Assembly: GCF_022827545.1 (NCBI RefSeq)
Contig: NZ_CP094669.1
Span: 2,942,001 to 3,006,000, forward strand
Reading direction: 5' to 3'
Length of the DNA: 64,000 nt
From: Hymenobacter tibetensis
Lineage (GTDB): Bacteria; Bacteroidota; Bacteroidia; Cytophagales; Hymenobacteraceae
Of this stretch, positions 1-64,000 are shown in pieces. Under the pieces are notes generated by a model, which did no database searches, was not told where the DNA came from, and worked only from the letters and a program-made list of their open reading frames with translations. The stretch's first letter is position 1, and each line of letters opens with the position of its first letter. The translations under genes were made by a program, and so were the position numbers.

Positions 1-1
1 G

Positions 2-415
2 AGTTTTTTGCCATTGGCTGAAGTGCTGGATGCTTACCTCTACCAAGCGCCTCAAACCCTAACTTCTCCCTTACTACAGGCGGCACCCACCCTGAAGAGC
101 GCAGTAATGCAGAACCCATATTGGCTGCGGCTCGGCTTCGATGGCTCGCATGGCTGGCTGCTCGTTGATCTTGACCCAACGGAGACCGGTAGCTACGGGC
201 AGGTGCTCTACGTGTACGAACTAGATGAAATCGGCTTTCGAGTGGCTGGCTCGGTAACGGAGCTTTTAGGCACTTTCGCCCACGACCTAGAACACGGCTT
301 GTATACCCTCGACGAAGGAGCAGCCGAAGACGGCAACGAGTTTCTGGTGCCAGCTGCGCATATTGACCCCAGCAATTACCACCAGCCCGGCCGCTGGCAG
401 CAAGCCCTTTCTTAA
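2..415 (+). CDS. SMI1/KNR4-like protein, 5'-truncated by window edge
   Basis: The frame is open to the left edge, so only the C-terminal part of about 138 residues is visible; a TTG at position 8 is the only nearby start-like codon and is unlikely to be the true start. The pattern of a hydrophobic strand WLLVDLDPTETGSYGQV followed by a short segment and a terminal helix (SVTELLGTFAHDLEHGLY) is what the SMI1/KNR4 (SUKH) fold shows in its second half. SUKH proteins in bacteria are often immunity proteins of polymorphic toxins or scaffold-like partners. It is followed after 17 bases by another small gene and then by the DUF5682 gene, so the three are probably co-transcribed. Family assignment is by motif shape only. 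Confidence 0.6.
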   Translation, partial: SFLPLAEVLDAYLYQAPQTLTSPLLQAAPTLKSAVMQNPYWLRLGFDGSHGWLLVDLDPTETGSYGQVLYVYELDEIGFRVAGSVTELLGTFAHDLEHGLYTLDEGAAEDGNEFLVPAAHIDPSNYHQPGRWQQALS

Positions 416-432
416 ACCACGTAACCTTCGCT

Positions 433-915
433 ATGCTGACGCATCCTTTTTGGGGAACTGTAGAAGAAAGTTGGGCGGGTCTCTCGGCTGAACACCCGGT
501 TTCGGTACCTGGCTTCGAGAAACCAGTAACGGTATTTTTAGGTGAGGAGCTGTTCGAGGAAGACGAAGAGTACGACCTTACACCCACGCAGCTCGACGAG
601 TACGCCGCTACTTTTCAGGATTTTGTGGCCGACGCTCCACGTGTGCTAACCCAACTAAAGCAGCGTGCTTTCGAGCAGTACCAAGAGCTCTACGCTGCTT
701 TCTACGACGACCCCGCTCAGTCGGGCGCACCGCCCCTGCATCTCACCACCGCCGACCAACACTTCGCCTACATGCAGAACTTGGGCTACCTCCGCATTTC
801 GGATGGCAACGCTCTGCGGCTCATCATCCACTACGCCTTGGATACGGAGCACGGCCTAGAGGCCTTATTCGTGAACAACGAGCTGGCCGATATGGGCGGC
901 ATTGCGGAAACCTAA
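433..915 (+). CDS. Hypothetical acidic protein, DUF6985/DUF2004-like
   Basis: A 160-residue acidic soluble protein without signal peptide or membrane segment. The N-terminus describes a short beta region (FWGTVEESWAG), the middle is helical and acidic, and the C-terminus carries LDTEHGLEALFVNNELADMGG, which resembles the closing motif (D-x-EHGL...G) of the DUF6985/DUF2004 group often found among immunity-like genes. It lies 17 bases after the SMI1-like gene and 54 bases before the DUF5682 gene on the same strand. Function is not known; an accessory or immunity-like role is inferred only from the neighbours. The ATG start is the first in frame and leaves a sensible spacing to the upstream stop. 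Confidence 0.6.
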   Translation: MLTHPFWGTVEESWAGLSAEHPVSVPGFEKPVTVFLGEELFEEDEEYDLTPTQLDEYAATFQDFVADAPRVLTQLKQRAFEQYQELYAAFYDDPAQSGAPPLHLTTADQHFAYMQNLGYLRISDGNALRLIIHYALDTEHGLEALFVNNELADMGGIAET

Positions 916-969
916 GCTGTAGCCCGCTCTATTGCCTTTCTTTACTGCGAAGCGCTAACCTCTCTTTTA

Positions 970-3339
970 ATGCCCACGCCTGACCTCCGCCTCTTCGGCA
1001 TCCGCCACCATGGCCCCGGTAGTGCCGCCAGCCTCCGTCACGCCCTCGATGAGTTCCGGCCCGATATTGTACTGCTGGAATGCCCCGCCGATGGAGAAGC
1101 AGCCGTGCAAACCATCATTCAGCACCCCGACCTGCGGATGCCGGTAGCGCTGCTGCTCTATAACCCCAAGCAGTACCAGCAGGCCTCGTTTCTGCCCTTC
1201 GCCACCTTCTCGCCCGAAACGCAGGCCCTTCGCTACTGCCACGAGCACGGCGCCCACCTGCGCTGCATGGATTTGCCGGCTGCATTACGATTTGCCCTGC
1301 CCGATACCGTGGAAGACATGCCCGCCGGGACCTCACTCCCTAGCCCCCTCTCCCCAGGAGAGGAGGAACTAGACATAGATTCTAGCTCTAGCTTAGGAGT
1401 AACAGAGCATGCAGCAACACCAGCCGTTAATGAACTAGAGCTAGAAGAAAAGCTAGAAACTAGTTCCTTCTCTCCTGAGGAGAGGGGGCTAGGGGGTGAG
1501 GTCCGCCGCGACCCTATCTCCTACCTGGCTGAGCTGGATGGCTACGCAGATGGGGAGCGGTGGTGGGAACTGCGCTTCGAGCACACCGCCGGCCACGCCG
1601 ATACGTTTGGGGCGGTGCTGAACATGATGACAGCCTTGCGGGAGGAACTGGCTTTGCCGGAAAGCCCGGAAACCTTGCTTCGCGAAGCCTTCATGCGCGA
1701 AACGTTGCGCAATACGCTCAAGCAGGGTTACCAGCGCGTAGCGGTGGTGTGCGGGGCCTGGCACGCGCCCGTGCTCCACCCAGACCTACTTAAAAAGGAA
1801 GACAAAGCCTTGCTCAAAGGCCTCAAGAAAGTACCTATCGAAGCCACCTGGATTCCGTGGACCTACGAGCGGCTGTCGTACAGTTCGGGCTACGGGGCGG
1901 GCGTGTTGTCGCCGGCCTGGTACGAGTTGCTGTTCACCGAGCCGCATACCGAGGTGGTGACGCACTGGATGGTGCGCGCAGCACGGCTGTTGCGGGGGCA
2001 GGATTTGGATGCCTCATCGGCACATGCTATTGAGGGGGTACGGCTGGCCGAAACGCTGGCCGCTGTGCGGGGCCGGTCACTGCCGGGAATTGAGGAACTT
2101 CAAGAGGCAGCCGTGGCCATTTTGGGCGGGGGCTACGAGGAAGCCTTAAGTTTGGTGCACCGGGAACTGGTGATTGGGGTGTGCATGGGCGAGGTGCCCG
2201 CCGAGCTACCCGCCACGCCCTTGCAACAGGACCTCACGCAGCAGCAGCGCCTCACCCGCCTCAAGCCCGAAGCCGCCGCCCGCACCCTCGACCTGGATTT
2301 GCGCAAAGAGTTGGATCTGAGCCGCAGCCACCTGCTGCACCGCCTACGCCTGCTGGACGTGCCGTGGGGCCAGCCGCAGCGCGCCCAAGGAAAGGCCGGC
2401 ACCTTCCACGAAATTTGGCAGCTGCAATGGCAGCCTGATTACGCTCTGCACGTGCTCGACGCCGGCCGGTGGGGCAACACCATTCTCGATGCCGCCGTGG
2501 GCCGCGCCCGCCAGCGCGCCACCGAAGCCCCCGACCTGGAAACCGTGAGCAAGCTGCTGGAAGAAGCCTTGCAAGCCGACCTCGGCCCCGCCATAGCCAC
2601 CCTGGTAGCCCGCTTGGAAACTCTATCGGCCGGCACCCGCGACGTAACCCACCTACTGGCGGCCCTACCGCCGCTCGTGAACGTGCTGCGCTACGGCAAC
2701 GTGCGCCGCACCGAAACCGCGCAAGTGGCGCAGGTAGTCCACCACTTGGTGCCGCGCCTGTGCATCGGCCTGCCCCAGGCCTGCACCGGCCTCGATTACG
2801 ATGCCGCCCGCCAACTGCTACCCCGCATCGAAGGCACGCATCAGGCCATCCGGCTACTCCAGGACGATGCGCAGGAAGCGGACTGGTATGCGGCTCTGGC
2901 CGTGGTGCTGCGCAACCCAGCCAGTTCGGGCTTGCTGGCCGGAGCTGCCGGGCGCCTGCTGTTTGATGCACAGCAGCTTTCCTCGGAAGACGCCGGCACC
3001 GCCCTCGGCCTGGCCCTGGCGCCCGCGCAGCCCACCGCCTACGCCACCGCCTGGATAGAAGGCTTCCTGAGTGGCAGCGGCCAGCTTTTGCTACATCACC
3101 GCCCCCTCTTCGCCCTGCTCGACCAGTGGCTAGGTGAGCTGAACGAAGACACCTTCCGCGAAATAGTGCCCCTGCTACGCCGTGCCTTCACCGACTTCAG
3201 CCACCCGGAACGCCGCCAGTTGCTGGAACTGGCCGTGCAAGGCGGCCAGCCAGTGGCGGCACTGGCTGTAGCAGAGGATTTCGACCTGGAACGGGGCCAG
3301 CGGGTACTGCCGATACTGCGGGAGCTGCTAGGGTTCTAG
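970..3339 (+). CDS. DUF5682 family protein with an in-frame repeat insertion
   Basis: A 789-residue cytosolic protein. The N-terminus LFGIRHHGPGSAASLRHAL and the following IVLLECPADGE are hallmarks of DUF5682, a family normally encoded beside a MoxR-type AAA ATPase, SWIM zinc-finger, DUF5691 and VWA proteins. The later DGERWWELRFEH and VVCGAWHAPVL segments also fit. The biochemical role of the family is not established. Residues about 121-178 (bases 1329-1503) are not family-like: they are the translation of an M-family repeat with inverted ends, Ser/Glu/Leu-rich and free of stops. Before and after it the family sequence resumes in frame. A VWA gene of the expected partner type is found only at 15159, with about 11 kb of unrelated genes between. 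Whether the enlarged protein is active cannot be told. Confidence 0.85.
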   Translation: MPTPDLRLFGIRHHGPGSAASLRHALDEFRPDIVLLECPADGEAAVQTIIQHPDLRMPVALLLYNPKQYQQASFLPFATFSPETQALRYCHEHGAHLRCMDLPAALRFALPDTVEDMPAGTSLPSPLSPGEEELDIDSSSSLGVTEHAATPAVNELELEEKLETSSFSPEERGLGGEVRRDPISYLAELDGYADGERWWELRFEHTAGHADTFGAVLNMMTALREELALPESPETLLREAFMRETLRNTLKQGYQRVAVVCGAWHAPVLHPDLLKKEDKALLKGLKKVPIEATWIPWTYERLSYSSGYGAGVLSPAWYELLFTEPHTEVVTHWMVRAARLLRGQDLDASSAHAIEGVRLAETLAAVRGRSLPGIEELQEAAVAILGGGYEEALSLVHRELVIGVCMGEVPAELPATPLQQDLTQQQRLTRLKPEAAARTLDLDLRKELDLSRSHLLHRLRLLDVPWGQPQRAQGKAGTFHEIWQLQWQPDYALHVLDAGRWGNTILDAAVGRARQRATEAPDLETVSKLLEEALQADLGPAIATLVARLETLSAGTRDVTHLLAALPPLVNVLRYGNVRRTETAQVAQVVHHLVPRLCIGLPQACTGLDYDAARQLLPRIEGTHQAIRLLQDDAQEADWYAALAVVLRNPASSGLLAGAAGRLLFDAQQLSSEDAGTALGLALAPAQPTAYATAWIEGFLSGSGQLLLHHRPLFALLDQWLGELNEDTFREIVPLLRRAFTDFSHPERRQLLELAVQGGQPVAALAVAEDFDLERGQRVLPILRELLGF
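1329..1503. repeat. M-family inverted-end repeat inside a coding region (copy M1)
   Basis: The left end GACCTCACTCCCTAGCCCCC and the right end GGGGGCTAGGGGGTGAGGTC are near-perfect inverted repeats. The match continues inward through an AGGAGAGG/CCTCTCCT-like segment to an AACTAG...TTCTAGCTCTAG motif on both sides, about 60 bases per arm. There is no room for a transposase, so it is MITE-like. It is translated as part of the DUF5682 protein. Related ends occur at 7820, 51574-51820 and 55026. Confidence 0.85.
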
Positions 3340-3558
3340 CCCCCAGACAACGTTTTATGCTCTATAGCCTCACGTAGAGGTTGACTTAACCCGCCCAACT
3401 TTCTAGTGCTCCTTCACTACTTCGTGCTTGTTAGGCTCTCCCCTAAAAATCTATAGGAGTCGCAATATTTAGGCACCTAAATAGTTAAATACCTACTATT
3501 CGGCACGTTCCGATTTTCATTAGCATCCTCCTATTCAGTCTACAATTTATTGAGAGTT

Positions 3559-4737
3559 ATGACTTACTCGCAACTGGCCACTTCGGCCCTGTTGGTTGGC
3601 ATGTTGGGCACATCCTCATTGGTAGTCGCTCAGCAAGCGCCTCAAACTATCAGCACGGCAGTTCCAATTCTGACGTTGAGCCCCGATGCGCGCTCGGCCG
3701 CGCTTGGCCAAGCTGGCGCGGCTTCGTCTCCGGACGCCAACGCGGCATACTACAACGCAGGCAAGCTTGGGTTCGCGCCAAACCGCTTCAGTTTTTCACC
3801 TTCCTATTCGCCGTGGCTAAATCCTATCTCGCGCAACGGAGGGTTGTTGTATTTATCGGGTTATGGCAGGCTGGGGCAACGCTCGGCCTTAGGAGCTAGC
3901 TTCTTACATTTCAATCCCTATTCGGGTCTACTACGGTTCAGAGAGTCAGCCTACAGTATTTCTTATGGCCGCACGCTTGGTGAGCACTTGGGGTTGGGCG
4001 CCACAGCACGCTATATCCATTCTGCTTTCACGCAGGTTGGCGTCGATGCCAAGCCGGGCAACGCTGTGTCCTTGGACTTGGGCGTTTATTATACCAAAGA
4101 CATACCGGCAGGCACTGATGCCTACTCCGTAGCGCTCGGCGCTTCTATTGCCAATATTGGCAACAAACTGACGTATACTAACCCGGCTCAAGGTGATTTC
4201 TTACCTGCGAACCTAAAGATCGGCACGGCCCTCACGCGAACATTCGGTGCATCTCATAAGCTAACATTGGTAATGGATGCTAACAAGCTTTTGGTACCTA
4301 GTCCTTACTACGAGGAAGGCCCCGTTCCCGCCGATCCAGTTGAGCGGGAGAGACGTGCTGTCCGGATTGCAGCCGAGAACCAAAAGCGGCGTGATAAATC
4401 CCCTGTCATTGGTGCTCTTAGCTCGTTTGGTGATGCATCTGGCGGCTTCCGAGAAGAACTACGCGAAATCAATTTGTCTACTGGCCTAGAATATATCTAT
4501 CAGAACGCCGTGTTTGTGCGCACTGGCTATTTCTATGCGAGCCCCAGAAAGGACGACCGAAATTATCTGAGTTTCGGGGTTGGTGGACGGTACCGGACCT
4601 TTGGCATTGATGGAGCTTATCTGATTCCCAATTCCAAGAACAATCCGGTAGCGCAAACCTTACGGGTATCCTTGCACGTTTCCTTGAACAAGGAGGCTTT
4701 AGCACTAGGCACCCAGACAAGCAAGGCTGATCTATAA
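3559..4737 (+). CDS. porV: Type IX secretion system outer-membrane protein PorV-like
   Basis: A 392-residue outer-membrane beta-barrel protein of the PorV/LptO family (FadL-like fold). In the type IX secretion system PorV shuttles cargo and acts with the PorU sortase. Visible are a cleavable signal peptide ending near VVAQ, the family motif TISTAVPILTLSPDARSAALG, then SSPDANAAYYNAGKLGF, alternating barrel strands, and the late DASGGFREELREINLSTGLEY and FRTFGIDGAYLIP-type strands. Length is close to the usual 380-400. An upstream TTG at 3550 extends the frame by three residues, but the ATG at 3559 gives a normal signal peptide. It stands alone, convergent with the aminopeptidase gene; other T9SS genes are not in the window, so it could be a PorV paralogue. 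Confidence 0.85.
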   Translation: MTYSQLATSALLVGMLGTSSLVVAQQAPQTISTAVPILTLSPDARSAALGQAGAASSPDANAAYYNAGKLGFAPNRFSFSPSYSPWLNPISRNGGLLYLSGYGRLGQRSALGASFLHFNPYSGLLRFRESAYSISYGRTLGEHLGLGATARYIHSAFTQVGVDAKPGNAVSLDLGVYYTKDIPAGTDAYSVALGASIANIGNKLTYTNPAQGDFLPANLKIGTALTRTFGASHKLTLVMDANKLLVPSPYYEEGPVPADPVERERRAVRIAAENQKRRDKSPVIGALSSFGDASGGFREELREINLSTGLEYIYQNAVFVRTGYFYASPRKDDRNYLSFGVGGRYRTFGIDGAYLIPNSKNNPVAQTLRVSLHVSLNKEALALGTQTSKADL

Positions 4738-4797
4738 TAGCCTTAGCTCCCTACTCGAGGCAAGGCCGCAGCAAGGGCCGCTTTTTCAGTGAACTGA

Positions 4798-7407
4798 TCA
4801 CATCACCAGCTTTTCGGCCCGAAATACGTCGTCGGCGGCTTGCAGGAGCTTGGCGCGCAGCTTGGGGTTGTACTGCGGGTGCGCCGCCAGAAACTCCCGG
4901 ACGGTGCGGGCGGCGGTAGGCGTTTGGTAGGAACCAAGTGTGGCTTGCAGCCAGGAATACGGGAAGAATATGTCGCCGGTCTGCTGGATTTCTTCGAGTA
5001 GCGCCAGACATTCAGGCAGATACTTTTCGGAGGTGGCGGCGCGCAGGGGGTGGTGCAAGTAGCCAAGGGCCGAAACCACCCACGCTTCTTTTTCGCGGTT
5101 CTTATCGTCTTTCAAACTGGCAAAGAAGGCGTCGCGCGTGGCTACCTCCGGGGCCAGGGCCGGCATCAGGAACTCCATGCGCTTTTGGCGGTCGGGGTTC
5201 TGGATGCGGGCGAGTTGCGCGGGTAGAATCGGTTTGGCGGCCGGGTAGTCGCGCACGGCTAACGCTAGGGCCAGGGCGGTGTAGTCGTCTTCGGTGAGCT
5301 TGATACCGGTGGGCGCCTGCTGCTTGTTCCAAATGTCGTAGAGCCGGGTTTGGGCCTCCTTGGTCAGGGCCACCGATTGGTAGGCTTTGAAAAGCAGCTT
5401 TTTGGAGTTGGGTGCCGGGTTTTGCTGCATAGTTTGCCACAGCTCTTTCTCCAGGGTCGGGGCCAGCGCAACGCGCTCCTCAGGCTTGAGCAACCGCCAG
5501 AAGATGTCGGTGGCCTGACCCGTGAGCAGCTTGATGTTCAACTCTTCTTTCTCTTTGGGCAATACCTGGCGGTACACTTCCAGCAGCTGCTGCTGCGCAA
5601 TGGCGCGCCCGTTGAGCATGTTCTCGTAGAAGTTGACGTAGGCCGTGGCGCGGGCCACCGGATTTTGCAGCTTGGCTAGGTTGGCCGTCAGGTGCTTATC
5701 GATCGGGAAGACGCCGTAGCCCAAGCCCGTGGAGTTAAACAAAATGAACGTGGGCGCGGCCTCCCCAACGGCCTCCGGTAGTGCCACTTGGCGCTGGTTC
5801 ATGTTCACGGTCAACTCCTTCACCCGGTCGGGGTACACTAACAGCACCTCAAACAGCTGCGGCCACAGCCGGTCGGATGTGTCTTCGGCTTGCTGCGTGA
5901 GTTCAAGGCTGGTAATCTTACCGTTTGCCGTTTCCAAGGCGTAGTCGAACACCGGGCGGCCGGGCTGGTTCACCCACACTTGGTTCCAGGCCTGCAGGTC
6001 GGCGGGGGTGCGGGCGTCGAGGATCTGGATGAGGTCGGGCCAGGTGGCGTTGCCGAAAGCGTACTTCTTGAGGTACTCCTGCAACCCCTGGCGGAAGGGC
6101 TCCTCCCCCATCAGTCGCTCCAACTGCCGCATCATGATGGGCGCTTTGTGGTAGATGATGTTGCCGTAGAGCGAGCCGGCATCTTTTAGATTTTCCAGAT
6201 CCTGGCGGATGGGGTTGGCCCCCGTGGTCCGGTCTACGCCGTAGGCCGCCGGATAGTGGTCGATGACGAACTTGAGGTCGTAGTTGGAGTTAGCAACGGC
6301 TATTTGGGTGATTTTGTCGGCCATGAAGTTGGCAAACACTTCCTTCATCCACACATCGTTGAACCACTGCATGGTCACCAGGTCGCCGAACCACATGTGC
6401 GCGGTTTCGTGGCTGATGAGGTTGGAGCGGCTGATTTTCTGGTCCTGCGTGGCGCCTTCGTCCAGAAACAGCGTGCTGGCTTTGTAGTCGATGGCGCCCA
6501 CGTGCTCCATGCCGCCATACTGGAAATCAGGCAGCGCCACGAAATCGAACTTGCGGAACGGATACGAAATGGCGGTGTATTTCTCCAAGAATTTCAGCGC
6601 ATCGGCGTGAATCTGGAAAATGGGGTTTAGGCTCAACTTCAGCTTGTCTTTATCCGTCTCACGATGCAGAAACTGCATTTCGCGGCCCGCCAAGGTGCGG
6701 GAAATGCGCGTGAACTTGCCCGCCGCAAACGAGAACAAGTAGGTGCTGATGGTATCCGACGGCGCGAAGCGGAACGTCTTGCTCTCCGCCGTGACGGTGG
6801 AATCCTGCAAGGGCCCGTTGGCCATGGCCTGCCAGGTTTTCGGGACCGTCAGAGCTAGCGTGAACGAGGCTTTGAGGTTGGGCTGGTCGAAGACCGGAAA
6901 CACCGTGCGGGCGCGGTCGGGCACTAGCAGCGTGTACAGGTAGTCGTCGTTGCGGTTGAGGCTCTGGTTGCCGGCAATAAACTCGATGCGCACCTCATTT
7001 AGGCCAGGTTTTAGGCTGACGGCCGGCAATACCAAGTGCTCTTCTCGAAAATCAACGGCTACCGTCTTGCCGTTGATGGTCAAGCTTTTCACGTGGTCAG
7101 CTTGCTCTTTGAAATCGAGCTGCACCGGCTGGTTGGCGTCGGTCAGGTGAAATGTGATGGTCTCGGAGGCAGCAATCGGCTCGTTTTTTTGAGGCGGTAC
7201 GGCTAGCGTCAACCGGTAGCCAAGCCGGGAGATACGGCGGGCACGGTCCTGCGCCAGCTCTAGGCTCACGCCCGGCACTACTGCCACGGCAGGCGCGGTC
7301 ACCACGGGCTTGACGTCGGAAACGGTTGGTTTTGTCACGCAGCTTGTAACGCAAACGGCCAGCGCAAAGGCCGCGCCGTGTATAGTGGTGCTATGCTGAA
7401 GTTTCAT
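4798..7407 (-). CDS. M1 family zinc aminopeptidase, lipoprotein
   Basis: An 869-residue aminopeptidase N-like enzyme that removes N-terminal residues from peptides, presumably at the cell surface or in the periplasm. The zinc site is complete: HETAH at residues 333-337 and the third ligand Glu356 in WMKEVFANF, exactly 18 residues after the second His. The substrate-binding GAMEN motif appears as GGMEH (about 298-302), a variant seen in divergent M1 members. An N-terminal beta-sandwich domain (about 55-230) precedes the catalytic domain and an ERAP1-like helical C-terminus follows. The signal peptide ends in a lipobox-like VTSC at residues 20-23, so it is predicted to be lipid-anchored. Monocistronic; its stop lies 60 bases from the convergent porV stop. 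Confidence 0.92.
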   Translation of the reverse strand: MKLQHSTTIHGAAFALAVCVTSCVTKPTVSDVKPVVTAPAVAVVPGVSLELAQDRARRISRLGYRLTLAVPPQKNEPIAASETITFHLTDANQPVQLDFKEQADHVKSLTINGKTVAVDFREEHLVLPAVSLKPGLNEVRIEFIAGNQSLNRNDDYLYTLLVPDRARTVFPVFDQPNLKASFTLALTVPKTWQAMANGPLQDSTVTAESKTFRFAPSDTISTYLFSFAAGKFTRISRTLAGREMQFLHRETDKDKLKLSLNPIFQIHADALKFLEKYTAISYPFRKFDFVALPDFQYGGMEHVGAIDYKASTLFLDEGATQDQKISRSNLISHETAHMWFGDLVTMQWFNDVWMKEVFANFMADKITQIAVANSNYDLKFVIDHYPAAYGVDRTTGANPIRQDLENLKDAGSLYGNIIYHKAPIMMRQLERLMGEEPFRQGLQEYLKKYAFGNATWPDLIQILDARTPADLQAWNQVWVNQPGRPVFDYALETANGKITSLELTQQAEDTSDRLWPQLFEVLLVYPDRVKELTVNMNQRQVALPEAVGEAAPTFILFNSTGLGYGVFPIDKHLTANLAKLQNPVARATAYVNFYENMLNGRAIAQQQLLEVYRQVLPKEKEELNIKLLTGQATDIFWRLLKPEERVALAPTLEKELWQTMQQNPAPNSKKLLFKAYQSVALTKEAQTRLYDIWNKQQAPTGIKLTEDDYTALALALAVRDYPAAKPILPAQLARIQNPDRQKRMEFLMPALAPEVATRDAFFASLKDDKNREKEAWVVSALGYLHHPLRAATSEKYLPECLALLEEIQQTGDIFFPYSWLQATLGSYQTPTAARTVREFLAAHPQYNPKLRAKLLQAADDVFRAEKLVM

Positions 7408-7618
7408 CAGTGGATTCCATCAAGTCGAAAACCCAAGATAGAGCAGTTTCCGCGTCCACCAGTCTGTCGCGCCACATAGCACGCCCGCCGTTCTTAATGT
7501 CCTACTGCGCTTCCATGCTCTTTAAGTATTTGGATTTAAGCCTACTATAAAAGTCAGTCCCTATCATATGATGTTGCGCATCTAGCAGTTAGAAGTGGAA
7601 TCGTTGAGCATTCCCAAG

Positions 7619-7745
7619 AACGTTATGCTGAGCTTGTCGAAGCATCTCTACCGCTTTGTCCTCACGTCAGAAGTTTAGTTTGGCGAGAGAAATGCTTCGG
7701 CAAGCTCAGCACGTGAGATACTTCGGCGGCACCTCTGCATGACGG
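7619..7745. repeat. R-family palindromic repeat (copy R1, degenerate)
   Basis: The left arm TTATGCTGAGCTTGTCGAAG pairs with the inner right arm CTTCGGCAAGCTCAGCA. A second, outer right segment ending CTCTGCATGACGG follows, so the copy looks composite or decayed compared with R4 and R6. Confidence 0.75.
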
Positions 7746-7819
7746 TTAGTTTGATAACGTCAGCACACAAACAGTGATGTTGCCTCAGCGTAACGGGCTG
7801 TAGTATTGCTCAGGCGTCC

Positions 7820-7892
7820 GTCAACCACCCCTAGCCCCTCCTCAGCTGAGGAGAGGAACTAGCTTCCAGTTTTCTTTATGATCTAGCTCTTT
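7820..7892. repeat. M-family repeat, single end (copy M2)
   Basis: It reads GTCAACCACCCCTAGCCCCT, then a CTCCTCAGCTGAGGAG palindrome, AACTAG and finally CTAGCTCTTTA. It matches one arm of M1 and the right arm of M3; the second arm is absent. Confidence 0.7.
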
Positions 7893-7937
7893 AAATGTTC
7901 TTAGCCTTTCTTAGAGAATTCAATCCCACTTTACCTA

Positions 7938-8681
7938 ATGCTTCCTTCGCCTGGCAATCTTACCACTGACACACCAGTGCAGCTCTACGCGCTAGGCGAC
8001 TCGGCCATCGTGTTGCAGTTTGGCGACGCCATCAGCCCAGAAACGCACCGCGCTATTCAGGCGGTGGGGACTTATTTGGAAGAACATCCATTTCCTGGCT
8101 TCATAGAGCACGTGCCGGCCTTCACCACGCTTACAGTGTATTACAACCCCTGGCTGGCCAGCCAGGCCGGGCGCCTCGACCCGTACGCCGAGGTAGCCCG
8201 CCAGCTACAGGAACTGCTCAGCCAAGTACAGGTGCCAGCTGACTCTGCTGCTGCGCCGATAGTGGAAATTTCGGTGTGCTACGGCGGGAGCTTCGGACCC
8301 GATTTAGAGTGGGTGGCCCGCCATACTGCACTGACGCCAGAGCAAGTGGTTGCCTTGCATACGGCGCCGGAATATCGGGTATACATGATAGGGTTTGCGC
8401 CGGGATTCCCGTATTTGGGGGGCATGAACGAGCAACTGGCGGCCCCGCGCAAAGACCAGCCCCGCGCCGAGGTACCGGCTGGCTCAGTGGGCATTGCGGG
8501 CAAACAAACCGGCATTTACTCCCTACCCACGCCGGGCGGCTGGCAGCTGATTGGCCGCACCCCGCGGCGCCTGTTCACGCCCGAAGCGGCATCGCCGAGC
8601 TTGTTGCGGGCGGGGCAGCGGCTGCGGTTTGTGTCTATCACCGAAGACGAGTTCCACCAATTGCAGGAGCATGAGTCTTAG
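7938..8681 (+). CDS. pxpB: 5-oxoprolinase subunit B (KipI family)
   Basis: A 247-residue subunit of the ATP-dependent bacterial 5-oxoprolinase PxpABC, which opens 5-oxo-L-proline to L-glutamate. The KipI/AHS1 signature is clear: YALGDSAIVLQFG at the start, then EYRVYMIGFAPGFPYLGGM and the run PRAEVPAGSVGIAGKQTGIYS, TPGGWQLIGRTPRRLF. The latter two are the most conserved stretches of the family. The gene overlaps pxpC by 11 bases and is first of a four-gene operon. In Bacillus KipI also inhibits the KinA kinase, but here the full PxpABC set argues for the metabolic role. Confidence 0.95.
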   Translation: MLPSPGNLTTDTPVQLYALGDSAIVLQFGDAISPETHRAIQAVGTYLEEHPFPGFIEHVPAFTTLTVYYNPWLASQAGRLDPYAEVARQLQELLSQVQVPADSAAAPIVEISVCYGGSFGPDLEWVARHTALTPEQVVALHTAPEYRVYMIGFAPGFPYLGGMNEQLAAPRKDQPRAEVPAGSVGIAGKQTGIYSLPTPGGWQLIGRTPRRLFTPEAASPSLLRAGQRLRFVSITEDEFHQLQEHES

Positions 8682-9681
8682 TGTGATTCGGCCGGGGATG
8701 CTGACCACCGTGCAGGATGCAGGGCGCTTCGGCTACCGGCAGGCCGGCGTTATCGTGAGCGGGCCAATGGACACGCAGGCGCTGCGGCAAGCTAACCTAC
8801 TGGTCGGCAACCCGCAGGGGGCGGCGGGCCTGGAAATCACACTGCGCGGACCTACTATCCAGTTTGAAGCCGACCACCTGATTGTCCTGACCGGCGCCGA
8901 CCTCTCGCCGACTCTCAACGGCCAGCCGGTGCCCCTACGGCGGCCCGTTGCCGTAACGCGCGGCTGCGAATTAACCTTTGGGGTGGCCCGGAGCGGATGC
9001 CGAGCCTACCTGGCGGTGTCGGGTGGGTTGGCAGTTCCCGAAGTGCTTAACAGCCGAGCCACGTATCTGCGCGCGGGCATCGGTGGTTTCGAGGGCCGCG
9101 CCTTGCAGGCCGGCGACGTGGTGCCAGTGGCCGAGCCTACGGAACTCGGTAGCCAACTGCGCGCACATCTAACCACTCCTCACCCCGCCCGGCCGTGGGT
9201 GGCGGCAAGTTGGAGCATTGCGCCGTCGTGGCCGGTCTCACTTACCCGAACGGCAACCATCCGGGTTATGCGAGGCCCGGAGTACAACCAATTCACTGAA
9301 ACCAGCCAGCAGGCTTTCTGGACGCAGAAATTCACCGTCACGCCAAGCTCCGACCGCATGGGCTACCGGCTGCACGGCCTGGAATTGCAACGCCACAACC
9401 ACCAGGAAACCCTGTCCACGGCCGTTACTTTCGGCACGGTGCAGGTCCCGGCTGGTGGTCTTCCCATTATCTTGATGGCCGACCACCAAACCACTGGTGG
9501 CTACCCGCGCATCGCGCAGGTCATCTCAACTGACTTTTCACTGCTCGCCCAACTGCCGATGGGTGGTAAGTTGCGCTTTCAGGAAGTGACGCTGGCCGAA
9601 GCCCACCACGCCTATCTGCATCAGGAACAAACCCTTCATCAACTCGCTCGAGCCATCCAGCTCACTGTCCGCCACCAATGA
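8671..9681 (+). CDS. pxpC: 5-oxoprolinase subunit C (KipA/AHS2 family)
   Basis: A 336-residue protein of the AHS2/biotin-dependent carboxyltransferase-like family. The start ATG at 8671 is supported by the family N-terminus [20 protein letters not shown]; the frame is open further upstream, but that stretch only reads through pxpB out of frame. Other family motifs are [19 protein letters not shown] and, near the C-terminus, [20 protein letters not shown], the latter a near-invariant block. It overlaps pxpB by 11 bases and pxpA by four (ATGA), suggesting translational coupling. It acts in the cytosol with PxpA and PxpB to hydrolyse 5-oxoproline. Confidence 0.95.
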
Positions 9682-10460
9682 CCCAACCGTACTCCGTCGA
9701 TTTGAACTGCGACATGGGGGAAAGCTTCGGCGCCTACTCCCTAGGCCACGACGAAGCCATTTTGCCTTTCGTCACGTCGGCTAACATTGCCTGCGGCTTC
9801 CACGCCGCCGACCCTGCCATTATGAAGCGCACCGTGCGTCTGGCCTTGCAGCACCAGGTAGCTATCGGCGCCCACCCTGGCCTGCCCGATTTAGTGGGTT
9901 TCGGGCGACGCGAAATGGCTATTTCCGCCGAGGAAGCTTATGATATGACGGTCTACCAGATCGGCGCGTTGCAAGCTTTTGTGCGGGCCGAAGGTGGCAC
10001 CTTACACCACGTGAAGCCCCACGGCGCGCTCTACAACATGGCCGCCGTGAACCCCGCGCTGGCCGAGGCCATTGCCGAAGCCGTGTATCGGGTGCACCCG
10101 GAAGCCTGCCTCTACGGCCTGGCTGGCAGCGCCCTGATTAGCGCCGGCCAAAAGCTCGGTCTGGCCACCGCCTACGAGGTTTTCGCCGACCGCACCTACC
10201 AGCCCAACGGCACGCTCACCCCCCGCCGCCAGCCCAATGCCCTGCTCACCGATGCCACCGCCGCCATCAACCAAGTAATCCGCATGGTGAAGGAAGGCCA
10301 CGTGCGGGCCTTGTCGGGGGAAGATGTGGCCATTCAGGCCGATACCGTGTGCATCCACGGCGACGGCGCGCACGCTCTGGAGTTTGCCCAACAGATTCGG
10401 GCCCGGCTACAGCAGGAAGGCATCAACGTGCAGGCTGGCCTGCGCACCCCCACCGCATGA
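9678..10460 (+). CDS. pxpA: 5-oxoprolinase subunit A (LamB/YcsF family)
   Basis: A 260-residue LamB/YcsF family protein, the subunit thought to carry the hydrolytic site of 5-oxoprolinase. The N-terminus [14 protein letters not shown] is the family signature; [35 protein letters not shown] and [11 protein letters not shown] follow, supplying the expected Asp, His and Glu residues. The C-terminus [21 protein letters not shown] is also typical. Its length equals the usual 250-260. The start ATG overlaps the pxpC stop (ATGA), and its own stop overlaps the transporter start in the same way. Confidence 0.96.
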
Positions 10461-11647
10461 GGCCGGCCCGCAATTGGGGGGTGCTGCTCGGTGCCGCGTT
10501 CCTGATGGCCACCTCGGCGGTTGGTCCCGGCTTCCTCACCCAAACCACCGTCTTCACTGAATCCTTGGGCGCCAGCTTTGGCTTCGTGATTCTGACTTCC
10601 ATCATCATCGATATCGGCGTGCAGCTGACGGTCTGGCGGGTTATTGCGGTGGCGGAAATGCGGGCGCCCGACATTGCCAACCGGGTGCTGCCGGGCCTCG
10701 GCGGCTTTATTTCCGCCCTTATCGTGCTCGGCGGTCTGGCCTTCAACATCGGCAACGTGGGCGGCGCGGGCCTCGGCTTGCAGGTGCTCACCGGCCTTCC
10801 GGTCACGACTTGCGCGCTGCTGGCGGCGGCTATGTCCTTGGCGGTATTTCTGGTGCGCGAGGCCGGGCCAGTTATGGACCGGTTCGTACAAGTCATGGGC
10901 GTGGTAATGATCCTGATTATCATTTACGTAGCCGTTACCACCAACCCGCCCGTAGCCGAAGCCGCCCTGCGTACGGTGGCGCCCTCCCGCATCGACTTTA
11001 CGTCCATCATCACCCTGGTTGGGGGCACGGTGGGCGGCTACATCACCTTTTCCGGCGGCCACCGCCTCCTCGACGCGGGCATTAAAGGACCGGCCTCCCT
11101 GCCCCACGTGACGCAAAGCGCCATTATGGGCGTTTCGGTAGCTTCCCTGATTCGGGTGTTCCTGTTTCTGGCTACGCTTGGGGTGGTGAGCCGCGGGCTA
11201 GCTATTGATGCCAGCAACCCACCGGCGTCGGTGTTTCAGCTGGCGGCCGGACAGGTGGGCTACAAGCTCTTTGGCGTGGTGATGTTTGCGGCGGCCATTA
11301 CGTCTATTATTGGCTCGGCGTACACTTCTATCTCCTTCCTGAAGTCTCTGCTTCCAGGCGTTGCTGCCCACGAAAACCGCTTTATCATTGCCTTCATCGT
11401 TGTATCGACGCTGGTTTTCGTAACCATCGGCAAGCCCGTGAGCCTACTAGTTTGGGCCGGAGCGCTAAATGGCTTTATCTTACCGATTACCCTCGCAACC
11501 TTGCTTATAGCCGCCTACCGCCGCGACATAATCGGCACCTACCGGCACCCGCTGTGGCTGGCCGTATTTGGTCTGGCAGTCGTTCTGGTGATGACCGGCA
11601 TGAGCGGCACCGTGCTGGTGGAGCAGGTGTCAGGGCTGTTCAAATAA
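10457..11647 (+). CDS. NRAMP-family permease of the 5-oxoproline operon (YcsG-like)
   Basis: A 396-residue integral membrane protein with about 11 hydrophobic segments. It belongs to the NRAMP superfamily by its start ([27 protein letters not shown]), whose GPGFLTQ block corresponds to the DPGN motif of TM1 in metal transporters. Here the metal-binding Asp and Asn are absent, as is usual for the YcsG-type branch that travels with pxpABC. That branch is therefore more likely to move a non-metal substrate such as 5-oxoproline; this is inference from context. The ATG at 10457 overlaps the pxpA stop by four bases. An open frame reaches back to 10349 but would lie inside pxpA. Confidence 0.85.
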
Positions 11648-11693
11648 ATACTTGTTGTTTACTTGACCGTCAGGCTGAGCTTGTATTGGTACT

Positions 11694-11815
11694 GTCATGC
11701 TGAGCGGAGGCGCAACCGAAGTCGAAGCATCTCGCGTGCTGACGCAAGAGCAGTATACACCACACTAGCAAGATGCTTCGACTTCGGCTGCGCCTCCGCC
11801 TCCGCTCAGCATGAC
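11694..11815. repeat. R-family palindromic repeat (copy R2)
   Basis: The copy starts GTCATGCTGAGCGGAGGCGC and ends with the near-complement GCGCCTCCG...CCGCTCAGCATGAC, forming a long imperfect hairpin around a roughly 40-base centre. It lies directly after the pxp operon and could shape its 3' end. Confidence 0.8.
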
Positions 11816-11859
11816 GGTCTACAGTAATTCCTTTATCTAGCTGCTCCTCCCCTTCTGCT

Positions 11860-13296
11860 ATGAAACTCGTTTACCGCCTACTCGCCGTTACGCTACCGCT
11901 GCTAGCGGCAGGCTATGCCAGCCAACAGATCACGCAAGCTCCCTATGACCTCGTTATCACCCATGCCAATGTGGTGGACGTGGAAACCGGCCGGGTACTG
12001 CCCGATCAAATGCTTGGCGTAAGTGGTGGCCTGATTCAGCAGCTAAGCAAGTCGACCACTGCCCCACCAGCCGCCAAAAAAACGCTAGACGCCCGCGGCA
12101 AGTACCTGATTCCGGGCCTGTGGGACATGCACGTGCACTTCCGGGGCGGCGACTCGCTTATCATGGCCAACCGCAACTTGCTGCCGCTTTATCTGGCCCA
12201 CGGCATTACCACCGTGCGCGACGCCGGCGGCGACCTGACGCCCGCGGTTTTCTCCTGGCGCCAACAAATCCGGTCCGGACAGTTGGCCGGACCTACCATC
12301 TACACCTCCGGCCCCAAAATAGATGGCCCCAAAGCATTTTGGGCCGGTTCACTGGAAGTGGAGACGCCCGCGCAAATCGAGAAGGCGCTGGATTCGTTGC
12401 AGGCCCTGAAGGTGGATTACGTGAAGCTCTACGAAAGCACCATCTCCCGCGACGCCTTCCTCAATACCATTACCGCTGCTGAAAAACGGGGCATGACCAC
12501 CACCGGCCACATGCCCTACACCGCCACCTTGCGCGAAGCTTCCGAGCGGGGCCTCGATGCGTCGGAGCACCTCTATTACGTGTTTAAAGGTTGCTCGGCC
12601 AAAGAAGACAGCATCACCAAGGCTGTGCAAACGAGCCTGAGCACGCCCAAGCCGCTCGGTTTGTTTGCCGTGTTGCCCGCCATCTACCGCACCTACGACC
12701 CCGCCACGGCCACCCGCCTCCATCGTACGTTGGTAGCCAACAAAACCGCCGTCGTGCCCACGCTCTACATCCAGAAGCTGCTGGCCGAACTCCCCGAAAC
12801 CGACCACTCCCGCGACACGCTGCTCGCCTACATCGACCCCAAGATTCAAGCCACCTATACCCGCCGCCTGGCGGGTGCCCGGGCGCAATCCGCCGCCACT
12901 CGCGCTTTCAATAAGCAGCTCGGGGCCAAATTCACAACTCTGGTACCCGCCATGCAAAAAGCCGGCGTAACGCTATTAGCCGGCTCCGACAGCGGCGCGT
13001 CCAACTCCTACGTCTACCCTGGCACCTCCCTGCTCGGCGAGCTGGAATTGATGGTACAAGCCGGCCTCACTCCCGTACAGGCGCTGCAAGCCGCCACCAT
13101 CAACGGCGCGCGGTTTCTGAAAGCCGACAAACGCTCCGGCACCATCCAAAAAGGCAAAGACGCCGACTTCGTCCTCCTAGACCAGAATCCGCTAGCCAAC
13201 ATCACCAATCTGCGCAAAATCAACACGGTCATCACCCACGGTAAAGTCTACACCACTACCGACTTGCGTCAGATGCTGCAAGCCGTAAAACACTAA
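11860..13296 (+). CDS. Amidohydrolase family protein, exported
   Basis: A 478-residue metal-dependent hydrolase of the amidohydrolase superfamily (imidazolonepropionase/prolidase-like branch). A signal peptide (about residues 1-20, ending near GYA) points to the periplasm. The metal ligands are all visible: HVH at residues 91-93 in GLWDMHVHFRGG, a probable carboxylated Lys in VDYVKLYES, His in TTGHMPY, His in ASEHLYY, and Asp in LLAGSDSGASNS. A second small beta domain at the C-terminus includes GTIQKGKDADFVLLDQNPL, typical of the family. The substrate cannot be read from the sequence; cyclic amides or acyl-dipeptides are common ones. Neighbourhood gives no further clue beyond the upstream 5-oxoproline operon. 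Confidence 0.88.
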   Translation: MKLVYRLLAVTLPLLAAGYASQQITQAPYDLVITHANVVDVETGRVLPDQMLGVSGGLIQQLSKSTTAPPAAKKTLDARGKYLIPGLWDMHVHFRGGDSLIMANRNLLPLYLAHGITTVRDAGGDLTPAVFSWRQQIRSGQLAGPTIYTSGPKIDGPKAFWAGSLEVETPAQIEKALDSLQALKVDYVKLYESTISRDAFLNTITAAEKRGMTTTGHMPYTATLREASERGLDASEHLYYVFKGCSAKEDSITKAVQTSLSTPKPLGLFAVLPAIYRTYDPATATRLHRTLVANKTAVVPTLYIQKLLAELPETDHSRDTLLAYIDPKIQATYTRRLAGARAQSAATRAFNKQLGAKFTTLVPAMQKAGVTLLAGSDSGASNSYVYPGTSLLGELELMVQAGLTPVQALQAATINGARFLKADKRSGTIQKGKDADFVLLDQNPLANITNLRKINTVITHGKVYTTTDLRQMLQAVKH

Positions 13297-13364
13297 GCGC
13301 AAAGATTAGGGCTAGAATCTTTTAGTTGTTTTATTCACTCTAGCTTTAGAAAAAAGAAGCGCCT

Positions 13365-13904
13365 ATGCCTGTTCGTGACATCCTGCAACTCGGCCACCCT
13401 ATTCTGCGCCAGATAGCCCAACCCGTTGCTGATCCGACTGCGCCGGCCGTGGCAGCCCTCGTAACGGATCTGACGGATACCGTGGCCCACTGGCGGGAAA
13501 CCACCGGCTACGGCCGCGCCATTGCGGCCCCGCAGATTGGCGAGTTGCAGCGCGTGATTTTGCTACGTCTGCCGGGCCGGCCAGTGTGGCCGTTCATCAA
13601 CCCGAGCATCGTGGCCCACAGCCCCGAGAAAATGGTGGTGTGGGATGCCTGCCTGTCGTTTCTATCGATTTTCATGCAGGTGGAGCGCTACGAGTGGATT
13701 ACGGTGCGTTACCAGGACCTCACTGGCCAGTGGCACGAAACCCACGCCGGCCGCGAAAACGACCTCGCCGAACTACTCCAGCACGAAATTGACCACCTCG
13801 ACGGCATCCTCTCCATCGACCGAATGGTAGACGTTAAAACCCTCTGCTCCCGCGAGGAATTCGAGCGCCAATACCGCGCCGACAGCCCGTATGGCCGGTC
13901 TTGA
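13365..13904 (+). CDS. Divergent peptide deformylase-like protein
   Basis: A 179-residue protein of the peptide deformylase family, which removes the formyl group from N-terminal methionine. Motif III is intact, HEIDH at residues 140-144, and the metal-ligand Cys96 of motif II is kept. Motif II, however, reads DACLS instead of EGCLS, and motif I reads GYGRAIAAPQIG instead of GxGLAAPQ. The three metal ligands are therefore present but the surroundings differ from the housekeeping enzyme. It may be a secondary PDF with altered specificity. It is preceded by a 68-base gap after the amidohydrolase and is probably read from its own or the upstream promoter. Confidence 0.85.
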   Translation: MPVRDILQLGHPILRQIAQPVADPTAPAVAALVTDLTDTVAHWRETTGYGRAIAAPQIGELQRVILLRLPGRPVWPFINPSIVAHSPEKMVVWDACLSFLSIFMQVERYEWITVRYQDLTGQWHETHAGRENDLAELLQHEIDHLDGILSIDRMVDVKTLCSREEFERQYRADSPYGRS

Positions 13905-14008
13905 GCGAGCCACTTGACGCCTAAATTGTCCTGCTGAACCTGTGTCGCATCGAGCCAGGAGTGCGTTGAGGCCGAAGCATCAGCATTTCGCACGCTGCCA
14001 AAGTAACT

Positions 14009-14110
14009 GTCATGCTGAGCGGAGTGGAGGCATCTCGTGTGGTGTCGTTGCCACGACAGAATGGCTTACCACCCTAGCGAGATGCTTCGTTGCACTGCGC
14101 TCAGCATGGC
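14009..14110. repeat. R-family palindromic repeat (copy R3)
   Basis: The left arm GTCATGCTGAGCGGAGTGGA and the right arm ending GCGCTCAGCATGGC enclose a CATCTCG/CGAGATG pair. A decayed relative (AGGCCGAAGCATCAGCATTTCG) lies just upstream at about 13965-13990. Confidence 0.75.
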
Positions 14111-14171
14111 GGATGGTTTCGATAGTTTCGGGTAAGCCAAGATTCATCTGTACCGCCTTACCTTTCGGACA

Positions 14172-14534
14172 ATGGCAAATATCTATTCCCCCTTCGTCGT
14201 CTACGATTTACAGGAGCACGCCACACCCGAGCGCAAGTACCGGATTGTGGTGGATCTGTCGGAGATGGACGACTACTACAACGTGTTCGAGAAGCATGGG
14301 TACAGCGGCAGCGGCGCTTCATGGGCCGAGCACATCGAAACCATTCTGGAAGAGCACGCACCTGAACTGCTGGATCATGTGGAGCTGGCCGGCGAAGGCG
14401 AAATCTTCCGTGCGTATGCGGATAGCCGCGCCACGGCCGAGCAATTTCTGCGCTTAGTGCACCCCATTTTCGGCGACCTTGGCAGTTTAAATAAGTACCT
14501 CAGTCAAACCGACCCCGGCGACTTTTTTGAATGA
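14172..14534 (+). CDS. Imm51-like immunity family protein
   Basis: A 120-residue acidic cytosolic protein. The arrangement YRIVVDLSEMDDYYNVFEKHGY, then GSGASWAEHIETILEEHAPE, a central EGEIFRAYADSRATAEQFL and a final LVHPIFGDLGSLNKYLSQ with an acidic tail matches my memory of Imm51 immunity proteins. Such proteins normally neutralise a toxin delivered by neighbouring cells. No toxin gene is visible here. It lies 35 bases before the CbrC-like gene and in the same orientation as the VWA gene, so the three appear to form one transcription unit. The family call is by pattern and needs a profile search. Confidence 0.6.
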   Translation: MANIYSPFVVYDLQEHATPERKYRIVVDLSEMDDYYNVFEKHGYSGSGASWAEHIETILEEHAPELLDHVELAGEGEIFRAYADSRATAEQFLRLVHPIFGDLGSLNKYLSQTDPGDFFE

Positions 14535-14569
14535 AGAGACTTTTCTTGAACTAGCATTTACTCTACCCA

Positions 14570-15124
14570 ATGGTCGCCCCGACTACACCACCGCAATTCA
14601 CATTCAACCCGAATGCCTACCAAGTGGGCCTTTTCGAGCAACAAGACATCGTATGTGAGTGTTGCCAGCAACCACGGGCGTACAACTATGCCGGGCCAAT
14701 ATACTGCGTAGCCGATGTCGAGGAGTTGTGCCCTTGGTGTATTGCGGATGGCTCAGCAGCGCGAAAATGGGACGCAGAATTTCAGGACTGGGTTTCGGTA
14801 GAAGGCCACGACCCAAACCCAACCGGCGCCGCGGCCGCACCTATCAATTCGGCTTCGCTGGATGAGGTGCTGTTTCGGTCGCCAGCTTATAACTCCTGGC
14901 AGCAAGGCGTGTGGCTGACGCACTGCCAGGACATGTGCGTATTTCTAGGCTATGTGGGCGGCAACGACATTCGGCCCTTGCTCGATGAATTGCGGCCAGA
15001 TTTGAGAGCGTGGCCTAATGAAGACTTTCTGCTGCGTAATCTCTCGGCCGATGGTAGCCTGACCGGCTACCTATTTCAGTGCCGCCATTGTGGCCAGCAC
15101 CGCCTGCATATCGACTGCAATTAA
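14570..15124 (+). CDS. CbrC/UPF0167 family zinc-ribbon-like protein
   Basis: A 184-residue soluble protein. The family pattern is clear: FTFNPNAYQVGLF, then VCECCQQPRAYNYAGPIY, VADVEELCPWCIADGSAARK, and near the C-terminus LFQCRHCGQHRLHIDCN. The four CxxC-type pairs could bind zinc. CbrC in Escherichia coli is linked to colicin E2 tolerance, but the molecular role of the family is not known. Here it sits between an Imm51-like gene and a VWA gene. CbrC-like proteins often occur as scattered immunity-like genes, which suits this setting. Confidence 0.85.
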   Translation: MVAPTTPPQFTFNPNAYQVGLFEQQDIVCECCQQPRAYNYAGPIYCVADVEELCPWCIADGSAARKWDAEFQDWVSVEGHDPNPTGAAAAPINSASLDEVLFRSPAYNSWQQGVWLTHCQDMCVFLGYVGGNDIRPLLDELRPDLRAWPNEDFLLRNLSADGSLTGYLFQCRHCGQHRLHIDCN

Positions 15125-15158
15125 GTAGCTTCCGCCCTTCCATTATCTGCTCCCTGTT

Positions 15159-16274
15159 ATGCCCGAATCCGCTGCTGCCCGCTGGAAACTGGTGCTCGGC
15201 TCTGCCGCTGACGCCGACAACCAAACGCCCTTCTCGCCCGACTACCAGGGCATGGACCAGGTGCTAACCGCCCTCTACGATGAGCAGGAAGGCAAAGAAC
15301 GCAAAGCCGGCCTTGGTGGCTCAGCGCCGCGCGTCAGCCGCTGGCTCGGCGACATCCGTACTTACTTCCCCTCCGACGTGGTAGCCGTCATGCAGCGCGA
15401 CGCCATGGACCGCCTAGGCTTGCAGCAGCTCCTGATGGAGCCCGAAATCCTGCGCACCGTACAAGCCGACGTGCACTTGGTGGGCACGCTCCTATCGTTA
15501 AGCCGGGTGATGCCGCAGAAGGTGAAGCACACGGCCCGCGAAGTGGTGCGCAAAGTGGTGCAGGAGCTGGAGCAGAAACTCTCGAACCCGCTGCGGCAAG
15601 CCGTGCAAGGCGCCCTCAGCCGGGCTGTGCGCAACCCCCGCCCCCGCTACCGCGAAATCGACTGGGGCGCGACTATTCGGGTGAACCTGAAGCACTACCA
15701 GCCAGCCCAGCGCACCATTATTCCGGAGCGGCTTGTGGGCTTCGGGCGGCGCGGGCAGGCGCTCAAGGAAATCGTGCTGTGCCTCGACCAGAGCGGCTCG
15801 ATGGCCTCGTCGGTGGTGTATGCGGGCGTGTTTGGGGCGGTACTGGCTTCAATTAAAGCCGTGAAAACGCACATGGTGGTGTACGACACGTCCGTGGCAG
15901 ACCTTACCCAAAACCTCCATGACCCGGTAGACATCCTGTTTGGCGTGCAGCTGGGCGGCGGCAACGACACTCCCCTAGCGTTGCGTTACTGTGAGCAGCT
16001 CATTACTCGCCCCACCGATACCATTCTCATTCTAATCAGTGACTTGTACGAGGGCGCTGGCGAGGCCGAGATGATTAAGCGGGCCGCGGCCCTCAAAGCA
16101 GCTGGCGTAACGGTGGTGGTACTGCTGGCCCTGAGCGACGACGGCACCCCCAGCTTCGACCGTGGCGCGGCAGAGAAAATGGGGGCCTTGGGCATCCCCA
16201 GTTTCGCCTGCACGCCGGCAAAGTTTCCGGAGCTGATGGCGGCGGCCATTCAGGGACGGGAGTTGAAGGTATGA
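15159..16274 (+). CDS. VWA domain protein, partner type of DUF5682
   Basis: A 371-residue cytosolic protein without signal peptide. The C-terminal half is a von Willebrand factor A domain with a full MIDAS: DQSGS at residues 210-214 (D-x-S-x-S), the Thr in GGNDTPLAL and the Asp in LILISDLYEGAG. The N-terminal half (LGGSAPRVSRWLGDIRTYFP, then helical) is what VWA proteins of the DUF5682/MoxR clusters carry. In such systems the VWA protein is thought to act with the MoxR ATPase as a metal-dependent adaptor. No MoxR gene lies in this window; it could be to the left of position 1. Stop at 16272-16274. Confidence 0.88.
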   Translation: MPESAAARWKLVLGSAADADNQTPFSPDYQGMDQVLTALYDEQEGKERKAGLGGSAPRVSRWLGDIRTYFPSDVVAVMQRDAMDRLGLQQLLMEPEILRTVQADVHLVGTLLSLSRVMPQKVKHTAREVVRKVVQELEQKLSNPLRQAVQGALSRAVRNPRPRYREIDWGATIRVNLKHYQPAQRTIIPERLVGFGRRGQALKEIVLCLDQSGSMASSVVYAGVFGAVLASIKAVKTHMVVYDTSVADLTQNLHDPVDILFGVQLGGGNDTPLALRYCEQLITRPTDTILILISDLYEGAGEAEMIKRAAALKAAGVTVVVLLALSDDGTPSFDRGAAEKMGALGIPSFACTPAKFPELMAAAIQGRELKV

Positions 16275-16471
16275 GGTGAAATACAGTCTTCGCTTTGCGG
16301 CCCGCTGAGTTACCCCATCATGCTTAGGTTCAGCAACCTATTATGTTATGGTGGAGGCTAGGCAAATGGCAGTGAAATGCTACTAGAGTCGCACGCAACG
16401 TAACAGCCAAAAGCTAGGGCAGAGAGTGTACATTCGCCTTTAAGCCCATGCTTTTGCCGCTCCAAGCCTCT

Positions 16472-18880
16472 ATGAAACCTGCTGCTCTCCTCTTTGCCCT
16501 GCTCTTGTCTTCCGTCGTGCAAGCCCAGAACCCTCCAAGCAAAACCACCCTCTTCGACGCAGGATGGCGCTTCCACCGCGGCGGCGCGCAGGGAGCCGAA
16601 AAAGCAGGCTTCAACGACGCCACGTGGAAACCCGTGGACCTACCCCACGACTGGAGCATCGAGGACCTACCGGGCACTGCTTCTCCCTTCAACCCCGATG
16701 CCATTAGCCAGGCCAATGGGGGCTTTACCACCGGCGGTACGGGCTGGTACCGCAAAACCTTTGTGCTACCCGCCACGCAAAAAGGCCAACGCATCCAACT
16801 GCAGTTCGACGGCGTGTATATGAACGCGGAGGTCTGGGTGAACGGCCAGTCGATGGGGCCGCATCCTTACGGCTACACCAGTTTCTGGTACGATGTGACC
16901 GACAAAGTGAAGTTTGGAAGCCCTAACCTGGTGGCGGTAGAAGTGAAAAACGAAGGCCAGAACAGCCGGTGGTATTCGGGTTCGGGCATCTACCGGCACG
17001 TGTGGCTTACGGTGCAGGGGCCGGTGCACATTGCCCAGTGGGGTACGTTCCTGTCTGCCCCGCAAATCACGGCCGCTTCGGCGCAAGTGCAAGCGGAAAC
17101 CGAGGTGGTCAATCAGAGCAGCCAAGCCGCCCAGTTCACGCTCCTTACGCGCCTGCGCAGCCCCCAGGGCCAGGAAGTGGCCCGCACCGAAACCAAGCAA
17201 ACCGTAACGGCCGGCGCCACGGCCACCGTACAACAAACGCTGGCCGTGCAGACGCCCGAGCGGTGGTCGGTGGACAAGCCCGCTCTCTACACCGCCGTAA
17301 CGGAAGTCTACCAGGGCAAGCAGTTGCTCGACCAAGCAGAGACGCGCTTCGGCATCCGCACCATTTCGTTTGACACGCAAAACGGGTTTCGCCTGAACGG
17401 CCAGACCATGAAGCTGAAAGGCGGGTGCTTTCACCACGACAACGGCCCCCTGGGGTCGAAGGCGTACGACCGGGCCGAGGAGCGCAAAATCGAACTGCTG
17501 AAAGCCAGCGGCTACAACGCCATCCGCTGTTCCCATAACCCGCCTTCGCCGGCCTTACTTGCCGCCTGCGACCGGCTGGGTATGCTCGTCATCGATGAAG
17601 CCTTCGACCAGTGGCGCGAACCCAAAAACCCCTACGACTACAACCTCTACTTCGATAAGTGGTGGCAAACCGACGTGGCCAGCATGGTGCGCCGCGACCG
17701 AAACCACCCGAGCATCATTCTGTGGAGCCTCGGCAACGAAATACCCGAACGCAGTAAACCCGAAGGCGCCAAAACCGCCCGCCAGCTAGCCGACTTCATC
17801 CGCACCCTCGACACCAGCCGCCCCATCACGGCTGCCGTTAACGGCCTCGCCCCCGATAAAGACCCGTTCTTCGCCACCCTCGACGTGGCCGGCTACAACT
17901 ACGCCGCCGGCGGCGACCATCACCAACAAGACGTTTACGCCCAAGACCACGCCCGCGTGCCCAACCGGGTGATGTACGGCGCAGAAACCTATCCGCTTGA
18001 AGCGTTCGACAGTTGGATGAAGACCCTAGATCATCCGTACGTGGTGGGCGACTTTGTGTGGACGGCCGTGGATTATATCGGCGAAGCCAGCATTGGCTGG
18101 CTCGGCTACTGGCAATACCAATCGTTCTATCCTTGGAACCTAGCTTTCTGCGGCGACATCGATATTTGCGGCTGGAAACGTCCGCAGTCGTTTTACCGGG
18201 ATGCACTGTGGAAAGAGAATCAAGTTTCGCTCTTCGTGAAGCCTCCCACGCCTTCTTTCCCCACCAACCCCAACAAGGAAGAGTGGAGCAAATGGGAGTG
18301 GCGCGACGTAGTAGCCGACTGGAACTGGCCGGGCCAGGAAAACAAGCCCCTGACCGTGGAAGTGTATTCTTCCTGCGAACAGGTGGAGTTGCTGCTCAAC
18401 GGCAAGAGCCTCGGCACCAAGCCCACCAACCGCTCCACCCAGTTCACCGCCACCTGGACCGTGCCCTACCAAGCGGGCGAGCTGAAAGCCATTGGCCGCA
18501 AGGGTACCAAGCAAGTGGGTTCCGCCGAACTACGCACAGCCACCCAACCCACCCGCCTAACTCTCGCCGCCGACCGCACCACCATCAAAGCCGATGGCCA
18601 AGACCTAAGCTACATCACCGTGGAGCTAACCGATAGCAAAGGCGTCCGCAACCCCAAAGCGGAAAACGTCCTCAAGTTCCAATTAACGGGCCCCGGCACC
18701 ATCATTGGGGTCGGCAACGCGAATCCTATCAGCACTGAGAGCTACCAACGCCCCCAGCGCAACGCCTGGCAAGGACGGGCACTGGTTGTGGTAAAGTCCA
18801 GCGAACAAGCCGGCAAACTCACCCTCCGAGCCACTGCGGAGGGCCTACCAGCCGCCGAAGTGACTATCGAAGCCCGTTAG
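16472..18880 (+). CDS. Glycoside hydrolase family 2 protein (beta-galactosidase-like)
   Basis: An 802-residue exported GH2 enzyme. Domains in order: signal peptide (ending near VVQAQ), sugar-binding jelly roll (about 25-190), immunoglobulin-like domain (about 195-300), TIM barrel (about 305-600) and a C-terminal DUF4982-like plus Big-type beta domain (about 625-800). The acid/base is Glu423 in WSLGNEIPE and the likely nucleophile is Glu505 in MYGAETYPLE. ATG at 16472 is preferred over 16448 because it gives a proper signal peptide. Enzymes of this layout cleave terminal beta-galactosides or beta-glucuronides in the periplasm. It ends before a strong terminator and is not joined to a SusCD pair. 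Confidence 0.93.
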   Translation: MKPAALLFALLLSSVVQAQNPPSKTTLFDAGWRFHRGGAQGAEKAGFNDATWKPVDLPHDWSIEDLPGTASPFNPDAISQANGGFTTGGTGWYRKTFVLPATQKGQRIQLQFDGVYMNAEVWVNGQSMGPHPYGYTSFWYDVTDKVKFGSPNLVAVEVKNEGQNSRWYSGSGIYRHVWLTVQGPVHIAQWGTFLSAPQITAASAQVQAETEVVNQSSQAAQFTLLTRLRSPQGQEVARTETKQTVTAGATATVQQTLAVQTPERWSVDKPALYTAVTEVYQGKQLLDQAETRFGIRTISFDTQNGFRLNGQTMKLKGGCFHHDNGPLGSKAYDRAEERKIELLKASGYNAIRCSHNPPSPALLAACDRLGMLVIDEAFDQWREPKNPYDYNLYFDKWWQTDVASMVRRDRNHPSIILWSLGNEIPERSKPEGAKTARQLADFIRTLDTSRPITAAVNGLAPDKDPFFATLDVAGYNYAAGGDHHQQDVYAQDHARVPNRVMYGAETYPLEAFDSWMKTLDHPYVVGDFVWTAVDYIGEASIGWLGYWQYQSFYPWNLAFCGDIDICGWKRPQSFYRDALWKENQVSLFVKPPTPSFPTNPNKEEWSKWEWRDVVADWNWPGQENKPLTVEVYSSCEQVELLLNGKSLGTKPTNRSTQFTATWTVPYQAGELKAIGRKGTKQVGSAELRTATQPTRLTLAADRTTIKADGQDLSYITVELTDSKGVRNPKAENVLKFQLTGPGTIIGVGNANPISTESYQRPQRNAWQGRALVVVKSSEQAGKLTLRATAEGLPAAEVTIEAR

Positions 18881-18895
18881 GCTACTGCACCCTAA

Positions 18896-18931
18896 AGAAA
18901 GGGTCTGGGCAGCTTGCCCAGGCCCTTTCCT
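18896..18931 (+). terminator. Intrinsic terminator after GH2 gene
   Basis: AAAGGGTCTGGGCA, loop GCT, TGCCCAGGCCCTTT gives a 13-14 bp stem with one bulge, followed by CCTT. It lies between convergent genes and may serve both. Confidence 0.75.
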
Positions 18932-18945
18932 TAGCTGGATGTAAT

Positions 18946-19449
18946 CTACGCAAACGTCACCACCCATACCCATTCGTTTCGCTCCCAAGCCGTAGGATAA
19001 ATCGAGTTGAGCAGGGCACGAAAAGCGGCGACTGGGCTGTCGTACCACCGGTAGTGGCCAGGCACATCCGGGTCAGGCTCCACTCCACCCCACTGCAGGT
19101 GGCCAGCCACTTCCCGCTCTTGCACGCCTTCTGCCAGAGCATCTGCATCTGTGAGGTTACGGACCTGCTCTGCACGAATTGACTTTACTTTTATCACGAG
19201 GGACGCGTCTTCCTGAACTTGTAGAAGCTCTCCAGGCCGGCCAAAGGGGCAAGGGATACGAGGTAGCCAGCCGGGCGAATCAGGCTGGGTGCTTTCGAAT
19301 AGCGCTCCTTCCTCTCCTAAGCTATGGTAGCGGTACCAATTGGGGTGCAGTTGCAGGGGTAGATGGGGCGCGAACCGCCGGCGGGTAACCGTTTTATAAC
19401 CTGCCTGCACCGCCGCTAGCATGGCGGCATTAAAGGAAATGACACGCAT
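18946..19449 (-). CDS. ASCH-domain (PUA-like) protein of phage type
   Basis: A 167-residue cytosolic protein. The N-terminus MRVISFNAAMLAAVQAGYKT followed by VTRRR, then CPFGRPGELLQVQE, IRAEQVRNLTDADALAEGV and the terminal RWYDSPVAAFRALLNSIYP...NEWVWVVTF form the ASCH pattern well known from phage and prophage genomes. ASCH domains resemble PUA and are thought to bind RNA or modified bases. No other phage gene is near, so it looks domesticated or a lone remnant. The start is set at 19449, where the family N-terminus begins; an open frame to 19509 has no support. Confidence 0.8.
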   Translation of the reverse strand: MRVISFNAAMLAAVQAGYKTVTRRRFAPHLPLQLHPNWYRYHSLGEEGALFESTQPDSPGWLPRIPCPFGRPGELLQVQEDASLVIKVKSIRAEQVRNLTDADALAEGVQEREVAGHLQWGGVEPDPDVPGHYRWYDSPVAAFRALLNSIYPTAWERNEWVWVVTFA

Positions 19450-19886
19450 AACTTCAGTGTGTAAACTGTTGGTACTATTGCCTCCGTGGGCAAACCTCAA
19501 GGAGTGCATGGTGCGATGGTAAGAGGCAATTGCCCCGCTAACTTGGCATAATCCTTCGTTCCTGCTGCCCCACCCGGCTTATCTGTCAACAGTAACAGGT
19601 AGCGGCTGCAACTGAAAAGCAAGCCACGCTGCTGCCTAGCAGCTATTGCCAATGCACAGGAGAGTACCGCTTTGTATAAAACTATTATTATATCTTATCT
19701 TCCGCTTGTGCTGTCTGAGGCAGGTTTTTCACTTCCCTGCTGCTTATCACCTACCACAATTCACCCGAACAAGTTGGCTTCTACCGTGCGTAACTTCTTT
19801 GTTTCCAACGCTAACAGTAGTTGACCCAGAGATACCTTTCATCCTACCTTTTCAGTACCTACCGATTCCGAATTAATCCGTTGCCT
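19450..19886. other. Intergenic region, divergent promoters expected
   Basis: This 437-base stretch lies between the ASCH gene (minus) and the BNR-repeat gene (plus). It turns AT-rich around 19675-19700. I see no repeat, RNA gene or credible ORF; short open frames here have no signal or homology features. Confidence 0.5.
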
Positions 19887-22800
19887 ATGAAACTTCCATT
19901 ACCCTTTAATGCCGCTTTTGTTGTCGTGCTGTCTCTGTTGCTGCTTTCTGCTTCGGCTGAGGCTCAGCAGCGCCCCAAACAAGGAAAAGCCCCCAAAGGC
20001 ACGGCCGTAGTGTACGACACCGCATTGTACAATGGGCTACGGTGGCGCTCCATTGGGCCCTACCGCGGTGGGCGGGCCGGCACCGTTACGGGCGTGCCCG
20101 GCAATCCCAACTTGTATTACATGGGAACGGCTGGAGGCGGGGTGTGGCGCACAACCGATGGCGGCGGCACCTGGGGCAATATATCCGACCGCTACTTTGG
20201 TGGCTCGGTAGGAGCCGTGGCCGTCAGTGAGTCAGACCCGAACGTGTTGTATGCCGGCGAGGGCGAGCAAACCGTACGCGGCAATGTATCCTCGGGCTTT
20301 GGCGTGTGGAAGTCGCAGGATGCGGGGCAGACGTGGGTGCACGTGGGGCTGAAGGATTCGCGTCATATCGGGCGCATTCGCATCCACCCCAAAAACCCAG
20401 ATATTGTGTACGTAGCGGCGATAGGCAACCTGTATGCGCCCAACGAAATGCGTGGCGTATACCGCACGAAAGATGGTGGCAAGAACTGGGAGCGGGTGCT
20501 CTTCGCCAGCAAAGAAGCGGGTGCCGTAGACCTGCTTTTAGACCCGGCCAACCCACGGATTCTCTACGCTAGCACCTGGAACGTGCGGCGCACGCCCTAC
20601 AGCTTCTCCTCCGGCGGACCAGGCTCGGGGCTGTGGAAAAGCACAAACGGGGGAGATACATGGCAGGAGATTTCCCGCAACGAAGGACTCCCAGTTGGCA
20701 CGTTGGGCATCATAGGCGTGGCGGTTTCGCCGGTAAACTCCAGCCGAGTCTGGGCGCTGGTAGAAGCGGAAAAGGGCGGCTTGTTCCGTTCCGATGACGG
20801 AGGGATGCACTGGCAGAAGCTCTCAGATGATCGGAACCTGCGCCAGCGAGCCTGGTACTACACGCGCCTGTATGCCGACCCTAAAGATGCCGAGATACTC
20901 TACGTGCTGAACGTGTCGTATCATAAGAGCAAAGATGGGGGCCGCACCTTCCAGGCCGCGGATGCTCCGCATGGCGACCACCACGATTTGTGGATTGCGC
21001 CCGAAAACCCGAACCGCATGGTAATGGCCGACGACGGCGGCGCCCAAGTCAGCACAGACGGGGGCCTGAACTGGACCACGTACCACAACCAACCTACCGG
21101 TCAGTTTTACCGGGTGGTAACCGACAACCATTTTCCGTACCGCATCTACGGGGCGCAGCAGGACAACTCGACGGTGCGCATTCCTCACCGCACAACAGGG
21201 CAGGCCATTGAGGAACGCGACTGGGAACCAACCGCCGGGGGCGAGAGTGCTCACCTCGCCGTCGATCCGTTGAATCCTGATATCGTATATGGAGGCAGCT
21301 ACGACGGATTTCTGTCCCGAGTGGACCATAGTACCCAGCAGGAGCGCACCATAGACGTGTGGCCCGACAACCCCATGGGGCACGGCGCCGAGGGCATGAA
21401 GTACCGGTTTCAATGGAATTTTCCCCTGTTGTTTTCCCCGCACGACCCCAAAAAGCTGTACACGGGCTCCAACCAGTTGCACGTCACGACCAACGAAGGT
21501 CAATCATGGGAAATACTTAGTCCTGACCTGACGCGCAACGATCCAAAAACGCTAGGGCCCTCGGGCGGCCCCATTACCAAGGACAACACGGCTGTGGAAT
21601 ACTACGGCACCATCTTCGCCATTGCCGAATCTGCGGCCGAGAAAGGCGTTATTTGGACGGGCTCCGACGATGGCCTACTGCATATAACCCGCGACAACGG
21701 CAAAACCTGGGCGAAAGTGCAACCCAAGGGCATGCCCGAGTGGATCCAGATCAACAGCATCGATGCGCACCCAACCCTCAAAGGAGCTGCTTATGTAGCG
21801 GCCACGCTGTACAAGTCTGGCGACTTCCAACCGTATCTGTACAAGACCACCGACTACGGACAGACCTGGACAAAAATCACCACTGGCATTCCCGCTACGC
21901 ATTTCACCCGCGTCATACGCGCCGATCCTAAACGCCCAGGACTGCTCTATGCCGGCACGGAATACGGCATGTATATCTCCTTCAACGATGGCAAGCACTG
22001 GCAGCCTTTTCAACTGAACCTGCCGCCGACCCCCATCACGGATCTTACCCTTAAGAACGACAACCTGATTGTGGCTACCCAGGGCCGAGGGTTCTGGCTG
22101 CTCGACGACGTAACGCCCCTGCACCAGCTCAGTGCGGCGGTGGCCACCAGCAAGTTTCACTTATACACTCCCACGCCAAGCTACAAAATGGAGGGCCGGG
22201 GCACCGCCACAATTCCCGCAACTGCGGGCCAAAACCATCCAGGGGGCGTTTTGCTGTACTACTACTTGGCTGAAAAGCAGGATTCGACCAGTGCTATGAA
22301 ACTGGAAATTCTGGATGCGAATGGCAAGCTGATTCGCACATTCGCCAACACCGACCGGGACCTGAAAGGCAAAACCCTCACGAAAGAAGAAAGAGCCAAG
22401 GCGAAAAAAGAACTACTGCCCACCCGCAAGGGACTGAACCGCTACGTGTGGGACCTGCGCTACCCCGACGCCAGCCAGTTTGAAGGACTTATTCTGTGGG
22501 GTGGCGGAACCCAAGGCCCGAAAGCCGTGCCGGGCACCTACAAAGCACGCCTGACGCTAAACCAGCAGACTCAGGAAACCACCTTCACGGTACTCCCCGA
22601 TCCGCGCAGCAAAGCCACTCCCCAAGACCTTCAGGCGCAGTTCAGCTTCTTGCAAGAAGTGCAGCAGAAGCTTACTGAAACCCACGATGCTATCCGGGAT
22701 ATCCGGACCATTCGCGGGCAGCTCAGTACCATTACGGGGCCGTTGAAAGACCACGCAAATGCCAAGGATGTGCTGGAACTAGCGGGAGATATCGAGAAAA

Positions 22801-23114
22801 AAATCACTCAGATCGAAGAGGTGCTGTACCAGACCAAAAACAAAAGCGGCCAAGACCCCCTGAACTTTCCCATCCGACTGAACAACAAACTAGCCAACCT
22901 GGTCGGTCAGGCCAGCACCGGCGATTATCGGCCTACGGAGCAGGCCATAGCAGTTAAGAAAGAAGTGACAGAGCAAATAACTCAGCAACTCACGCAATTC
23001 AAAACACTTAAAGAGCAGGAAATTCCGGCCTTGAATAAGCTCATTCGGGACAAGAATGTGGATGCCATTACGCTACCCAAGCCGTCCCCGCCCCCCGCGT
23101 CCAGCAGTCTGTAG
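19887..23114 (+). CDS. VPS10/BNR-repeat glycosyl hydrolase-like exported protein
   Basis: A 1075-residue exported protein. A signal peptide (about 1-28, ending SASAEAQ) is followed by a large beta-propeller region up to about residue 760 with many Asp-box/BNR repeats: TTDGGGTWG, SQDAGQTWV, TKDGGKNWE, STNGGDTWQ, RSDDGGMHWQ, STDGGLNWT, TNEGQSWE, TRDNGKTWA and TTDYGQTWT. The C-terminus (about 770-1060) contains a fibronectin-like beta domain with YVWDLRYPDASQFEG and a helical region. This layout is a common Bacteroidota annotation named VPS10 domain or WD40/YVTN/BNR-like protein. True enzymatic activity is not proven. The ATG at 19887 is chosen over an upstream TTG at 19821 because of the signal peptide. 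Confidence 0.9.
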   Translation: MKLPLPFNAAFVVVLSLLLLSASAEAQQRPKQGKAPKGTAVVYDTALYNGLRWRSIGPYRGGRAGTVTGVPGNPNLYYMGTAGGGVWRTTDGGGTWGNISDRYFGGSVGAVAVSESDPNVLYAGEGEQTVRGNVSSGFGVWKSQDAGQTWVHVGLKDSRHIGRIRIHPKNPDIVYVAAIGNLYAPNEMRGVYRTKDGGKNWERVLFASKEAGAVDLLLDPANPRILYASTWNVRRTPYSFSSGGPGSGLWKSTNGGDTWQEISRNEGLPVGTLGIIGVAVSPVNSSRVWALVEAEKGGLFRSDDGGMHWQKLSDDRNLRQRAWYYTRLYADPKDAEILYVLNVSYHKSKDGGRTFQAADAPHGDHHDLWIAPENPNRMVMADDGGAQVSTDGGLNWTTYHNQPTGQFYRVVTDNHFPYRIYGAQQDNSTVRIPHRTTGQAIEERDWEPTAGGESAHLAVDPLNPDIVYGGSYDGFLSRVDHSTQQERTIDVWPDNPMGHGAEGMKYRFQWNFPLLFSPHDPKKLYTGSNQLHVTTNEGQSWEILSPDLTRNDPKTLGPSGGPITKDNTAVEYYGTIFAIAESAAEKGVIWTGSDDGLLHITRDNGKTWAKVQPKGMPEWIQINSIDAHPTLKGAAYVAATLYKSGDFQPYLYKTTDYGQTWTKITTGIPATHFTRVIRADPKRPGLLYAGTEYGMYISFNDGKHWQPFQLNLPPTPITDLTLKNDNLIVATQGRGFWLLDDVTPLHQLSAAVATSKFHLYTPTPSYKMEGRGTATIPATAGQNHPGGVLLYYYLAEKQDSTSAMKLEILDANGKLIRTFANTDRDLKGKTLTKEERAKAKKELLPTRKGLNRYVWDLRYPDASQFEGLILWGGGTQGPKAVPGTYKARLTLNQQTQETTFTVLPDPRSKATPQDLQAQFSFLQEVQQKLTETHDAIRDIRTIRGQLSTITGPLKDHANAKDVLELAGDIEKKITQIEEVLYQTKNKSGQDPLNFPIRLNNKLANLVGQASTGDYRPTEQAIAVKKEVTEQITQQLTQFKTLKEQEIPALNKLIRDKNVDAITLPKPSPPPASSSL

Positions 23115-23297
23115 GCTGGCGGTCTTGCTCCCTTCCGAGCGTAAGATGGGCCAGCGCTTACGGGGCCTTACCGAGCCCTGGCTTATCTGAACGGCGCAAG
23201 AATATGTAAGTAAAGCGCAAGAATTGGGCGTTCAACTAGGATGGGTTGGAAGACCTTTGGGGCAGCCAAACGGAATCAATTTATACCCTCTTCCTTT

Positions 23298-24236
23298 ATG
23301 CAACCCCTCACTTCCAACTCCCTGGATACCTACTCCGACGAGCAATTACTTAAACACCTACCCGGCTTTACCAACCACTACGCGACCGTCAACGGCGTAC
23401 GGCTTCACTACGTGGAAGGCGGCCAGGGTCCCGCATTGGTATGCCTGCCGGGTTGGCCACAGACTTGGTTTTCCTATCACCCTATTGCGGCGGAACTGGC
23501 TCAACACCACCGGGTCATCATCGTTGATATTCGCGGTATGGGCAGCTCCGACAAACCCGCCACCGGTTACGACAAAAAGACCATGGCTCAGGATATTTAC
23601 GAGCTGCTGCGCTACCTGGGGCTGGAGAAAGCTTCGCTGCTAGGGCACGACATTGGGGGCATGGTAGCCGCCAGCTTTGGGTTCAACTACCCGCAGGCTA
23701 CCGACAAACTTATCTTGGCCGACGGAGCGCACCCTAGCGAAGGCATGCGGCAGATGCCCATGTTGCCAGCCCCCGGGGCCTTTGCCGATAAAATGGACGG
23801 GCAGCAGCCCTATGTATGGTGGATGGCCTTCAACCAGGTGAAGGAATTGCCCGAGCAACTGCTGGCCGGACGGTTTGAATACCTCTTGGAATACCTGTTC
23901 CGCTACGTGATGCTAGACGAGAGTCGGATGTCGGCCTTCGATCGGGCGGTGTACGCGGCCGTTTACAACCAGCCCGAGAATATTCGGGCGGCCAATGCCT
24001 GGTACCAAGCGTTGGAGCAAGACATTGCCGACGCCAACACGTATGAACGTCTTTCCATGCCGGTGCTGGGTATTGGAAGCCACGTGTCGTACAGTTATCT
24101 ACAGATGAGCTTGCCTTACATGGCCGAAAACGTCGAGGTAATCGGTATTCTGGACAGCGGCCACTATATGTTCGAGGAAAAACCAGCCCAAGTACTAGCC
24201 GCTGTTTTAAGCTTTCTGCAGCCGTTCGCCAACTGA
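23298..24236 (+). CDS. Alpha/beta hydrolase, epoxide-hydrolase-like
   Basis: A 312-residue alpha/beta-fold hydrolase. The nucleophile elbow is GHDIGG, with Asp as nucleophile as in epoxide hydrolases and haloalkane dehalogenases. The catalytic His is probably in LDSGHYMFEEKP. The usual oxyanion motif HGWP is here PGWPQTW, so its His is replaced by Pro. The IIVDIRGMGSSDKP strand-loop is the normal family element. The cytosolic protein starts at ATG 23298; a frame open to 23241 is less likely. It ends directly in a strong hairpin. The substrate is unknown. Confidence 0.88.
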   Translation: MQPLTSNSLDTYSDEQLLKHLPGFTNHYATVNGVRLHYVEGGQGPALVCLPGWPQTWFSYHPIAAELAQHHRVIIVDIRGMGSSDKPATGYDKKTMAQDIYELLRYLGLEKASLLGHDIGGMVAASFGFNYPQATDKLILADGAHPSEGMRQMPMLPAPGAFADKMDGQQPYVWWMAFNQVKELPEQLLAGRFEYLLEYLFRYVMLDESRMSAFDRAVYAAVYNQPENIRAANAWYQALEQDIADANTYERLSMPVLGIGSHVSYSYLQMSLPYMAENVEVIGILDSGHYMFEEKPAQVLAAVLSFLQPFAN

Positions 24237-24303
24237 AAAAGTAGCGTCCGAGAAACAAGGGGAGCATAGTCAAGCTCCCCCTGTTTCTCGGACGCTACTT
24301 TTT
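24236..24303. terminator. Very long-stem bidirectional hairpin
   Basis: The sequence from AAAAAGTAGCGTCCGAGAAA to its complement TTTCTCGGACGCTACTTTTT pairs over nearly 30 bp with one mismatch and an 8-base loop, flanked by A and T runs. It begins at the stop codon of the hydrolase gene, so it terminates that gene and could also act on the minus strand. Confidence 0.85.
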
Positions 24304-24324
24304 CTTTGGTCAGTTAATTCCTTA

Positions 24325-24357
24325 TACGGTCCTACCGTTCAGCAGGACCGTTTTTTG
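24325..24357 (+). terminator. Second intrinsic terminator-like hairpin
   Basis: ACGGTCCT, 10-base loop, AGGACCGT then TTTTT. It follows the long hairpin by about 20 bases; the region from here to 24601 shows no further feature. Confidence 0.65.
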
Positions 24358-24601
24358 TGCTTCAGGCACCGGCGGGAGCGACACAAGCAAGTGATGAGGC
24401 AGCCACTTCCTTTGCGCACTGTTGGCCTCACCGACGATATACCTACTGGGCTGGAACCAACCTCAAACAACTTGATAGCAAGGACTTGCAACCTGCCCCA
24501 TCAATGTATCACATAACCTGGCCACCTAGCTGGCGCTTCAAGCATTGGTAGGCAACGTGTATGTTCACTTAACAACGTACCCCTCAAGCAAGCGAAGATT
24601 T

Positions 24602-26224
24602 CTACTGGCTATCCAACTGAAACCGCTCGAAGGTGGCAGTGGCGGCAACGGGGCCGTGGGCTAGCACGCCGACCCGTATGCCCCGGTCCCAGGGCGGCAA
24701 GTACGTGCCGTTAATGGCCGCAGCACCGGCGGCGGGCATGGCCTGCCAGGTTTTGCCGTTGTCGGCGCTGTAATCGAAGCGAAACTGGTTGCCGCTTTCA
24801 GCGCGCATGCGAAAGGTTAGGGTTGAGGCGGTGGGCAGTTTCATTTCACTGATCGTTTTCTGCTTGCCTTTTTCCAGTTGCCAGAGTTGCAACTTGCCCC
24901 CGCCGGCTGTCAGGGCCAATGTATTTTCCGGGTCGCCGTGAGCAGCAATGCCGGCTACGGTGCCAGCAGGTAAGGTGCCGGGGTTCAGGAGCGTAGTAGT
25001 GGCGGTGTAATCGGCGGTAGTGGTATGCTGGCCCAACACGGCGCCGCTGTGTTGCGGACGGGCAGTGAGTTGCAGTTGACCGCTGCGCACTGCTACTGTA
25101 GGCCGCTCTTCCACTGGCCACTGCCACGATGGCAACAACGTGGGGCCATCAAATTCGTCGTTTAGGTCGCGAGCAGCTGCTGCGGGAGCAGGATTGGTGG
25201 GTACGGAGCCACCGCGGAACTCGGGCCAACCGTCGGCGTTCCAGGTGAACTCGCTGAGTACGCCTTGGCGGCCCACAAACTCGAAGCTGCGGGTGTCGTA
25301 GGCGTGGTGCAGCATGTACCACCGGTCGCCACGGTTGAACACGGTACCGTGACCGGGGCAGGCCCACTTGTCGTTTTTGGTGAGAATGGGGTTCTTCTCG
25401 TACTTCTCCCAGGGCCCGAGCAGGCTCTTAGCTCGCGCAATCCCGGTGCCATAGGTGCACGTATGCCCGCAACAGCCATTGGCGGCATAAAAGGCGTAAA
25501 AATAGTCGTTGCGCTTGATCATCGACACGCCTTCCACGAGGTTGCCTTCCCAGGGCGCCGTATTGCGAAACAGCTCTTTTTTCTCGCCCAGCAAGGCCGT
25601 GTGCTCGTCGTTGAGGCGTTGCGCCCAGATGGGGGTTGGCAGGTTGCGGCTGTTGCCATCTTCCTTCCAAATCAGGTACAGCTCACCTTTCTCGTCGCGC
25701 ATCGGGAAGCCATCAATCGAGCCAACCTCCTGCCCTACTAATGGGCCCAGGTCGCGGTACGGGCCAGCGGGGCTATCGGCCACGGCCACGCCCACGGCCA
25801 GGTTGCCGCCTTTCTTGTGGGCGGTGTAGTAGATGTAGGTTTTGTCGCCTTCCTGGCTGATTTCGGGCGCCCAGAAATAGTAGTCGGCCCAGTCGGGCAG
25901 CTCATTGGGAAACACGTGGCCCGCCAGTTCCCAATCGGTTAGGTTGGTTGACTTCAGCAGCGGGAACACCGGCCCCCAGTTCGACGAGGTAGCCGTGGCC
26001 CAGTAGGTGTCGCCTACTTTGGTGATGGATGGGTCGGGAAAGTCGCCGGCCAGTACCGGGTTGACAATGGAAATAGCAGGTTCATCTGCTTCCGCTTTTG
26101 CTTCGGCGGTGTCGGAAGTAGGCGTGCTGACGGAGGTAGTCTTGGTATCCTGGCAGGCCCCGAGCATCGTCAGGGACAGGCCTAGCACAAGGCAAGTGGT
26201 TTTGCTTAACGCCATAGAGGGCAA
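24602..26224 (-). CDS. GH43 glycosidase with C-terminal beta-sandwich, lipoprotein
   Basis: A 540-residue GH43 protein, likely a beta-xylosidase or alpha-L-arabinofuranosidase. The N-terminal five-blade propeller (about 50-345) has the three acidic residues of the family: Asp in AGDFPDPSITKVG, Asp in VGSIDGFPMRD and Glu in NLVEGVSMI. The C-terminal domain (about 352-540), from LNDEFDGPTL through RFDYSADNGKTWQ, resembles the concanavalin-type domain of GH43 xylosidases. A lipobox LGAC at about residue 24 predicts lipid anchoring. Methionine 4 (26215) is an alternative start. It is the last gene of the operon susC-susD-GH43-GH43, 43 bases after its partner. Confidence 0.88.
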   Translation of the reverse strand: MPSMALSKTTCLVLGLSLTMLGACQDTKTTSVSTPTSDTAEAKAEADEPAISIVNPVLAGDFPDPSITKVGDTYWATATSSNWGPVFPLLKSTNLTDWELAGHVFPNELPDWADYYFWAPEISQEGDKTYIYYTAHKKGGNLAVGVAVADSPAGPYRDLGPLVGQEVGSIDGFPMRDEKGELYLIWKEDGNSRNLPTPIWAQRLNDEHTALLGEKKELFRNTAPWEGNLVEGVSMIKRNDYFYAFYAANGCCGHTCTYGTGIARAKSLLGPWEKYEKNPILTKNDKWACPGHGTVFNRGDRWYMLHHAYDTRSFEFVGRQGVLSEFTWNADGWPEFRGGSVPTNPAPAAAARDLNDEFDGPTLLPSWQWPVEERPTVAVRSGQLQLTARPQHSGAVLGQHTTTADYTATTTLLNPGTLPAGTVAGIAAHGDPENTLALTAGGGKLQLWQLEKGKQKTISEMKLPTASTLTFRMRAESGNQFRFDYSADNGKTWQAMPAAGAAAINGTYLPPWDRGIRVGVLAHGPVAATATFERFQLDSQ

Positions 26225-26267
26225 CGGTTACGGGGTAGGTTGAGGGGGTGGAACGGTTGTTTCGGGC

Positions 26268-27332
26268 TTATTCGCCGGCGGGCTCGGGCAATGGTACGCC
26301 AATTGGCACGGGCGAATCGAAATTGGGTGTGCCATCGGGGTTCCAGGTGAACTTCTGCATCCGGGGGCTGCGCGCATCGCCGCACCCTTTGTTGGGCTCG
26401 GCGTTGGCGTGGTAGAGAATCCAGTCTTCCTGCCCGTTTTTCGACTTGAAAAACGTGTTGTGTCCTGGCCCATAGACCTTGTTGGCCGGGTCTTGAGAGA
26501 ATACAGGCTGGCTGGATTTCGTCCAGGCAGTAGGGTCCATGGGGTCGGCGGTGCTAGAGGCCGTGAGCAGGCCCAGCGCGTAAGCATCGGTGCTACAATG
26601 GCTGGCCGAATACACCAAGAACGTTTTGTCGTTGTGCTTCAGCACTTCGGGGCCTTCGTTCACCTTAGGGTCGCCCATGGTTTCCCAGGTGAGTTGGGGG
26701 CGGCTAAGCTGCACCCGCGGCCCGGTCAGGGTCCAGGGGTTGCTCATCTGGCAGATGTAGAGGCGTTGCTCCACCGAGGCCGGCTCCTGCCCCGACCACA
26801 CCAAATACCGCTTGCCGTTCTGCTCGAGGATGGTGCCATCAATGGCCCACAGGTCCTGGCCGGGCACCGCAATTTGGCCTTTCTCCACCCAGGTACCCGT
26901 GGTGGGGTCGGCGGCGGCGTTTTCCAGCACCCACATGCGCTGGCCGCCACAGCAGTTGCCGGGGCCCGCCGTGAAATACACGTACCATTTGCCATCGAGG
27001 AAGTGGATTTCCGGAGCCCAGATGTCCCGGGAGGTAGCCCCCGTGGCGGGCGGCGTCCAGATTACCTTGCTCGGCGCCGACCCTAACTCCGACATCTTCG
27101 CCGTTTTCCACAAGGTCAGGTTGCGGCCCGTGGTGTGCATGTAGTAGTAGAAGCCATCCTTTTCGTACACCCACGGGTCGGGGCCGGACGCGAGTAGCGG
27201 GTTGGTGTAGGTGGTAGTGGGCGTAACGGGCCCAGTGGGCACGGTGGCGGATGGATTATTTTCTTTGGCGCAAGACCAAAGCGCGACGAGCAGTGCCGCG
27301 GCTAGGGATTTATAAAGCGGGTTGGGAAGCAT
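26268..27332 (-). CDS. GH43 family arabinanase/arabinofuranosidase-like lipoprotein
   Basis: A 354-residue GH43 single-domain propeller. Catalytic acids are visible as Asp in SGPDPWVYEKDG, Asp in LWAIDGTILEQNG and Glu in VNEGPEVLKHND. DIWAPEIHFLDGKWYVYF is the typical second blade. The closest pattern I know is the subfamily of exo-alpha-1,5-arabinanases and arabinofuranosidases. The lipobox WSC-A at about residue 19-22 in the ATG-27332 version predicts a lipoprotein; the longer frame to 27398 has no such signal. It lies between the SusD gene and the other GH43 gene, so it is probably expressed with them and acts on oligosaccharides caught by SusD. Confidence 0.86.
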   Translation of the reverse strand: MLPNPLYKSLAAALLVALWSCAKENNPSATVPTGPVTPTTTYTNPLLASGPDPWVYEKDGFYYYMHTTGRNLTLWKTAKMSELGSAPSKVIWTPPATGATSRDIWAPEIHFLDGKWYVYFTAGPGNCCGGQRMWVLENAAADPTTGTWVEKGQIAVPGQDLWAIDGTILEQNGKRYLVWSGQEPASVEQRLYICQMSNPWTLTGPRVQLSRPQLTWETMGDPKVNEGPEVLKHNDKTFLVYSASHCSTDAYALGLLTASSTADPMDPTAWTKSSQPVFSQDPANKVYGPGHNTFFKSKNGQEDWILYHANAEPNKGCGDARSPRMQKFTWNPDGTPNFDSPVPIGVPLPEPAGE

Positions 27333-27463
27333 GGCAGGCAGAGGCAGGCAGACAAGTTCGACAAAGTAAGCTAAACAACGAGTTGAGCAGGCTACCACTG
27401 AACTAAACAGCCGCCCCGACCAGGGCCGGAGCGGCTGCCAAGTAAGGTGAGCCCGCAGTAGGT

Positions 27464-29038
27464 TTACCAGTTATCGTTTTGCGTGAGCTTGTTCAAATCG
27501 ACTTCCGACTGTGGCAGTGGCAGCAAGCGCGAGCGGTCCACCCGGAACGTATTGAAGTCGGGGTCACGCGCCTTCAACTGATCAACACTAGTTTGGTTGT
27601 CGAGCAGGCCCCAGCGCTGCAAGTCAAACCACCGTACGCCTTCACCCGTCAGCTCGGTAATGCGCTCATGCATGAGCTGCATCCGCAGGCTTTCGCGGGT
27701 GAAGCTAGCCGTCAGGGGGGCCAGACCCGAACGTTCGCGCACCTGGTTGATAAAGGGAATGGCTGCGGCCGTCTGGCCCTGTTCGTTGAGGGCTTCGGCG
27801 TGTAACAGCAGCACGTCGGCGTAGCGCAGCACCCGCTGGTTGATAGGCGAGTCGAAGTCCTCGAACGTCCGATAATAATCAGTCTGGTACTTGCGCCAGT
27901 ACACGCGGGCGCGGTTACGGGCGTCCTTGCCGTAGCGGGTCAGAAAGCCAGTGCCATAGGCCAGCGTATCGGCATCGACGGGCAGGGAACTCGCAAACTG
28001 GGTCTGGTCGAGGCGGTTATAGAACACTGTAGCGGCCAGGCGCGGGTCGCGCTGCCCGTTGGCGGCGGGTTCCCGCAGAAACTCGCGCACCACCCAAGGC
28101 CGAACTTCGCCATCGTTGAAACCGAAGCCCGGCACGCCCCAGAACTGCGAGCGTTGCCCGCCCTGCGACGAGGTGGCATCGGGGCCGCCACCGGAGTCGT
28201 TGCCGCCTTTCTTCTCGTCGGAGAACTGCACTTCGAAAATGGATTCCGGGTTATTTTCAGTGGTATGCCGGAAGTTGCTGGTATAAGGGACGCCCTCTAC
28301 CCGGTATAGGTTTGAGTTGATTACCTGCGCAAACTGCGTCTGCGCATCAGCCCAGCGCTTGTTTTGCATGTAGGCTTTGCCAAGCAGCGTAGTGGCCGCG
28401 CCTTTGGTGGCCCGCCCGGCATCGGTCGCCGGATACGTAGCGGGCAGGTCGGTTTGGGCAGCTTGCAGGTCACTGATGATTTGGTCCCACACTTGCGCCT
28501 CGGTGCCCTGTGGGAACGACTGGTTCAGGCCGGTGGAGTATTGCAGCGCCAGCGGCACTTTGCCGTAAAGCGACACCAGGTTGAAGTACGACAAGGCTCG
28601 CAGGAACTTGGCTTCGGCCACAATGCGCTTCTGTAGCCCCGCGTCCATGCCCTGAATGGTAGGCACCCGGTCGATTACCTGGTTGCAGCGGAAGATAGTG
28701 CGGTAATGGTCGCGCCAGATGTTGTTCGACACCTCGAAGTCGTAGTTCACCTGAATGAAGTGGGTGAAATCGGCCAGTTCGCCCCAGGGGCTTTGACTGA
28801 AGCCGGTATCGTCGCGCAAATCGAAGGCAAAGTTGAGCCAGCGGCGGTACATGCCCAGGCCTTGCAAGCCCGCGTAGCAGGCCACAGAGCCTTTCACGGC
28901 ATCGTCGGAAGTTTTCCACGACAGTTCGGTGAGGGGCAGGTTGGGGTTGGACTGATCGAGCAGGTCTTTCTCGCAGGCCGTGGCGCTCAGCAGCAACGTG
29001 CCTGCCAAGCTTAGCCGTATTAGGAAAGTATTTTTCAT
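27464..29038 (-). CDS. SusD/RagB-type nutrient-binding outer-membrane lipoprotein
   Basis: A 524-residue SusD-like glycan-binding lipoprotein. Visible are the lipobox (SATAC) with the usual EKDLLDQSNPN start, tetratricopeptide-like helices in the first 330 residues, the AEAKFLRALSYFNLVSLYGKVPL block of the family, and the C-terminal RYADVLLLHAEALNEQGQ and ERITELTGEGVRWFDLQRWG blocks. It forms the lid over the SusC barrel (29108-32254) and is 69 bases downstream of it. Glycan specificity cannot be read from the sequence; the adjacent GH43 genes suggest arabinan or xylan-type side chains. Confidence 0.95.
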   Translation of the reverse strand: MKNTFLIRLSLAGTLLLSATACEKDLLDQSNPNLPLTELSWKTSDDAVKGSVACYAGLQGLGMYRRWLNFAFDLRDDTGFSQSPWGELADFTHFIQVNYDFEVSNNIWRDHYRTIFRCNQVIDRVPTIQGMDAGLQKRIVAEAKFLRALSYFNLVSLYGKVPLALQYSTGLNQSFPQGTEAQVWDQIISDLQAAQTDLPATYPATDAGRATKGAATTLLGKAYMQNKRWADAQTQFAQVINSNLYRVEGVPYTSNFRHTTENNPESIFEVQFSDEKKGGNDSGGGPDATSSQGGQRSQFWGVPGFGFNDGEVRPWVVREFLREPAANGQRDPRLAATVFYNRLDQTQFASSLPVDADTLAYGTGFLTRYGKDARNRARVYWRKYQTDYYRTFEDFDSPINQRVLRYADVLLLHAEALNEQGQTAAAIPFINQVRERSGLAPLTASFTRESLRMQLMHERITELTGEGVRWFDLQRWGLLDNQTSVDQLKARDPDFNTFRVDRSRLLPLPQSEVDLNKLTQNDNW

Positions 29039-29107
29039 GTCAATGACTGATTGAAAAGTAGAAATTGAGGGTGGCGCTTGGATTGGAGCGCCTACCTTTT
29101 GACAGGT

Positions 29108-32100
29108 TTAGAAACCTGCCTGAATGCCCAGCGTGAAGGAGCGCAGGTTGGGGTAAGAGCCTTCATCTACGCCACGAGCCAGGTTGTTGCCGATGGTGTT
29201 GAAGGCGCCGCTGCCCACGGTTTCGGGGTCGTAGCCGGTGTAATCGGTTATGGTGAACAGGTTTTGGGCGGTGGCCACAACGCGCAGCGAGGCCACGTAT
29301 TTGGTGCGCTCCAGCGCTGCTTTAGGCACTGAGAAGGCCAATTGCAGGTTCTTCAGGCGCAGGTACGAACCGTCCTCCAGCCAGCGCGTCGAGTTGAAGC
29401 GGGCGTTGCTACCAGCGGCATCCGCGTTCTGCGGGCCGCCCGACTTGATGGCCCGCGGCGTGGTGGTGGAGGGGTTGGTGGGCGTCCAGGGGCTGAAGTC
29501 AGCGCGGTAGTTGCTGTTGTCCGCAGTGTTGTCGGTCAGGAAGCGGGACAGGTTCATCACGTCGTTGCCTTGCACGCCCTGGAAGAAGGCAGTCAAATCG
29601 AAGGCGCCGTAGCCTACGTTTAGGTTCAGGCCGTATTGCAGCTTGGGGAATACCCGGCCCACGTGGGCGCGGTCCTTATCGGTGATATTGCCGTCGCCGT
29701 CGAGGTCCTTGTAACGCACGTCGCCTGGCGCCCGCCCCGCTGGGATATTGGTTTCACCGGTCTGATAGATGCCGTCGAATTGGTAGAGGTAGAACGAGCC
29801 GATTTCGTAGCCCACTTCGGTGCGAGTGATGTCGCGGGGGCCGCCATTAAAGAAGTTGGGCGCGCCACTTCCTTCCGCACCGGTGGTGCCCAGATCGAGC
29901 ACGGTGTTTTTCAGCGTGGTTAGGTTAGCCGTGACGCCGTAGCGGAAGGGTTGGCGGTTGTCGCTGTAGCCCAGCACGGCTTCCAAGCCCTTGTTTTCAA
30001 GCTTGCCTAAGTTGCGGTAGGGGTTGTCGCCGGCGTTGCCCAACAGTAGTGGTACGGGCGGGTTGATGAGCGCATTGTTGGTTTGCGACACATAGTAATC
30101 AGCCGATAACGTCAGCCGATCTTCCAAAAAGCCAATGTCGAAGCCCACGTTGGTGGTGCGGCGGTCTTCCCACAGAATGCCTTCGCTGGCGTAACCGGTT
30201 TGGATGGCTCCGTTTTGAATCACGCCGCCCAGCACGTAGTTGGCATTGTTGTTAAGAAAGCCCTGCGAAACGTAGGATCCGCCGTAGGCCCCACTAAGCA
30301 AGTCGTTGCCAAGGCGGCCGTAAGAAGCCCGAAGCTTGAGGTCGGAAATAGCGGCAACACCCTCAAAGAAGCTTTCTTTCGACACTCGCCAACCTGCGGA
30401 AGCCGCACCGAAGTTGCCCCAACGCCTGCCCTCCTCGAAGCGCGACGAACCGTCGCGGCGGAACGCAGCCGTCAGCAAGTAGCGCTGGTTGTAGTCGTAG
30501 GTAGCTTGCGCAAAAAACGACTGTTTGCCCCACACGTACGATGTGCCAATGGCCTGGGGCGTTGTGGTACCGGCGCTTAGCTCCCAGAAATAGTTGGGGC
30601 CGGTGCCGTATCCGAAGTTCACGCCCCGTGTGAAATCCTGCTGAAAACGCTGCTGGCTGTAGCCGCCTACCACCGTCAGATTATGGTCGCCGAAGCTCTT
30701 ATCGAAAGTCAGCGTGTGTTCGGCCATGCCGAAGAATTCGTTGCCCTGGTTTTCGCCGAAGTTCGACAGCTGGGTGATGTCATTCTGCCGCCAGATACCG
30801 TACTTCCGCTTCTGCTGGTCGTGGAAAGCGTGAAACTCGGTGGCCAAATTGAGGCGGTAGCGCAGGAAATCGAAAATATCCACTTCGCCGTACACGTTGC
30901 CCTGCAAGCGGTTGGAGGTACCCGTGTCGTTCAGCAGATTTTGGGAGGCAATAGGGTTGAGTCCAAATGTGCTGGCGTTGCCATTGCCGATGCCAAAGCC
31001 GCCTGCCACCGTGGGGTCGTACACGGGGTTGACGGGCAGCATCTGCACCACGTTGTAGAACGGCGAGCCGTAGTTGGGAATGACGTTTAGGCGCGTTTGA
31101 TTGGTGCGCGAGAGCATGGCGTTTTCGCCGAACCGGAACCGCCCGCGGGTAAAGCCGGTGTTTACCCGGAAGCTGTAGCGCTCAAACTTCGGCCCTTGCA
31201 CCGTGCCCGTCTGATTGAAGTAGCCCCCCGATACATTGAAGGTTGAGTTTGGCCCCCCGCCCGAAAAGCCTAGGTTGTAATCCTGAATCGCGCCCTGCTT
31301 GAAAAACTCCTCCTGCCAGTCGGTATCAATGCCGGGCAGGGTGGCGGCGTAGGGCTGACGCGTCAGTCCGGCATTTTCATACGCCTGGTTGTTGATGGTT
31401 GCCCACTGGGCCGCGTTCATCAAGTCGAGGCGCTTTACCAGGTTTTGCACCCCGGCCGTGGCATTGAAGTTGACAGCCGTAGTGCCGGATTTGCCTTTCT
31501 TGGTGGTGATAATAATCACGCCGTTGGCACCCGAGGCACCGTACGGGGCCAGTGCAGCCGCGTCTTTCAGCACCTGCACCGACTCCACATCGGCGGGGTT
31601 GAAGTCGCGCTGGCCGCCTTGGCTTTGCACCCACAGCCCGTCTATCACATAGAGCGGACCACTGCCGCTGGCAATGGTACCCAGCCCTCGGATGTTGATG
31701 TTGGGCGCCTGCCCCGGCTGTCCGGAGTTGGTGACCTGCACGCCTGGCAAGCGGCCCTGAATAGCCTCACCAACCGACGCAACTGGGGCCCGGCGCACGT
31801 CCTGGGCACTCACAGTGGCTACCGAGCCGGTTACGTTCTGGCGCTCCTGCGTGAGGTAGCCCACTACCACTACCTCGTTGAGGGCTTTGGCGTCGGGGGC
31901 CAAGGGCGTGTCGATGGTGGTGCGGCCACTCACTGGAACTTCTTTGGCCGTGTAGCCTACGTAGGAAAACACCAGCGTCGCATTATCGGGTACCCCCGCG
32001 AGGGTGTAGCTACCGTTGACATCAGTTTGCGCGCCGTTGGAGGTGCCTTTTACCAGCACGTTTACGCCGGGTATGCCCTCCCCTTTCTCGTCGGTCACGC

Positions 32101-32254
32101 GGCCGGTCACGGTTATGTCGGGAAGCGGAGTTGCTTCGGAAGAAGCCGCTGACCGTTCGTTACTAGTAGAAGGGGTTGCTGCCACTGCCAAGGGCAGACA
32201 GCACAGCAAAGCAGGCAAAGCGTAGCGCTGAGGCTTAGGTACGGGGTGTTTCAT
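29108..32254 (-). CDS. SusC/RagA-type TonB-dependent receptor
   Basis: A 1048-residue outer-membrane importer. Order: signal peptide (about 1-26), carboxypeptidase-regulatory-like domain (about 48-125, with ITVTGRVTDEKGEGIPGVNV), plug domain (about 130-255, with the SusC-specific PLYVIDGLWV and SGANGVIIITTKKG), then a 22-strand barrel ending with an aromatic Phe as needed for BAM insertion (FTLGIQAGF). It lacks an N-terminal anti-sigma interaction domain, so regulation by a FecR/sigma pair is unlikely. First gene of the leftward operon with SusD and two GH43 enzymes; transported substrate is likely a pentosan oligosaccharide. Confidence 0.96.
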   Translation of the reverse strand: MKHPVPKPQRYALPALLCCLPLAVAATPSTSNERSAASSEATPLPDITVTGRVTDEKGEGIPGVNVLVKGTSNGAQTDVNGSYTLAGVPDNATLVFSYVGYTAKEVPVSGRTTIDTPLAPDAKALNEVVVVGYLTQERQNVTGSVATVSAQDVRRAPVASVGEAIQGRLPGVQVTNSGQPGQAPNINIRGLGTIASGSGPLYVIDGLWVQSQGGQRDFNPADVESVQVLKDAAALAPYGASGANGVIIITTKKGKSGTTAVNFNATAGVQNLVKRLDLMNAAQWATINNQAYENAGLTRQPYAATLPGIDTDWQEEFFKQGAIQDYNLGFSGGGPNSTFNVSGGYFNQTGTVQGPKFERYSFRVNTGFTRGRFRFGENAMLSRTNQTRLNVIPNYGSPFYNVVQMLPVNPVYDPTVAGGFGIGNGNASTFGLNPIASQNLLNDTGTSNRLQGNVYGEVDIFDFLRYRLNLATEFHAFHDQQKRKYGIWRQNDITQLSNFGENQGNEFFGMAEHTLTFDKSFGDHNLTVVGGYSQQRFQQDFTRGVNFGYGTGPNYFWELSAGTTTPQAIGTSYVWGKQSFFAQATYDYNQRYLLTAAFRRDGSSRFEEGRRWGNFGAASAGWRVSKESFFEGVAAISDLKLRASYGRLGNDLLSGAYGGSYVSQGFLNNNANYVLGGVIQNGAIQTGYASEGILWEDRRTTNVGFDIGFLEDRLTLSADYYVSQTNNALINPPVPLLLGNAGDNPYRNLGKLENKGLEAVLGYSDNRQPFRYGVTANLTTLKNTVLDLGTTGAEGSGAPNFFNGGPRDITRTEVGYEIGSFYLYQFDGIYQTGETNIPAGRAPGDVRYKDLDGDGNITDKDRAHVGRVFPKLQYGLNLNVGYGAFDLTAFFQGVQGNDVMNLSRFLTDNTADNSNYRADFSPWTPTNPSTTTPRAIKSGGPQNADAAGSNARFNSTRWLEDGSYLRLKNLQLAFSVPKAALERTKYVASLRVVATAQNLFTITDYTGYDPETVGSGAFNTIGNNLARGVDEGSYPNLRSFTLGIQAGF

Positions 32255-32756
32255 GGGAATTTTGAATTGGGTTATAGAAAGAAATCAGCACTCAGGTGCA
32301 AACGATTGGGGAAAACGCATTGACATAGGTAAAGGCAAAAACAAAAGAAGAAAAAGACAACTTGTACGTTTTCCCTCTCACCACGCACTCAACCGCACGC
32401 ACTACCGTGGAGCTTCGGGAAGCTAGCTCAGTCAGACGCGTCCAATGTAGCGGTTTTCACTTATTTATTGTGCTTAGATGATGTTTGCTGGTATTTAAAT
32501 ACTAAATCGCAGACGCACCTTGGCCCTACTTGGGCGGTCATTGGCAAAGGCCGGCGAGCACGCCACCGAATGCTAACCTTTCTAGGTAGCTAAATCATAT
32601 ATATTTTTTCATATTTGTGCGAATAGTTGAAAATGAACCCTCTTTTATTTACACATTTTCAATTTACTGTTCCATCCGCTGCATTTCTGTACAGTAGCCG
32701 ATTGTAGCAGAACAGTATTTCTAGCTTTACTTAGCGCACTTTCGTTGTAGCCCCTC
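32255..32756. promoter_or_regulatory. Divergent regulatory region of the GH43 locus
   Basis: This 502-base region separates susC (minus) from a GH43 gene (plus), so both promoters of the locus must lie here. The right half, around 32580-32690, is AT-rich (a run of TATATATTTTTTCATATTTG-like bases). I could not place definite -7/-33 boxes of Bacteroidota type. No ORF or RNA gene is seen. No regulator gene is adjacent. Confidence 0.45.
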
Positions 32757-33851
32757 ATGACTCCTAGCTCCTCGCCTTCCCGCCGGTCTTTTCTGCGTAC
32801 CACTGCTTTAGGGCTCGTTTCTTTGCCTCTGCTGCTAGATTCCTGTACTAGCGCGCCAGCCAAGGAAGCCACCTACACCAACCCGGTGTACCCACACTCC
32901 TTCCCCGACCCATTTGTGCTGCAGCACGAAGGCCAATACTATGCTTTCGGCACCACCGGCCAAGGCCGCACCAGCCCCGATAACCGAATCTTCACGGTTC
33001 TTACTTCCCCCGACTTGGTGACCTGGAAGCCAGCAGGCGGTGCCCTAGTGCCCCCAGTGGGTGCCGAGGGCGCCGACTTTTGGGCGCCGGAGGTGGTCTT
33101 TCATGAGGGCACATTCTACATGTACTACTCCATGGGCGGCGGCGCCATAGCCGCCACCGTGGGCCACCGCCTGCACGTGGCAACCAGCAAAAATCCGGCA
33201 GGGCCCTACGAAATGGCAGCTCTGCTTGATGTGCCCGAAAGCAAGTTCACCATCGACGCCCACCCCTACCGCGACACCGACGGCCAGTGGTACCTATTCT
33301 ACGCCCGCGACTTCATCGACACCGATAACGGCTACCTCCCCGGCACCGGCCTGGCGGTGGATAAGCTGGTGGGAATGACGCGCCTGGCCGGCGAGAGCCG
33401 CACCGTCATGCGGGCCCGCCACCCCTGGACGGTGTTTGAGAAGAACCGCACCATGCCGCTCTACGACAACCGCACCTTCGCCGAATGGCACACCCTGGAA
33501 GGGCCTTTCCTGCGGCGCCACGAAGGCAAATACTACTGCTTCTACAGCGGCGCCAACTTCCTCACCGACCGGTACGGCGTCGATTACTGCGTGGCTGACT
33601 CCATCCTCGGGCCCTACTCCGACGCCGGTGCCGAAAACGGCGCCCGGGTTTTGCACCAGGTACCCGGCAAAGTGCGCGGCCCCGGCCACCATTCCCACAC
33701 CATGGGCCCCGATGGCAAAACCGAGTTTCTGATCTACCACGCCTGGGACAAGGGCATGAAAGAGCGGCAGCTCTGCATCGACCGGCTGGATTGGACGGCG
33801 CAAGGCCCCCGTGCTGTGGGCCCCACCTACACGCCGCAGCCGCAGCCATAG
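32757..33851 (+). CDS. GH43 arabinanase-like enzyme with Tat-like signal
   Basis: A 364-residue GH43 protein. The N-terminus has SRRSFLRTTALG, a twin-arginine motif, and then LLLDSC, a lipobox, so it may be a Tat-exported lipoprotein. Catalytic acids are Asp in HSFPDPFVLQHEG, Asp in FTIDAHPYRDTD and Glu in HTLEGPFLRRHEG. DFWAPEVVFHEGTFYMYYS is the conserved second blade. It resembles GH43 arabinan endo-1,5-alpha-arabinosidases. Transcribed away from the susC operon and probably co-regulated through the shared 502-base upstream region. Confidence 0.88.
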   Translation: MTPSSSPSRRSFLRTTALGLVSLPLLLDSCTSAPAKEATYTNPVYPHSFPDPFVLQHEGQYYAFGTTGQGRTSPDNRIFTVLTSPDLVTWKPAGGALVPPVGAEGADFWAPEVVFHEGTFYMYYSMGGGAIAATVGHRLHVATSKNPAGPYEMAALLDVPESKFTIDAHPYRDTDGQWYLFYARDFIDTDNGYLPGTGLAVDKLVGMTRLAGESRTVMRARHPWTVFEKNRTMPLYDNRTFAEWHTLEGPFLRRHEGKYYCFYSGANFLTDRYGVDYCVADSILGPYSDAGAENGARVLHQVPGKVRGPGHHSHTMGPDGKTEFLIYHAWDKGMKERQLCIDRLDWTAQGPRAVGPTYTPQPQP

Positions 33852-33892
33852 CGGGGCAGAGCAAGACAACCACCCACGGTACGCCCTAGCCC

Positions 33893-33967
33893 AAGTCGCC
33901 GCGCAAGCGGCGGCTTTACTGTATAGCAGCCCTACTGTGCTCCGGCATCGTAGGGCTCACTTTTTTT
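33893..33967 (+). terminator. Tandem terminator hairpins after GH43 gene
   Basis: First hairpin AAGTCGCCGC-GCAA-GCGGCGGCTT at 33893-33916. A second, GCCCTAC...GTAGGGC at about 33928-33952, is followed by a run of seven T. The pair sits between convergent genes. Confidence 0.75.
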
Positions 33968-33977
33968 AGTCCCTAGA

Positions 33978-34505
33978 TCAGATGCAGAAGACCATGGAGT
34001 TTTGCAGTTCGTCGCCGTCGTAAACCGTTGCAATTCCCACTTTAGTGGGGTTGGGGTCCAGGAGGGCGGCGTTGTGTTTCGGCGAATGTTGGTAAGCGCG
34101 CAGTATCTGGGCTTCTATGCTGCGCAGATTGCTGGAGCGCATACCCCGAAACCGCACGCAGTTCTCGAAACCGTAGCTAACAAACCCACTCGCCTTTTCG
34201 AATTGGTGCCCTACAGCGGCTAATCGTTGCCGCGGAGTAGCGTACTGCGGGTGAAAGTGGCCGTGCGTACGATGCGTGATGTTATAGATGGCCTGAAGAC
34301 GAGCCGCCCGGCAAGCAGTTTCACTTAGCACCAGTGGCCGCAACCCCGCCCGCAGCCGATAGCTGTTCAGCTGCTGAAGCAAGGTGGGCGTAGTGCGTAC
34401 ATCGGTCCAGTTGACGGCTGGCGCAGCGGAGGCAGCCAGCGCGGGAGCAGCAGCCTTGCTGATAACGGTGAAGCAAGAAAAAAGCAAACAAGCGAGGAAT
34501 TTCAT
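33978..34505 (-). CDS. CAP-domain (SCP/PR1) exported protein
   Basis: A 175-residue protein with a signal peptide (about 1-25) and one CAP domain. Family features are LLQQLNSYRLRAGLRPLVLS at the start of the domain, HGHFHPQYATPRQRLAAVGH, FENC (the CAP E-N motif) and HSPKHNAALLDPNPTKVGIA, which supplies the second conserved His. Secreted bacterial CAP proteins are poorly understood; some bind lipid or act in envelope functions. The start is taken at 34505, where the hydrophobic signal begins; the open frame continues to 34604 without support. Monocistronic. Confidence 0.85.
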   Translation of the reverse strand: MKFLACLLFSCFTVISKAAAPALAASAAPAVNWTDVRTTPTLLQQLNSYRLRAGLRPLVLSETACRAARLQAIYNITHRTHGHFHPQYATPRQRLAAVGHQFEKASGFVSYGFENCVRFRGMRSSNLRSIEAQILRAYQHSPKHNAALLDPNPTKVGIATVYDGDELQNSMVFCI

Positions 34506-35139
34506 GGGCGCTCCGCGGCGAAAGGTAAGAGGTAAAAGCAATCTGCCAGTCAGCTGGCATGGCAGGGGATACTTCTGGTTGCTGGGTTTCCCAAGCACGC
34601 GCAATACCAGCCACCGCTTGCGGCCAAGGAGTTGCCCGCACTGCGGAAGTCAAGCTGCTCGCAAGGCACACTTCGCTCAGCCAGAGAGCAGCAGGCTTCT
34701 GCTACAGCTCCAGTTGAAGAGAGATAGTGCTACTTGATAGGCTAGTACTTAGGTCAGCGGCAACAGCTAAAGTAGATGCTTCGCCTTGCTGCTAACCGAA
34801 CGTTCAGGTAAGCGGATTGCCGCAGCCTAGACGCCGACTGAAACGGTACTTTTCAATAGAATAAAAATGCGCCAACCTATGCCTAACTGATGAGCAATTG
34901 AGTGCGCGACAGGGGCAAGCAAAGCTCGGCCCCCTCTGCCTTCCACACCAAAACGCTTGGGCGCTGTCGTTTAGTACAACACCCATGCCAAATAGCGCAG
35001 TTAGGCATTGAAAGGCACTTAGCGTTGGTACTATATAGTAATTGTGTGTTCCCGAACTCGGTAGTACCCACCTAGCTGCCCCAGTTACCAGAGGCGGTCT
35101 GGGACTTGCCAGATGCTCAATGCAGTGCGTTCAGCAGCA
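34506..35139. other. Gene-poor intergenic region
   Basis: No supported gene in over 600 bases. The only structure I see is an 11-base inverted repeat, ATGCCTAACTG at about 34876 and CAGTTAGGCAT at about 35000, which encloses other short complementary stretches. Short open frames on both strands lack any protein features. Confidence 0.5.
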
Positions 35140-35147
35140 CGCACGAA

Positions 35148-35196
35148 AAAAGCCCGTACTCCACTCTGCATTAGCGAGGGAATACGGGCTTCTTTA
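35148..35196 (-). terminator. Terminator of the GH97 gene
   Basis: On the minus strand AAGCCCGTATTCC ... GGAGTACGGGCTT is followed by TTTTTCG. The stem is about 12 bp with one mismatch and the loop about 16 bases. Confidence 0.75.
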
Positions 35197-35239
35197 AGCG
35201 TGCTGCCGCTGCTAGAAAGAGCGGTGCACTGCGGGGGCT

Positions 35240-37695
<2,456 letters not shown>

Positions 37696-39312
37696 TTAGT
37701 AGCCAGTGTTCTGCTTCAGGTTGGGGTTGGCAACCAAATCAGTATTGGGCAACGGGAACACCGTGCGGAACGGCTCGATGTCCTTGCCAGCAACTACCCC
37801 TCCCTTAAACGGCCAGTTGTAGCCGGTGGCGTACTTACCAAACCGAATAAGGTCGGTGCGGCGGTGGCCTTCCCAGTACAGCTCCCGGCCGCGCTCATCC
37901 AGAATATCCTGCAAGCTCACCGCAGCCAAGGGCGTTGCATTCGAGCGGGCTCGCACTGCATTTACCTGCGCCAGCGCCGTGCCGGCCGCGCCACCCGTAC
38001 CGCCGCGCAATATGGCTTCGGCGTACATCAGCTGCACATCAGCCAGACGAAACAGCGGATAGTCGGTATCCACAAAGTCGCCGTTGCCGGCGGGCGGGAA
38101 ACCAGAGCCGGGTAGACCGGTCGAGGTAACGTTGCGCCACTTCGTGGAGGCGTACCCATCGTTGAACGACGAGATGCTGTTGATTTGCTTGGTTTGGCCG
38201 GCCGTGTAAAACAAAGCCCGTGTATCGGTGCTGGTAGCGCCGCCAGGGAATAGGTCTACGAGGTTGCTTTTAGCCCGAATGCCGTACCAGCCCCCGTTTA
38301 CGCCGGCTTCGGTGGCCGACATGCTACCCCCTACCGAAGCGTGCACCAAAAACGTGGTGTTGCCAAAGCTCTGGGTGCGCACACCGTCGTTGACTACGGG
38401 CAAGATGATTTCATTACGCGCAGCCGACGTGTTGTTGTCGGCTAGAAATAGGAACCGATAGGTGGGCGACAATTGGTAGCCCGCCGAGGGGGCCAGCACT
38501 TTGTTGGCGTACGTTACGGCCTCGGTGTTGCGAGCCGTACCAGTGTACACTTGGGCGTTCAGGTATAGCTTGGTGAGTAGCGTCCAGCAGCAGGCCTGGT
38601 CGGCGCGGGCGTAACCGGGCTGGCGCGGGGCGCCCAGGGTGCCCTCAATGGCTTTCAGCTCGGATTCAACGAAGGCGAACAAGTCGGCGCGGGATATTTG
38701 CGCGGGCAGCGCCCCGCTGCCCACCTGGAACGTTTCGTCGGCGAAGGGCACACTGCCAAATAGGTCGAGGGCATGGTAGTAGCTCAGGGCTCGCAGAAAC
38801 CGCACCTCGGCCCGGTATTGGCGCACTTGGTCGGCGCTGGCACCCGTGATGCCGCGGCTGGCTAGTTGCTCGTCGGTGGTGTTGCGCAGGAAATCGTTGC
38901 AGCCCGACACCTGGAAGAAAATTTTCTCATACATGCCCCGGATAAACTGATTATCAGCATTCCAGGTGTTGGCATTGAGTTCGGGCAACCCAGCGTCGCC
39001 CCAGGCAATAATGGCCTCGTCGCTGGTTAACTCCTGCATCTTCCAGTAAGCACGCAGGTAGTTGGCATAATCCGTCGGGATGAACGAGAGGTCGGCGCGG
39101 TCGACACCGCCGTTTTGCCCGCTCACCGAGAGCGTGGCGTAGAGGCGAGCCAGCACCTGCTGAATCTGCTCGGGGTCGCGGTACACTACCTCGGGACTAG
39201 CCAGATAGCTCGGCGACTGATCGAGGTCTTTGGAGCAGGAAAACGCAACCGGGGCCAGCACGGCGGCTAGAGCCAGCACGCGCAAACGGCGATTTATATA
39301 GGTAGGAAACAT
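37696..39312 (-). CDS. SusD/RagB-type nutrient-binding lipoprotein (second locus)
   Basis: A 538-residue SusD-like lipoprotein. The signal ends in a lipobox-like AFSC followed by SKDLDQSPSYLASPEVVY. Family blocks include AEVRFLRALSYYHALDLFGSVPF, the DLFAFVESELKAIEG helix, PLFRLADVQLMYAEAILRGG, and LYWEGHRRTDLIRFGKY with the terminal PLPNTDLVANPNLKQNTGY. The last two are the conserved C-terminal elements of the RagB branch found with starch-type SusC. It is 24 bases downstream of its SusC partner. Confidence 0.95.
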   Translation of the reverse strand: MFPTYINRRLRVLALAAVLAPVAFSCSKDLDQSPSYLASPEVVYRDPEQIQQVLARLYATLSVSGQNGGVDRADLSFIPTDYANYLRAYWKMQELTSDEAIIAWGDAGLPELNANTWNADNQFIRGMYEKIFFQVSGCNDFLRNTTDEQLASRGITGASADQVRQYRAEVRFLRALSYYHALDLFGSVPFADETFQVGSGALPAQISRADLFAFVESELKAIEGTLGAPRQPGYARADQACCWTLLTKLYLNAQVYTGTARNTEAVTYANKVLAPSAGYQLSPTYRFLFLADNNTSAARNEIILPVVNDGVRTQSFGNTTFLVHASVGGSMSATEAGVNGGWYGIRAKSNLVDLFPGGATSTDTRALFYTAGQTKQINSISSFNDGYASTKWRNVTSTGLPGSGFPPAGNGDFVDTDYPLFRLADVQLMYAEAILRGGTGGAAGTALAQVNAVRARSNATPLAAVSLQDILDERGRELYWEGHRRTDLIRFGKYATGYNWPFKGGVVAGKDIEPFRTVFPLPNTDLVANPNLKQNTGY

Positions 39313-39336
39313 GGCAGAGCGAAAAGAAAGTGGGAA

Positions 39337-42300
39337 TTAGAAGCCCAGGTTTAGACCGACCGTGATGGTGCGCGCCCGGGGGTAGATGGTGTTGTCGACA
39401 CCGGTGTTAACTTCCGGATCCAACCCTTTGTAGTCGGTAATCAGGAACAGGTTCTGCGCCGCCAACGACACGTTGAAGGTGGTGCCTTTGCGCACCAACT
39501 CCCCGAAATCGTAGCCCACGGTTACGTTTTGCAACCGCAGGAACGAAGCGTCTTCCACGTAGTAGTCGGACAGGAACTGGTTGCTGGCGTTTTGCGTGAA
39601 GCCAGAGTACAGCAGTTCTTCCCCCGAGTTGCGGATAAAGCCGTTGGAATTTTGGGAGAAAAGCGAGCGGGAACGTTGGTTGTTGTAGAGGTAGCCGCCC
39701 AGGTTGGAACGGAACGTGAAAGCTAAGCTAGCCTTGGCATAGGTCAGGTTGCCCCCGAAACCGAGGATGGCCTTGGGGCGCGGCGACTTGTAGCGGTACA
39801 GGTCGCGGCTATCCACAGTACCGTCGTTGTTGCGGTCTACAAATTCGTTGAGTAGCGGCTTGCCATCGGTGCCGTACTTCTGCTCATACACGTAGAAGGC
39901 GCCCTCCTGATAGCCCACCGTGTTGATTTGGGCGTTCTGGTTGGGCTCGCCATCGAAGTTGTAGATGGAGCTGTTGCTCACCACTACCCCTACCGCGTTC
40001 GGCGAGTCGGAGTTGGTTAGTTTGGTGAGTTCGTTGCGGTTGAAGGTGGCATTGGCGTTCAAGCTCAGATTCAGCTGGTCGCCTTTCACCGCATCCACGT
40101 TCACGGCCACTTCCACGCCTTTGTTGGTCAACGACCCCACGTTGATGGTACCGGCGTTGGTTTGGTTGGTCAAAGCCGCTAGGAACACGGTGTTGAGCAG
40201 GTCTTTGGTATCGCGCTTGTACACATCCACCGAACCGTAGACGCGGCCCCCAAAGAAGCCGTAATCAATGCCCGCATTGTAGGTGGTGGTAGTTTCCCAC
40301 TTGCGGTTCAGGTCGTAGAACTCGGCCCGCAAGGTGCGGTAGTAGTTGCTGCCCTGCGGATACTGCGAAAGGTTGGAACTGAGCGAGTAGAAAGGCAAGT
40401 AACCGTAGAGGTTGCCGCTACCCGTTCCAATATCCTGCTGCCCGGTCTGTCCCACGCCAAAGCGGATTTTCAGGTCGGAAATGGTGGTAGACTCTTTCAA
40501 AAAATCTTCGCCCTTGATGCGCCAGGCCACTGCACCGGAAGGGAAATAGCCCCAGCGGTTATCGGGCGAGAAGCGCGACGAGCCGTCGGCCCGCAGCGTA
40601 CCCGTCACCAAGTACCGGTCGTTGATGTTCAGGTTGGCGCGGCCGTAGTACGACAGCAGGTTGTACTGATCGGTGAAGCTAAGCTGGTTGTCGTAGGTGC
40701 GCTCGGCGGCCACGTACACCGTACCATCGGCCCGGTTGTCGTCGAAGCGGTACTGCTCGTTTTGGAATTGCTGCCAGGAGTATCCGCCCAGCACTTCCAG
40801 CTTCGCTTTGCCGAAGTCGCGGTTGTACTTGGCGTAGGTTTCCAGCAGCGTGTTGTTGAGCCCCTGCTTGTACTCGCGGTTAATGCCACCACGCAGGAAA
40901 TCAGAACCGGCGGCACCCGGCACGAACAAGGTTCCGTCGCTGCGCTGCACGTCGTAGCCCAGGTTCACGTTGGCCGACAACCCCGCCACGAACGGCAGCT
41001 TGTAATCCAACTGAATATTACCAATGCTGCGTTTGACGGTGCTCAAATCTTCGCGCTGCTTGATAAGGCCCACGGGGTTGCGCGGAGCCAACGTGCGAAT
41101 GTTGCCATTGTCGGTGAACTCGAAGAAGCCCCCAAACGGGGAATCCGCCGCATACACCGGCTGGGTCGGATCAAAATACACGGCCCGGTTCACAGCGTCC
41201 TGCGCCGAGAAATTGTTCTTGATAAGCGAACCTTTGATGTTGATATCAATGCGGAGGTTGTCGTCGAGCAACAAAGGCGTCACGCCCACCGAGCCGGAAT
41301 AGCGCTTCAAACTGTTGTCGAGCAACAGGCCCTGCTGGTTGAGGTAGCCCCCCGATACGCGGAAGGGCACTTTGCCCGCCGAACCAATCAAGCTCACCGT
41401 GTTGTCGGTGGTGTAGGCGGTGCGGAAAATCTCTTTCTGCCAATCGGTGCTGGCCGTGCCGAGCGTGGCTTTCTGCTGGTCGTTGCCGTACTGGTCTACC
41501 GTCGCGCGGAACTCACTGGCCAACAGCACAGGCACAAAATCAGCGGGCTTGGCCAACGAGTGCTGCGTGGATACGTTCACCCGCAGCGCCTCGCCCTGCA
41601 AGCCGCGCTTGGTGGTCACGATAATCACCCCATTCGACGCCCGCGAGCCGTAAATGGCGGTCGAAGAAGCGTCTTTCAGCACCGTAATGCTCTCAATGTC
41701 GTTGGGGTTAATCAACGACAAGGGGTTGCTGTTGCCGGCTAAGCTGGTGTTGTCGACGGGCACGCCGTCAATCACAACTAGGGGCGAGTTGGACGCATTC
41801 AACGATGAGCCGCCCCGAATACGAATATCGGTGGTTGCTCCTGGTGCGCCACTGGCCGTCGTGATTTGCACACCAGCCACTTTGCCTTGAATTAGCTGCT
41901 CGGGGGTAGTTACCTGCCCTTTCACAAACTGCTTCTCGTCGATCTGTTCAACAGCACCGGTTACGTCTTGCCGGCGTTGCGAGCCATACCCAATTACTAC
42001 GGCTTCGCTGAGCAAGGTGGTGTTTTCAGCTAGCGTAGCCACGGGCACCGCCGTAGTGCCACCTTCCGTGACGATAATGGGGGTGCGGTTGGCTTTGAAT
42101 CCCACGTAGGAAGTGACGAGGGTATACGAACCGGCTGGTACGTTGGCAATGGAATAGGCTCCGGTACCGTCGGTGCTGGCGCCGAGGGAGGTGCCTTCCA
42201 GCACCACCGTCACGCCGGGCAACCCTTCGCCGCTGGCATCAACTACTCGGCCCGTGATGGTGCCACCAGCAACTGGCGCCGTAGCAAGCAGGGACACATT

Positions 42301-42420
42301 GACTGCCAGGCCAGCTGGATTAGCGGCCGCAATGCCGGGCAGGAAAACGCTACCAAGCGTGGGCAGCAGAGCCCACTGGAGCGGTCTGGCCCGCCGGGGT
42401 ACTGGTATTGAAAAAGGCAT
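39337..42420 (-). CDS. SusC/RagA-type TonB-dependent receptor (second locus)
   Basis: A 1027-residue outer-membrane importer: signal peptide (about 1-33), carboxypeptidase-regulatory-like domain (about 53-130, TITGRVVDASGEGLPGVTVV), plug (about 135-250, with PLVVIDGVPVDNTSL and SRASNGVIIVTTKRG) and barrel ending TITVGLNLGF. It is clearly a paralogue of the SusC at 29108, but different in sequence. First gene of a leftward operon with SusD and probably the GH97 gene. A divergent AraC-type regulator starts 570 bases away and may control it. Confidence 0.96.
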   Translation of the reverse strand: MPFSIPVPRRARPLQWALLPTLGSVFLPGIAAANPAGLAVNVSLLATAPVAGGTITGRVVDASGEGLPGVTVVLEGTSLGASTDGTGAYSIANVPAGSYTLVTSYVGFKANRTPIIVTEGGTTAVPVATLAENTTLLSEAVVIGYGSQRRQDVTGAVEQIDEKQFVKGQVTTPEQLIQGKVAGVQITTASGAPGATTDIRIRGGSSLNASNSPLVVIDGVPVDNTSLAGNSNPLSLINPNDIESITVLKDASSTAIYGSRASNGVIIVTTKRGLQGEALRVNVSTQHSLAKPADFVPVLLASEFRATVDQYGNDQQKATLGTASTDWQKEIFRTAYTTDNTVSLIGSAGKVPFRVSGGYLNQQGLLLDNSLKRYSGSVGVTPLLLDDNLRIDINIKGSLIKNNFSAQDAVNRAVYFDPTQPVYAADSPFGGFFEFTDNGNIRTLAPRNPVGLIKQREDLSTVKRSIGNIQLDYKLPFVAGLSANVNLGYDVQRSDGTLFVPGAAGSDFLRGGINREYKQGLNNTLLETYAKYNRDFGKAKLEVLGGYSWQQFQNEQYRFDDNRADGTVYVAAERTYDNQLSFTDQYNLLSYYGRANLNINDRYLVTGTLRADGSSRFSPDNRWGYFPSGAVAWRIKGEDFLKESTTISDLKIRFGVGQTGQQDIGTGSGNLYGYLPFYSLSSNLSQYPQGSNYYRTLRAEFYDLNRKWETTTTYNAGIDYGFFGGRVYGSVDVYKRDTKDLLNTVFLAALTNQTNAGTINVGSLTNKGVEVAVNVDAVKGDQLNLSLNANATFNRNELTKLTNSDSPNAVGVVVSNSSIYNFDGEPNQNAQINTVGYQEGAFYVYEQKYGTDGKPLLNEFVDRNNDGTVDSRDLYRYKSPRPKAILGFGGNLTYAKASLAFTFRSNLGGYLYNNQRSRSLFSQNSNGFIRNSGEELLYSGFTQNASNQFLSDYYVEDASFLRLQNVTVGYDFGELVRKGTTFNVSLAAQNLFLITDYKGLDPEVNTGVDNTIYPRARTITVGLNLGF

Positions 42421-42989
42421 GCGTTGTGGGAATTAGGTAAGTGATTTGAAAAGATTGTTTGTCGTTGAAGCCCACAAACCCGAGTGGAATAGCTGGATTG
42501 GTAGTGTGAGCGAAGAGCAGCAGATAGCCTTGCGGTCAAGCAAATCAGGCTGAAGGATGTATTGTAAATCGACGCTTCTCCACTGCAAGGCAACGGGGTA
42601 TGAATTCGTCTTCAAGGCACGTGCAAAGGATTGCATTAGTGTGACTTCAAAGCAGTGGCTTGATAGAAGCACGGAGCACTAGGCCAATGTCGGGGCGCAA
42701 AGCGCGAGCTCAGCTATCAGAAGCTGCCCGTTGCCACAACTAAGCGGCGAAGCGCCTCACAGCGTGTAGGCGCTTCATTGCCAGACGTTAAGGGCAAGAC
42801 GGCAAATCAACTGGCATGGCCAGTACAGCTGCATTCGGGGCGTTCATACTTTTAGGGGTGAATGGGGATACAAATAAAGCCCAGCAAGCCCCCCAAGAGT
42901 TAGAACACAAATTGCCGTTTTTAGCACTAAATTGTTGTCGCTTTAGCTTAAAACCGTGTACTAGCTTACATATTCACAAAAAAGTGCCG
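42421..42989. promoter_or_regulatory. Divergent regulatory region between susC and araC-like gene
   Basis: A 569-base region holding promoters of both genes. It contains a perfect 9-base inverted repeat, GAAGCGCCT-10 bases-AGGCGCTTC, at 42749-42776, which could be a regulator site or a hairpin. No gene is supported here; an open frame from 42816 belongs to an over-long version of the regulator. Confidence 0.45.
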
Positions 42990-43835
42990 ATGAAGATTGT
43001 CCGTGAACACATTGAGCCTGATGCAGAAAGCTCGTTTCGCCTCCTGTTCACCCCCTGCATAACCGATATTTTCTTCTGGCATTACCATCCCGAATACGAG
43101 TTGGTGTACATCGAGGGCGCCAATGGCACACGCCACGTTGGCGACCATATTTCGCGCTACGAGGGCAGTGACTTGGTGTTTATCGGGCCGAATATTCCGC
43201 ACCTGAATTTCGACTACGGCGTCGCGACGGAGCCTAAAAAAGTAGTGGTTCAGCTAAAGGACCATTTCTTGGGTGATGCATTCAAACAAACCCCTGAGTT
43301 TGCGGCTATCACGCAACTGTTTGAACGCGCCCGATTTGGTGTTTCCTTTCATGGCCATACCAAAGACCTAATTGGCCGGCAGCTAGCGCAACTGCCCGAC
43401 CTCCCGCCATTTGAGCGGCTACTGACCCTGCTCCGCATATTCCAACAGCTGGCCACTAGCAACGACCACACACTGCTGCACGGCTCCGCCGTTACGAGCA
43501 CCTACAACCTACAGGAGCAGCAGCGCATTCAGCGCGTGAGCGAAATGGTAGCGGAGCACTACCCGCGCAAAATTGAAATTCGGGAGGTAGCCGCCCTTAC
43601 CAACCTGACGGAAGCCGCTTTTTGTCGCTATTTCAAGCGCATTACCCGGCTCACTTTCACGCAGTTTTTAAATCAATACCGGGTACACCAGGCCCAAAAG
43701 CTGCTATTGCAAGACACAACCGTTTCGGAGGCTTGCTTTGCTTGCGGCTTCGAGAATCTATCCTATTTCACCAAAACCTTTAAACGGGTAACCGGCGAGA
43801 ATCCCTTGCAATTCAAAAAGCGCCTGCAAGCCTGA
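42990..43835 (+). CDS. AraC-family transcriptional regulator
   Basis: A 281-residue regulator. The N-terminal cupin domain (about 10-150) starts ITDIFFWHYHPEYELVYI and includes HVGDHISRYEGSDLVFIGPNIPH. The C-terminal AraC DNA-binding domain (about 180-281) has two helix-turn-helix motifs: IREVAALTNLTEAAFCRYFKR and VSEACFACGFENLSYFTKTFKR, closing with GENPLQFKKRL. The start is at ATG 42990, where the cupin begins. Divergent from the second SusC operon, so control of the alpha-glucan locus is likely, though not shown. AraC proteins of this type usually bind a sugar or its metabolite. Confidence 0.92.
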   Translation: MKIVREHIEPDAESSFRLLFTPCITDIFFWHYHPEYELVYIEGANGTRHVGDHISRYEGSDLVFIGPNIPHLNFDYGVATEPKKVVVQLKDHFLGDAFKQTPEFAAITQLFERARFGVSFHGHTKDLIGRQLAQLPDLPPFERLLTLLRIFQQLATSNDHTLLHGSAVTSTYNLQEQQRIQRVSEMVAEHYPRKIEIREVAALTNLTEAAFCRYFKRITRLTFTQFLNQYRVHQAQKLLLQDTTVSEACFACGFENLSYFTKTFKRVTGENPLQFKKRLQA

Positions 43836-43888
43836 GGCAAACACATACAACAATTATTTAAACCACATTACACAATTACAAACTTATC

Positions 43889-44404
43889 ATGCCTAACACC
43901 CATCCTACCATTGAACTATATAAAAATATAGTTGACAGTATTGTAACTTCAGCAGAATTGAGAGACGAAGCAATGACTAAGCTCAAACAAGCCATTGAAG
44001 ATCCTCAATCATTTTATAATGCAGATAGAGAATTTATTCTATCTGGACGTGGGTTAAGCTATCCGGAGGATGTTGAGTTAACTTCTAAATTTGTTTTGAT
44101 TGATATGTTGATAGAAAACAATCAAATGATAGAAATTGATTGGAAGGAAGCCGAAGAAGAAATTCGCTTGCAATTGAACGAAGTGCTCAAAGCTAAGAAT
44201 TATGGTTTTCAACTATCAAAGAATAATCTATATGAAGACAACATTGATACTTATGAAATATTATTTTCTATTAATGATGAAGAATTAGAGCCATTAGGTT
44301 ATGCTATAGAAATGTTAGATATAGATTCTGACAGCTATGTGCTGACAGTTATACCGCTAAACATACAAGAAAAAGCAAATGGATTGTTTGAAAATATCAA
44401 ATAA
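43889..44404 (+). CDS. AT-rich hypothetical protein, DUF6630-like
   Basis: A 171-residue acidic cytosolic protein, strikingly AT-rich compared with all neighbours. The stretch FVLIDMLIENNQMIEIDWKE followed by AEEEIRLQLNEVL resembles the central motif of the DUF6630 family; the identification is tentative. No membrane segment or signal. Such small acidic low-GC genes are common among acquired immunity or defence-related genes. It follows the AraC gene by 53 bases but is probably not functionally linked. Confidence 0.6.
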   Translation: MPNTHPTIELYKNIVDSIVTSAELRDEAMTKLKQAIEDPQSFYNADREFILSGRGLSYPEDVELTSKFVLIDMLIENNQMIEIDWKEAEEEIRLQLNEVLKAKNYGFQLSKNNLYEDNIDTYEILFSINDEELEPLGYAIEMLDIDSDSYVLTVIPLNIQEKANGLFENIK

Positions 44405-44510
44405 AAAAACTTACCTACCATTTTATCTAGCACAATACCTAAGCCCTTTCAAAGTTCATAAATAATTCATCTTATCTAAAAAATACTATCAGACAATATT
44501 CATTGTTTTC

Positions 44511-45053
44511 ATGAGGCTATTTTTTATTTTTGTTTTTACACTCACCTCATACTTGATTTACGGACAGTCTTATAATCCTGCTTCTAAAAAGCTATATCAA
44601 GAAGCCTACCTGATCATTAAATCCGACACTGCCTTTCAAAAATTCCGCGGAAGCAGTTCTTGCGTGGCTGTGTTTGACAGTATTGTCCACCTAAATCAGC
44701 TGAATTTTGCAGAGGAGCTTGGGAGGAAGTGGAAATACTCCGGTTACAAAAAAATGAATCGGCTACACGACTCTTTGAGTACACTAGATGCGTCAGGCTA
44801 TCATAAGCCTTATTTCTCGCGGCTAACAGCTCGATTGACTTCTACTTCTGGCACTGATAAAGGCTGTATGGTTGTTATGTTTTCGCGCCTGAGCAATGAC
44901 ATGCTGCTGGCAGAAGTCAGTAACAACCAAGATGGAGGTCCAAGCGTGCGAAGTATTCTTTCGTTGTTCGATCAGTCGATAATCTACCTATTTCTAATTG
45001 GCCCTGACAGCAAAATCCAACAGTACTACACGCAGTTTGTTAGCTACAACTAA
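44511..45053 (+). CDS. Exported hypothetical protein, AT-rich
   Basis: A 180-residue protein with a clear signal peptide (MRLFFIFVFTLTSYLIYG, cleavage near GQS). The rest has mixed alpha/beta character; two Cys (SSSCVAVF and KGCMVVMF) could form a disulfide. I do not recognise the family. It shares the low GC of the gene before it, most strongly in the 5' part, and ends 78 bases before the helicase gene. The pair 43889-45053 looks like a small acquired insert. Confidence 0.6.
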   Translation: MRLFFIFVFTLTSYLIYGQSYNPASKKLYQEAYLIIKSDTAFQKFRGSSSCVAVFDSIVHLNQLNFAEELGRKWKYSGYKKMNRLHDSLSTLDASGYHKPYFSRLTARLTSTSGTDKGCMVVMFSRLSNDMLLAEVSNNQDGGPSVRSILSLFDQSIIYLFLIGPDSKIQQYYTQFVSYN

Positions 45054-45131
45054 TCTGTTACGAGCAGGCTCATTCTTAAAAATCTCTCCGACCTTCGGCC
45101 ACCTATTTCCCGTTTTCGTTGTTATCAACGA

Positions 45132-47126
45132 ATGCACAAGACCACTCTGTTGACTGAACAACCTACTTATACCGACCCTTACGCCATCGAGAAAGAGCTG
45201 CGTAAGGTGCAGGCCCTCATGAAGCTGGAACAGCAAGAGGACCTAGAGCAATTCAAACTCAAAAACGCCAAGGCCAGCATTGCCGAACGCCAACAGCGCG
45301 GCTTGACCTGGTATCCCGTCCAAATCATCAAAGAAGACATCGGCTTCGGTGGCAAATTGGTGCTAGAGCTAGAACGCCCGGCTTCGCAGAAAGGCCTGCA
45401 CCTGTTTCAGGTGGGCAAGAACGCGGCCTTGTTTGGCAACGTACCCGGCCGCTCTGGCTCCGACCGGCCCACGCTCAACGGCGTGATTACGGCCGTAAAG
45501 CGCAATAAAATCCTGCTGGCCACCACCAAAGAAGACCTCCCCGATTGGGTGGACGAAGGCAAGCTCGGCGTGGACCTAACCTTCGACGAGGTCAGCTACC
45601 GCGAGATGGAGTACGCCTTGGGCAAAGTGATGGGCGCCTTCGATGGGCGCTTGGCCGAGTTGCGCAACGTGCTGCTCGGCGCCAAACCCGCGCAGTTCCG
45701 CCCCGAAAACGAAGCCACGCTCTACTACCCGAGCCCGCTCAACGAGTCGCAGCTGGCGGCTGTGCGGCACGTGCTGGCGGCCAAGGACGTAGCCATCATT
45801 CACGGCCCGCCCGGCACCGGCAAAACCACCACGCTGGTGCAAGCCATTATGGAAACCACCCGGCGCGAGCGGCGGGTGCTAGTGTGCGCCCCCAGCAACA
45901 CAGCTGTGGACTTGCTGACAGAGAAACTGGCTGAGCGCGGCGTGAACGTAATCCGGATGGGCAACCCTTCCCGGGTATCGGACTTGCTGCTCGAGCACAC
46001 GCTCGATGCTCAGATTATGGCACACAAAAGCTACCCCGAGCTTAAAAGCATGCGCCAGACCGCCGAGCAGTACCGCGAAGTAGCCGGCAAGTTCAAGCGC
46101 CACTTCGGGTGGGAAGAACGGGAAGAGCGCCGCGCCCTCAAAGAGCAGGCCCACCTGATGCTGCAAGACTCCGACAACTTGGAGCGCTACATCACCGAGG
46201 ACTTGCTGGATAAAGTGCAGGTAATCACCTGCACGCTAGTGGGCGCCAGCAACCGTGCCATCCGCCACCTCACTTACGAAACCATTTTCATCGACGAGGC
46301 TGCGCAAGCGCTGGAACCAGGCTGCTGGATTCCGATAACCAAAGGCAACCGCGTGGTGCTGGCCGGCGACCATCAGCAGCTGCCACCTACCATCAAGAGC
46401 GAAAAAGCCGGAGCCTTGCGCGAAACGCTGTTCGAGAAGTGTATCCGGCGCCAGCCCGAAACGGCCCGCATGCTGCAAGTGCAATACCGCATGCACGAGC
46501 AGATCATGGAATTTAGCTCCGAACAGTTCTATGACGGCAAGCTACAAGCCGCCCCCACCGTGGCCCACGCCGACCTGCCCGACTACGACATTCGCTTTGC
46601 CCCCGACCAAGCCGTGGAGTTTCTGGACACCGCTGGTTTTGGCTTCCAGGAGCTAGGAATTGCCGAAAGCCGCTCTATTGCCAACCCCGAGGAAGCCGAT
46701 CTGCTGCTCAAGCGCTTGGCACAACTCTTAGAGCCCTACGATGCCGCTGACCATACCGAAGACCTATTGACCATCGGCGTTATTGCCCCCTACCGCGCCC
46801 AGATCAACTACCTTAAGGACGCCATCGAAGAGAACAACGAGTTGGCGGGCCTCATGGAGCACCGCATGCTGAGCGTTGGCACTGTTGACTCATTCCAGGG
46901 CCAGGAGCGCGACATCATTGCCATTAGCCTTACCCGCAGCAACACCCAGGGCGACATCGGCTTTCTGAGCGACATCCGCCGCATGAACGTAGGCATGACC
47001 CGCGCCCGCAAGAAGCTCCTCATCGTCGGCGATTCGTCCACACTCGGCTCACACCCGTTCTACAAGGCCTTCCTTGATTACACGGAAAGTATTGGGGCGT
47101 ATAGAACTGCTTGGGAATTGCAATAA
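45132..47126 (+). CDS. UPF1/DNA2-like superfamily 1 helicase
   Basis: A 664-residue SF1B helicase of the IGHMBP2/UPF1 type. Walker A is GPPGTGKTTT at about residues 225-234; motif II is FIDEAAQALEP (DEAA); motif III LAGDHQQLPPT; motif IV region QYRMHEQIMEF; motif V VGTVDSFQGQERDIIAISLTRS; motif VI NVGMTRARKKLLIVGD. An N-terminal beta-barrel-like domain (about 40-150) precedes, as in IGHMBP2. Length is normal. Expected roles are unwinding of DNA or RNA in repair or translation. It ends 75 bases before a strong terminator and is monocistronic. Confidence 0.93.
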   Translation: MHKTTLLTEQPTYTDPYAIEKELRKVQALMKLEQQEDLEQFKLKNAKASIAERQQRGLTWYPVQIIKEDIGFGGKLVLELERPASQKGLHLFQVGKNAALFGNVPGRSGSDRPTLNGVITAVKRNKILLATTKEDLPDWVDEGKLGVDLTFDEVSYREMEYALGKVMGAFDGRLAELRNVLLGAKPAQFRPENEATLYYPSPLNESQLAAVRHVLAAKDVAIIHGPPGTGKTTTLVQAIMETTRRERRVLVCAPSNTAVDLLTEKLAERGVNVIRMGNPSRVSDLLLEHTLDAQIMAHKSYPELKSMRQTAEQYREVAGKFKRHFGWEEREERRALKEQAHLMLQDSDNLERYITEDLLDKVQVITCTLVGASNRAIRHLTYETIFIDEAAQALEPGCWIPITKGNRVVLAGDHQQLPPTIKSEKAGALRETLFEKCIRRQPETARMLQVQYRMHEQIMEFSSEQFYDGKLQAAPTVAHADLPDYDIRFAPDQAVEFLDTAGFGFQELGIAESRSIANPEEADLLLKRLAQLLEPYDAADHTEDLLTIGVIAPYRAQINYLKDAIEENNELAGLMEHRMLSVGTVDSFQGQERDIIAISLTRSNTQGDIGFLSDIRRMNVGMTRARKKLLIVGDSSTLGSHPFYKAFLDYTESIGAYRTAWELQ

Positions 47127-47202
47127 AAGAGGCCTCTCTCCTAGCTCACTCTTCAGAAGTGGATGGCAGCTAGATCCTAATTTTTAGCGCTATTACTGAC
47201 AA

Positions 47203-47237
47203 CATAAAAGGCCCGCTGGTTATTCAGCGGGCCTTTT
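47203..47237. terminator. Bidirectional terminator
   Basis: TAAAAGGCCCGCTG, 6-base loop, CAGCGGGCCTTTTA: 14 bp perfect stem with A/T flanks on both sides, between the helicase (plus) and the SMP-30-like gene (minus). Confidence 0.85.
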
Positions 47238-47312
47238 ATATTATAAATGATATTAGCATGAGCAATCAGTTGCTCTCCTCGTAGCGTGAAAAAACGAGGA
47301 ATGAAGCGCTTT

Positions 47313-48452
47313 TTACTGCACCTCAATCACCGACATAGTGTGGGGAGCGTCGGACTTTTTGTTGACGAAGTTCTTCTCGGGCTTGTCGAAGTCGGAAACG
47401 TAGAGGCGGTTGCCTTTAAGGAGCACTTCGGCGGGTTGGTCCAGGAGGCCGTTGGTACCGTCGGTGTCGCCGTTTTGGGCTAGCGTCGTGACGGTGTTGT
47501 TTTTGAGGTTGACGACTTCAATGGCGTTTTCGCGGGAGTTGCAGAGGTAGGCTTTGTCGGTTTTGCGGTCGATGATGAGGCCGTCGACGCAAGTTATTTT
47601 CTTGCCCTTGAGCGTCAGAGCCTCTTTTTTGGTGAGGGTACCGTCGGGCTTCATCGTCATCTTATAGAAGGTACCGTCGCCGAACGAGCCGGTGTAGAAA
47701 TTGCCTTTGCTGTCGTAATCGAGGCCGTCGGCTCCGTTATCGACGCCGGTTTCGTTGACTTGGGTGGTGAAGGTGGTTAGTACGTGCGGGTCCATGGTTT
47801 TGGGCTTCAGGTGCACTATCCCCTTGTTCAGCTCGGCCAAGGTAAAGACCAGTACGGCACTGCCTTTGTCGTTGTCGGACATATCCCACTGGCTGTCGGT
47901 CACGTAGATTTTGTTGCCTTTCCAGACCACGGCATTGGCCAGCGCAAAGTTGTCGACCACCGTTTCTACGGTGCCGGGCTTGCCGTTGGTCACACGTACG
48001 CGCATCAATCGGGATTTAAAATCCTTGCTGTTTTCGTACTGGTTTTCGGCGTAGTAGAGGTTGCCATCTGGGCCGAACGCCAAGTCCATGGGGGCGGCTT
48101 TCTTGGTGGTGGGCTCGACGGGCAGGTTGCTCAGGTAGGGCTTGAGGCTGGTATCGGTCATCTCCATAAGTACCGCCGGCTTCGAGTTGTCGGCTAAATT
48201 GGGCACGGATAGGATGATGCTGCCATTGGGTGCCAGCGTTAAGCCGTCGGGGGTGTTGTGGGCGTCGTCGAGGGTATGCAGCAGCTTTGGGCTGCCAATA
48301 GTAGCTATAGTATCCGTGGCGGCGCCAGACGTGGTAGAGTCGCCGGGCATATCGGGCTGTTCGGGTGTGGTGGGCGTTTCGGTGGTGGTGTTGGACTGGC
48401 AGCTAGCTAGCAGAGCGCCGCTTAAGAGCAGCGAGAGAAGTTTGGGTTTCAT
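47313..48452 (-). CDS. SMP-30/gluconolactonase-like beta-propeller lipoprotein
   Basis: A 379-residue lipoprotein with lipobox LLASC near residue 17. After a Thr/Pro-rich linker comes a six-blade propeller of SMP-30 or NHL type. Visible blade motifs are HNTPDGLTLAPNGSIILSV, PMDLAFGPDGNLYYAEN, WKGNKIYVTDS, NGADGLDYDSKGNFYTGSF and CVDGLIIDRKTDKAYLCNS. In SMP-30 enzymes the Glu/Asn/Asp metal site sits in such loops, but I cannot confirm all ligands. Function could be lactonase or just a binding propeller. The start is set at 48452, where the signal starts; an open frame to 48536 has no signal. Confidence 0.82.
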   Translation of the reverse strand: MKPKLLSLLLSGALLASCQSNTTTETPTTPEQPDMPGDSTTSGAATDTIATIGSPKLLHTLDDAHNTPDGLTLAPNGSIILSVPNLADNSKPAVLMEMTDTSLKPYLSNLPVEPTTKKAAPMDLAFGPDGNLYYAENQYENSKDFKSRLMRVRVTNGKPGTVETVVDNFALANAVVWKGNKIYVTDSQWDMSDNDKGSAVLVFTLAELNKGIVHLKPKTMDPHVLTTFTTQVNETGVDNGADGLDYDSKGNFYTGSFGDGTFYKMTMKPDGTLTKKEALTLKGKKITCVDGLIIDRKTDKAYLCNSRENAIEVVNLKNNTVTTLAQNGDTDGTNGLLDQPAEVLLKGNRLYVSDFDKPEKNFVNKKSDAPHTMSVIEVQ

Positions 48453-48673
48453 TGTGTGGTGTGCGCAAGCATCAGAGTAGAACGATTTTGATGCTGTGCT
48501 TAACGGGCTGCCGGTAAGCTCGTTAGTAGATGCCAAAATTTTACTTCCTTAAAACCCATTCGTTCGGGTTAGAGTATCACCCTTGGAAAGCTAGAATTAT
48601 CGGCCATTTCCGTAACTAGCCGCCCGAATTCCATTTCCAACCCCACACCAGGACTCACCCGTCCCCCTGCAGT

Positions 48674-49189
48674 ATGGCTCAAATCAGCGAAAACAAAGTC
48701 GTCACCATCACCTACGACCTCAGCGTGACCGATGACAACCAGGAAAAAGTGCTCGTAGAATCAGCCGAAGCGGATGCGCCCATGGTGTTCCTGTTCGGCC
48801 AGAGCGGCTTACCAGAAGAGTTCGAGCGCCAGCTCGACGGCAAGCAAGCTGGCGACTCCTTCACCTTCTCCCTCACCCCCGAGCAAGCCTACGGCGAGTA
48901 CGACGAGCAAGCCGTGGTTGACATCCCGAAGAACGTATTTGAAATCGACGGCCAGGTAGACCAGGAGATGCTGCAAGTCGGCAACTTCCTCCCCATGGCC
49001 GACAACCAAGGCCACCACATGCAAGGCAAAGTGGTAGAAATTGGCCCCGACAGCGTAAAAATGGACTTCAACCACCCGCTCGCTGGTATGGTGATGCACT
49101 TCGACGGCAAAGTAGCCGAGGTGCGCGAAGCCACGCAAGAAGAGCTAGACCACGGCCACGTCCACGGTGAAGGCGGCCACGCCCACTAG
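48674..49189 (+). CDS. FKBP-type peptidyl-prolyl isomerase, SlyD-like
   Basis: A 171-residue cytosolic isomerase. N-terminal FKBP part (ENKVVTITYDLSVTDDNQE, then PMVFLFGQSGLPEEFERQLDG) is interrupted by the IF chaperone domain (about 75-125, with AYGEYDEQAVVDIPKNVF), then MDFNHPLAGMVMHFDGKV closes the FKBP fold, the SlyD signature NHPLAG. The C-terminus is His-rich (HGHVHGEGGHAH) and could bind nickel or other metals as in SlyD. Monocistronic with its own terminator. Confidence 0.93.
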   Translation: MAQISENKVVTITYDLSVTDDNQEKVLVESAEADAPMVFLFGQSGLPEEFERQLDGKQAGDSFTFSLTPEQAYGEYDEQAVVDIPKNVFEIDGQVDQEMLQVGNFLPMADNQGHHMQGKVVEIGPDSVKMDFNHPLAGMVMHFDGKVAEVREATQEELDHGHVHGEGGHAH

Positions 49190-49209
49190 GCTGTTACTTA
49201 TCTGCTGAT

Positions 49210-49241
49210 ACAAAAAACGGGGCCTCTTGGCCCCGTTTTTT
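49210..49241. terminator. Terminator after slyD-like gene
   Basis: AAAAAACGGGGCC, loop TCTT, GGCCCCGTTTTTT; perfect stem of about 13 bp with T run on both strands. Shared with the convergent AcpH-like gene. Confidence 0.88.
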
Positions 49242-49245
49242 GTTG

Positions 49246-49878
49246 CTAAAGTCCGCTCTCCGGGTCTCTACTGCTATTTTCAGCTTTTACCGCTGCCCGC
49301 AGTTCCGGCCAAAACTCCCGAAAATCCGCTTCGTAGGCGGGCAGTTCTGCCAAAAACGCGGCGGCGCCTGTAGCCAGCACGGACCCGGATGGTGCGCGGC
49401 GGCTTAGTCCCAGCAAGGCCCGCTCTAGGCCTAGAGGATACGCGTAGCCGCTAAGCCAATCGTCGCGGCGCATGTAGTAGAGGGTTTGCTGTAGGCGCTC
49501 TGGCAACTCTTGGCGGCGGGCGTGGAGTAAGGCGTAATGACGTTGGGCGAAGGCTGCCAGCGGCTCGGTAGGGTCGTAGTGGTAATGTGAGAAGTCGCGG
49601 GCTAGTAGGTGGTCGAAACCGACATCGGAAACGACGCCCGCCCATTTGCCAAGGCCTGATTCGCGCAAGCGGGCGGTGGTCCGGCGCACAAGCGGATGCG
49701 CATCGGTGAACGAGTCGATGAAGCGGTGCAGGCGGATGCCACGTTGCACGGCCGGCGGATACGCTTCCAGCGCAGCACGACCCCGCACGGCTTCGGCGGC
49801 AAAATTGCCAACTACTACGTCAGGATAATTTGGCGCGGCGGGCGTATCGGAGAGAACTAGGTGGGCCAGGAAGTTCAT
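49246..49878 (-). CDS. Acyl carrier protein phosphodiesterase-like (AcpH family)
   Basis: A 210-residue protein of the AcpH/DUF479 family of HD-related phosphodiesterases that remove the phosphopantetheine group from ACP. The N-terminus MNFLAHLVLS and GNFAAEAVRGR are family features, followed by RGIRLHRFIDSFTDAHPLV (His, Asp and second His of the metal site), VVSDVGFDHLLARDF and the DDWLSGYAYPLGL region. Start is at ATG 49878; an upstream open frame to 49941 lacks support. Gene direction is leftward and convergent with the slyD-like gene. Confidence 0.9.
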   Translation of the reverse strand: MNFLAHLVLSDTPAAPNYPDVVVGNFAAEAVRGRAALEAYPPAVQRGIRLHRFIDSFTDAHPLVRRTTARLRESGLGKWAGVVSDVGFDHLLARDFSHYHYDPTEPLAAFAQRHYALLHARRQELPERLQQTLYYMRRDDWLSGYAYPLGLERALLGLSRRAPSGSVLATGAAAFLAELPAYEADFREFWPELRAAVKAENSSRDPESGL

Positions 49879-50031
49879 GAAGTAGTTGTGGACTGCTGCT
49901 AGTTGAAGGTAAACTACTTGTTTACACGTACTGCTTAACAAGCAACCACCAACAATCAGCTGCCAAAATAACCTTCGCGGAGCAGAGCCGTATCCCTAAG
50001 CTCCAACCTACACTACCAAAACTCTGAAATT

Positions 50032-50538
50032 ATGGCCGAGCAAGTTGCCGTTAGTCACGATGTAACTGAGCTGATCAAGCGCATCAAGGACATCAAGATT
50101 GCCATGCTGACTACTGCCGAGCAAGATGGCACCCTTCATAGTCGTCCGATGTACACCCAAGAGCCGCAAAACGACGGCACATTGTGGTTCTACACAGAAA
50201 AGGACTCCGCTAAGATTTTCGAAGTAAAAAAAGATCAGCACGTAAGCCTGAACTATTCCAAGCCTGAGGATAACCTTTACGTGGCCGTTTCCGGCACAGC
50301 AACGGTTACCACAAACTCCGAGCTTATCAAGAAATACTGGTCGGAAGGTCTGCGGGCTTGGTTCCCAAATGGTCCAGAAGATCCGAATATCGCCTTGTTG
50401 CGCATTGACATTGTGCGGGGCGAGTATTGGGACCAGCCGAGCAACGTACTTGTACGCGCTTTCGGCTACGCAAAAGCCGTAATAACTGGCGAGCGGTACC
50501 AGCCCACCGGCGACGAACACACCCAAGTGAAACCCTAA
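50032..50538 (+). CDS. Pyridoxamine 5'-phosphate oxidase-like general stress protein
   Basis: A 168-residue split-barrel flavin-binding protein of the general stress protein 26 type. Typical segments are IAMLTTAEQDGTLHSRPMY, NDGTLWFYTEKDSAKIFEV, HVSLNYSKPEDNLYVAVSG and the terminal RIDIVRGEYWDQPSN. Such proteins bind FMN, FAD or F420 and are induced by stress; the substrate is usually unknown. Monocistronic, with no operon partner. Confidence 0.93.
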   Translation: MAEQVAVSHDVTELIKRIKDIKIAMLTTAEQDGTLHSRPMYTQEPQNDGTLWFYTEKDSAKIFEVKKDQHVSLNYSKPEDNLYVAVSGTATVTTNSELIKKYWSEGLRAWFPNGPEDPNIALLRIDIVRGEYWDQPSNVLVRAFGYAKAVITGERYQPTGDEHTQVKP

Positions 50539-50690
50539 GTAATTTTCTGCCCTCCAACGCGAAGCTCTGCTTTGCTGTCTAGCCCTTCGATTTGTGAACT
50601 ATAGTCGTGCGGCGGGCAACGAAGTAGAGCTTTGTGCTACCAACCCAAACCCACCAACAACCCAACCCTAACTGTCTTTCTGAGCTATCT

Positions 50691-50722
50691 ACGAAGGGGC
50701 GGAAGCAATTCCGTCCCTTCTT
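50691..50722 (+). terminator. Terminator-like hairpin
   Basis: GAAGGGGCGGAA, loop GCAA-like, TTCCGTCCCTTC followed by TTTGTTGTTTTC: stem 12 bp with one mismatch. It follows the flavin-binding gene by 150 bases and precedes the CrtA gene. Confidence 0.65.
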
Positions 50723-50833
50723 TGTTGTTTTCGGGCATGCGTGTTGTGGCGTACAAGTTGTTGTGCCCTACTTCTGTTTGCTCCGCGCTAGCTGATAAAA
50801 GCGAAAGCGCGCTTCACATCAAAGCTGCTGCCC

Positions 50834-51547
50834 TTGCTTACCACTCTTACCTTATTCACGCTTCAGCCTAACCAGAAACGGTGGGGATTGGCTCAGATGG
50901 GCACTTCGCCGCCGCAGTTGCAAAAGGTATCCGGCCTGCGCTTTTTCAAGCTGGCGGGTAGTGGCAATGCCAACGGCTTCGGGCTCTGGCCGAATTTGCA
51001 CCGCTACGGCTTTATGGCGGTGTGGGACTCGGCAGCAGCAGCAGCAGCCTTTTTTCAGGAGCATGCCTTGTGGCAGGAATATCGTCAGCGCAGCGTTGAA
51101 ACCTGGACGCTGGATTTGGCACCGCTGAAGTCGCACGGCCTTTGGGATGGCACGAATCCGTTTGACTACGAAACGCTAGACTTAGCTCCCGCCGACGATG
51201 CCCCTGTAGCCGTACTAACCCGCGCTTCTATCCGGTGGCAGAAAACCTGGCGCTTCTGGCAATATGTAGCCCCCACTAGTGCGGCCGTAGCCCACGCCGA
51301 CGGTGTGCGGGCCGCCATTGGCCTTGGCGAGTTGCCCATCATTCGCCAAGCCACGTTCAGCGTGTGGGAATCAGCCCAAAAGATGCAGCAATACGCCTAC
51401 CGCGACGCCACTCACCGCGAAGTTATCAAGCTCACGCGTCAAGAAAAGTGGTACGGCGAGGAGCTATTCGCCCGCTTCCAAGTGCTGCGCAGCGAGGGCA
51501 CATTAGATGGCAAGAACCCGCTGGATATGCTGCAAGCAACAGTTTAA
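50834..51547 (+). CDS. Spheroidene monooxygenase (CrtA)-like protein, TTG start
   Basis: A 237-residue heme-binding-type CrtA family protein, a carotenoid ketolase or hydroxylase. Conserved parts are QMGTSPPQLQKVSGLRFFKL, GFGLWPNLHRYGFMAVWDS, VAVLTRASIRWQKTWRFW, GLGELPIIRQATFSVWES and ARFQVLRSEGTLDGKNPL. The first ATG in frame (at about 50897) would cut the conserved first strand (TTLTLFTLQ), so the TTG at 50834 is the more probable start. No other carotenoid gene is nearby. Its product may add keto groups to the pigment of a red or pink organism, which is inference. Confidence 0.85.
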   Translation: MLTTLTLFTLQPNQKRWGLAQMGTSPPQLQKVSGLRFFKLAGSGNANGFGLWPNLHRYGFMAVWDSAAAAAAFFQEHALWQEYRQRSVETWTLDLAPLKSHGLWDGTNPFDYETLDLAPADDAPVAVLTRASIRWQKTWRFWQYVAPTSAAVAHADGVRAAIGLGELPIIRQATFSVWESAQKMQQYAYRDATHREVIKLTRQEKWYGEELFARFQVLRSEGTLDGKNPLDMLQATV

Positions 51548-51573
51548 GCTCGTCTAAACTACCTTATTTTAAT

Positions 51574-51820
51574 ACTAGAAGGTTAGTTCCCCTCCTTAGA
51601 TAAGGAGGGGTCAAGGGTGGTTGATATTTATTGAACGATCCATAAGAACGTCATGCAGAGCGCAGCGAAGCATCTCGCGTGCTGACGTTGCCATGCTAAC
51701 TCAACGATTCGAGCGAGATGCTTCGCTGCGCTCTGCATGACGTTCGAGATAAACAATGGTAAGTCCCCCCTAACCCCTCCTCATCTGAGACGGGGAACTA
51801 GACTTTAGCTCTAGAAAAGC
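51574..51820. repeat. M-family inverted pair flanking an R-family palindrome (copies M3 and R4)
   Basis: The left end CTAGAAGGTTAGTTCCCCTC, CTTAGATAAG, GGGGTCAAGGGTGGTTGAT and the right end AGTCCCCCCTAACCCCTCCT, CATCTGAG, GGGGAACTAG...CTCTAGAA are inverted copies of M. Compared with M1 the arms are turned outside-in. Between them at 51648-51743 is R4 (see next entry). The region 51548-52048 has no gene. Confidence 0.8.
51648..51743. repeat. R-family palindrome, perfect arms (copy R4)
   Basis: Two perfectly complementary 31-base arms, beginning ACGTCATGCAGAGCGCAGCG and ending CGCTGCGCTCTGCATGACGT, with a central 34-base spacer. Nearly identical arms occur in R6 (59242-59336). Confidence 0.88.
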
Positions 51821-51905
51821 TGGTTTGTGGTGAATTGATGACATAGCTCCAACCTCTCTTTCACCCATCCGTTCTGGAAAATACCCTTCCGTTTTGGTAG
51901 GGTTT

Positions 51906-51943
51906 CAAACACCTCCTGATGTTACATCAGGAGGTGTTTTTAT
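51906..51943. terminator. Terminator-like hairpin before the PspA-like gene
   Basis: AAACACCTCCTGAT, loop GTTAC, ATCAGGAGGTGTTT followed by TTATTTTAT; 14 bp perfect stem. It separates the upstream repeats from the envelope module. Confidence 0.82.
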
Positions 51944-52048
51944 TTTATAATATTGATTATCAATTATTTAAACAAATTATAGAAAGAAAGGTAGGACGCG
52001 GCATTGGTCTTGGATTCTGGTATCCATCACCAATTCACCAACACTCCT

Positions 52049-53038
52049 ATGAACACGCTACTACCTACCGATCAACCGACCAGCTTGCCGAAGTGGCAGC
52101 AGCCCGAAAAAGTGGCCGGGTGGGTCTTTCTGGCTGGCCTTGTGGGGGCCGGCGTGTATAGCTGGGGCGTCATCGTGCCCTACCTCGTCGACATTGTGTT
52201 CGACACTGTGAAGCTTGGGATTGGGCTTGGGGTGCTGTTTGCCTTGTTTCTGCTGATTACCAACAAGCGGGTGAAGGCGGGGCTGTGGTACGCCGGGCAG
52301 CGCATCTTCCGCACGGCGGCGGGCATCTTCGTCAATACCGACCCCATCGGTATCATGGAGGACTACATCCGGAACACCGAGAAGGAGGCCCGCAACATGG
52401 AGGGTGAGGTCGGCCACATCGAAGGCGCCCACGAGCTGGTAAAGCGCAAGCTGACCGACAACCAGAACCAGATGCAGGAGTACCTAGCCTTGGCTGCCTC
52501 GGCCACCCGCCAGGGCGAAAAAGACGCCTCCGACAGCTACGCTTCCCGTGCCGCCCAACTCCAGGACTACAACCAGCGCCTCACGCCCATGCTCACCACC
52601 ACGGCCAACGTGAGCCTGGTAATGCGCCAGATCCTGAAAGCGGCTCTGCGCCAAATCGACAACAGCAAGTTCAAAGTCGGTTTGCTGAAAGACGAATACG
52701 CCCTGGTAAAGCGCACCAGCTCGGGCATGCGGGCCGCCATGAACATCCTGCGCGGAGACCCCGACAAGAAGTATTTCTTCGACCTCGCCACCGACCGGGT
52801 AGCCCAGGACATGGCCGCGCAGCTCGGCCAGATCAAGCAGGCCATGCGCTACTCGCAGGAGTTCGTCAAGGAAATGGACATCCAGAACGGCGTGATGAGC
52901 GAAAAAGGCCAGCGCCTGCTCGGCATGTATCAGAAAGGCGAGTTCAGCGCCATCATGGACGAAAAGCCCCAAGCCCCACAGTCACCCAACCAAATCCGCA
53001 GAGCCTCCAATGATGCCTATTCTAGCTTGCTTGACTAG
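52049..53038 (+). CDS. Membrane-anchored PspA/IM30-like coiled-coil protein
   Basis: A 329-residue protein. Two hydrophobic segments (about 24-46, VAGWVFLAGLVGAGVYSWGV, and about 52-72, LGIGLGVLFALFLLITN) come first. Then from DPIGIMEDYIRNTEKEARNM on follows a long, Gln/Glu/Lys/Ala-rich helical region to about residue 300 with SRAAQLQDYNQRLTPML and LLKDEYALVKRTSSGMRAAM. This helical order (PxxxMxxxIR start, then SYASRAAQL-like segment and a final basic helix) resembles PspA/Vipp1, which normally lack membrane segments. A membrane-tethered PspA-like role in envelope stress is inferred. ATG 52049 is preferred over GTG 52004. It is first of a run of genes reaching to 57060, the next gene overlapping by 29 bases. 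Confidence 0.65.
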   Translation: MNTLLPTDQPTSLPKWQQPEKVAGWVFLAGLVGAGVYSWGVIVPYLVDIVFDTVKLGIGLGVLFALFLLITNKRVKAGLWYAGQRIFRTAAGIFVNTDPIGIMEDYIRNTEKEARNMEGEVGHIEGAHELVKRKLTDNQNQMQEYLALAASATRQGEKDASDSYASRAAQLQDYNQRLTPMLTTTANVSLVMRQILKAALRQIDNSKFKVGLLKDEYALVKRTSSGMRAAMNILRGDPDKKYFFDLATDRVAQDMAAQLGQIKQAMRYSQEFVKEMDIQNGVMSEKGQRLLGMYQKGEFSAIMDEKPQAPQSPNQIRRASNDAYSSLLD

Positions 53039-53213
53039 CTTTTTGCTGATGACCCTGGTGCTAGCGGGCCTCAACACCTTCTTCCCCGCAGCGCCTCTCA
53101 GCCAGCTCCGCCCCGCGCCCACGGTAGCGCCTCACACGCCGCTTGTCTTCGCCATGCCGGCACCTAAAGCAGCTCTTGTAGCAGCGTGGCGCCCCACTTT
53201 TCCCCAATTCTAA
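53010..53213 (+). CDS. Possible small membrane peptide
   Basis: A 67-residue frame starting with an ATG-ATG inside the 3' end of the PspA-like gene. It encodes one hydrophobic segment (MMPILACLTSFLLMTLVLAG) and a Pro-rich tail. The overlap of 29 bases, same direction and 27-base gap to the next gene suit a coupled small gene, but base composition alone could also explain it. No family recognised. Confidence 0.4.
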   Translation: MMPILACLTSFLLMTLVLAGLNTFFPAAPLSQLRPAPTVAPHTPLVFAMPAPKAALVAAWRPTFPQF

Positions 53214-53240
53214 CTCCTGACTTCTAGCTTTTTCCATACC

Positions 53241-55022
53241 ATGACTACTCGCGGTAAAATTGTAATTGGCCTGCTCATCGTAGTGGCCCTCTATTTCGGC
53301 ATCAACAAAGTGGTTTCCAGTGGTGCCGTGTTCAAGAAAGCCGACACGCAGTCGGTGCTACTCAACTCCATTGAGCTGCCCATCGCCGCTGGTAGCGGCA
53401 ACCGGGCCAACATTGCGGTGCCACTGGCTGACCTGCCCGGCACCACGCCCACCGAAAAAGGCACGCCCATCACGTGGGAAGTAATGGCCTGGAACTCGCA
53501 AATGGCTGGTATGCTGGCCAACGGCGGCCCCCGCACCACCCAAGGCTCGGCCATGGCCGCCAACGGTGTTGACCTTCAGATTGTGCGCCAAGACGACGTA
53601 GCCAAAATGCAGGCCGACCTAGTGAAGAATGCCGCCGACCTCGACGCTAACCCTAGCACGCCCGGCCTGATTGTGAGCATCATGGGTGACGGACTGCCCG
53701 GCTTCTCGGCGGTGCAGGAGCAGCTCAAGAAAGTGGGCACGCAGCTCCAAATCATTCCCTACTCGGTGGGCAAATCGTTCGGCGAAGACAAGCTGATGGG
53801 CCCGAAAGAGTGGCTCGACAACCCCAAGCTGGCCGTGGGCAAAACCATTGCCTGCTACCTGCGCGACGGTGACCAGAACATTGCCCTGAAGTGGTGCGCC
53901 GACAACGGCCTCAAAGTCAACCCCGACGAAACCACCTACGACCCCGAAGCCGTGAACTTCATGTCGGCCTCTGACTTCCTGGTAGCTGCCGAAAAGTACA
54001 TCGTGGGCAAGCCTGAGCAGCGCACCAAAGTGGTAAACGGCAAAAATACCGGCGTGAAAATCGACGTGGTAGCCGATGCCGTAGCCACCTGGACGCCCGG
54101 CGACGTGAACATTGCCAAGCAGAAAGGCGGCCTGGTGAGCATCGTGTCCACCAAAGACTACTCCAACCAGATGCCCAACATTATGGTGACTACCAAGCGC
54201 TGGTACGACGCCCACCAGAAGGAAGTGGCTGGCCTGATGACCGCCTTCGCCGTAGCCGGCGACCAAGTGAAGTCGCACCCCGAGGCGCTGAAACGGGCCG
54301 CTGACATTTCGGCCGACGTGTACGCCGACAAAGACAAAAACGGCGCTTACTGGCTGAAGTATTACAAGGGCGTGAGCGAAGCCGACCGTACTGGCGAAGT
54401 GGTGGAACTCGGGGGCAGCAAGGCCTTCAACTTCGCCGACAACCTGGCCTTGTTCGGCCTCGAAGAAGGCGGCACCAACATCTACGCTTCTGTCTACAAA
54501 ACCTTCGGCGACGTGCAAAGCAAGCTCTACCCCAAGGAGTTGCCCAGCTACGTACCCCTCGACCAGATGCTGGACCTCAGCTTGCTAAAGAACATGCAAA
54601 CCCAGTACAAAGGCAAAGCCGTGGCCCCCGCCGACCAGCAGAAGTTTGCCGCCGACGATGAAATCCGCCGCAACGTGAGCAAGCGAGCCTGGAACATCGA
54701 GTTCAACACCGGCCAAAGCTCCTTCACGCCCGCCGCCGAGCAGCAGCTCAACCAACTCTTCGACGACCTGGTAGTGGCCGGCAACCTGAAAGTAGCCGTG
54801 CACGGCCACACCGACAACGTCGGCGACCCGCAAAAGAACCAGCAACTCTCCGAAGACCGCGCCATGTCCGTGCGCGAGTGGCTGCAACAGAAAAGCACCA
54901 GCGCCTTCCCCGAAGGCCGCGTGCAGGTCTACGCCCACGGCGCCACCGAGCCCGTCGAAAGCAACGCCACCCCCACCGGCAAAGCCAAAAACCGCCGGGT
55001 AGAAGTGGTATTGGGTAACTAA
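53241..55022 (+). CDS. Membrane-anchored solute-binding domain fused to OmpA domain
   Basis: A 593-residue fusion. A single membrane segment (about 7-24, IVIGLLIVVALYFGINKVV) anchors it. Residues about 60-455 resemble a periplasmic substrate-binding protein of NitT/TauT or phosphate type, with ITWEVMAWNSQMAGMLANGG, ADAVATWTPGDVNIAKQKGG and MPNIMVTTKRWYDAHQKEV. Residues about 475-593 are an OmpA-like peptidoglycan-binding domain; NIEFNTGQSSFTPAAEQQL, HGHTDNVGDPQKNQQLSEDRA and PTGKAKNRRVEVVLGN carry its conserved Asp and Arg. Known substrate-binding proteins are free or lipid-anchored, so an OmpA fusion is unusual. It is followed by a permease and an ATPase, so it is probably their receptor, also tied to the cell wall. 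Role beyond that is open. Confidence 0.82.
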   Translation: MTTRGKIVIGLLIVVALYFGINKVVSSGAVFKKADTQSVLLNSIELPIAAGSGNRANIAVPLADLPGTTPTEKGTPITWEVMAWNSQMAGMLANGGPRTTQGSAMAANGVDLQIVRQDDVAKMQADLVKNAADLDANPSTPGLIVSIMGDGLPGFSAVQEQLKKVGTQLQIIPYSVGKSFGEDKLMGPKEWLDNPKLAVGKTIACYLRDGDQNIALKWCADNGLKVNPDETTYDPEAVNFMSASDFLVAAEKYIVGKPEQRTKVVNGKNTGVKIDVVADAVATWTPGDVNIAKQKGGLVSIVSTKDYSNQMPNIMVTTKRWYDAHQKEVAGLMTAFAVAGDQVKSHPEALKRAADISADVYADKDKNGAYWLKYYKGVSEADRTGEVVELGGSKAFNFADNLALFGLEEGGTNIYASVYKTFGDVQSKLYPKELPSYVPLDQMLDLSLLKNMQTQYKGKAVAPADQQKFAADDEIRRNVSKRAWNIEFNTGQSSFTPAAEQQLNQLFDDLVVAGNLKVAVHGHTDNVGDPQKNQQLSEDRAMSVREWLQQKSTSAFPEGRVQVYAHGATEPVESNATPTGKAKNRRVEVVLGN

Positions 55023-55025
55023 GTG

Positions 55026-55194
55026 GACCTCACCCCCCCCCGTGGCTCCCCCTCTCCTCAGGGAGAGGGGAGCCACGGGGGCGCTAGCGCTGCATGAGTA
55101 CTTGTCCTATCTGATTCGCATAAACCATTCACATCTAAAAAGCCTTCGTCAGGCTCCCCCTCTCCCTGAGGAGAGGGGGCCGGGGGGTGAGGTT
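55026..55194. repeat. M-family inverted-end repeat between operon genes (copy M4)
   Basis: Left end GACCTCACCCCCCCCCGTGG, right end CCGGGGGGTGAGGTT; orientation as in M1. It also contains a strong hairpin, CCCCGTGGCTCCCC ... GGGGAGCCACGGGG (about 55036-55080). It fills the gap between the OmpA-fusion stop and the permease start exactly. Confidence 0.85.
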
Positions 55195-55199
55195 GACGT

Positions 55200-55976
55200 A
55201 TGAAAAATCTATTCATCCCGAATGCTCAGCCGCGTCAGTCGGTTTTCCTGACCATGGTGGCGTGTCAGGGGCTGGTGCTGTTGGTGCTGTGGCTGCTGTA
55301 TCCGCTCAAGCTGTTCCCAACGCTCGGCGAAGTGCTGACCGCCTTTCAGGACTTGGTGCGCACGCAGGGTTTGATTCAGGAGCTGTGGGCCAGCTTGGTA
55401 ACGGCCATTCAGGCAGTGGGTATAGCGACGGTGCTGGCCCTGTTCATCTCCTACCTCACGGCGCTGCCGTTCTTTCGGCCCCTGGCCTACGCCGCCACCA
55501 AGCTGCGCTACCTCACCCTCACGGGCCTCACGTTTTTCATGGCTCTCATGCTTAGCTCGGGTCACCAAGTGAAGCTGTCGGTGCTGGTGTTCGGGGCCAC
55601 GGTGTACTTCGTGACGGGCATGACCAGCGTGATTCTGACCACCACGCAAGAGGAAATGGACCACGCCCGCACCCTCGGCATGAGCGAGTGGCGCAGCTTT
55701 TTCGAGGTGATTGTGCTCGGCAAGCTCGATGATATGCTGGAAGTGGTCCGCCAGAACTTCGCCATCATCTGGACCATGATTACGCTGGTCGAGACGCTTT
55801 ACCAGTCGGAAGGCGGCATTGGGCTCCTGCTTTACAAGCAAAACCGCTACCTGCACCTGGCCGGCGTTGTGTCCATCCAACTGGTTATTCTGGCCGTGGG
55901 TGCGTTGCAAGACTACCTATTCGTACTCCTGCGCCGCGTGTTCTTCCCCTATTCAAGTCTTAGCACTGCGCGCTAA
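55200..55976 (+). CDS. ABC transporter permease, NitT/TauT-like
   Basis: A 258-residue inner-membrane permease with about six hydrophobic segments. The cytosolic EAA-type loop is recognisable as EEMDHARTLGMSEWRSFFEVIVLGKLDDM, where EAA is changed to DHA. It lies between the solute-binding/OmpA fusion and the ATPase, all in one direction. The closest known families are binding-protein-dependent permeases of the SsuC/TauC type. The start ATG at 55200 is six bases after the end of repeat M4, so translation depends on a leader containing that repeat. Confidence 0.85.
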   Translation: MKNLFIPNAQPRQSVFLTMVACQGLVLLVLWLLYPLKLFPTLGEVLTAFQDLVRTQGLIQELWASLVTAIQAVGIATVLALFISYLTALPFFRPLAYAATKLRYLTLTGLTFFMALMLSSGHQVKLSVLVFGATVYFVTGMTSVILTTTQEEMDHARTLGMSEWRSFFEVIVLGKLDDMLEVVRQNFAIIWTMITLVETLYQSEGGIGLLLYKQNRYLHLAGVVSIQLVILAVGALQDYLFVLLRRVFFPYSSLSTAR

Positions 55977-56025
55977 AACGGCAGTAAAGCCCCCTTATTA
56001 ACGTCCGCATTTGCGTATCCTTTCT

Positions 56026-56135
56026 CCATCTGTCATCCTGAGCTTGTGAAGGACCTTCTCACAATAAAACGGCAGGCAATGCAATGTCTCGTTCGGCGGG
56101 CATAAGGTCCTTCGCAAGCTCAGGATGACAGATGG
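56026..56135. repeat. R-family palindromic repeat (copy R5)
   Basis: Arms CCATCTGTCATCCTGAGCTT...GTGAAGGACCTT and AAGGTCCTTCGCAAGCTCAG...GATGACAGATGG pair over 32 bases with one mismatch. It lies between the permease and ATPase genes; an ATG at 56125 is inside its right arm. Confidence 0.88.
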
Positions 56136-56163
56136 GAATTGGATAGACAGAAAAGGATGGCCA

Positions 56164-57060
56164 ATGAAGTTCAGCATGATGCTCTTTTCTCACAGACTCA
56201 CCCCTCACCACTTCACAAATTCACCACTCGTGACTCCTCTACCCTACAACTACAAAGAACCGGTCCTCACGCTGCAAGGCGTATCGATGACGTTCAACGG
56301 GGAAGTTGTTCTGCGCGACATCAATGCACAGGTCCTTGACGTGACCCGGCCGGGCATGAACCAGGGGCAGGTCGTGGGGTTCTACGGCCGCTCCGGCATC
56401 GGCAAATCGGTGCTGTGCCGCATCATGGCCGGGCTGCTGGCCCCGAGCAGCGGCACGGTGCACGTGGGCGTCGAGCAGTTGCCGGTGCAGCCGGGCATGG
56501 TGGGACTCGTGCAGCAGCGCTACCCCCTCTTCGACCACCGCACCCTCCACGACAACCTGCTGGTGGCCGCCCTCCGCAAACACGCCCCCGACGAGGCGCA
56601 GCGCCAAGTAACTTCCTACCTCGACCGGTTTTGCCTCACGCCGCACCGCAAGAAGTACCCGGCGCACCTCTCCGGCGGCCAACGCCAGCGCGCCGCCATT
56701 GCCCAACAACTGCTCTGCTCCGAGCACCTCATCCTGCTCGACGAGCCCTTCTCCGGTCTCGACGTGGCCATGATCGACGAGGTCAAGAAAATCATCCTCG
56801 AAGTCACGACCATGGACGAGCTCAACACCGTCGTCATCGTCTCCCACGATATTGCCACCACCACCGCCCTCGCCGACCGGCTGTGGCTGCTCGGCTACGA
56901 GCGTGACGCCACCGGCCAGCTCATCCCCGGCGCTACCATCACCCAACAGCACCAATACAACCTCGCCGAAATGGGTTTAGCCTGGCACAAAAACGTGGAA
57001 GCCGAACCCGAATTCGCGCAGTTCGTGGAGGAGATTAAGAGCGAGATTCGGGGGAGTTAA
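56164..57060 (+). CDS. ABC transporter ATP-binding protein
   Basis: An ATPase of about 298 residues. Walker A is GRSGIGKSVLCRI, Q-loop VGLVQQRYPLFDH, signature LSGGQRQRAAIAQQL, Walker B LILLDEPFSGLD, and switch His in IVSHDIATTTAL. It is complete and of NitT/TauT type with an extended C-terminus (RLWLLGYERDATGQ...EEIKSEIRGS). Three starts are possible: ATG 56125 (inside palindrome R5, judged unlikely), ATG 56164 and GTG 56228; the conserved part starts only at KEPVLTLQGV. It is the last gene of the envelope module. Its stop overlaps by four bases the end of the convergent HEAT-like gene. Confidence 0.9.
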   Translation: MKFSMMLFSHRLTPHHFTNSPLVTPLPYNYKEPVLTLQGVSMTFNGEVVLRDINAQVLDVTRPGMNQGQVVGFYGRSGIGKSVLCRIMAGLLAPSSGTVHVGVEQLPVQPGMVGLVQQRYPLFDHRTLHDNLLVAALRKHAPDEAQRQVTSYLDRFCLTPHRKKYPAHLSGGQRQRAAIAQQLLCSEHLILLDEPFSGLDVAMIDEVKKIILEVTTMDELNTVVIVSHDIATTTALADRLWLLGYERDATGQLIPGATITQQHQYNLAEMGLAWHKNVEAEPEFAQFVEEIKSEIRGS

Positions 57061-57752
57061 TAATCCCACCTTGCATATTTCCCCTTCAAAGCATTTTCAG
57101 CTGCATACTTTAAGCTGGTATCATTAATTAGCTGACTTTCCAGCAGAAATTCACGGACTAACAATGGCTTCCAACCTGCACTAGCTATTGCCACCCAATA
57201 TCTAAGTCCAGATTGGTCTCCCGGATATCCTCGAACACCATCCACAAATTCAGGTTTCCTAGCTACATCAATTATATCCTGCACAATTGAGTCATCGGGC
57301 ACCAATTTAAGCAATGCTATTGCCCGAAGCGCACCGTAGATAATCTTTGGGTTCTGTGTTTGCAAAATCTCTTTCCACGCATCTTTAAGTGGTTTTTCAA
57401 GTAACGAGAGGCGCATTATTGCATCGCCCAAAGCCATATAGAGAATGGTTGCATCAAAGTCACGATGCGCAAATTCCCATAAAAAAGGCAGTGCAGAATG
57501 ATGCTTGACCACACCAAGAGCAATTATCAAATGGTATTGAGTTGACCAAGTGCGCTTGTCCTTAATCTCTTTTTGCAATGCACTAAATATTACTTCTCCG
57601 GATTCAGCAAGGCCAAGTTTTCGCAGTCTTTTGGCTCCCGATTCTCTTTTGAGTGCTTTCGAGCTACTCAGTAATTTAACAGCTTCAGCAAGCTTCAAAG
57701 AAACTTCAGGCATACAGAGAATAAAATAATCGACGTCATCAAAACTAGACAT
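57057..57752 (-). CDS. HEAT-repeat-like hypothetical protein, AT-rich
   Basis: A 231-residue, mostly helical cytosolic protein. Repeats of about 35-40 residues are seen: SGAKRLRKLGLAESGEVIFSAL, WSTQYHLIIALGVVKHHSALPFLWEF, DATILYMALGDAIMRLS, KIIYGALRAIALLKLVPDDSIVQDII. This resembles HEAT or PBS-lyase-like repeat scaffolds. Its base composition is clearly more AT-rich than its neighbours, indicating later acquisition. Such genes often belong to toxin-immunity or scaffold groups, but no function can be assigned. The stop codon overlaps the ABC ATPase stop. Confidence 0.7.
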   Translation of the reverse strand: MSSFDDVDYFILCMPEVSLKLAEAVKLLSSSKALKRESGAKRLRKLGLAESGEVIFSALQKEIKDKRTWSTQYHLIIALGVVKHHSALPFLWEFAHRDFDATILYMALGDAIMRLSLLEKPLKDAWKEILQTQNPKIIYGALRAIALLKLVPDDSIVQDIIDVARKPEFVDGVRGYPGDQSGLRYWVAIASAGWKPLLVREFLLESQLINDTSLKYAAENALKGKYARWDY

Positions 57753-57848
57753 AATAATGCGTCACTCTTTATCAGGATCAGCTTGCATTGCTGACCTGCC
57801 GCAGTCTGACGTTCTTTGAGTGCCCAATTCATCCTTCCTCTCCACAAA

Positions 57849-59210
57849 ATGCCCTCCGGAACACTCCTACTCATTGACGACGAACCGCGCTTGCGCCAAC
57901 TCTTGGCGCGGGTCTTGGAACTGGAAGGCTACACGATTCTGCAAGCCCCCGACGCCCGGCGCGGCCTGGAACTGCTGGAACAACACGCCGCCGACGTGCT
58001 GGTAGTAGTGTCCGATGTGAAGCTGCCCGATGCCAACGGCGTGGAGCTGCTGCCCCGCCTCAAGGCCAAAGCGCCCGACATGGAAGTGATACTGCTCACC
58101 GCCTTCGGCACCATTCCCGATGGTGTGAAGGCCATGAAGCAGGGCGCCTTCGACTACCTCACCAAAGGCGACTTCGAGCAGCAACTAGTAGTAGTAGTAG
58201 ATCGGGCCGCCGAAAAAGCGCGCCTGCGCCGCCGGGTGGCCGAATTGGAGCGCAAAATGGGTCAGCGGCACAGCTTCAGCTCCATGATTGGCTCGTCGGG
58301 GGCGCTGCGGCGGGCCCAAACCATGGGCGAGCAAGTGGCAGTGACGGATAGCACCGTGCTGCTGGAAGGACCCACGGGTTCGGGCAAGGAGCTGTTTGCG
58401 CAAGCCATCCACGAGGCGAGTCCGCGCCGGTCGAAGGCCTTTGTGGCGGTGAATTGCAGCGCGTTTCCGCGGGAGTTGCTGGAATCCGAGCTGTTTGGAT
58501 ACAAGAAAGGCGCCTTTACGGGGGCGCTGGCCGACAAGAAAGGCTTGCTGGAAGAAGCCAACGGCGGCACCTTGTTTCTCGATGAAATCGGGGAATTGGA
58601 GCTGAACGTGCAAGCCAAGTTCCTCCGGGTGCTGGAGTTGCAGCAGTTCACCAAGCTCGGCGACACCAAGCCCACCAACGTGAACGTGCGCCTGGTAGCA
58701 GCCACCAACCGCAACCTCAAGCAGGAAGCCGCCGAAGGCCGTTTCCGCCCCGATTTGTACTACCGGCTCTCGGTGTTCACCATCAACGTGCCGCCGCTCA
58801 AAGACCGGCCCACCGACGTGCCCGCCCTGGCCGAATACTTCCTCCAATACTTCGCCGCCAAGCTCTGCAAGCGCCTCCCCGGTCTCGATGTGGAATGCCT
58901 ACGCCTGCTCCAACAGTATCCCTGGCCCGGCAATGTGCGCGAGCTGAAAAACGTGCTGGAACGCGCCGCCATTCTCGCACCCGCCGACCAGCCCCTGGCC
59001 GCTGCCTACCTCCCCGACGAGTTTCACGCCCCGCCCGCCCCGCTCAGTTTCACCGATGCCAGCCCCGACGACAATAGCCTCCGCACCGTGGAAGCCCGCC
59101 ACATTCAACTGCTGCTTCACCGCACTCAAGGCAACAAAACCGAAGCCGCCCGCCAGCTCGGCATCGGCCTAACCACGCTTTACCGCAAAGTGCAGGAATA
59201 CGGCCTGTAG
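57849..59210 (+). CDS. NtrC-family sigma54-dependent response regulator
   Basis: A 453-residue response regulator. Receiver domain at residues 1-120 with phospho-acceptor Asp56 (VVVSDVKLPD) and TAFGTIPDGVKAM; AAA+ domain from about 145 with Walker A GPTGSGKE (174-181), GAFTGA at 221-226 (sigma54 contact) and Walker B GGTLFLDEIGEL; Fis-type DNA-binding helix-turn-helix at the end, NKTEAARQLGIGLTTLYRKV. All functional motifs are intact, so it should activate sigma54 promoters. Start ATG 57849 leaves the receiver domain complete. The HK at 59421 is the natural partner. Target promoters are not identified. Confidence 0.95.
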   Translation: MPSGTLLLIDDEPRLRQLLARVLELEGYTILQAPDARRGLELLEQHAADVLVVVSDVKLPDANGVELLPRLKAKAPDMEVILLTAFGTIPDGVKAMKQGAFDYLTKGDFEQQLVVVVDRAAEKARLRRRVAELERKMGQRHSFSSMIGSSGALRRAQTMGEQVAVTDSTVLLEGPTGSGKELFAQAIHEASPRRSKAFVAVNCSAFPRELLESELFGYKKGAFTGALADKKGLLEEANGGTLFLDEIGELELNVQAKFLRVLELQQFTKLGDTKPTNVNVRLVAATNRNLKQEAAEGRFRPDLYYRLSVFTINVPPLKDRPTDVPALAEYFLQYFAAKLCKRLPGLDVECLRLLQQYPWPGNVRELKNVLERAAILAPADQPLAAAYLPDEFHAPPAPLSFTDASPDDNSLRTVEARHIQLLLHRTQGNKTEAARQLGIGLTTLYRKVQEYGL

Positions 59211-59241
59211 CGCGTAATTAACGCCCAGCATCCCCTTCATG

Positions 59242-59336
59242 TGTCATGCAGAGCGCAGCGAAGCATCTCACTTGCTGATGTTGCAATGCTAATCCAGTGT
59301 TAGCACGCGAGATGCTTCGCTGCGCTCTGCATGACG
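59242..59336. repeat. R-family palindrome, perfect arms (copy R6)
   Basis: Arms from GTCATGCAGAGCGCAGCGAA to its complement TTCGCTGCGCTCTGCATGAC match over 27 bases including the CATCTC/GAGATG end. Nearly identical arms to R4. It lies between regulator and kinase genes; an ATG at 59331 is inside the right end. Confidence 0.88.
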
Positions 59337-59420
59337 CGCTTTTGGTTGACGTGTGCGTGTTTACCGCCAGTTGGTAGCAGCGCTTCAGTTGGCCACGTCT
59401 TGGTGTTACTTTTCCATTCC

Positions 59421-61202
59421 ATGACCTTAAAAACCAAAATCCGCCTGAGCATTCTGACCATGTTGGTGTTGCTGCTGGCGTTGGGCGGGTATGCGTTTCA
59501 AACCATTCAGCGACTGGAAGGCGGCGCACGCGGCATACAGTTGGCCAACTTCAACTCTGTGGAGTATGGCCTCCAGATGCTGCGAGCCGTGGAACAGTTG
59601 GAACAGGAGCCAACGGCGGCCGCCCCGCTAGAGCAGTTTCGGCGAGCCCTCACGCGCGAAGCAGCCAATATCACCGAACGGGGCGAACTAGAGCTAGTAG
59701 ACACGCTCACCCAACACCTAGCGGATTATCAGACCCTAGTGGATGAGCAGGCTCCACTGGCGCAACAGCAGCTCAAGCTGCGTCAGTTGCAAGCCGAGAT
59801 TCACCGCGTCGTTGACCTCAATACCGTCTCCTTTAACGCCAAAACGCAATCTGCTACCACCAACGCCGCCCGCGCCCGGCAAATGGTCTTGATTTTCATT
59901 AGCCTGAGTGCCGCTATTGGCTTGGTGCTAATCGTACGGCTGCCGCGGGAAGTGCTGCGCCCCCTGCGCCGCCTCACTGCCGACGTGGAAGATGTAGCCA
60001 GCCCCGGCCCCACCCACCTCGTGCCCATTGCCAAAAACGACGAAGTAGGTGCCGTAGCCTTGGCCCTGAACCGAGCGTTCGGCTACATGCAAGACCAGCG
60101 CAGCGCCACCCGCATAGCCTTAGCCACCGAGCGCAACCGCCTGGAAAGCCTGGTCGAGCACCTCGACGAAGGCTTGCTGCTGCTGGATGAAAGCGGCTGC
60201 GTACTACTGGCCAACCCCACCGCCCGCCGCCTGCTCGACCGGTCCGCCGCCGACTTGGTTGGGCACAAAGCCGAGGATCTTAGCCGCGAATCGGAACTGC
60301 TGCATACGCTGTTTCAGCCGCTGCTCGAACCAATTGCTAAACCTGCCGATGGCAGCGCGCAACCGCCGCTGCTCACGTTCCGGCAGCACGGAGAGGAAGT
60401 GTACTACCGGCTCACGGCCAGCCATATCGTGTCGTTCAACAAAGAATTGCGACAAACTGAATTTGCGGGGCACATCTTGTCGTTGCGCAACGTGTCGGAG
60501 TTTAAGAAGCTAGACGAAATCAAATCCAACTTCTTAGCCACGGTGTCGCACGAGCTGAAAACGCCGCTGGCCAGCATCAACCTCAGCCTGATGCTGTTGC
60601 AAGACGAACGCACCGACCCCGAAGAACGCCTGCGCATCGCCGACGGCATCCGGGAGGAAACCACCCGCTTGCTGGGCATGGTGGGGCAGCTCATCGACGT
60701 TTCGCGGCTCGATGCTGGCGCCGGTATCAAGCTCGATGTACGCTCCGTAGCACTAGCCGACGTGGTGGAATACGCCGTGGACACGGTGCAGCCGCAGCTC
60801 CAAGACAAGGAACTGTGCCTGGAAACCAACCTGCCGCCCACCCTGCCCGCCGCCCGCGCCGACCTCGAAAAAACTACGTGGGTACTCATCAACCTGCTCG
60901 CCAACGCCATCCGCTACTCGCCCCGCGGTGCCCGCCTGACGGTGCAAGCCACTCAACTACCCGGCCACGAACTACAAGTGAGCGTGCAGGACTACGGTCC
61001 CGGCATCCCGGCAGAGTACCACGAGCGGATCTTCCAGCGCTTCGCCGAAGTACCCAACCCCGCCGGCCACAAAGGCGGCTCCGGCCTCGGCCTAAGCATC
61101 TCCCGCGAGTTCATCAGCACCCAAGGCGGCCGCCTGTGGGTGGAAAGCGCCCCCGGCACCGGCAGCCGCTTTTTGTTCACGCTCCCTGCAGAAAGCAACT
61201 GA
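59421..61202 (+). CDS. Sensor histidine kinase (HAMP-PAS-HisKA-HATPase)
   Basis: A 593-residue membrane sensor kinase. One membrane segment (about 8-27, IRLSILTMLVLLLALGGYAF) and a second at about 160-180 (VLIFISLSAAIGLVLIV) bracket a roughly 130-residue periplasmic helical region. Then HAMP (about 180-235), PAS (about 245-355), HisKA with phospho-acceptor His377 in TVSHELKTPLAS, and HATPase with N box LLANAIRYSP, G1 DYGPGIP and G2 GGSGLGLSI. It lies about 210 bases after the NtrC-type regulator, with repeat R6 in between, and is probably its partner. The start ATG 59421 is supported by the membrane segment; an open frame to 59331 enters the repeat. Confidence 0.95.
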   Translation: MTLKTKIRLSILTMLVLLLALGGYAFQTIQRLEGGARGIQLANFNSVEYGLQMLRAVEQLEQEPTAAAPLEQFRRALTREAANITERGELELVDTLTQHLADYQTLVDEQAPLAQQQLKLRQLQAEIHRVVDLNTVSFNAKTQSATTNAARARQMVLIFISLSAAIGLVLIVRLPREVLRPLRRLTADVEDVASPGPTHLVPIAKNDEVGAVALALNRAFGYMQDQRSATRIALATERNRLESLVEHLDEGLLLLDESGCVLLANPTARRLLDRSAADLVGHKAEDLSRESELLHTLFQPLLEPIAKPADGSAQPPLLTFRQHGEEVYYRLTASHIVSFNKELRQTEFAGHILSLRNVSEFKKLDEIKSNFLATVSHELKTPLASINLSLMLLQDERTDPEERLRIADGIREETTRLLGMVGQLIDVSRLDAGAGIKLDVRSVALADVVEYAVDTVQPQLQDKELCLETNLPPTLPAARADLEKTTWVLINLLANAIRYSPRGARLTVQATQLPGHELQVSVQDYGPGIPAEYHERIFQRFAEVPNPAGHKGGSGLGLSISREFISTQGGRLWVESAPGTGSRFLFTLPAESN

Positions 61203-61357
61203 GCAGCAACATAATAACGCAAAAGGCCTCTACTTGATCTGACATCCGCTTGTCGAAGCATGCCATATGCTTTAGCAACGTTTGCACACGAGCTACCTGA
61301 GCGAGCGGACGCTATACTGAACAAGACAAACTCCTTTCTCCCCCGCTATGCAGCGGC

Positions 61358-61774
61358 CTACTCTAGGTGCCGCTGAAAATGCATTTGCAGGATGGTATCA
61401 ACCTTGTCTTTCGTCAAAGGCTTGTTGACTAGGCCCGCAATGGGCAGTTCCTGTACGCGCTCCAAGTCGCGGGAGTGCATGGACGTGGTGAGCATCACAA
61501 CCACGATGGACTGCTGCTGCACCTTGGGTAACTGCGCGTAAGCCTCTAGAAACTCGATACCGTTCATAACTGGCATGTTCACGTCCAACAGAATAAGCGA
61601 CGGACACTTGCCATCAGGCGCCATGCACGTTTCGTTTAAAGCAGCCAGCGCTTCTCGGCCATTATGTACGGTAAGCAGTTGTTCGGCTACTCCTAAACTC
61701 TTTAATAGTAATTCGTTAAGAAAATTAGTTGTTGGGTCGTCATCAACTAACAAGATACTAGGAAGCTTATGCAT
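61358..61774 (-). CDS. CheY-like single-domain response regulator
   Basis: A 138-residue receiver domain. Acidic pocket DDD at residues 11-13, phospho-acceptor Asp64 in LILLDVNMPVMNG, Thr in VVVMLTTSMHSRD and Lys in GLVNKPLTKDKV. It has no output domain and so acts by protein contacts; it resembles the Rcp1-type family that often follows PAS histidine kinases. It lies 92 bases downstream of the multi-PAS kinase gene on the same strand, so it is probably co-transcribed and phosphorylated by it. Complete gene. Confidence 0.95.
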   Translation of the reverse strand: MHKLPSILLVDDDPTTNFLNELLLKSLGVAEQLLTVHNGREALAALNETCMAPDGKCPSLILLDVNMPVMNGIEFLEAYAQLPKVQQQSIVVVMLTTSMHSRDLERVQELPIAGLVNKPLTKDKVDTILQMHFQRHLE

Positions 61775-61866
61775 AAGACAGGTACACAGAATACTCGCCC
61801 ACGCCGACTAGGGGTCAGCCGCTGAGCTCACAGGTACATACGTGCCTAATCCAAAAAAATATCTTA

Positions 61867-64000
61867 TTACCGCGGAAAAAATACACTAAATGTTGTCCCC
61901 ACGCCCAATGTGCTTTGCACTCGGATGTGGCCTCCCACGTTTTCCACCATTCGCTTCACCATGTACAGCCCGATACCGGTACCCTCTACATGGTCGTGGA
62001 GCCGCTGAAACATGCCAAAAAGCCGGACTTGCTGCGCTTCGTTGAGGCCAAGACCGTTGTCTTGCACTTCCAGCACCGAAAAGCCCTCCACTTGGAAGCA
62101 ACGAAGCCGCACGTGTGGGGTCCGGTCGGGCGAGTAATATTTCAGCGCGTTGCTAAGCAGGTTGTACACCACGCTTCGCAGATTTTTCTGCGAGAAAGAA
62201 ATGGTTGGACACTGATCTACATCCACCTCGAACCGGGCCTGGGTCGACTCCAGCAGCGGAGCCAGATCCAAGCGTACTTCCTGGGCTACGGCAGCCAGGT
62301 CCACGGTCTGGGAAGGCTGGATCTGCTCTTTTTGCAGTTTCGTAACGTCGGTTAGGTGGTGGATGGTTTTTTGGAACCGCTCCACCGCGCCCTGCATCAT
62401 TTCCAGAATGGGCAACACCTGCTCATCGGCAGCCCCCATTTCGGGCAAATGCTGCAGGAGCGCATGCAACAGGCCTTCGATATTGGCAATGGGAGCCCGC
62501 AAATCGTGGGAAGCTGTGTAAATGAAGTTGTCGAGGTCGACATTAGTGCGCGTGAGTTGCTGGTTGGTGTCGGACAGCTCTTCGTTGGTGGCTTGCAGTT
62601 CTTCGTTGATGGCCGCTAGTTCCTCGTTCAAATCTTGCACCTGCTGGCGGCTAAGCACCTGGTCGGTGACGTCGGCAACCATGGAGTAGAAGCCCACCAC
62701 TTTGCCGTCTTGGCGGTCGGGGACGTAGTTGGTGCGGATGTAGCGGATGAAATCGTCGCGGTAAAACATGCGCGTTTCGAAGTCGAGTCGCTCCCCAGCC
62801 ATGGCCCGGTCGACGTACGGTTTCACCTCGTGGTACGCCCTGTCGCCGAGCACCTCCCGAACTGGGCGCCCCAGCATGTCTTCGGGGTTGCGCTTGAACC
62901 AGATTTCGTAGCCCCGGTTTACAAACTGGTATTTTTCTTCGTGGTCGATGTACCCGATCAGCACGGGCAAGGCGTCGGTAATGAGTTGGAGCCGCCGCTG
63001 GTTTTGCTCGCGCTGCTGGCGGGCCAACACCTGCTCCCCCACTTCGTAGGCAAACACCGAAATGCCCACTATCTGCCCATTTTCCCGGTAAGCCTGGTAC
63101 GTAAAATTAAAGTAGTTGACTTTAGGAGGCCGGTTGCCTGGCTGGTCGATGACGAGCTGCAACTCGTTGCCATAGAACGTTTCGCCCGTCTGGTACACGT
63201 TGTCAAGCAGGGCCACAAATCCCTGCGCAAGCGCATCCGGCTGGATTTCGGCGATGGTACGTCCCCGCATTTCACGGTTCGGAAACAGCTGCTGATACGC
63301 TTCGTTGTGGTATTCAACCCGGTGTTCTGGCCCGCGCAACAGCACAATACAAGCCGGCGTCTGCTCGAATACTTGATAGAACGTTTCGCGTTCCTGGGCA
63401 ATGCGCTGCAATCCGCTCAGCACCTCGGCTTGCAAGGCATCGATTCGCTGGCGGTCCAGCACCTGCTCCGTTATTTCAAAGGCAAATACCAGAATTCCAT
63501 CTATCTGGCCCTGCTCATTGTAGCGGGCCTGCTGAATGTAGTTGAAATACCGGTCTTCCAGTACCCCATCGGTGGAGCGCTGCATGGGAATAAGCAGCGC
63601 CGGTTCTTGGTGCGTTTCGCCGGTTTGATATACCTGCCGGAGTGTTTGATACACCGCATGGCCCCGGATTTCTGGCATGGCTTCCAATATGGGCCTGCCT
63701 TCCAGTTTTCGCCCCAGAAAGAGCCGCTGATACTCTGGGTTCACTAGTTCAAACACCAAATCGGGCCCGTCCAACACACAGATGGCAGCGGGTGCCTGCA
63801 TAAAGAACCGCTCTAAGCGGGCCCGCTGCCGCTCCACCTCATTTTGGACCTGTTGTACTTGCTGGGTGCGCTCCAGTACGCGGCTCTCCAAGTCGATGTT
63901 AAGTTCGAGCAAGGCCTGCTCCGTGAGCTGCAACTCGGCCATATTGGCCCTGATTTCTTCGTTGGCCGCAGACAACTCTTCGTTGGCACTAGCCAATTCA
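61867..64000 (-). CDS. Multi-PAS histidine kinase, truncated at the right edge
   Basis: At least 710 residues; the frame runs off the right edge and the only apparent start is a TTG, so the N-terminus is missing. Visible part: a coiled coil with SANEELSAANEEIRAN, three PAS domains (from about 70, 210 and 345; LERFFMQAPAAICVLDG, VFEQTPACIVLLRG and LITDALPVLIGYID), a second coiled coil (EELAAINEELQATNEELSDT), HisKA with DNFIYTASHDLRAPIANIEG and HATPase with NLLSNALKYYSP and GTGIGLYMVK. The SHDLRAP phospho-acceptor block is typical of phytochrome-like and CheB/CheR-linked kinases. No membrane segment in the visible part, so it is likely cytosolic. Followed by the single-domain regulator. Confidence 0.9.
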   Translation of the reverse strand, partial: ELASANEELSAANEEIRANMAELQLTEQALLELNIDLESRVLERTQQVQQVQNEVERQRARLERFFMQAPAAICVLDGPDLVFELVNPEYQRLFLGRKLEGRPILEAMPEIRGHAVYQTLRQVYQTGETHQEPALLIPMQRSTDGVLEDRYFNYIQQARYNEQGQIDGILVFAFEITEQVLDRQRIDALQAEVLSGLQRIAQERETFYQVFEQTPACIVLLRGPEHRVEYHNEAYQQLFPNREMRGRTIAEIQPDALAQGFVALLDNVYQTGETFYGNELQLVIDQPGNRPPKVNYFNFTYQAYRENGQIVGISVFAYEVGEQVLARQQREQNQRRLQLITDALPVLIGYIDHEEKYQFVNRGYEIWFKRNPEDMLGRPVREVLGDRAYHEVKPYVDRAMAGERLDFETRMFYRDDFIRYIRTNYVPDRQDGKVVGFYSMVADVTDQVLSRQQVQDLNEELAAINEELQATNEELSDTNQQLTRTNVDLDNFIYTASHDLRAPIANIEGLLHALLQHLPEMGAADEQVLPILEMMQGAVERFQKTIHHLTDVTKLQKEQIQPSQTVDLAAVAQEVRLDLAPLLESTQARFEVDVDQCPTISFSQKNLRSVVYNLLSNALKYYSPDRTPHVRLRCFQVEGFSVLEVQDNGLGLNEAQQVRLFGMFQRLHDHVEGTGIGLYMVKRMVENVGGHIRVQSTLGVGTTFSVFFPR

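Follow-up and report, generated by a model that had tools for sequence, protein, structure and literature searches.

A Hymenobacter tibetensis gene cluster may encode a solute pump with a wall- and membrane-tied receptor and an anchored PspA relative

Four genes, here called A, B, C and D, lie on the plus strand of the window, the 64,000-nucleotide stretch of Hymenobacter tibetensis DNA analysed here (contig NZ_CP094669.1, positions 2,942,001 to 3,006,000). The features discussed below, in window positions, are:

51907..51939, plus strand: perfect inverted repeat (arms 51907-51922 and 51924-51939, 100% complementary, 1 nt apart) with a T-rich run
52049..53038, plus strand: gene A, 329 aa, two-TM PspA/ESCRT-III-like helical protein (PF04012, structure model, fold search)
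52121..52264, plus strand: TM hairpin of A, residues 25-72 (hydropathy)
52340..52345, plus strand: Asp-Pro motif opening the PspA-like hairpin of A, residues 98-99 (alignment, 20 rows)
52343..52741, plus strand: residues 99-231 of A, a long helical hairpin aligned with helices a1-a3 of VIPP1
53010..53213, plus strand: tiny 67-aa open frame that overlaps A at its end; not a conserved part of the cluster
53241..55022, plus strand: gene B, 593 aa, TM anchor, binding-protein domain and OmpA peptidoglycan domain
53454..54620, plus strand: TauA/CmpA/NrtA-type solute-binding domain of B, residues about 72-460
54672..55016, plus strand: OmpA-like peptidoglycan-binding domain of B, residues 478-592, with D525 and R540
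55200..55976, plus strand: gene C, 258 aa, ABC permease, nearest SsuC/CmpB (PF00528, NCBIfam, PDB)
56230..57060, plus strand: gene D, 276 aa, ABC ATPase with a GTG start (PF00005, translation, motifs)
57816..59210, plus strand: NtrC-type response regulator, candidate member; its gene and the cluster are often linked in the genus
59331..61202, plus strand: sensor histidine kinase, candidate member; likewise often linked in the genus

Gene A encodes an anchored, PspA-like helical protein. Hydropathy places hydrophobic stretches at residues 25-44 and 46-72, and these, together with the long hairpin, bear out a description made earlier from the DNA letters alone (the sequence-only reading) of a two-TM protein with a helical region. 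The PspA_IM30 profile PF04012 aligns residues 98-214 with profile positions 23-139 (E=1.3e-6; 28.6 bits, below the Pfam curated cut-off of 33.9). It is present in 110 of 120 close relatives of A among the matches listed and absent from Pfam scans of most of the distant ones. In a Foldseek search with the predicted structure, VIPP1 chains occupy ranks 1-7 (E 4e-3 to 2e-2), and the alignment sets A 88-231 on VIPP1 14-157, in the same register as the Pfam match. The model thus has the a1-a3 helical hairpin of the PspA/IM30 family, opened by an Asp-Pro motif of which the proline (P99) is invariant in 20 of 20 aligned rows and the aspartate (D98) conserved in at least 90%. The N-terminal amphipathic helix a0 is the defining membrane binder of PspA/IM30 proteins; in A, the two hydrophobic stretches lie in its place. 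Aligned by hhalign with the genome's own PspA, used as a single-sequence template, A scored probabilities of 1.3% and 1.1%, against 0.7% for a control profile of the F1 family described below, and a PDB sequence search returned no match at E up to 1. The PspA/IM30 similarity claimed earlier therefore stands by fold, where it ranks at the top, and weakly by sequence; it does not extend to most of the distant relatives or to the hhalign comparison with the genome's own PspA.

A TelA/XpaC-like identity for A was dropped, with no such Pfam or NCBIfam match and nothing on it in the papers searched. A and its relatives carry a short hydrophobic C-terminal motif after a flexible tail (window 53012-53035), which is reminiscent of ESCRT-III docking peptides. 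The canonical PspA gene of this genome lies elsewhere (L138, 6478-7182) and is followed, as judged by eye, by genes for an apparent membrane protein and flotillin.

Gene B joins a membrane anchor to a solute-binding and a wall-binding domain. Its TM helix spans residues 3-27, its central domain is predicted to adopt a type II binding-protein fold of the TauA/NrtA class, and its C-terminal part matches OmpA (PF00691, E=1.2e-19). In 23 aligned rows D525 and R540, the Asp/Arg pair of OmpA-like domains, are invariant; from OmpA structures we take them to be diaminopimelate/peptidoglycan contacts. T283, W284, P286 and D288 are invariant in the same number of rows, which shows the presumed cleft motif to be under selection. 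Pfam and fold evidence agree on the tripartite layout proposed for B at the outset. The accompanying suggestion of lipid transfer finds no support, since the fold of B appears to be of the small-solute, TauA/NrtA-like kind. A search of a viral structure library gave no full-length match for B; the best rows span the OmpA part.

Genes C and D complete an ABC transporter. C matches BPD_transp_1 (PF00528) at 22.4 bits, under the curated cut-off of 26.4; its NCBIfam match is SsuC (2.8e-7), and a PDB sequence search returned CmpB alone (0.019). These matches sustain the call of a permease nearest to SsuC/CmpB. D matches PF00005 (E=1.4e-24) and carries conserved Walker A, LSGGQ, Walker B and H-loop histidine motifs, by which it is probably a catalytically intact ATPase like those of TauT/NitT importers. 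The ATPase call holds by these motifs, with its start corrected: position 56125 falls within an inverted repeat (arms 56016-56057 and 56104-56145), and a GTG at 56230 yields 276 aa, the same length as several D relatives, so that D probably starts at 56230.

The four genes are loosely spaced: inverted repeats occupy the gap upstream of A, the B-C gap and the C-D gap. The long repeats (51646-51745, 55048-55179 and 56016-56145, respectively) look like small palindromic repeat elements, and a similar one is inserted between A and B in a related locus (L016). The short perfect repeat just upstream of A is likely an intrinsic terminator of the upstream unit. The tiny TM peptide had been counted as a fifth gene; its frame is matched in L015, L016 and L017 only, the closest relatives (23, 109 and 89 bits), and its status as a gene is unsupported. 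Of the five-gene run first proposed, A, B, C and D thus remain.

The flanking genes vary. In the window the NtrC-type regulator and the histidine kinase both follow the cluster; in several relatives (L025, L034, L047, L048 and L057) the regulator gene precedes A and the kinase gene comes after D. Second copies of the cluster that are tightly packed (e.g., L021, L035 and L040) have neither. Because the downstream regulator is of the NtrC type, we scanned the window for a sigma-54 consensus, allowing up to two mismatches. There were 32 matches against 47 expected and none just upstream of A; a sigma-54 promoter for A is unsupported. The protein encoded at 50834-51547, where relatives carry F1, resembles spheroidene monooxygenase CrtA, with a score of 210 bits against a curated cut-off of 300. 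In a Pfam scan of the nine proteins from 50834 to 61202, an AAA domain was found in the NtrC-type regulator only.

The A-B-C-D arrangement is conserved beyond chance. We kept 80 of 287 bacterial loci, nearly all from Hymenobacter. Where there was enough sequence, 71 of 73 loci have A on the strand of B and upstream of it, 73 of 76 have C downstream of B and 70 of 72 have D downstream of B. A is missing from L091 and L094, both Chitinophagales MAGs, in which B-C-D has neither A nor F1 alongside and the neighbours, by eye, are metabolic enzymes. C is missing at L029, L030 and L070, and D at L029 and L070. Some genomes hold two copies of the cluster. The type strain of H. norwichensis (L017) is among its carriers.

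We find that A and B are inherited together across the genus. B occurs in 71 of 101 Hymenobacter genomes (E<=1e-60) and A-like proteins in 76 (E<=1e-30), including all 71 with B. In the other five (G397, G410, G430, G466 and G479) the sole A-like protein is a paralogue with about 33% identity, so that close A is found in the same 71 genomes as B (genome lists for A, B and F1 were matched by reading, with no script). The co-occurrence of B with the rest of the run, put forward earlier as a check, is thus confirmed: among loci with enough sequence, C and D follow B nearly always, and A is absent only at L091 and L094. Outside the genus, B was detected in 8 of 395 genomes of a phylum sample (single-sequence query, E<=1e-40), in 35 of 291 genomes and 8 of 115 genera of the order (profile, E<=1e-60), and in 12 of 150 genomes of the genus of G084.

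A further partner, F1, is encoded away from the cluster in this genome. F1 is a coiled-coil protein of 195-243 aa with no TM segment, conserved directly upstream of A in distant loci; of the 70 loci in which the sequence reaches far enough, 58 have it next to A. Its profile (A5) finds it in 77 of the 101 genomes: the 71 with B, the five with the A paralogue only, and G490. The H. tibetensis copy (G000:C1:1516878-1517516, E=6.7e-17) lies 1.48 Mb from A, outside the window; F1 is likewise separated from A in the four genomes nearest to this one (G403, G417, G448 and G456) and not adjacent to A in L015-L017. F1 has thus been split from A in this clade, and the window alone therefore cannot reveal it. 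The order F1-A-B-C-D is also seen in other Bacteroidota. In Xanthocytophaga (L092) a Ppx/GppA-like gene, F10, stands between A and B, and F1-A'-F10 occurs in Hymenobacter loci that have no B, C or D. At the Hymenobacter paralogue loci L120-L125, F1 lies upstream of A' (about 33% identity) and B, C and D are absent; at some of them F10 is present in TM-anchored form. AAA+ genes lie directly downstream of D at L117-L119, from another genus of the class, and on the phage-like contigs L100-L102 and L104.

The same five genes are found in huge phages. IMG/VR yielded 21 loci related to B, of which L095 (Hymenobacter DNA, 85% identical to the window's B), L103 (5.5 kb) and L112 (a near-copy of L111) were set aside. 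F1-A-B-C-D stands in this order on one strand in 16 of the 18 left; L104 and L107 are cut by the contig end, and D is in two frames at L115. The contigs are classed as viral by the collection, and four of five neighbour proteins tried had PHROGs matches. Named phage records give the stronger evidence: tblastn with B matched 15 Prevotella Lak phages, a 735-kb phage (LR756501, LR756503), Bacillus phage G, LR756500 (462 kb), LR756511 (595 kb, 43% coverage) and MT835556. A profile search of four phage regions (LR756500, LR756501, Lak-C1 and Lak-B1) recovered all five genes in the same order and strand in each. Across the huge phages and large viral contigs that carry the cassette (L127, L128, L129, L132 and L096-L115), other genes sometimes lie between the members. 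LR756511 has two B genes plus C and D; MT835556 carries C and B, with weak matches to F1 and A. The retention of all five genes by a virus suggests that they are sufficient as a unit.

Phage G, whose laboratory host Bacillus megaterium is Gram-positive, carries part of the set (L130, gp243-gp250). Profiles identify C as gp243 (83.4 bits to PF00528), D as gp245 and B twice in tandem as gp249 and gp250; they found no F1 or A homologue there (hmmsearch, E 0.5). The positions of F1 and A are occupied by gp246 (coiled coil) and gp247 (one TM and coiled coil), for which we claim no homology: position and architecture alone agree, with hhalign probabilities of 0.4%, 2.1% and 1.2%. Phage rows are mixed with bacterial ones in a tree of 41 B proteins, where well-supported branches force at least three label changes. 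Long branches meet in this tree, which leaves the direction of transfer undecided, and bacterial diversity is under-sampled in the comparison because the kept loci are so largely from one genus.

The earlier account of this locus is borne out in part, as observation and as interpretation. Tentatively, we read A-B-C-D of H. tibetensis as a solute pump with a wall- and membrane-tied receptor and an anchored PspA relative. With the unlinked F1, the genes may form one envelope system, in which a TauT-class importer is held between inner membrane and wall and an ESCRT-III-like anchor acts as a scaffold, for envelope maintenance; we give this a probability of roughly 0.4. B, fixed to the wall and unable to diffuse because the inner membrane also holds it, would catch a small solute in the periplasm and pass it to C, with D powering import. 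A would polymerise or cluster at the inner membrane, on its cytosolic side; forming polymers and remodelling membranes is characteristic of the ESCRT-III superfamily. Its TM hairpin would be a permanent anchor in place of the reversible helix a0 of PspA, and F1 would be its soluble coiled-coil partner. Together, A and F1 may keep the transporter at membrane sites that are stressed or coupled to the wall. Uptake, perhaps of a protective solute or a precursor, would thereby be positioned or switched where the membrane is strained and would serve envelope maintenance. We infer the ligand, its transport and the coupling of uptake to the envelope from several lines of evidence: the joint inheritance of F1, A and B by the same 71 genomes; the recurrence of their order in Bacteroidota and huge phages; the fold of B with its D525/R540 pair and cleft motif, the ATPase motifs of D and the fold of A in Pfam register; the AAA+ gene downstream of D at three bacterial and four phage-like loci, as in ESCRT-III pairs; and a similar link proposed by Ravi et al. 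2024 (PMC11237479).

Other explanations account for parts of this evidence. The genes could encode an FtsEX-style force or wall-gap machine, in which D and C undergo ATP-dependent shape changes and work on the wall by way of B, A is a cytosolic membrane scaffold and the binding domain is a sensor or lever instead of an uptake receptor. Tethering at both ends, by a membrane helix and an OmpA domain, is awkward for a shuttling receptor, and retention of the whole set by huge phages is easier to explain as envelope control than as nutrition. We nevertheless consider such a machine rather unlikely: fold and sequence place B and C in the TauT/NitT importer class, not in that of FtsX/MacB, and the presumed ligand motif of B is conserved. 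Alternatively, an ordinary TauT-class importer with a wall-anchored receptor may simply neighbour a separate, co-regulated membrane-stabilising pair, A and F1, with no physical coupling. The two halves are separable, since L120-L125 carry F1-A' with no B, C or D adjoining and L091 and L094 carry B-C-D with neither A nor F1; F1 has also moved away in the window's own clade. Yet presence and absence are matched (71/71) over 101 genomes, and the order is the same in huge phages that otherwise share little, so that we doubt this explanation too.

A superinfection or defence device that guards the envelope against other phages would account for exchange between bacteria and phages, and phage and bacterial B do intermingle in the tree. 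PADLOC, however, gave generic-domain matches only (ZorB for the OmpA part of B, ATPase models for D and IetA for the Flavobacteria-side AAA+), with no defence system by composition. We reject an identity as a known defence system, and hold a defensive role to be very improbable. Returning to the one-system reading, a bolder form of it is that F1-A-B-C-D is a self-contained, exchangeable envelope machine of Bacteroidota chromosomes and huge phages, in which a membrane-anchored ESCRT-III-like polymer is mechanically joined to peptidoglycan through a wall-gripping ABC importer, and that huge phages use all parts to keep the host inner membrane sealed and energised through a long infection. This is speculative, and we would not bet on it.

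The cluster offers a clear test case for how bacterial ESCRT-III-like proteins tie to partners. Its partner set is fixed by co-inheritance and includes a receptor bridging inner membrane and wall. The presence of the cassette in huge phages, the largest of 735 kb, and of part of it in Bacillus phage G, which is in culture, suggests that these viruses tend the host envelope, and phage G offers a laboratory system. Co-inheritance in Hymenobacter and presence in huge phages together make the cluster's job testable. The history of F1 also illustrates that reading a single window can miss a partner.

The gene combination has already been published. Ravi et al. 2024 (mSystems, PMC11237479) describe operons of TM-bearing PspA/Snf7 homologues, AAA+, an ABC ATPase, a permease and a PBPB-OmpA protein, and suggest that membrane remodelling is linked to solute transport; the idea of coupling uptake to the envelope is likewise not new. 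The window shares with those operons the ABC ATPase, the permease, the PBPB-OmpA protein and the TM-bearing PspA/Snf7-like gene, and differs in having no neighbouring AAA+ of that kind and an unlinked F1. The words "bacteriophage", "phage genome" and "viruses" have zero occurrences in the accessible main text of that paper. In the main texts of openly readable papers, jumbo-phage papers included, we found no report of F1-A-B-C-D in huge phages or of B-C-D in phage G. The nearest is the Jug phage preprint (PMC12363816), in whose accessible text a transcribed pspA-like gene lies beside terD in a huge phage of Bacteroidota; like A, this is a pspA-like gene in a huge phage, but no transporter, OmpA or permease is named with it.

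Compared with PspA, IM30 and Vipp1, the bacterial ESCRT-III proteins, A has the same long a1-a3-like hairpin in Pfam/VIPP1 register with Asp-Pro at its start. It differs in that a TM hairpin replaces helix a0, its Pfam score is under the cut-off and most of its distant relatives score nothing. For B, C and D, the counterparts are the TauT/NitT importers (TauABC, SsuABC, NrtABCD and CmpABCD), which have the same binding fold and provide the nearest permease and ATPase relatives, although C stays under the curated permease cut-off (22.4 versus 26.4 bits). Unlike TauT/NitT receptors, B is TM-anchored and OmpA-fused, with a binding part of about 390 residues, and the cluster adds A and F1.
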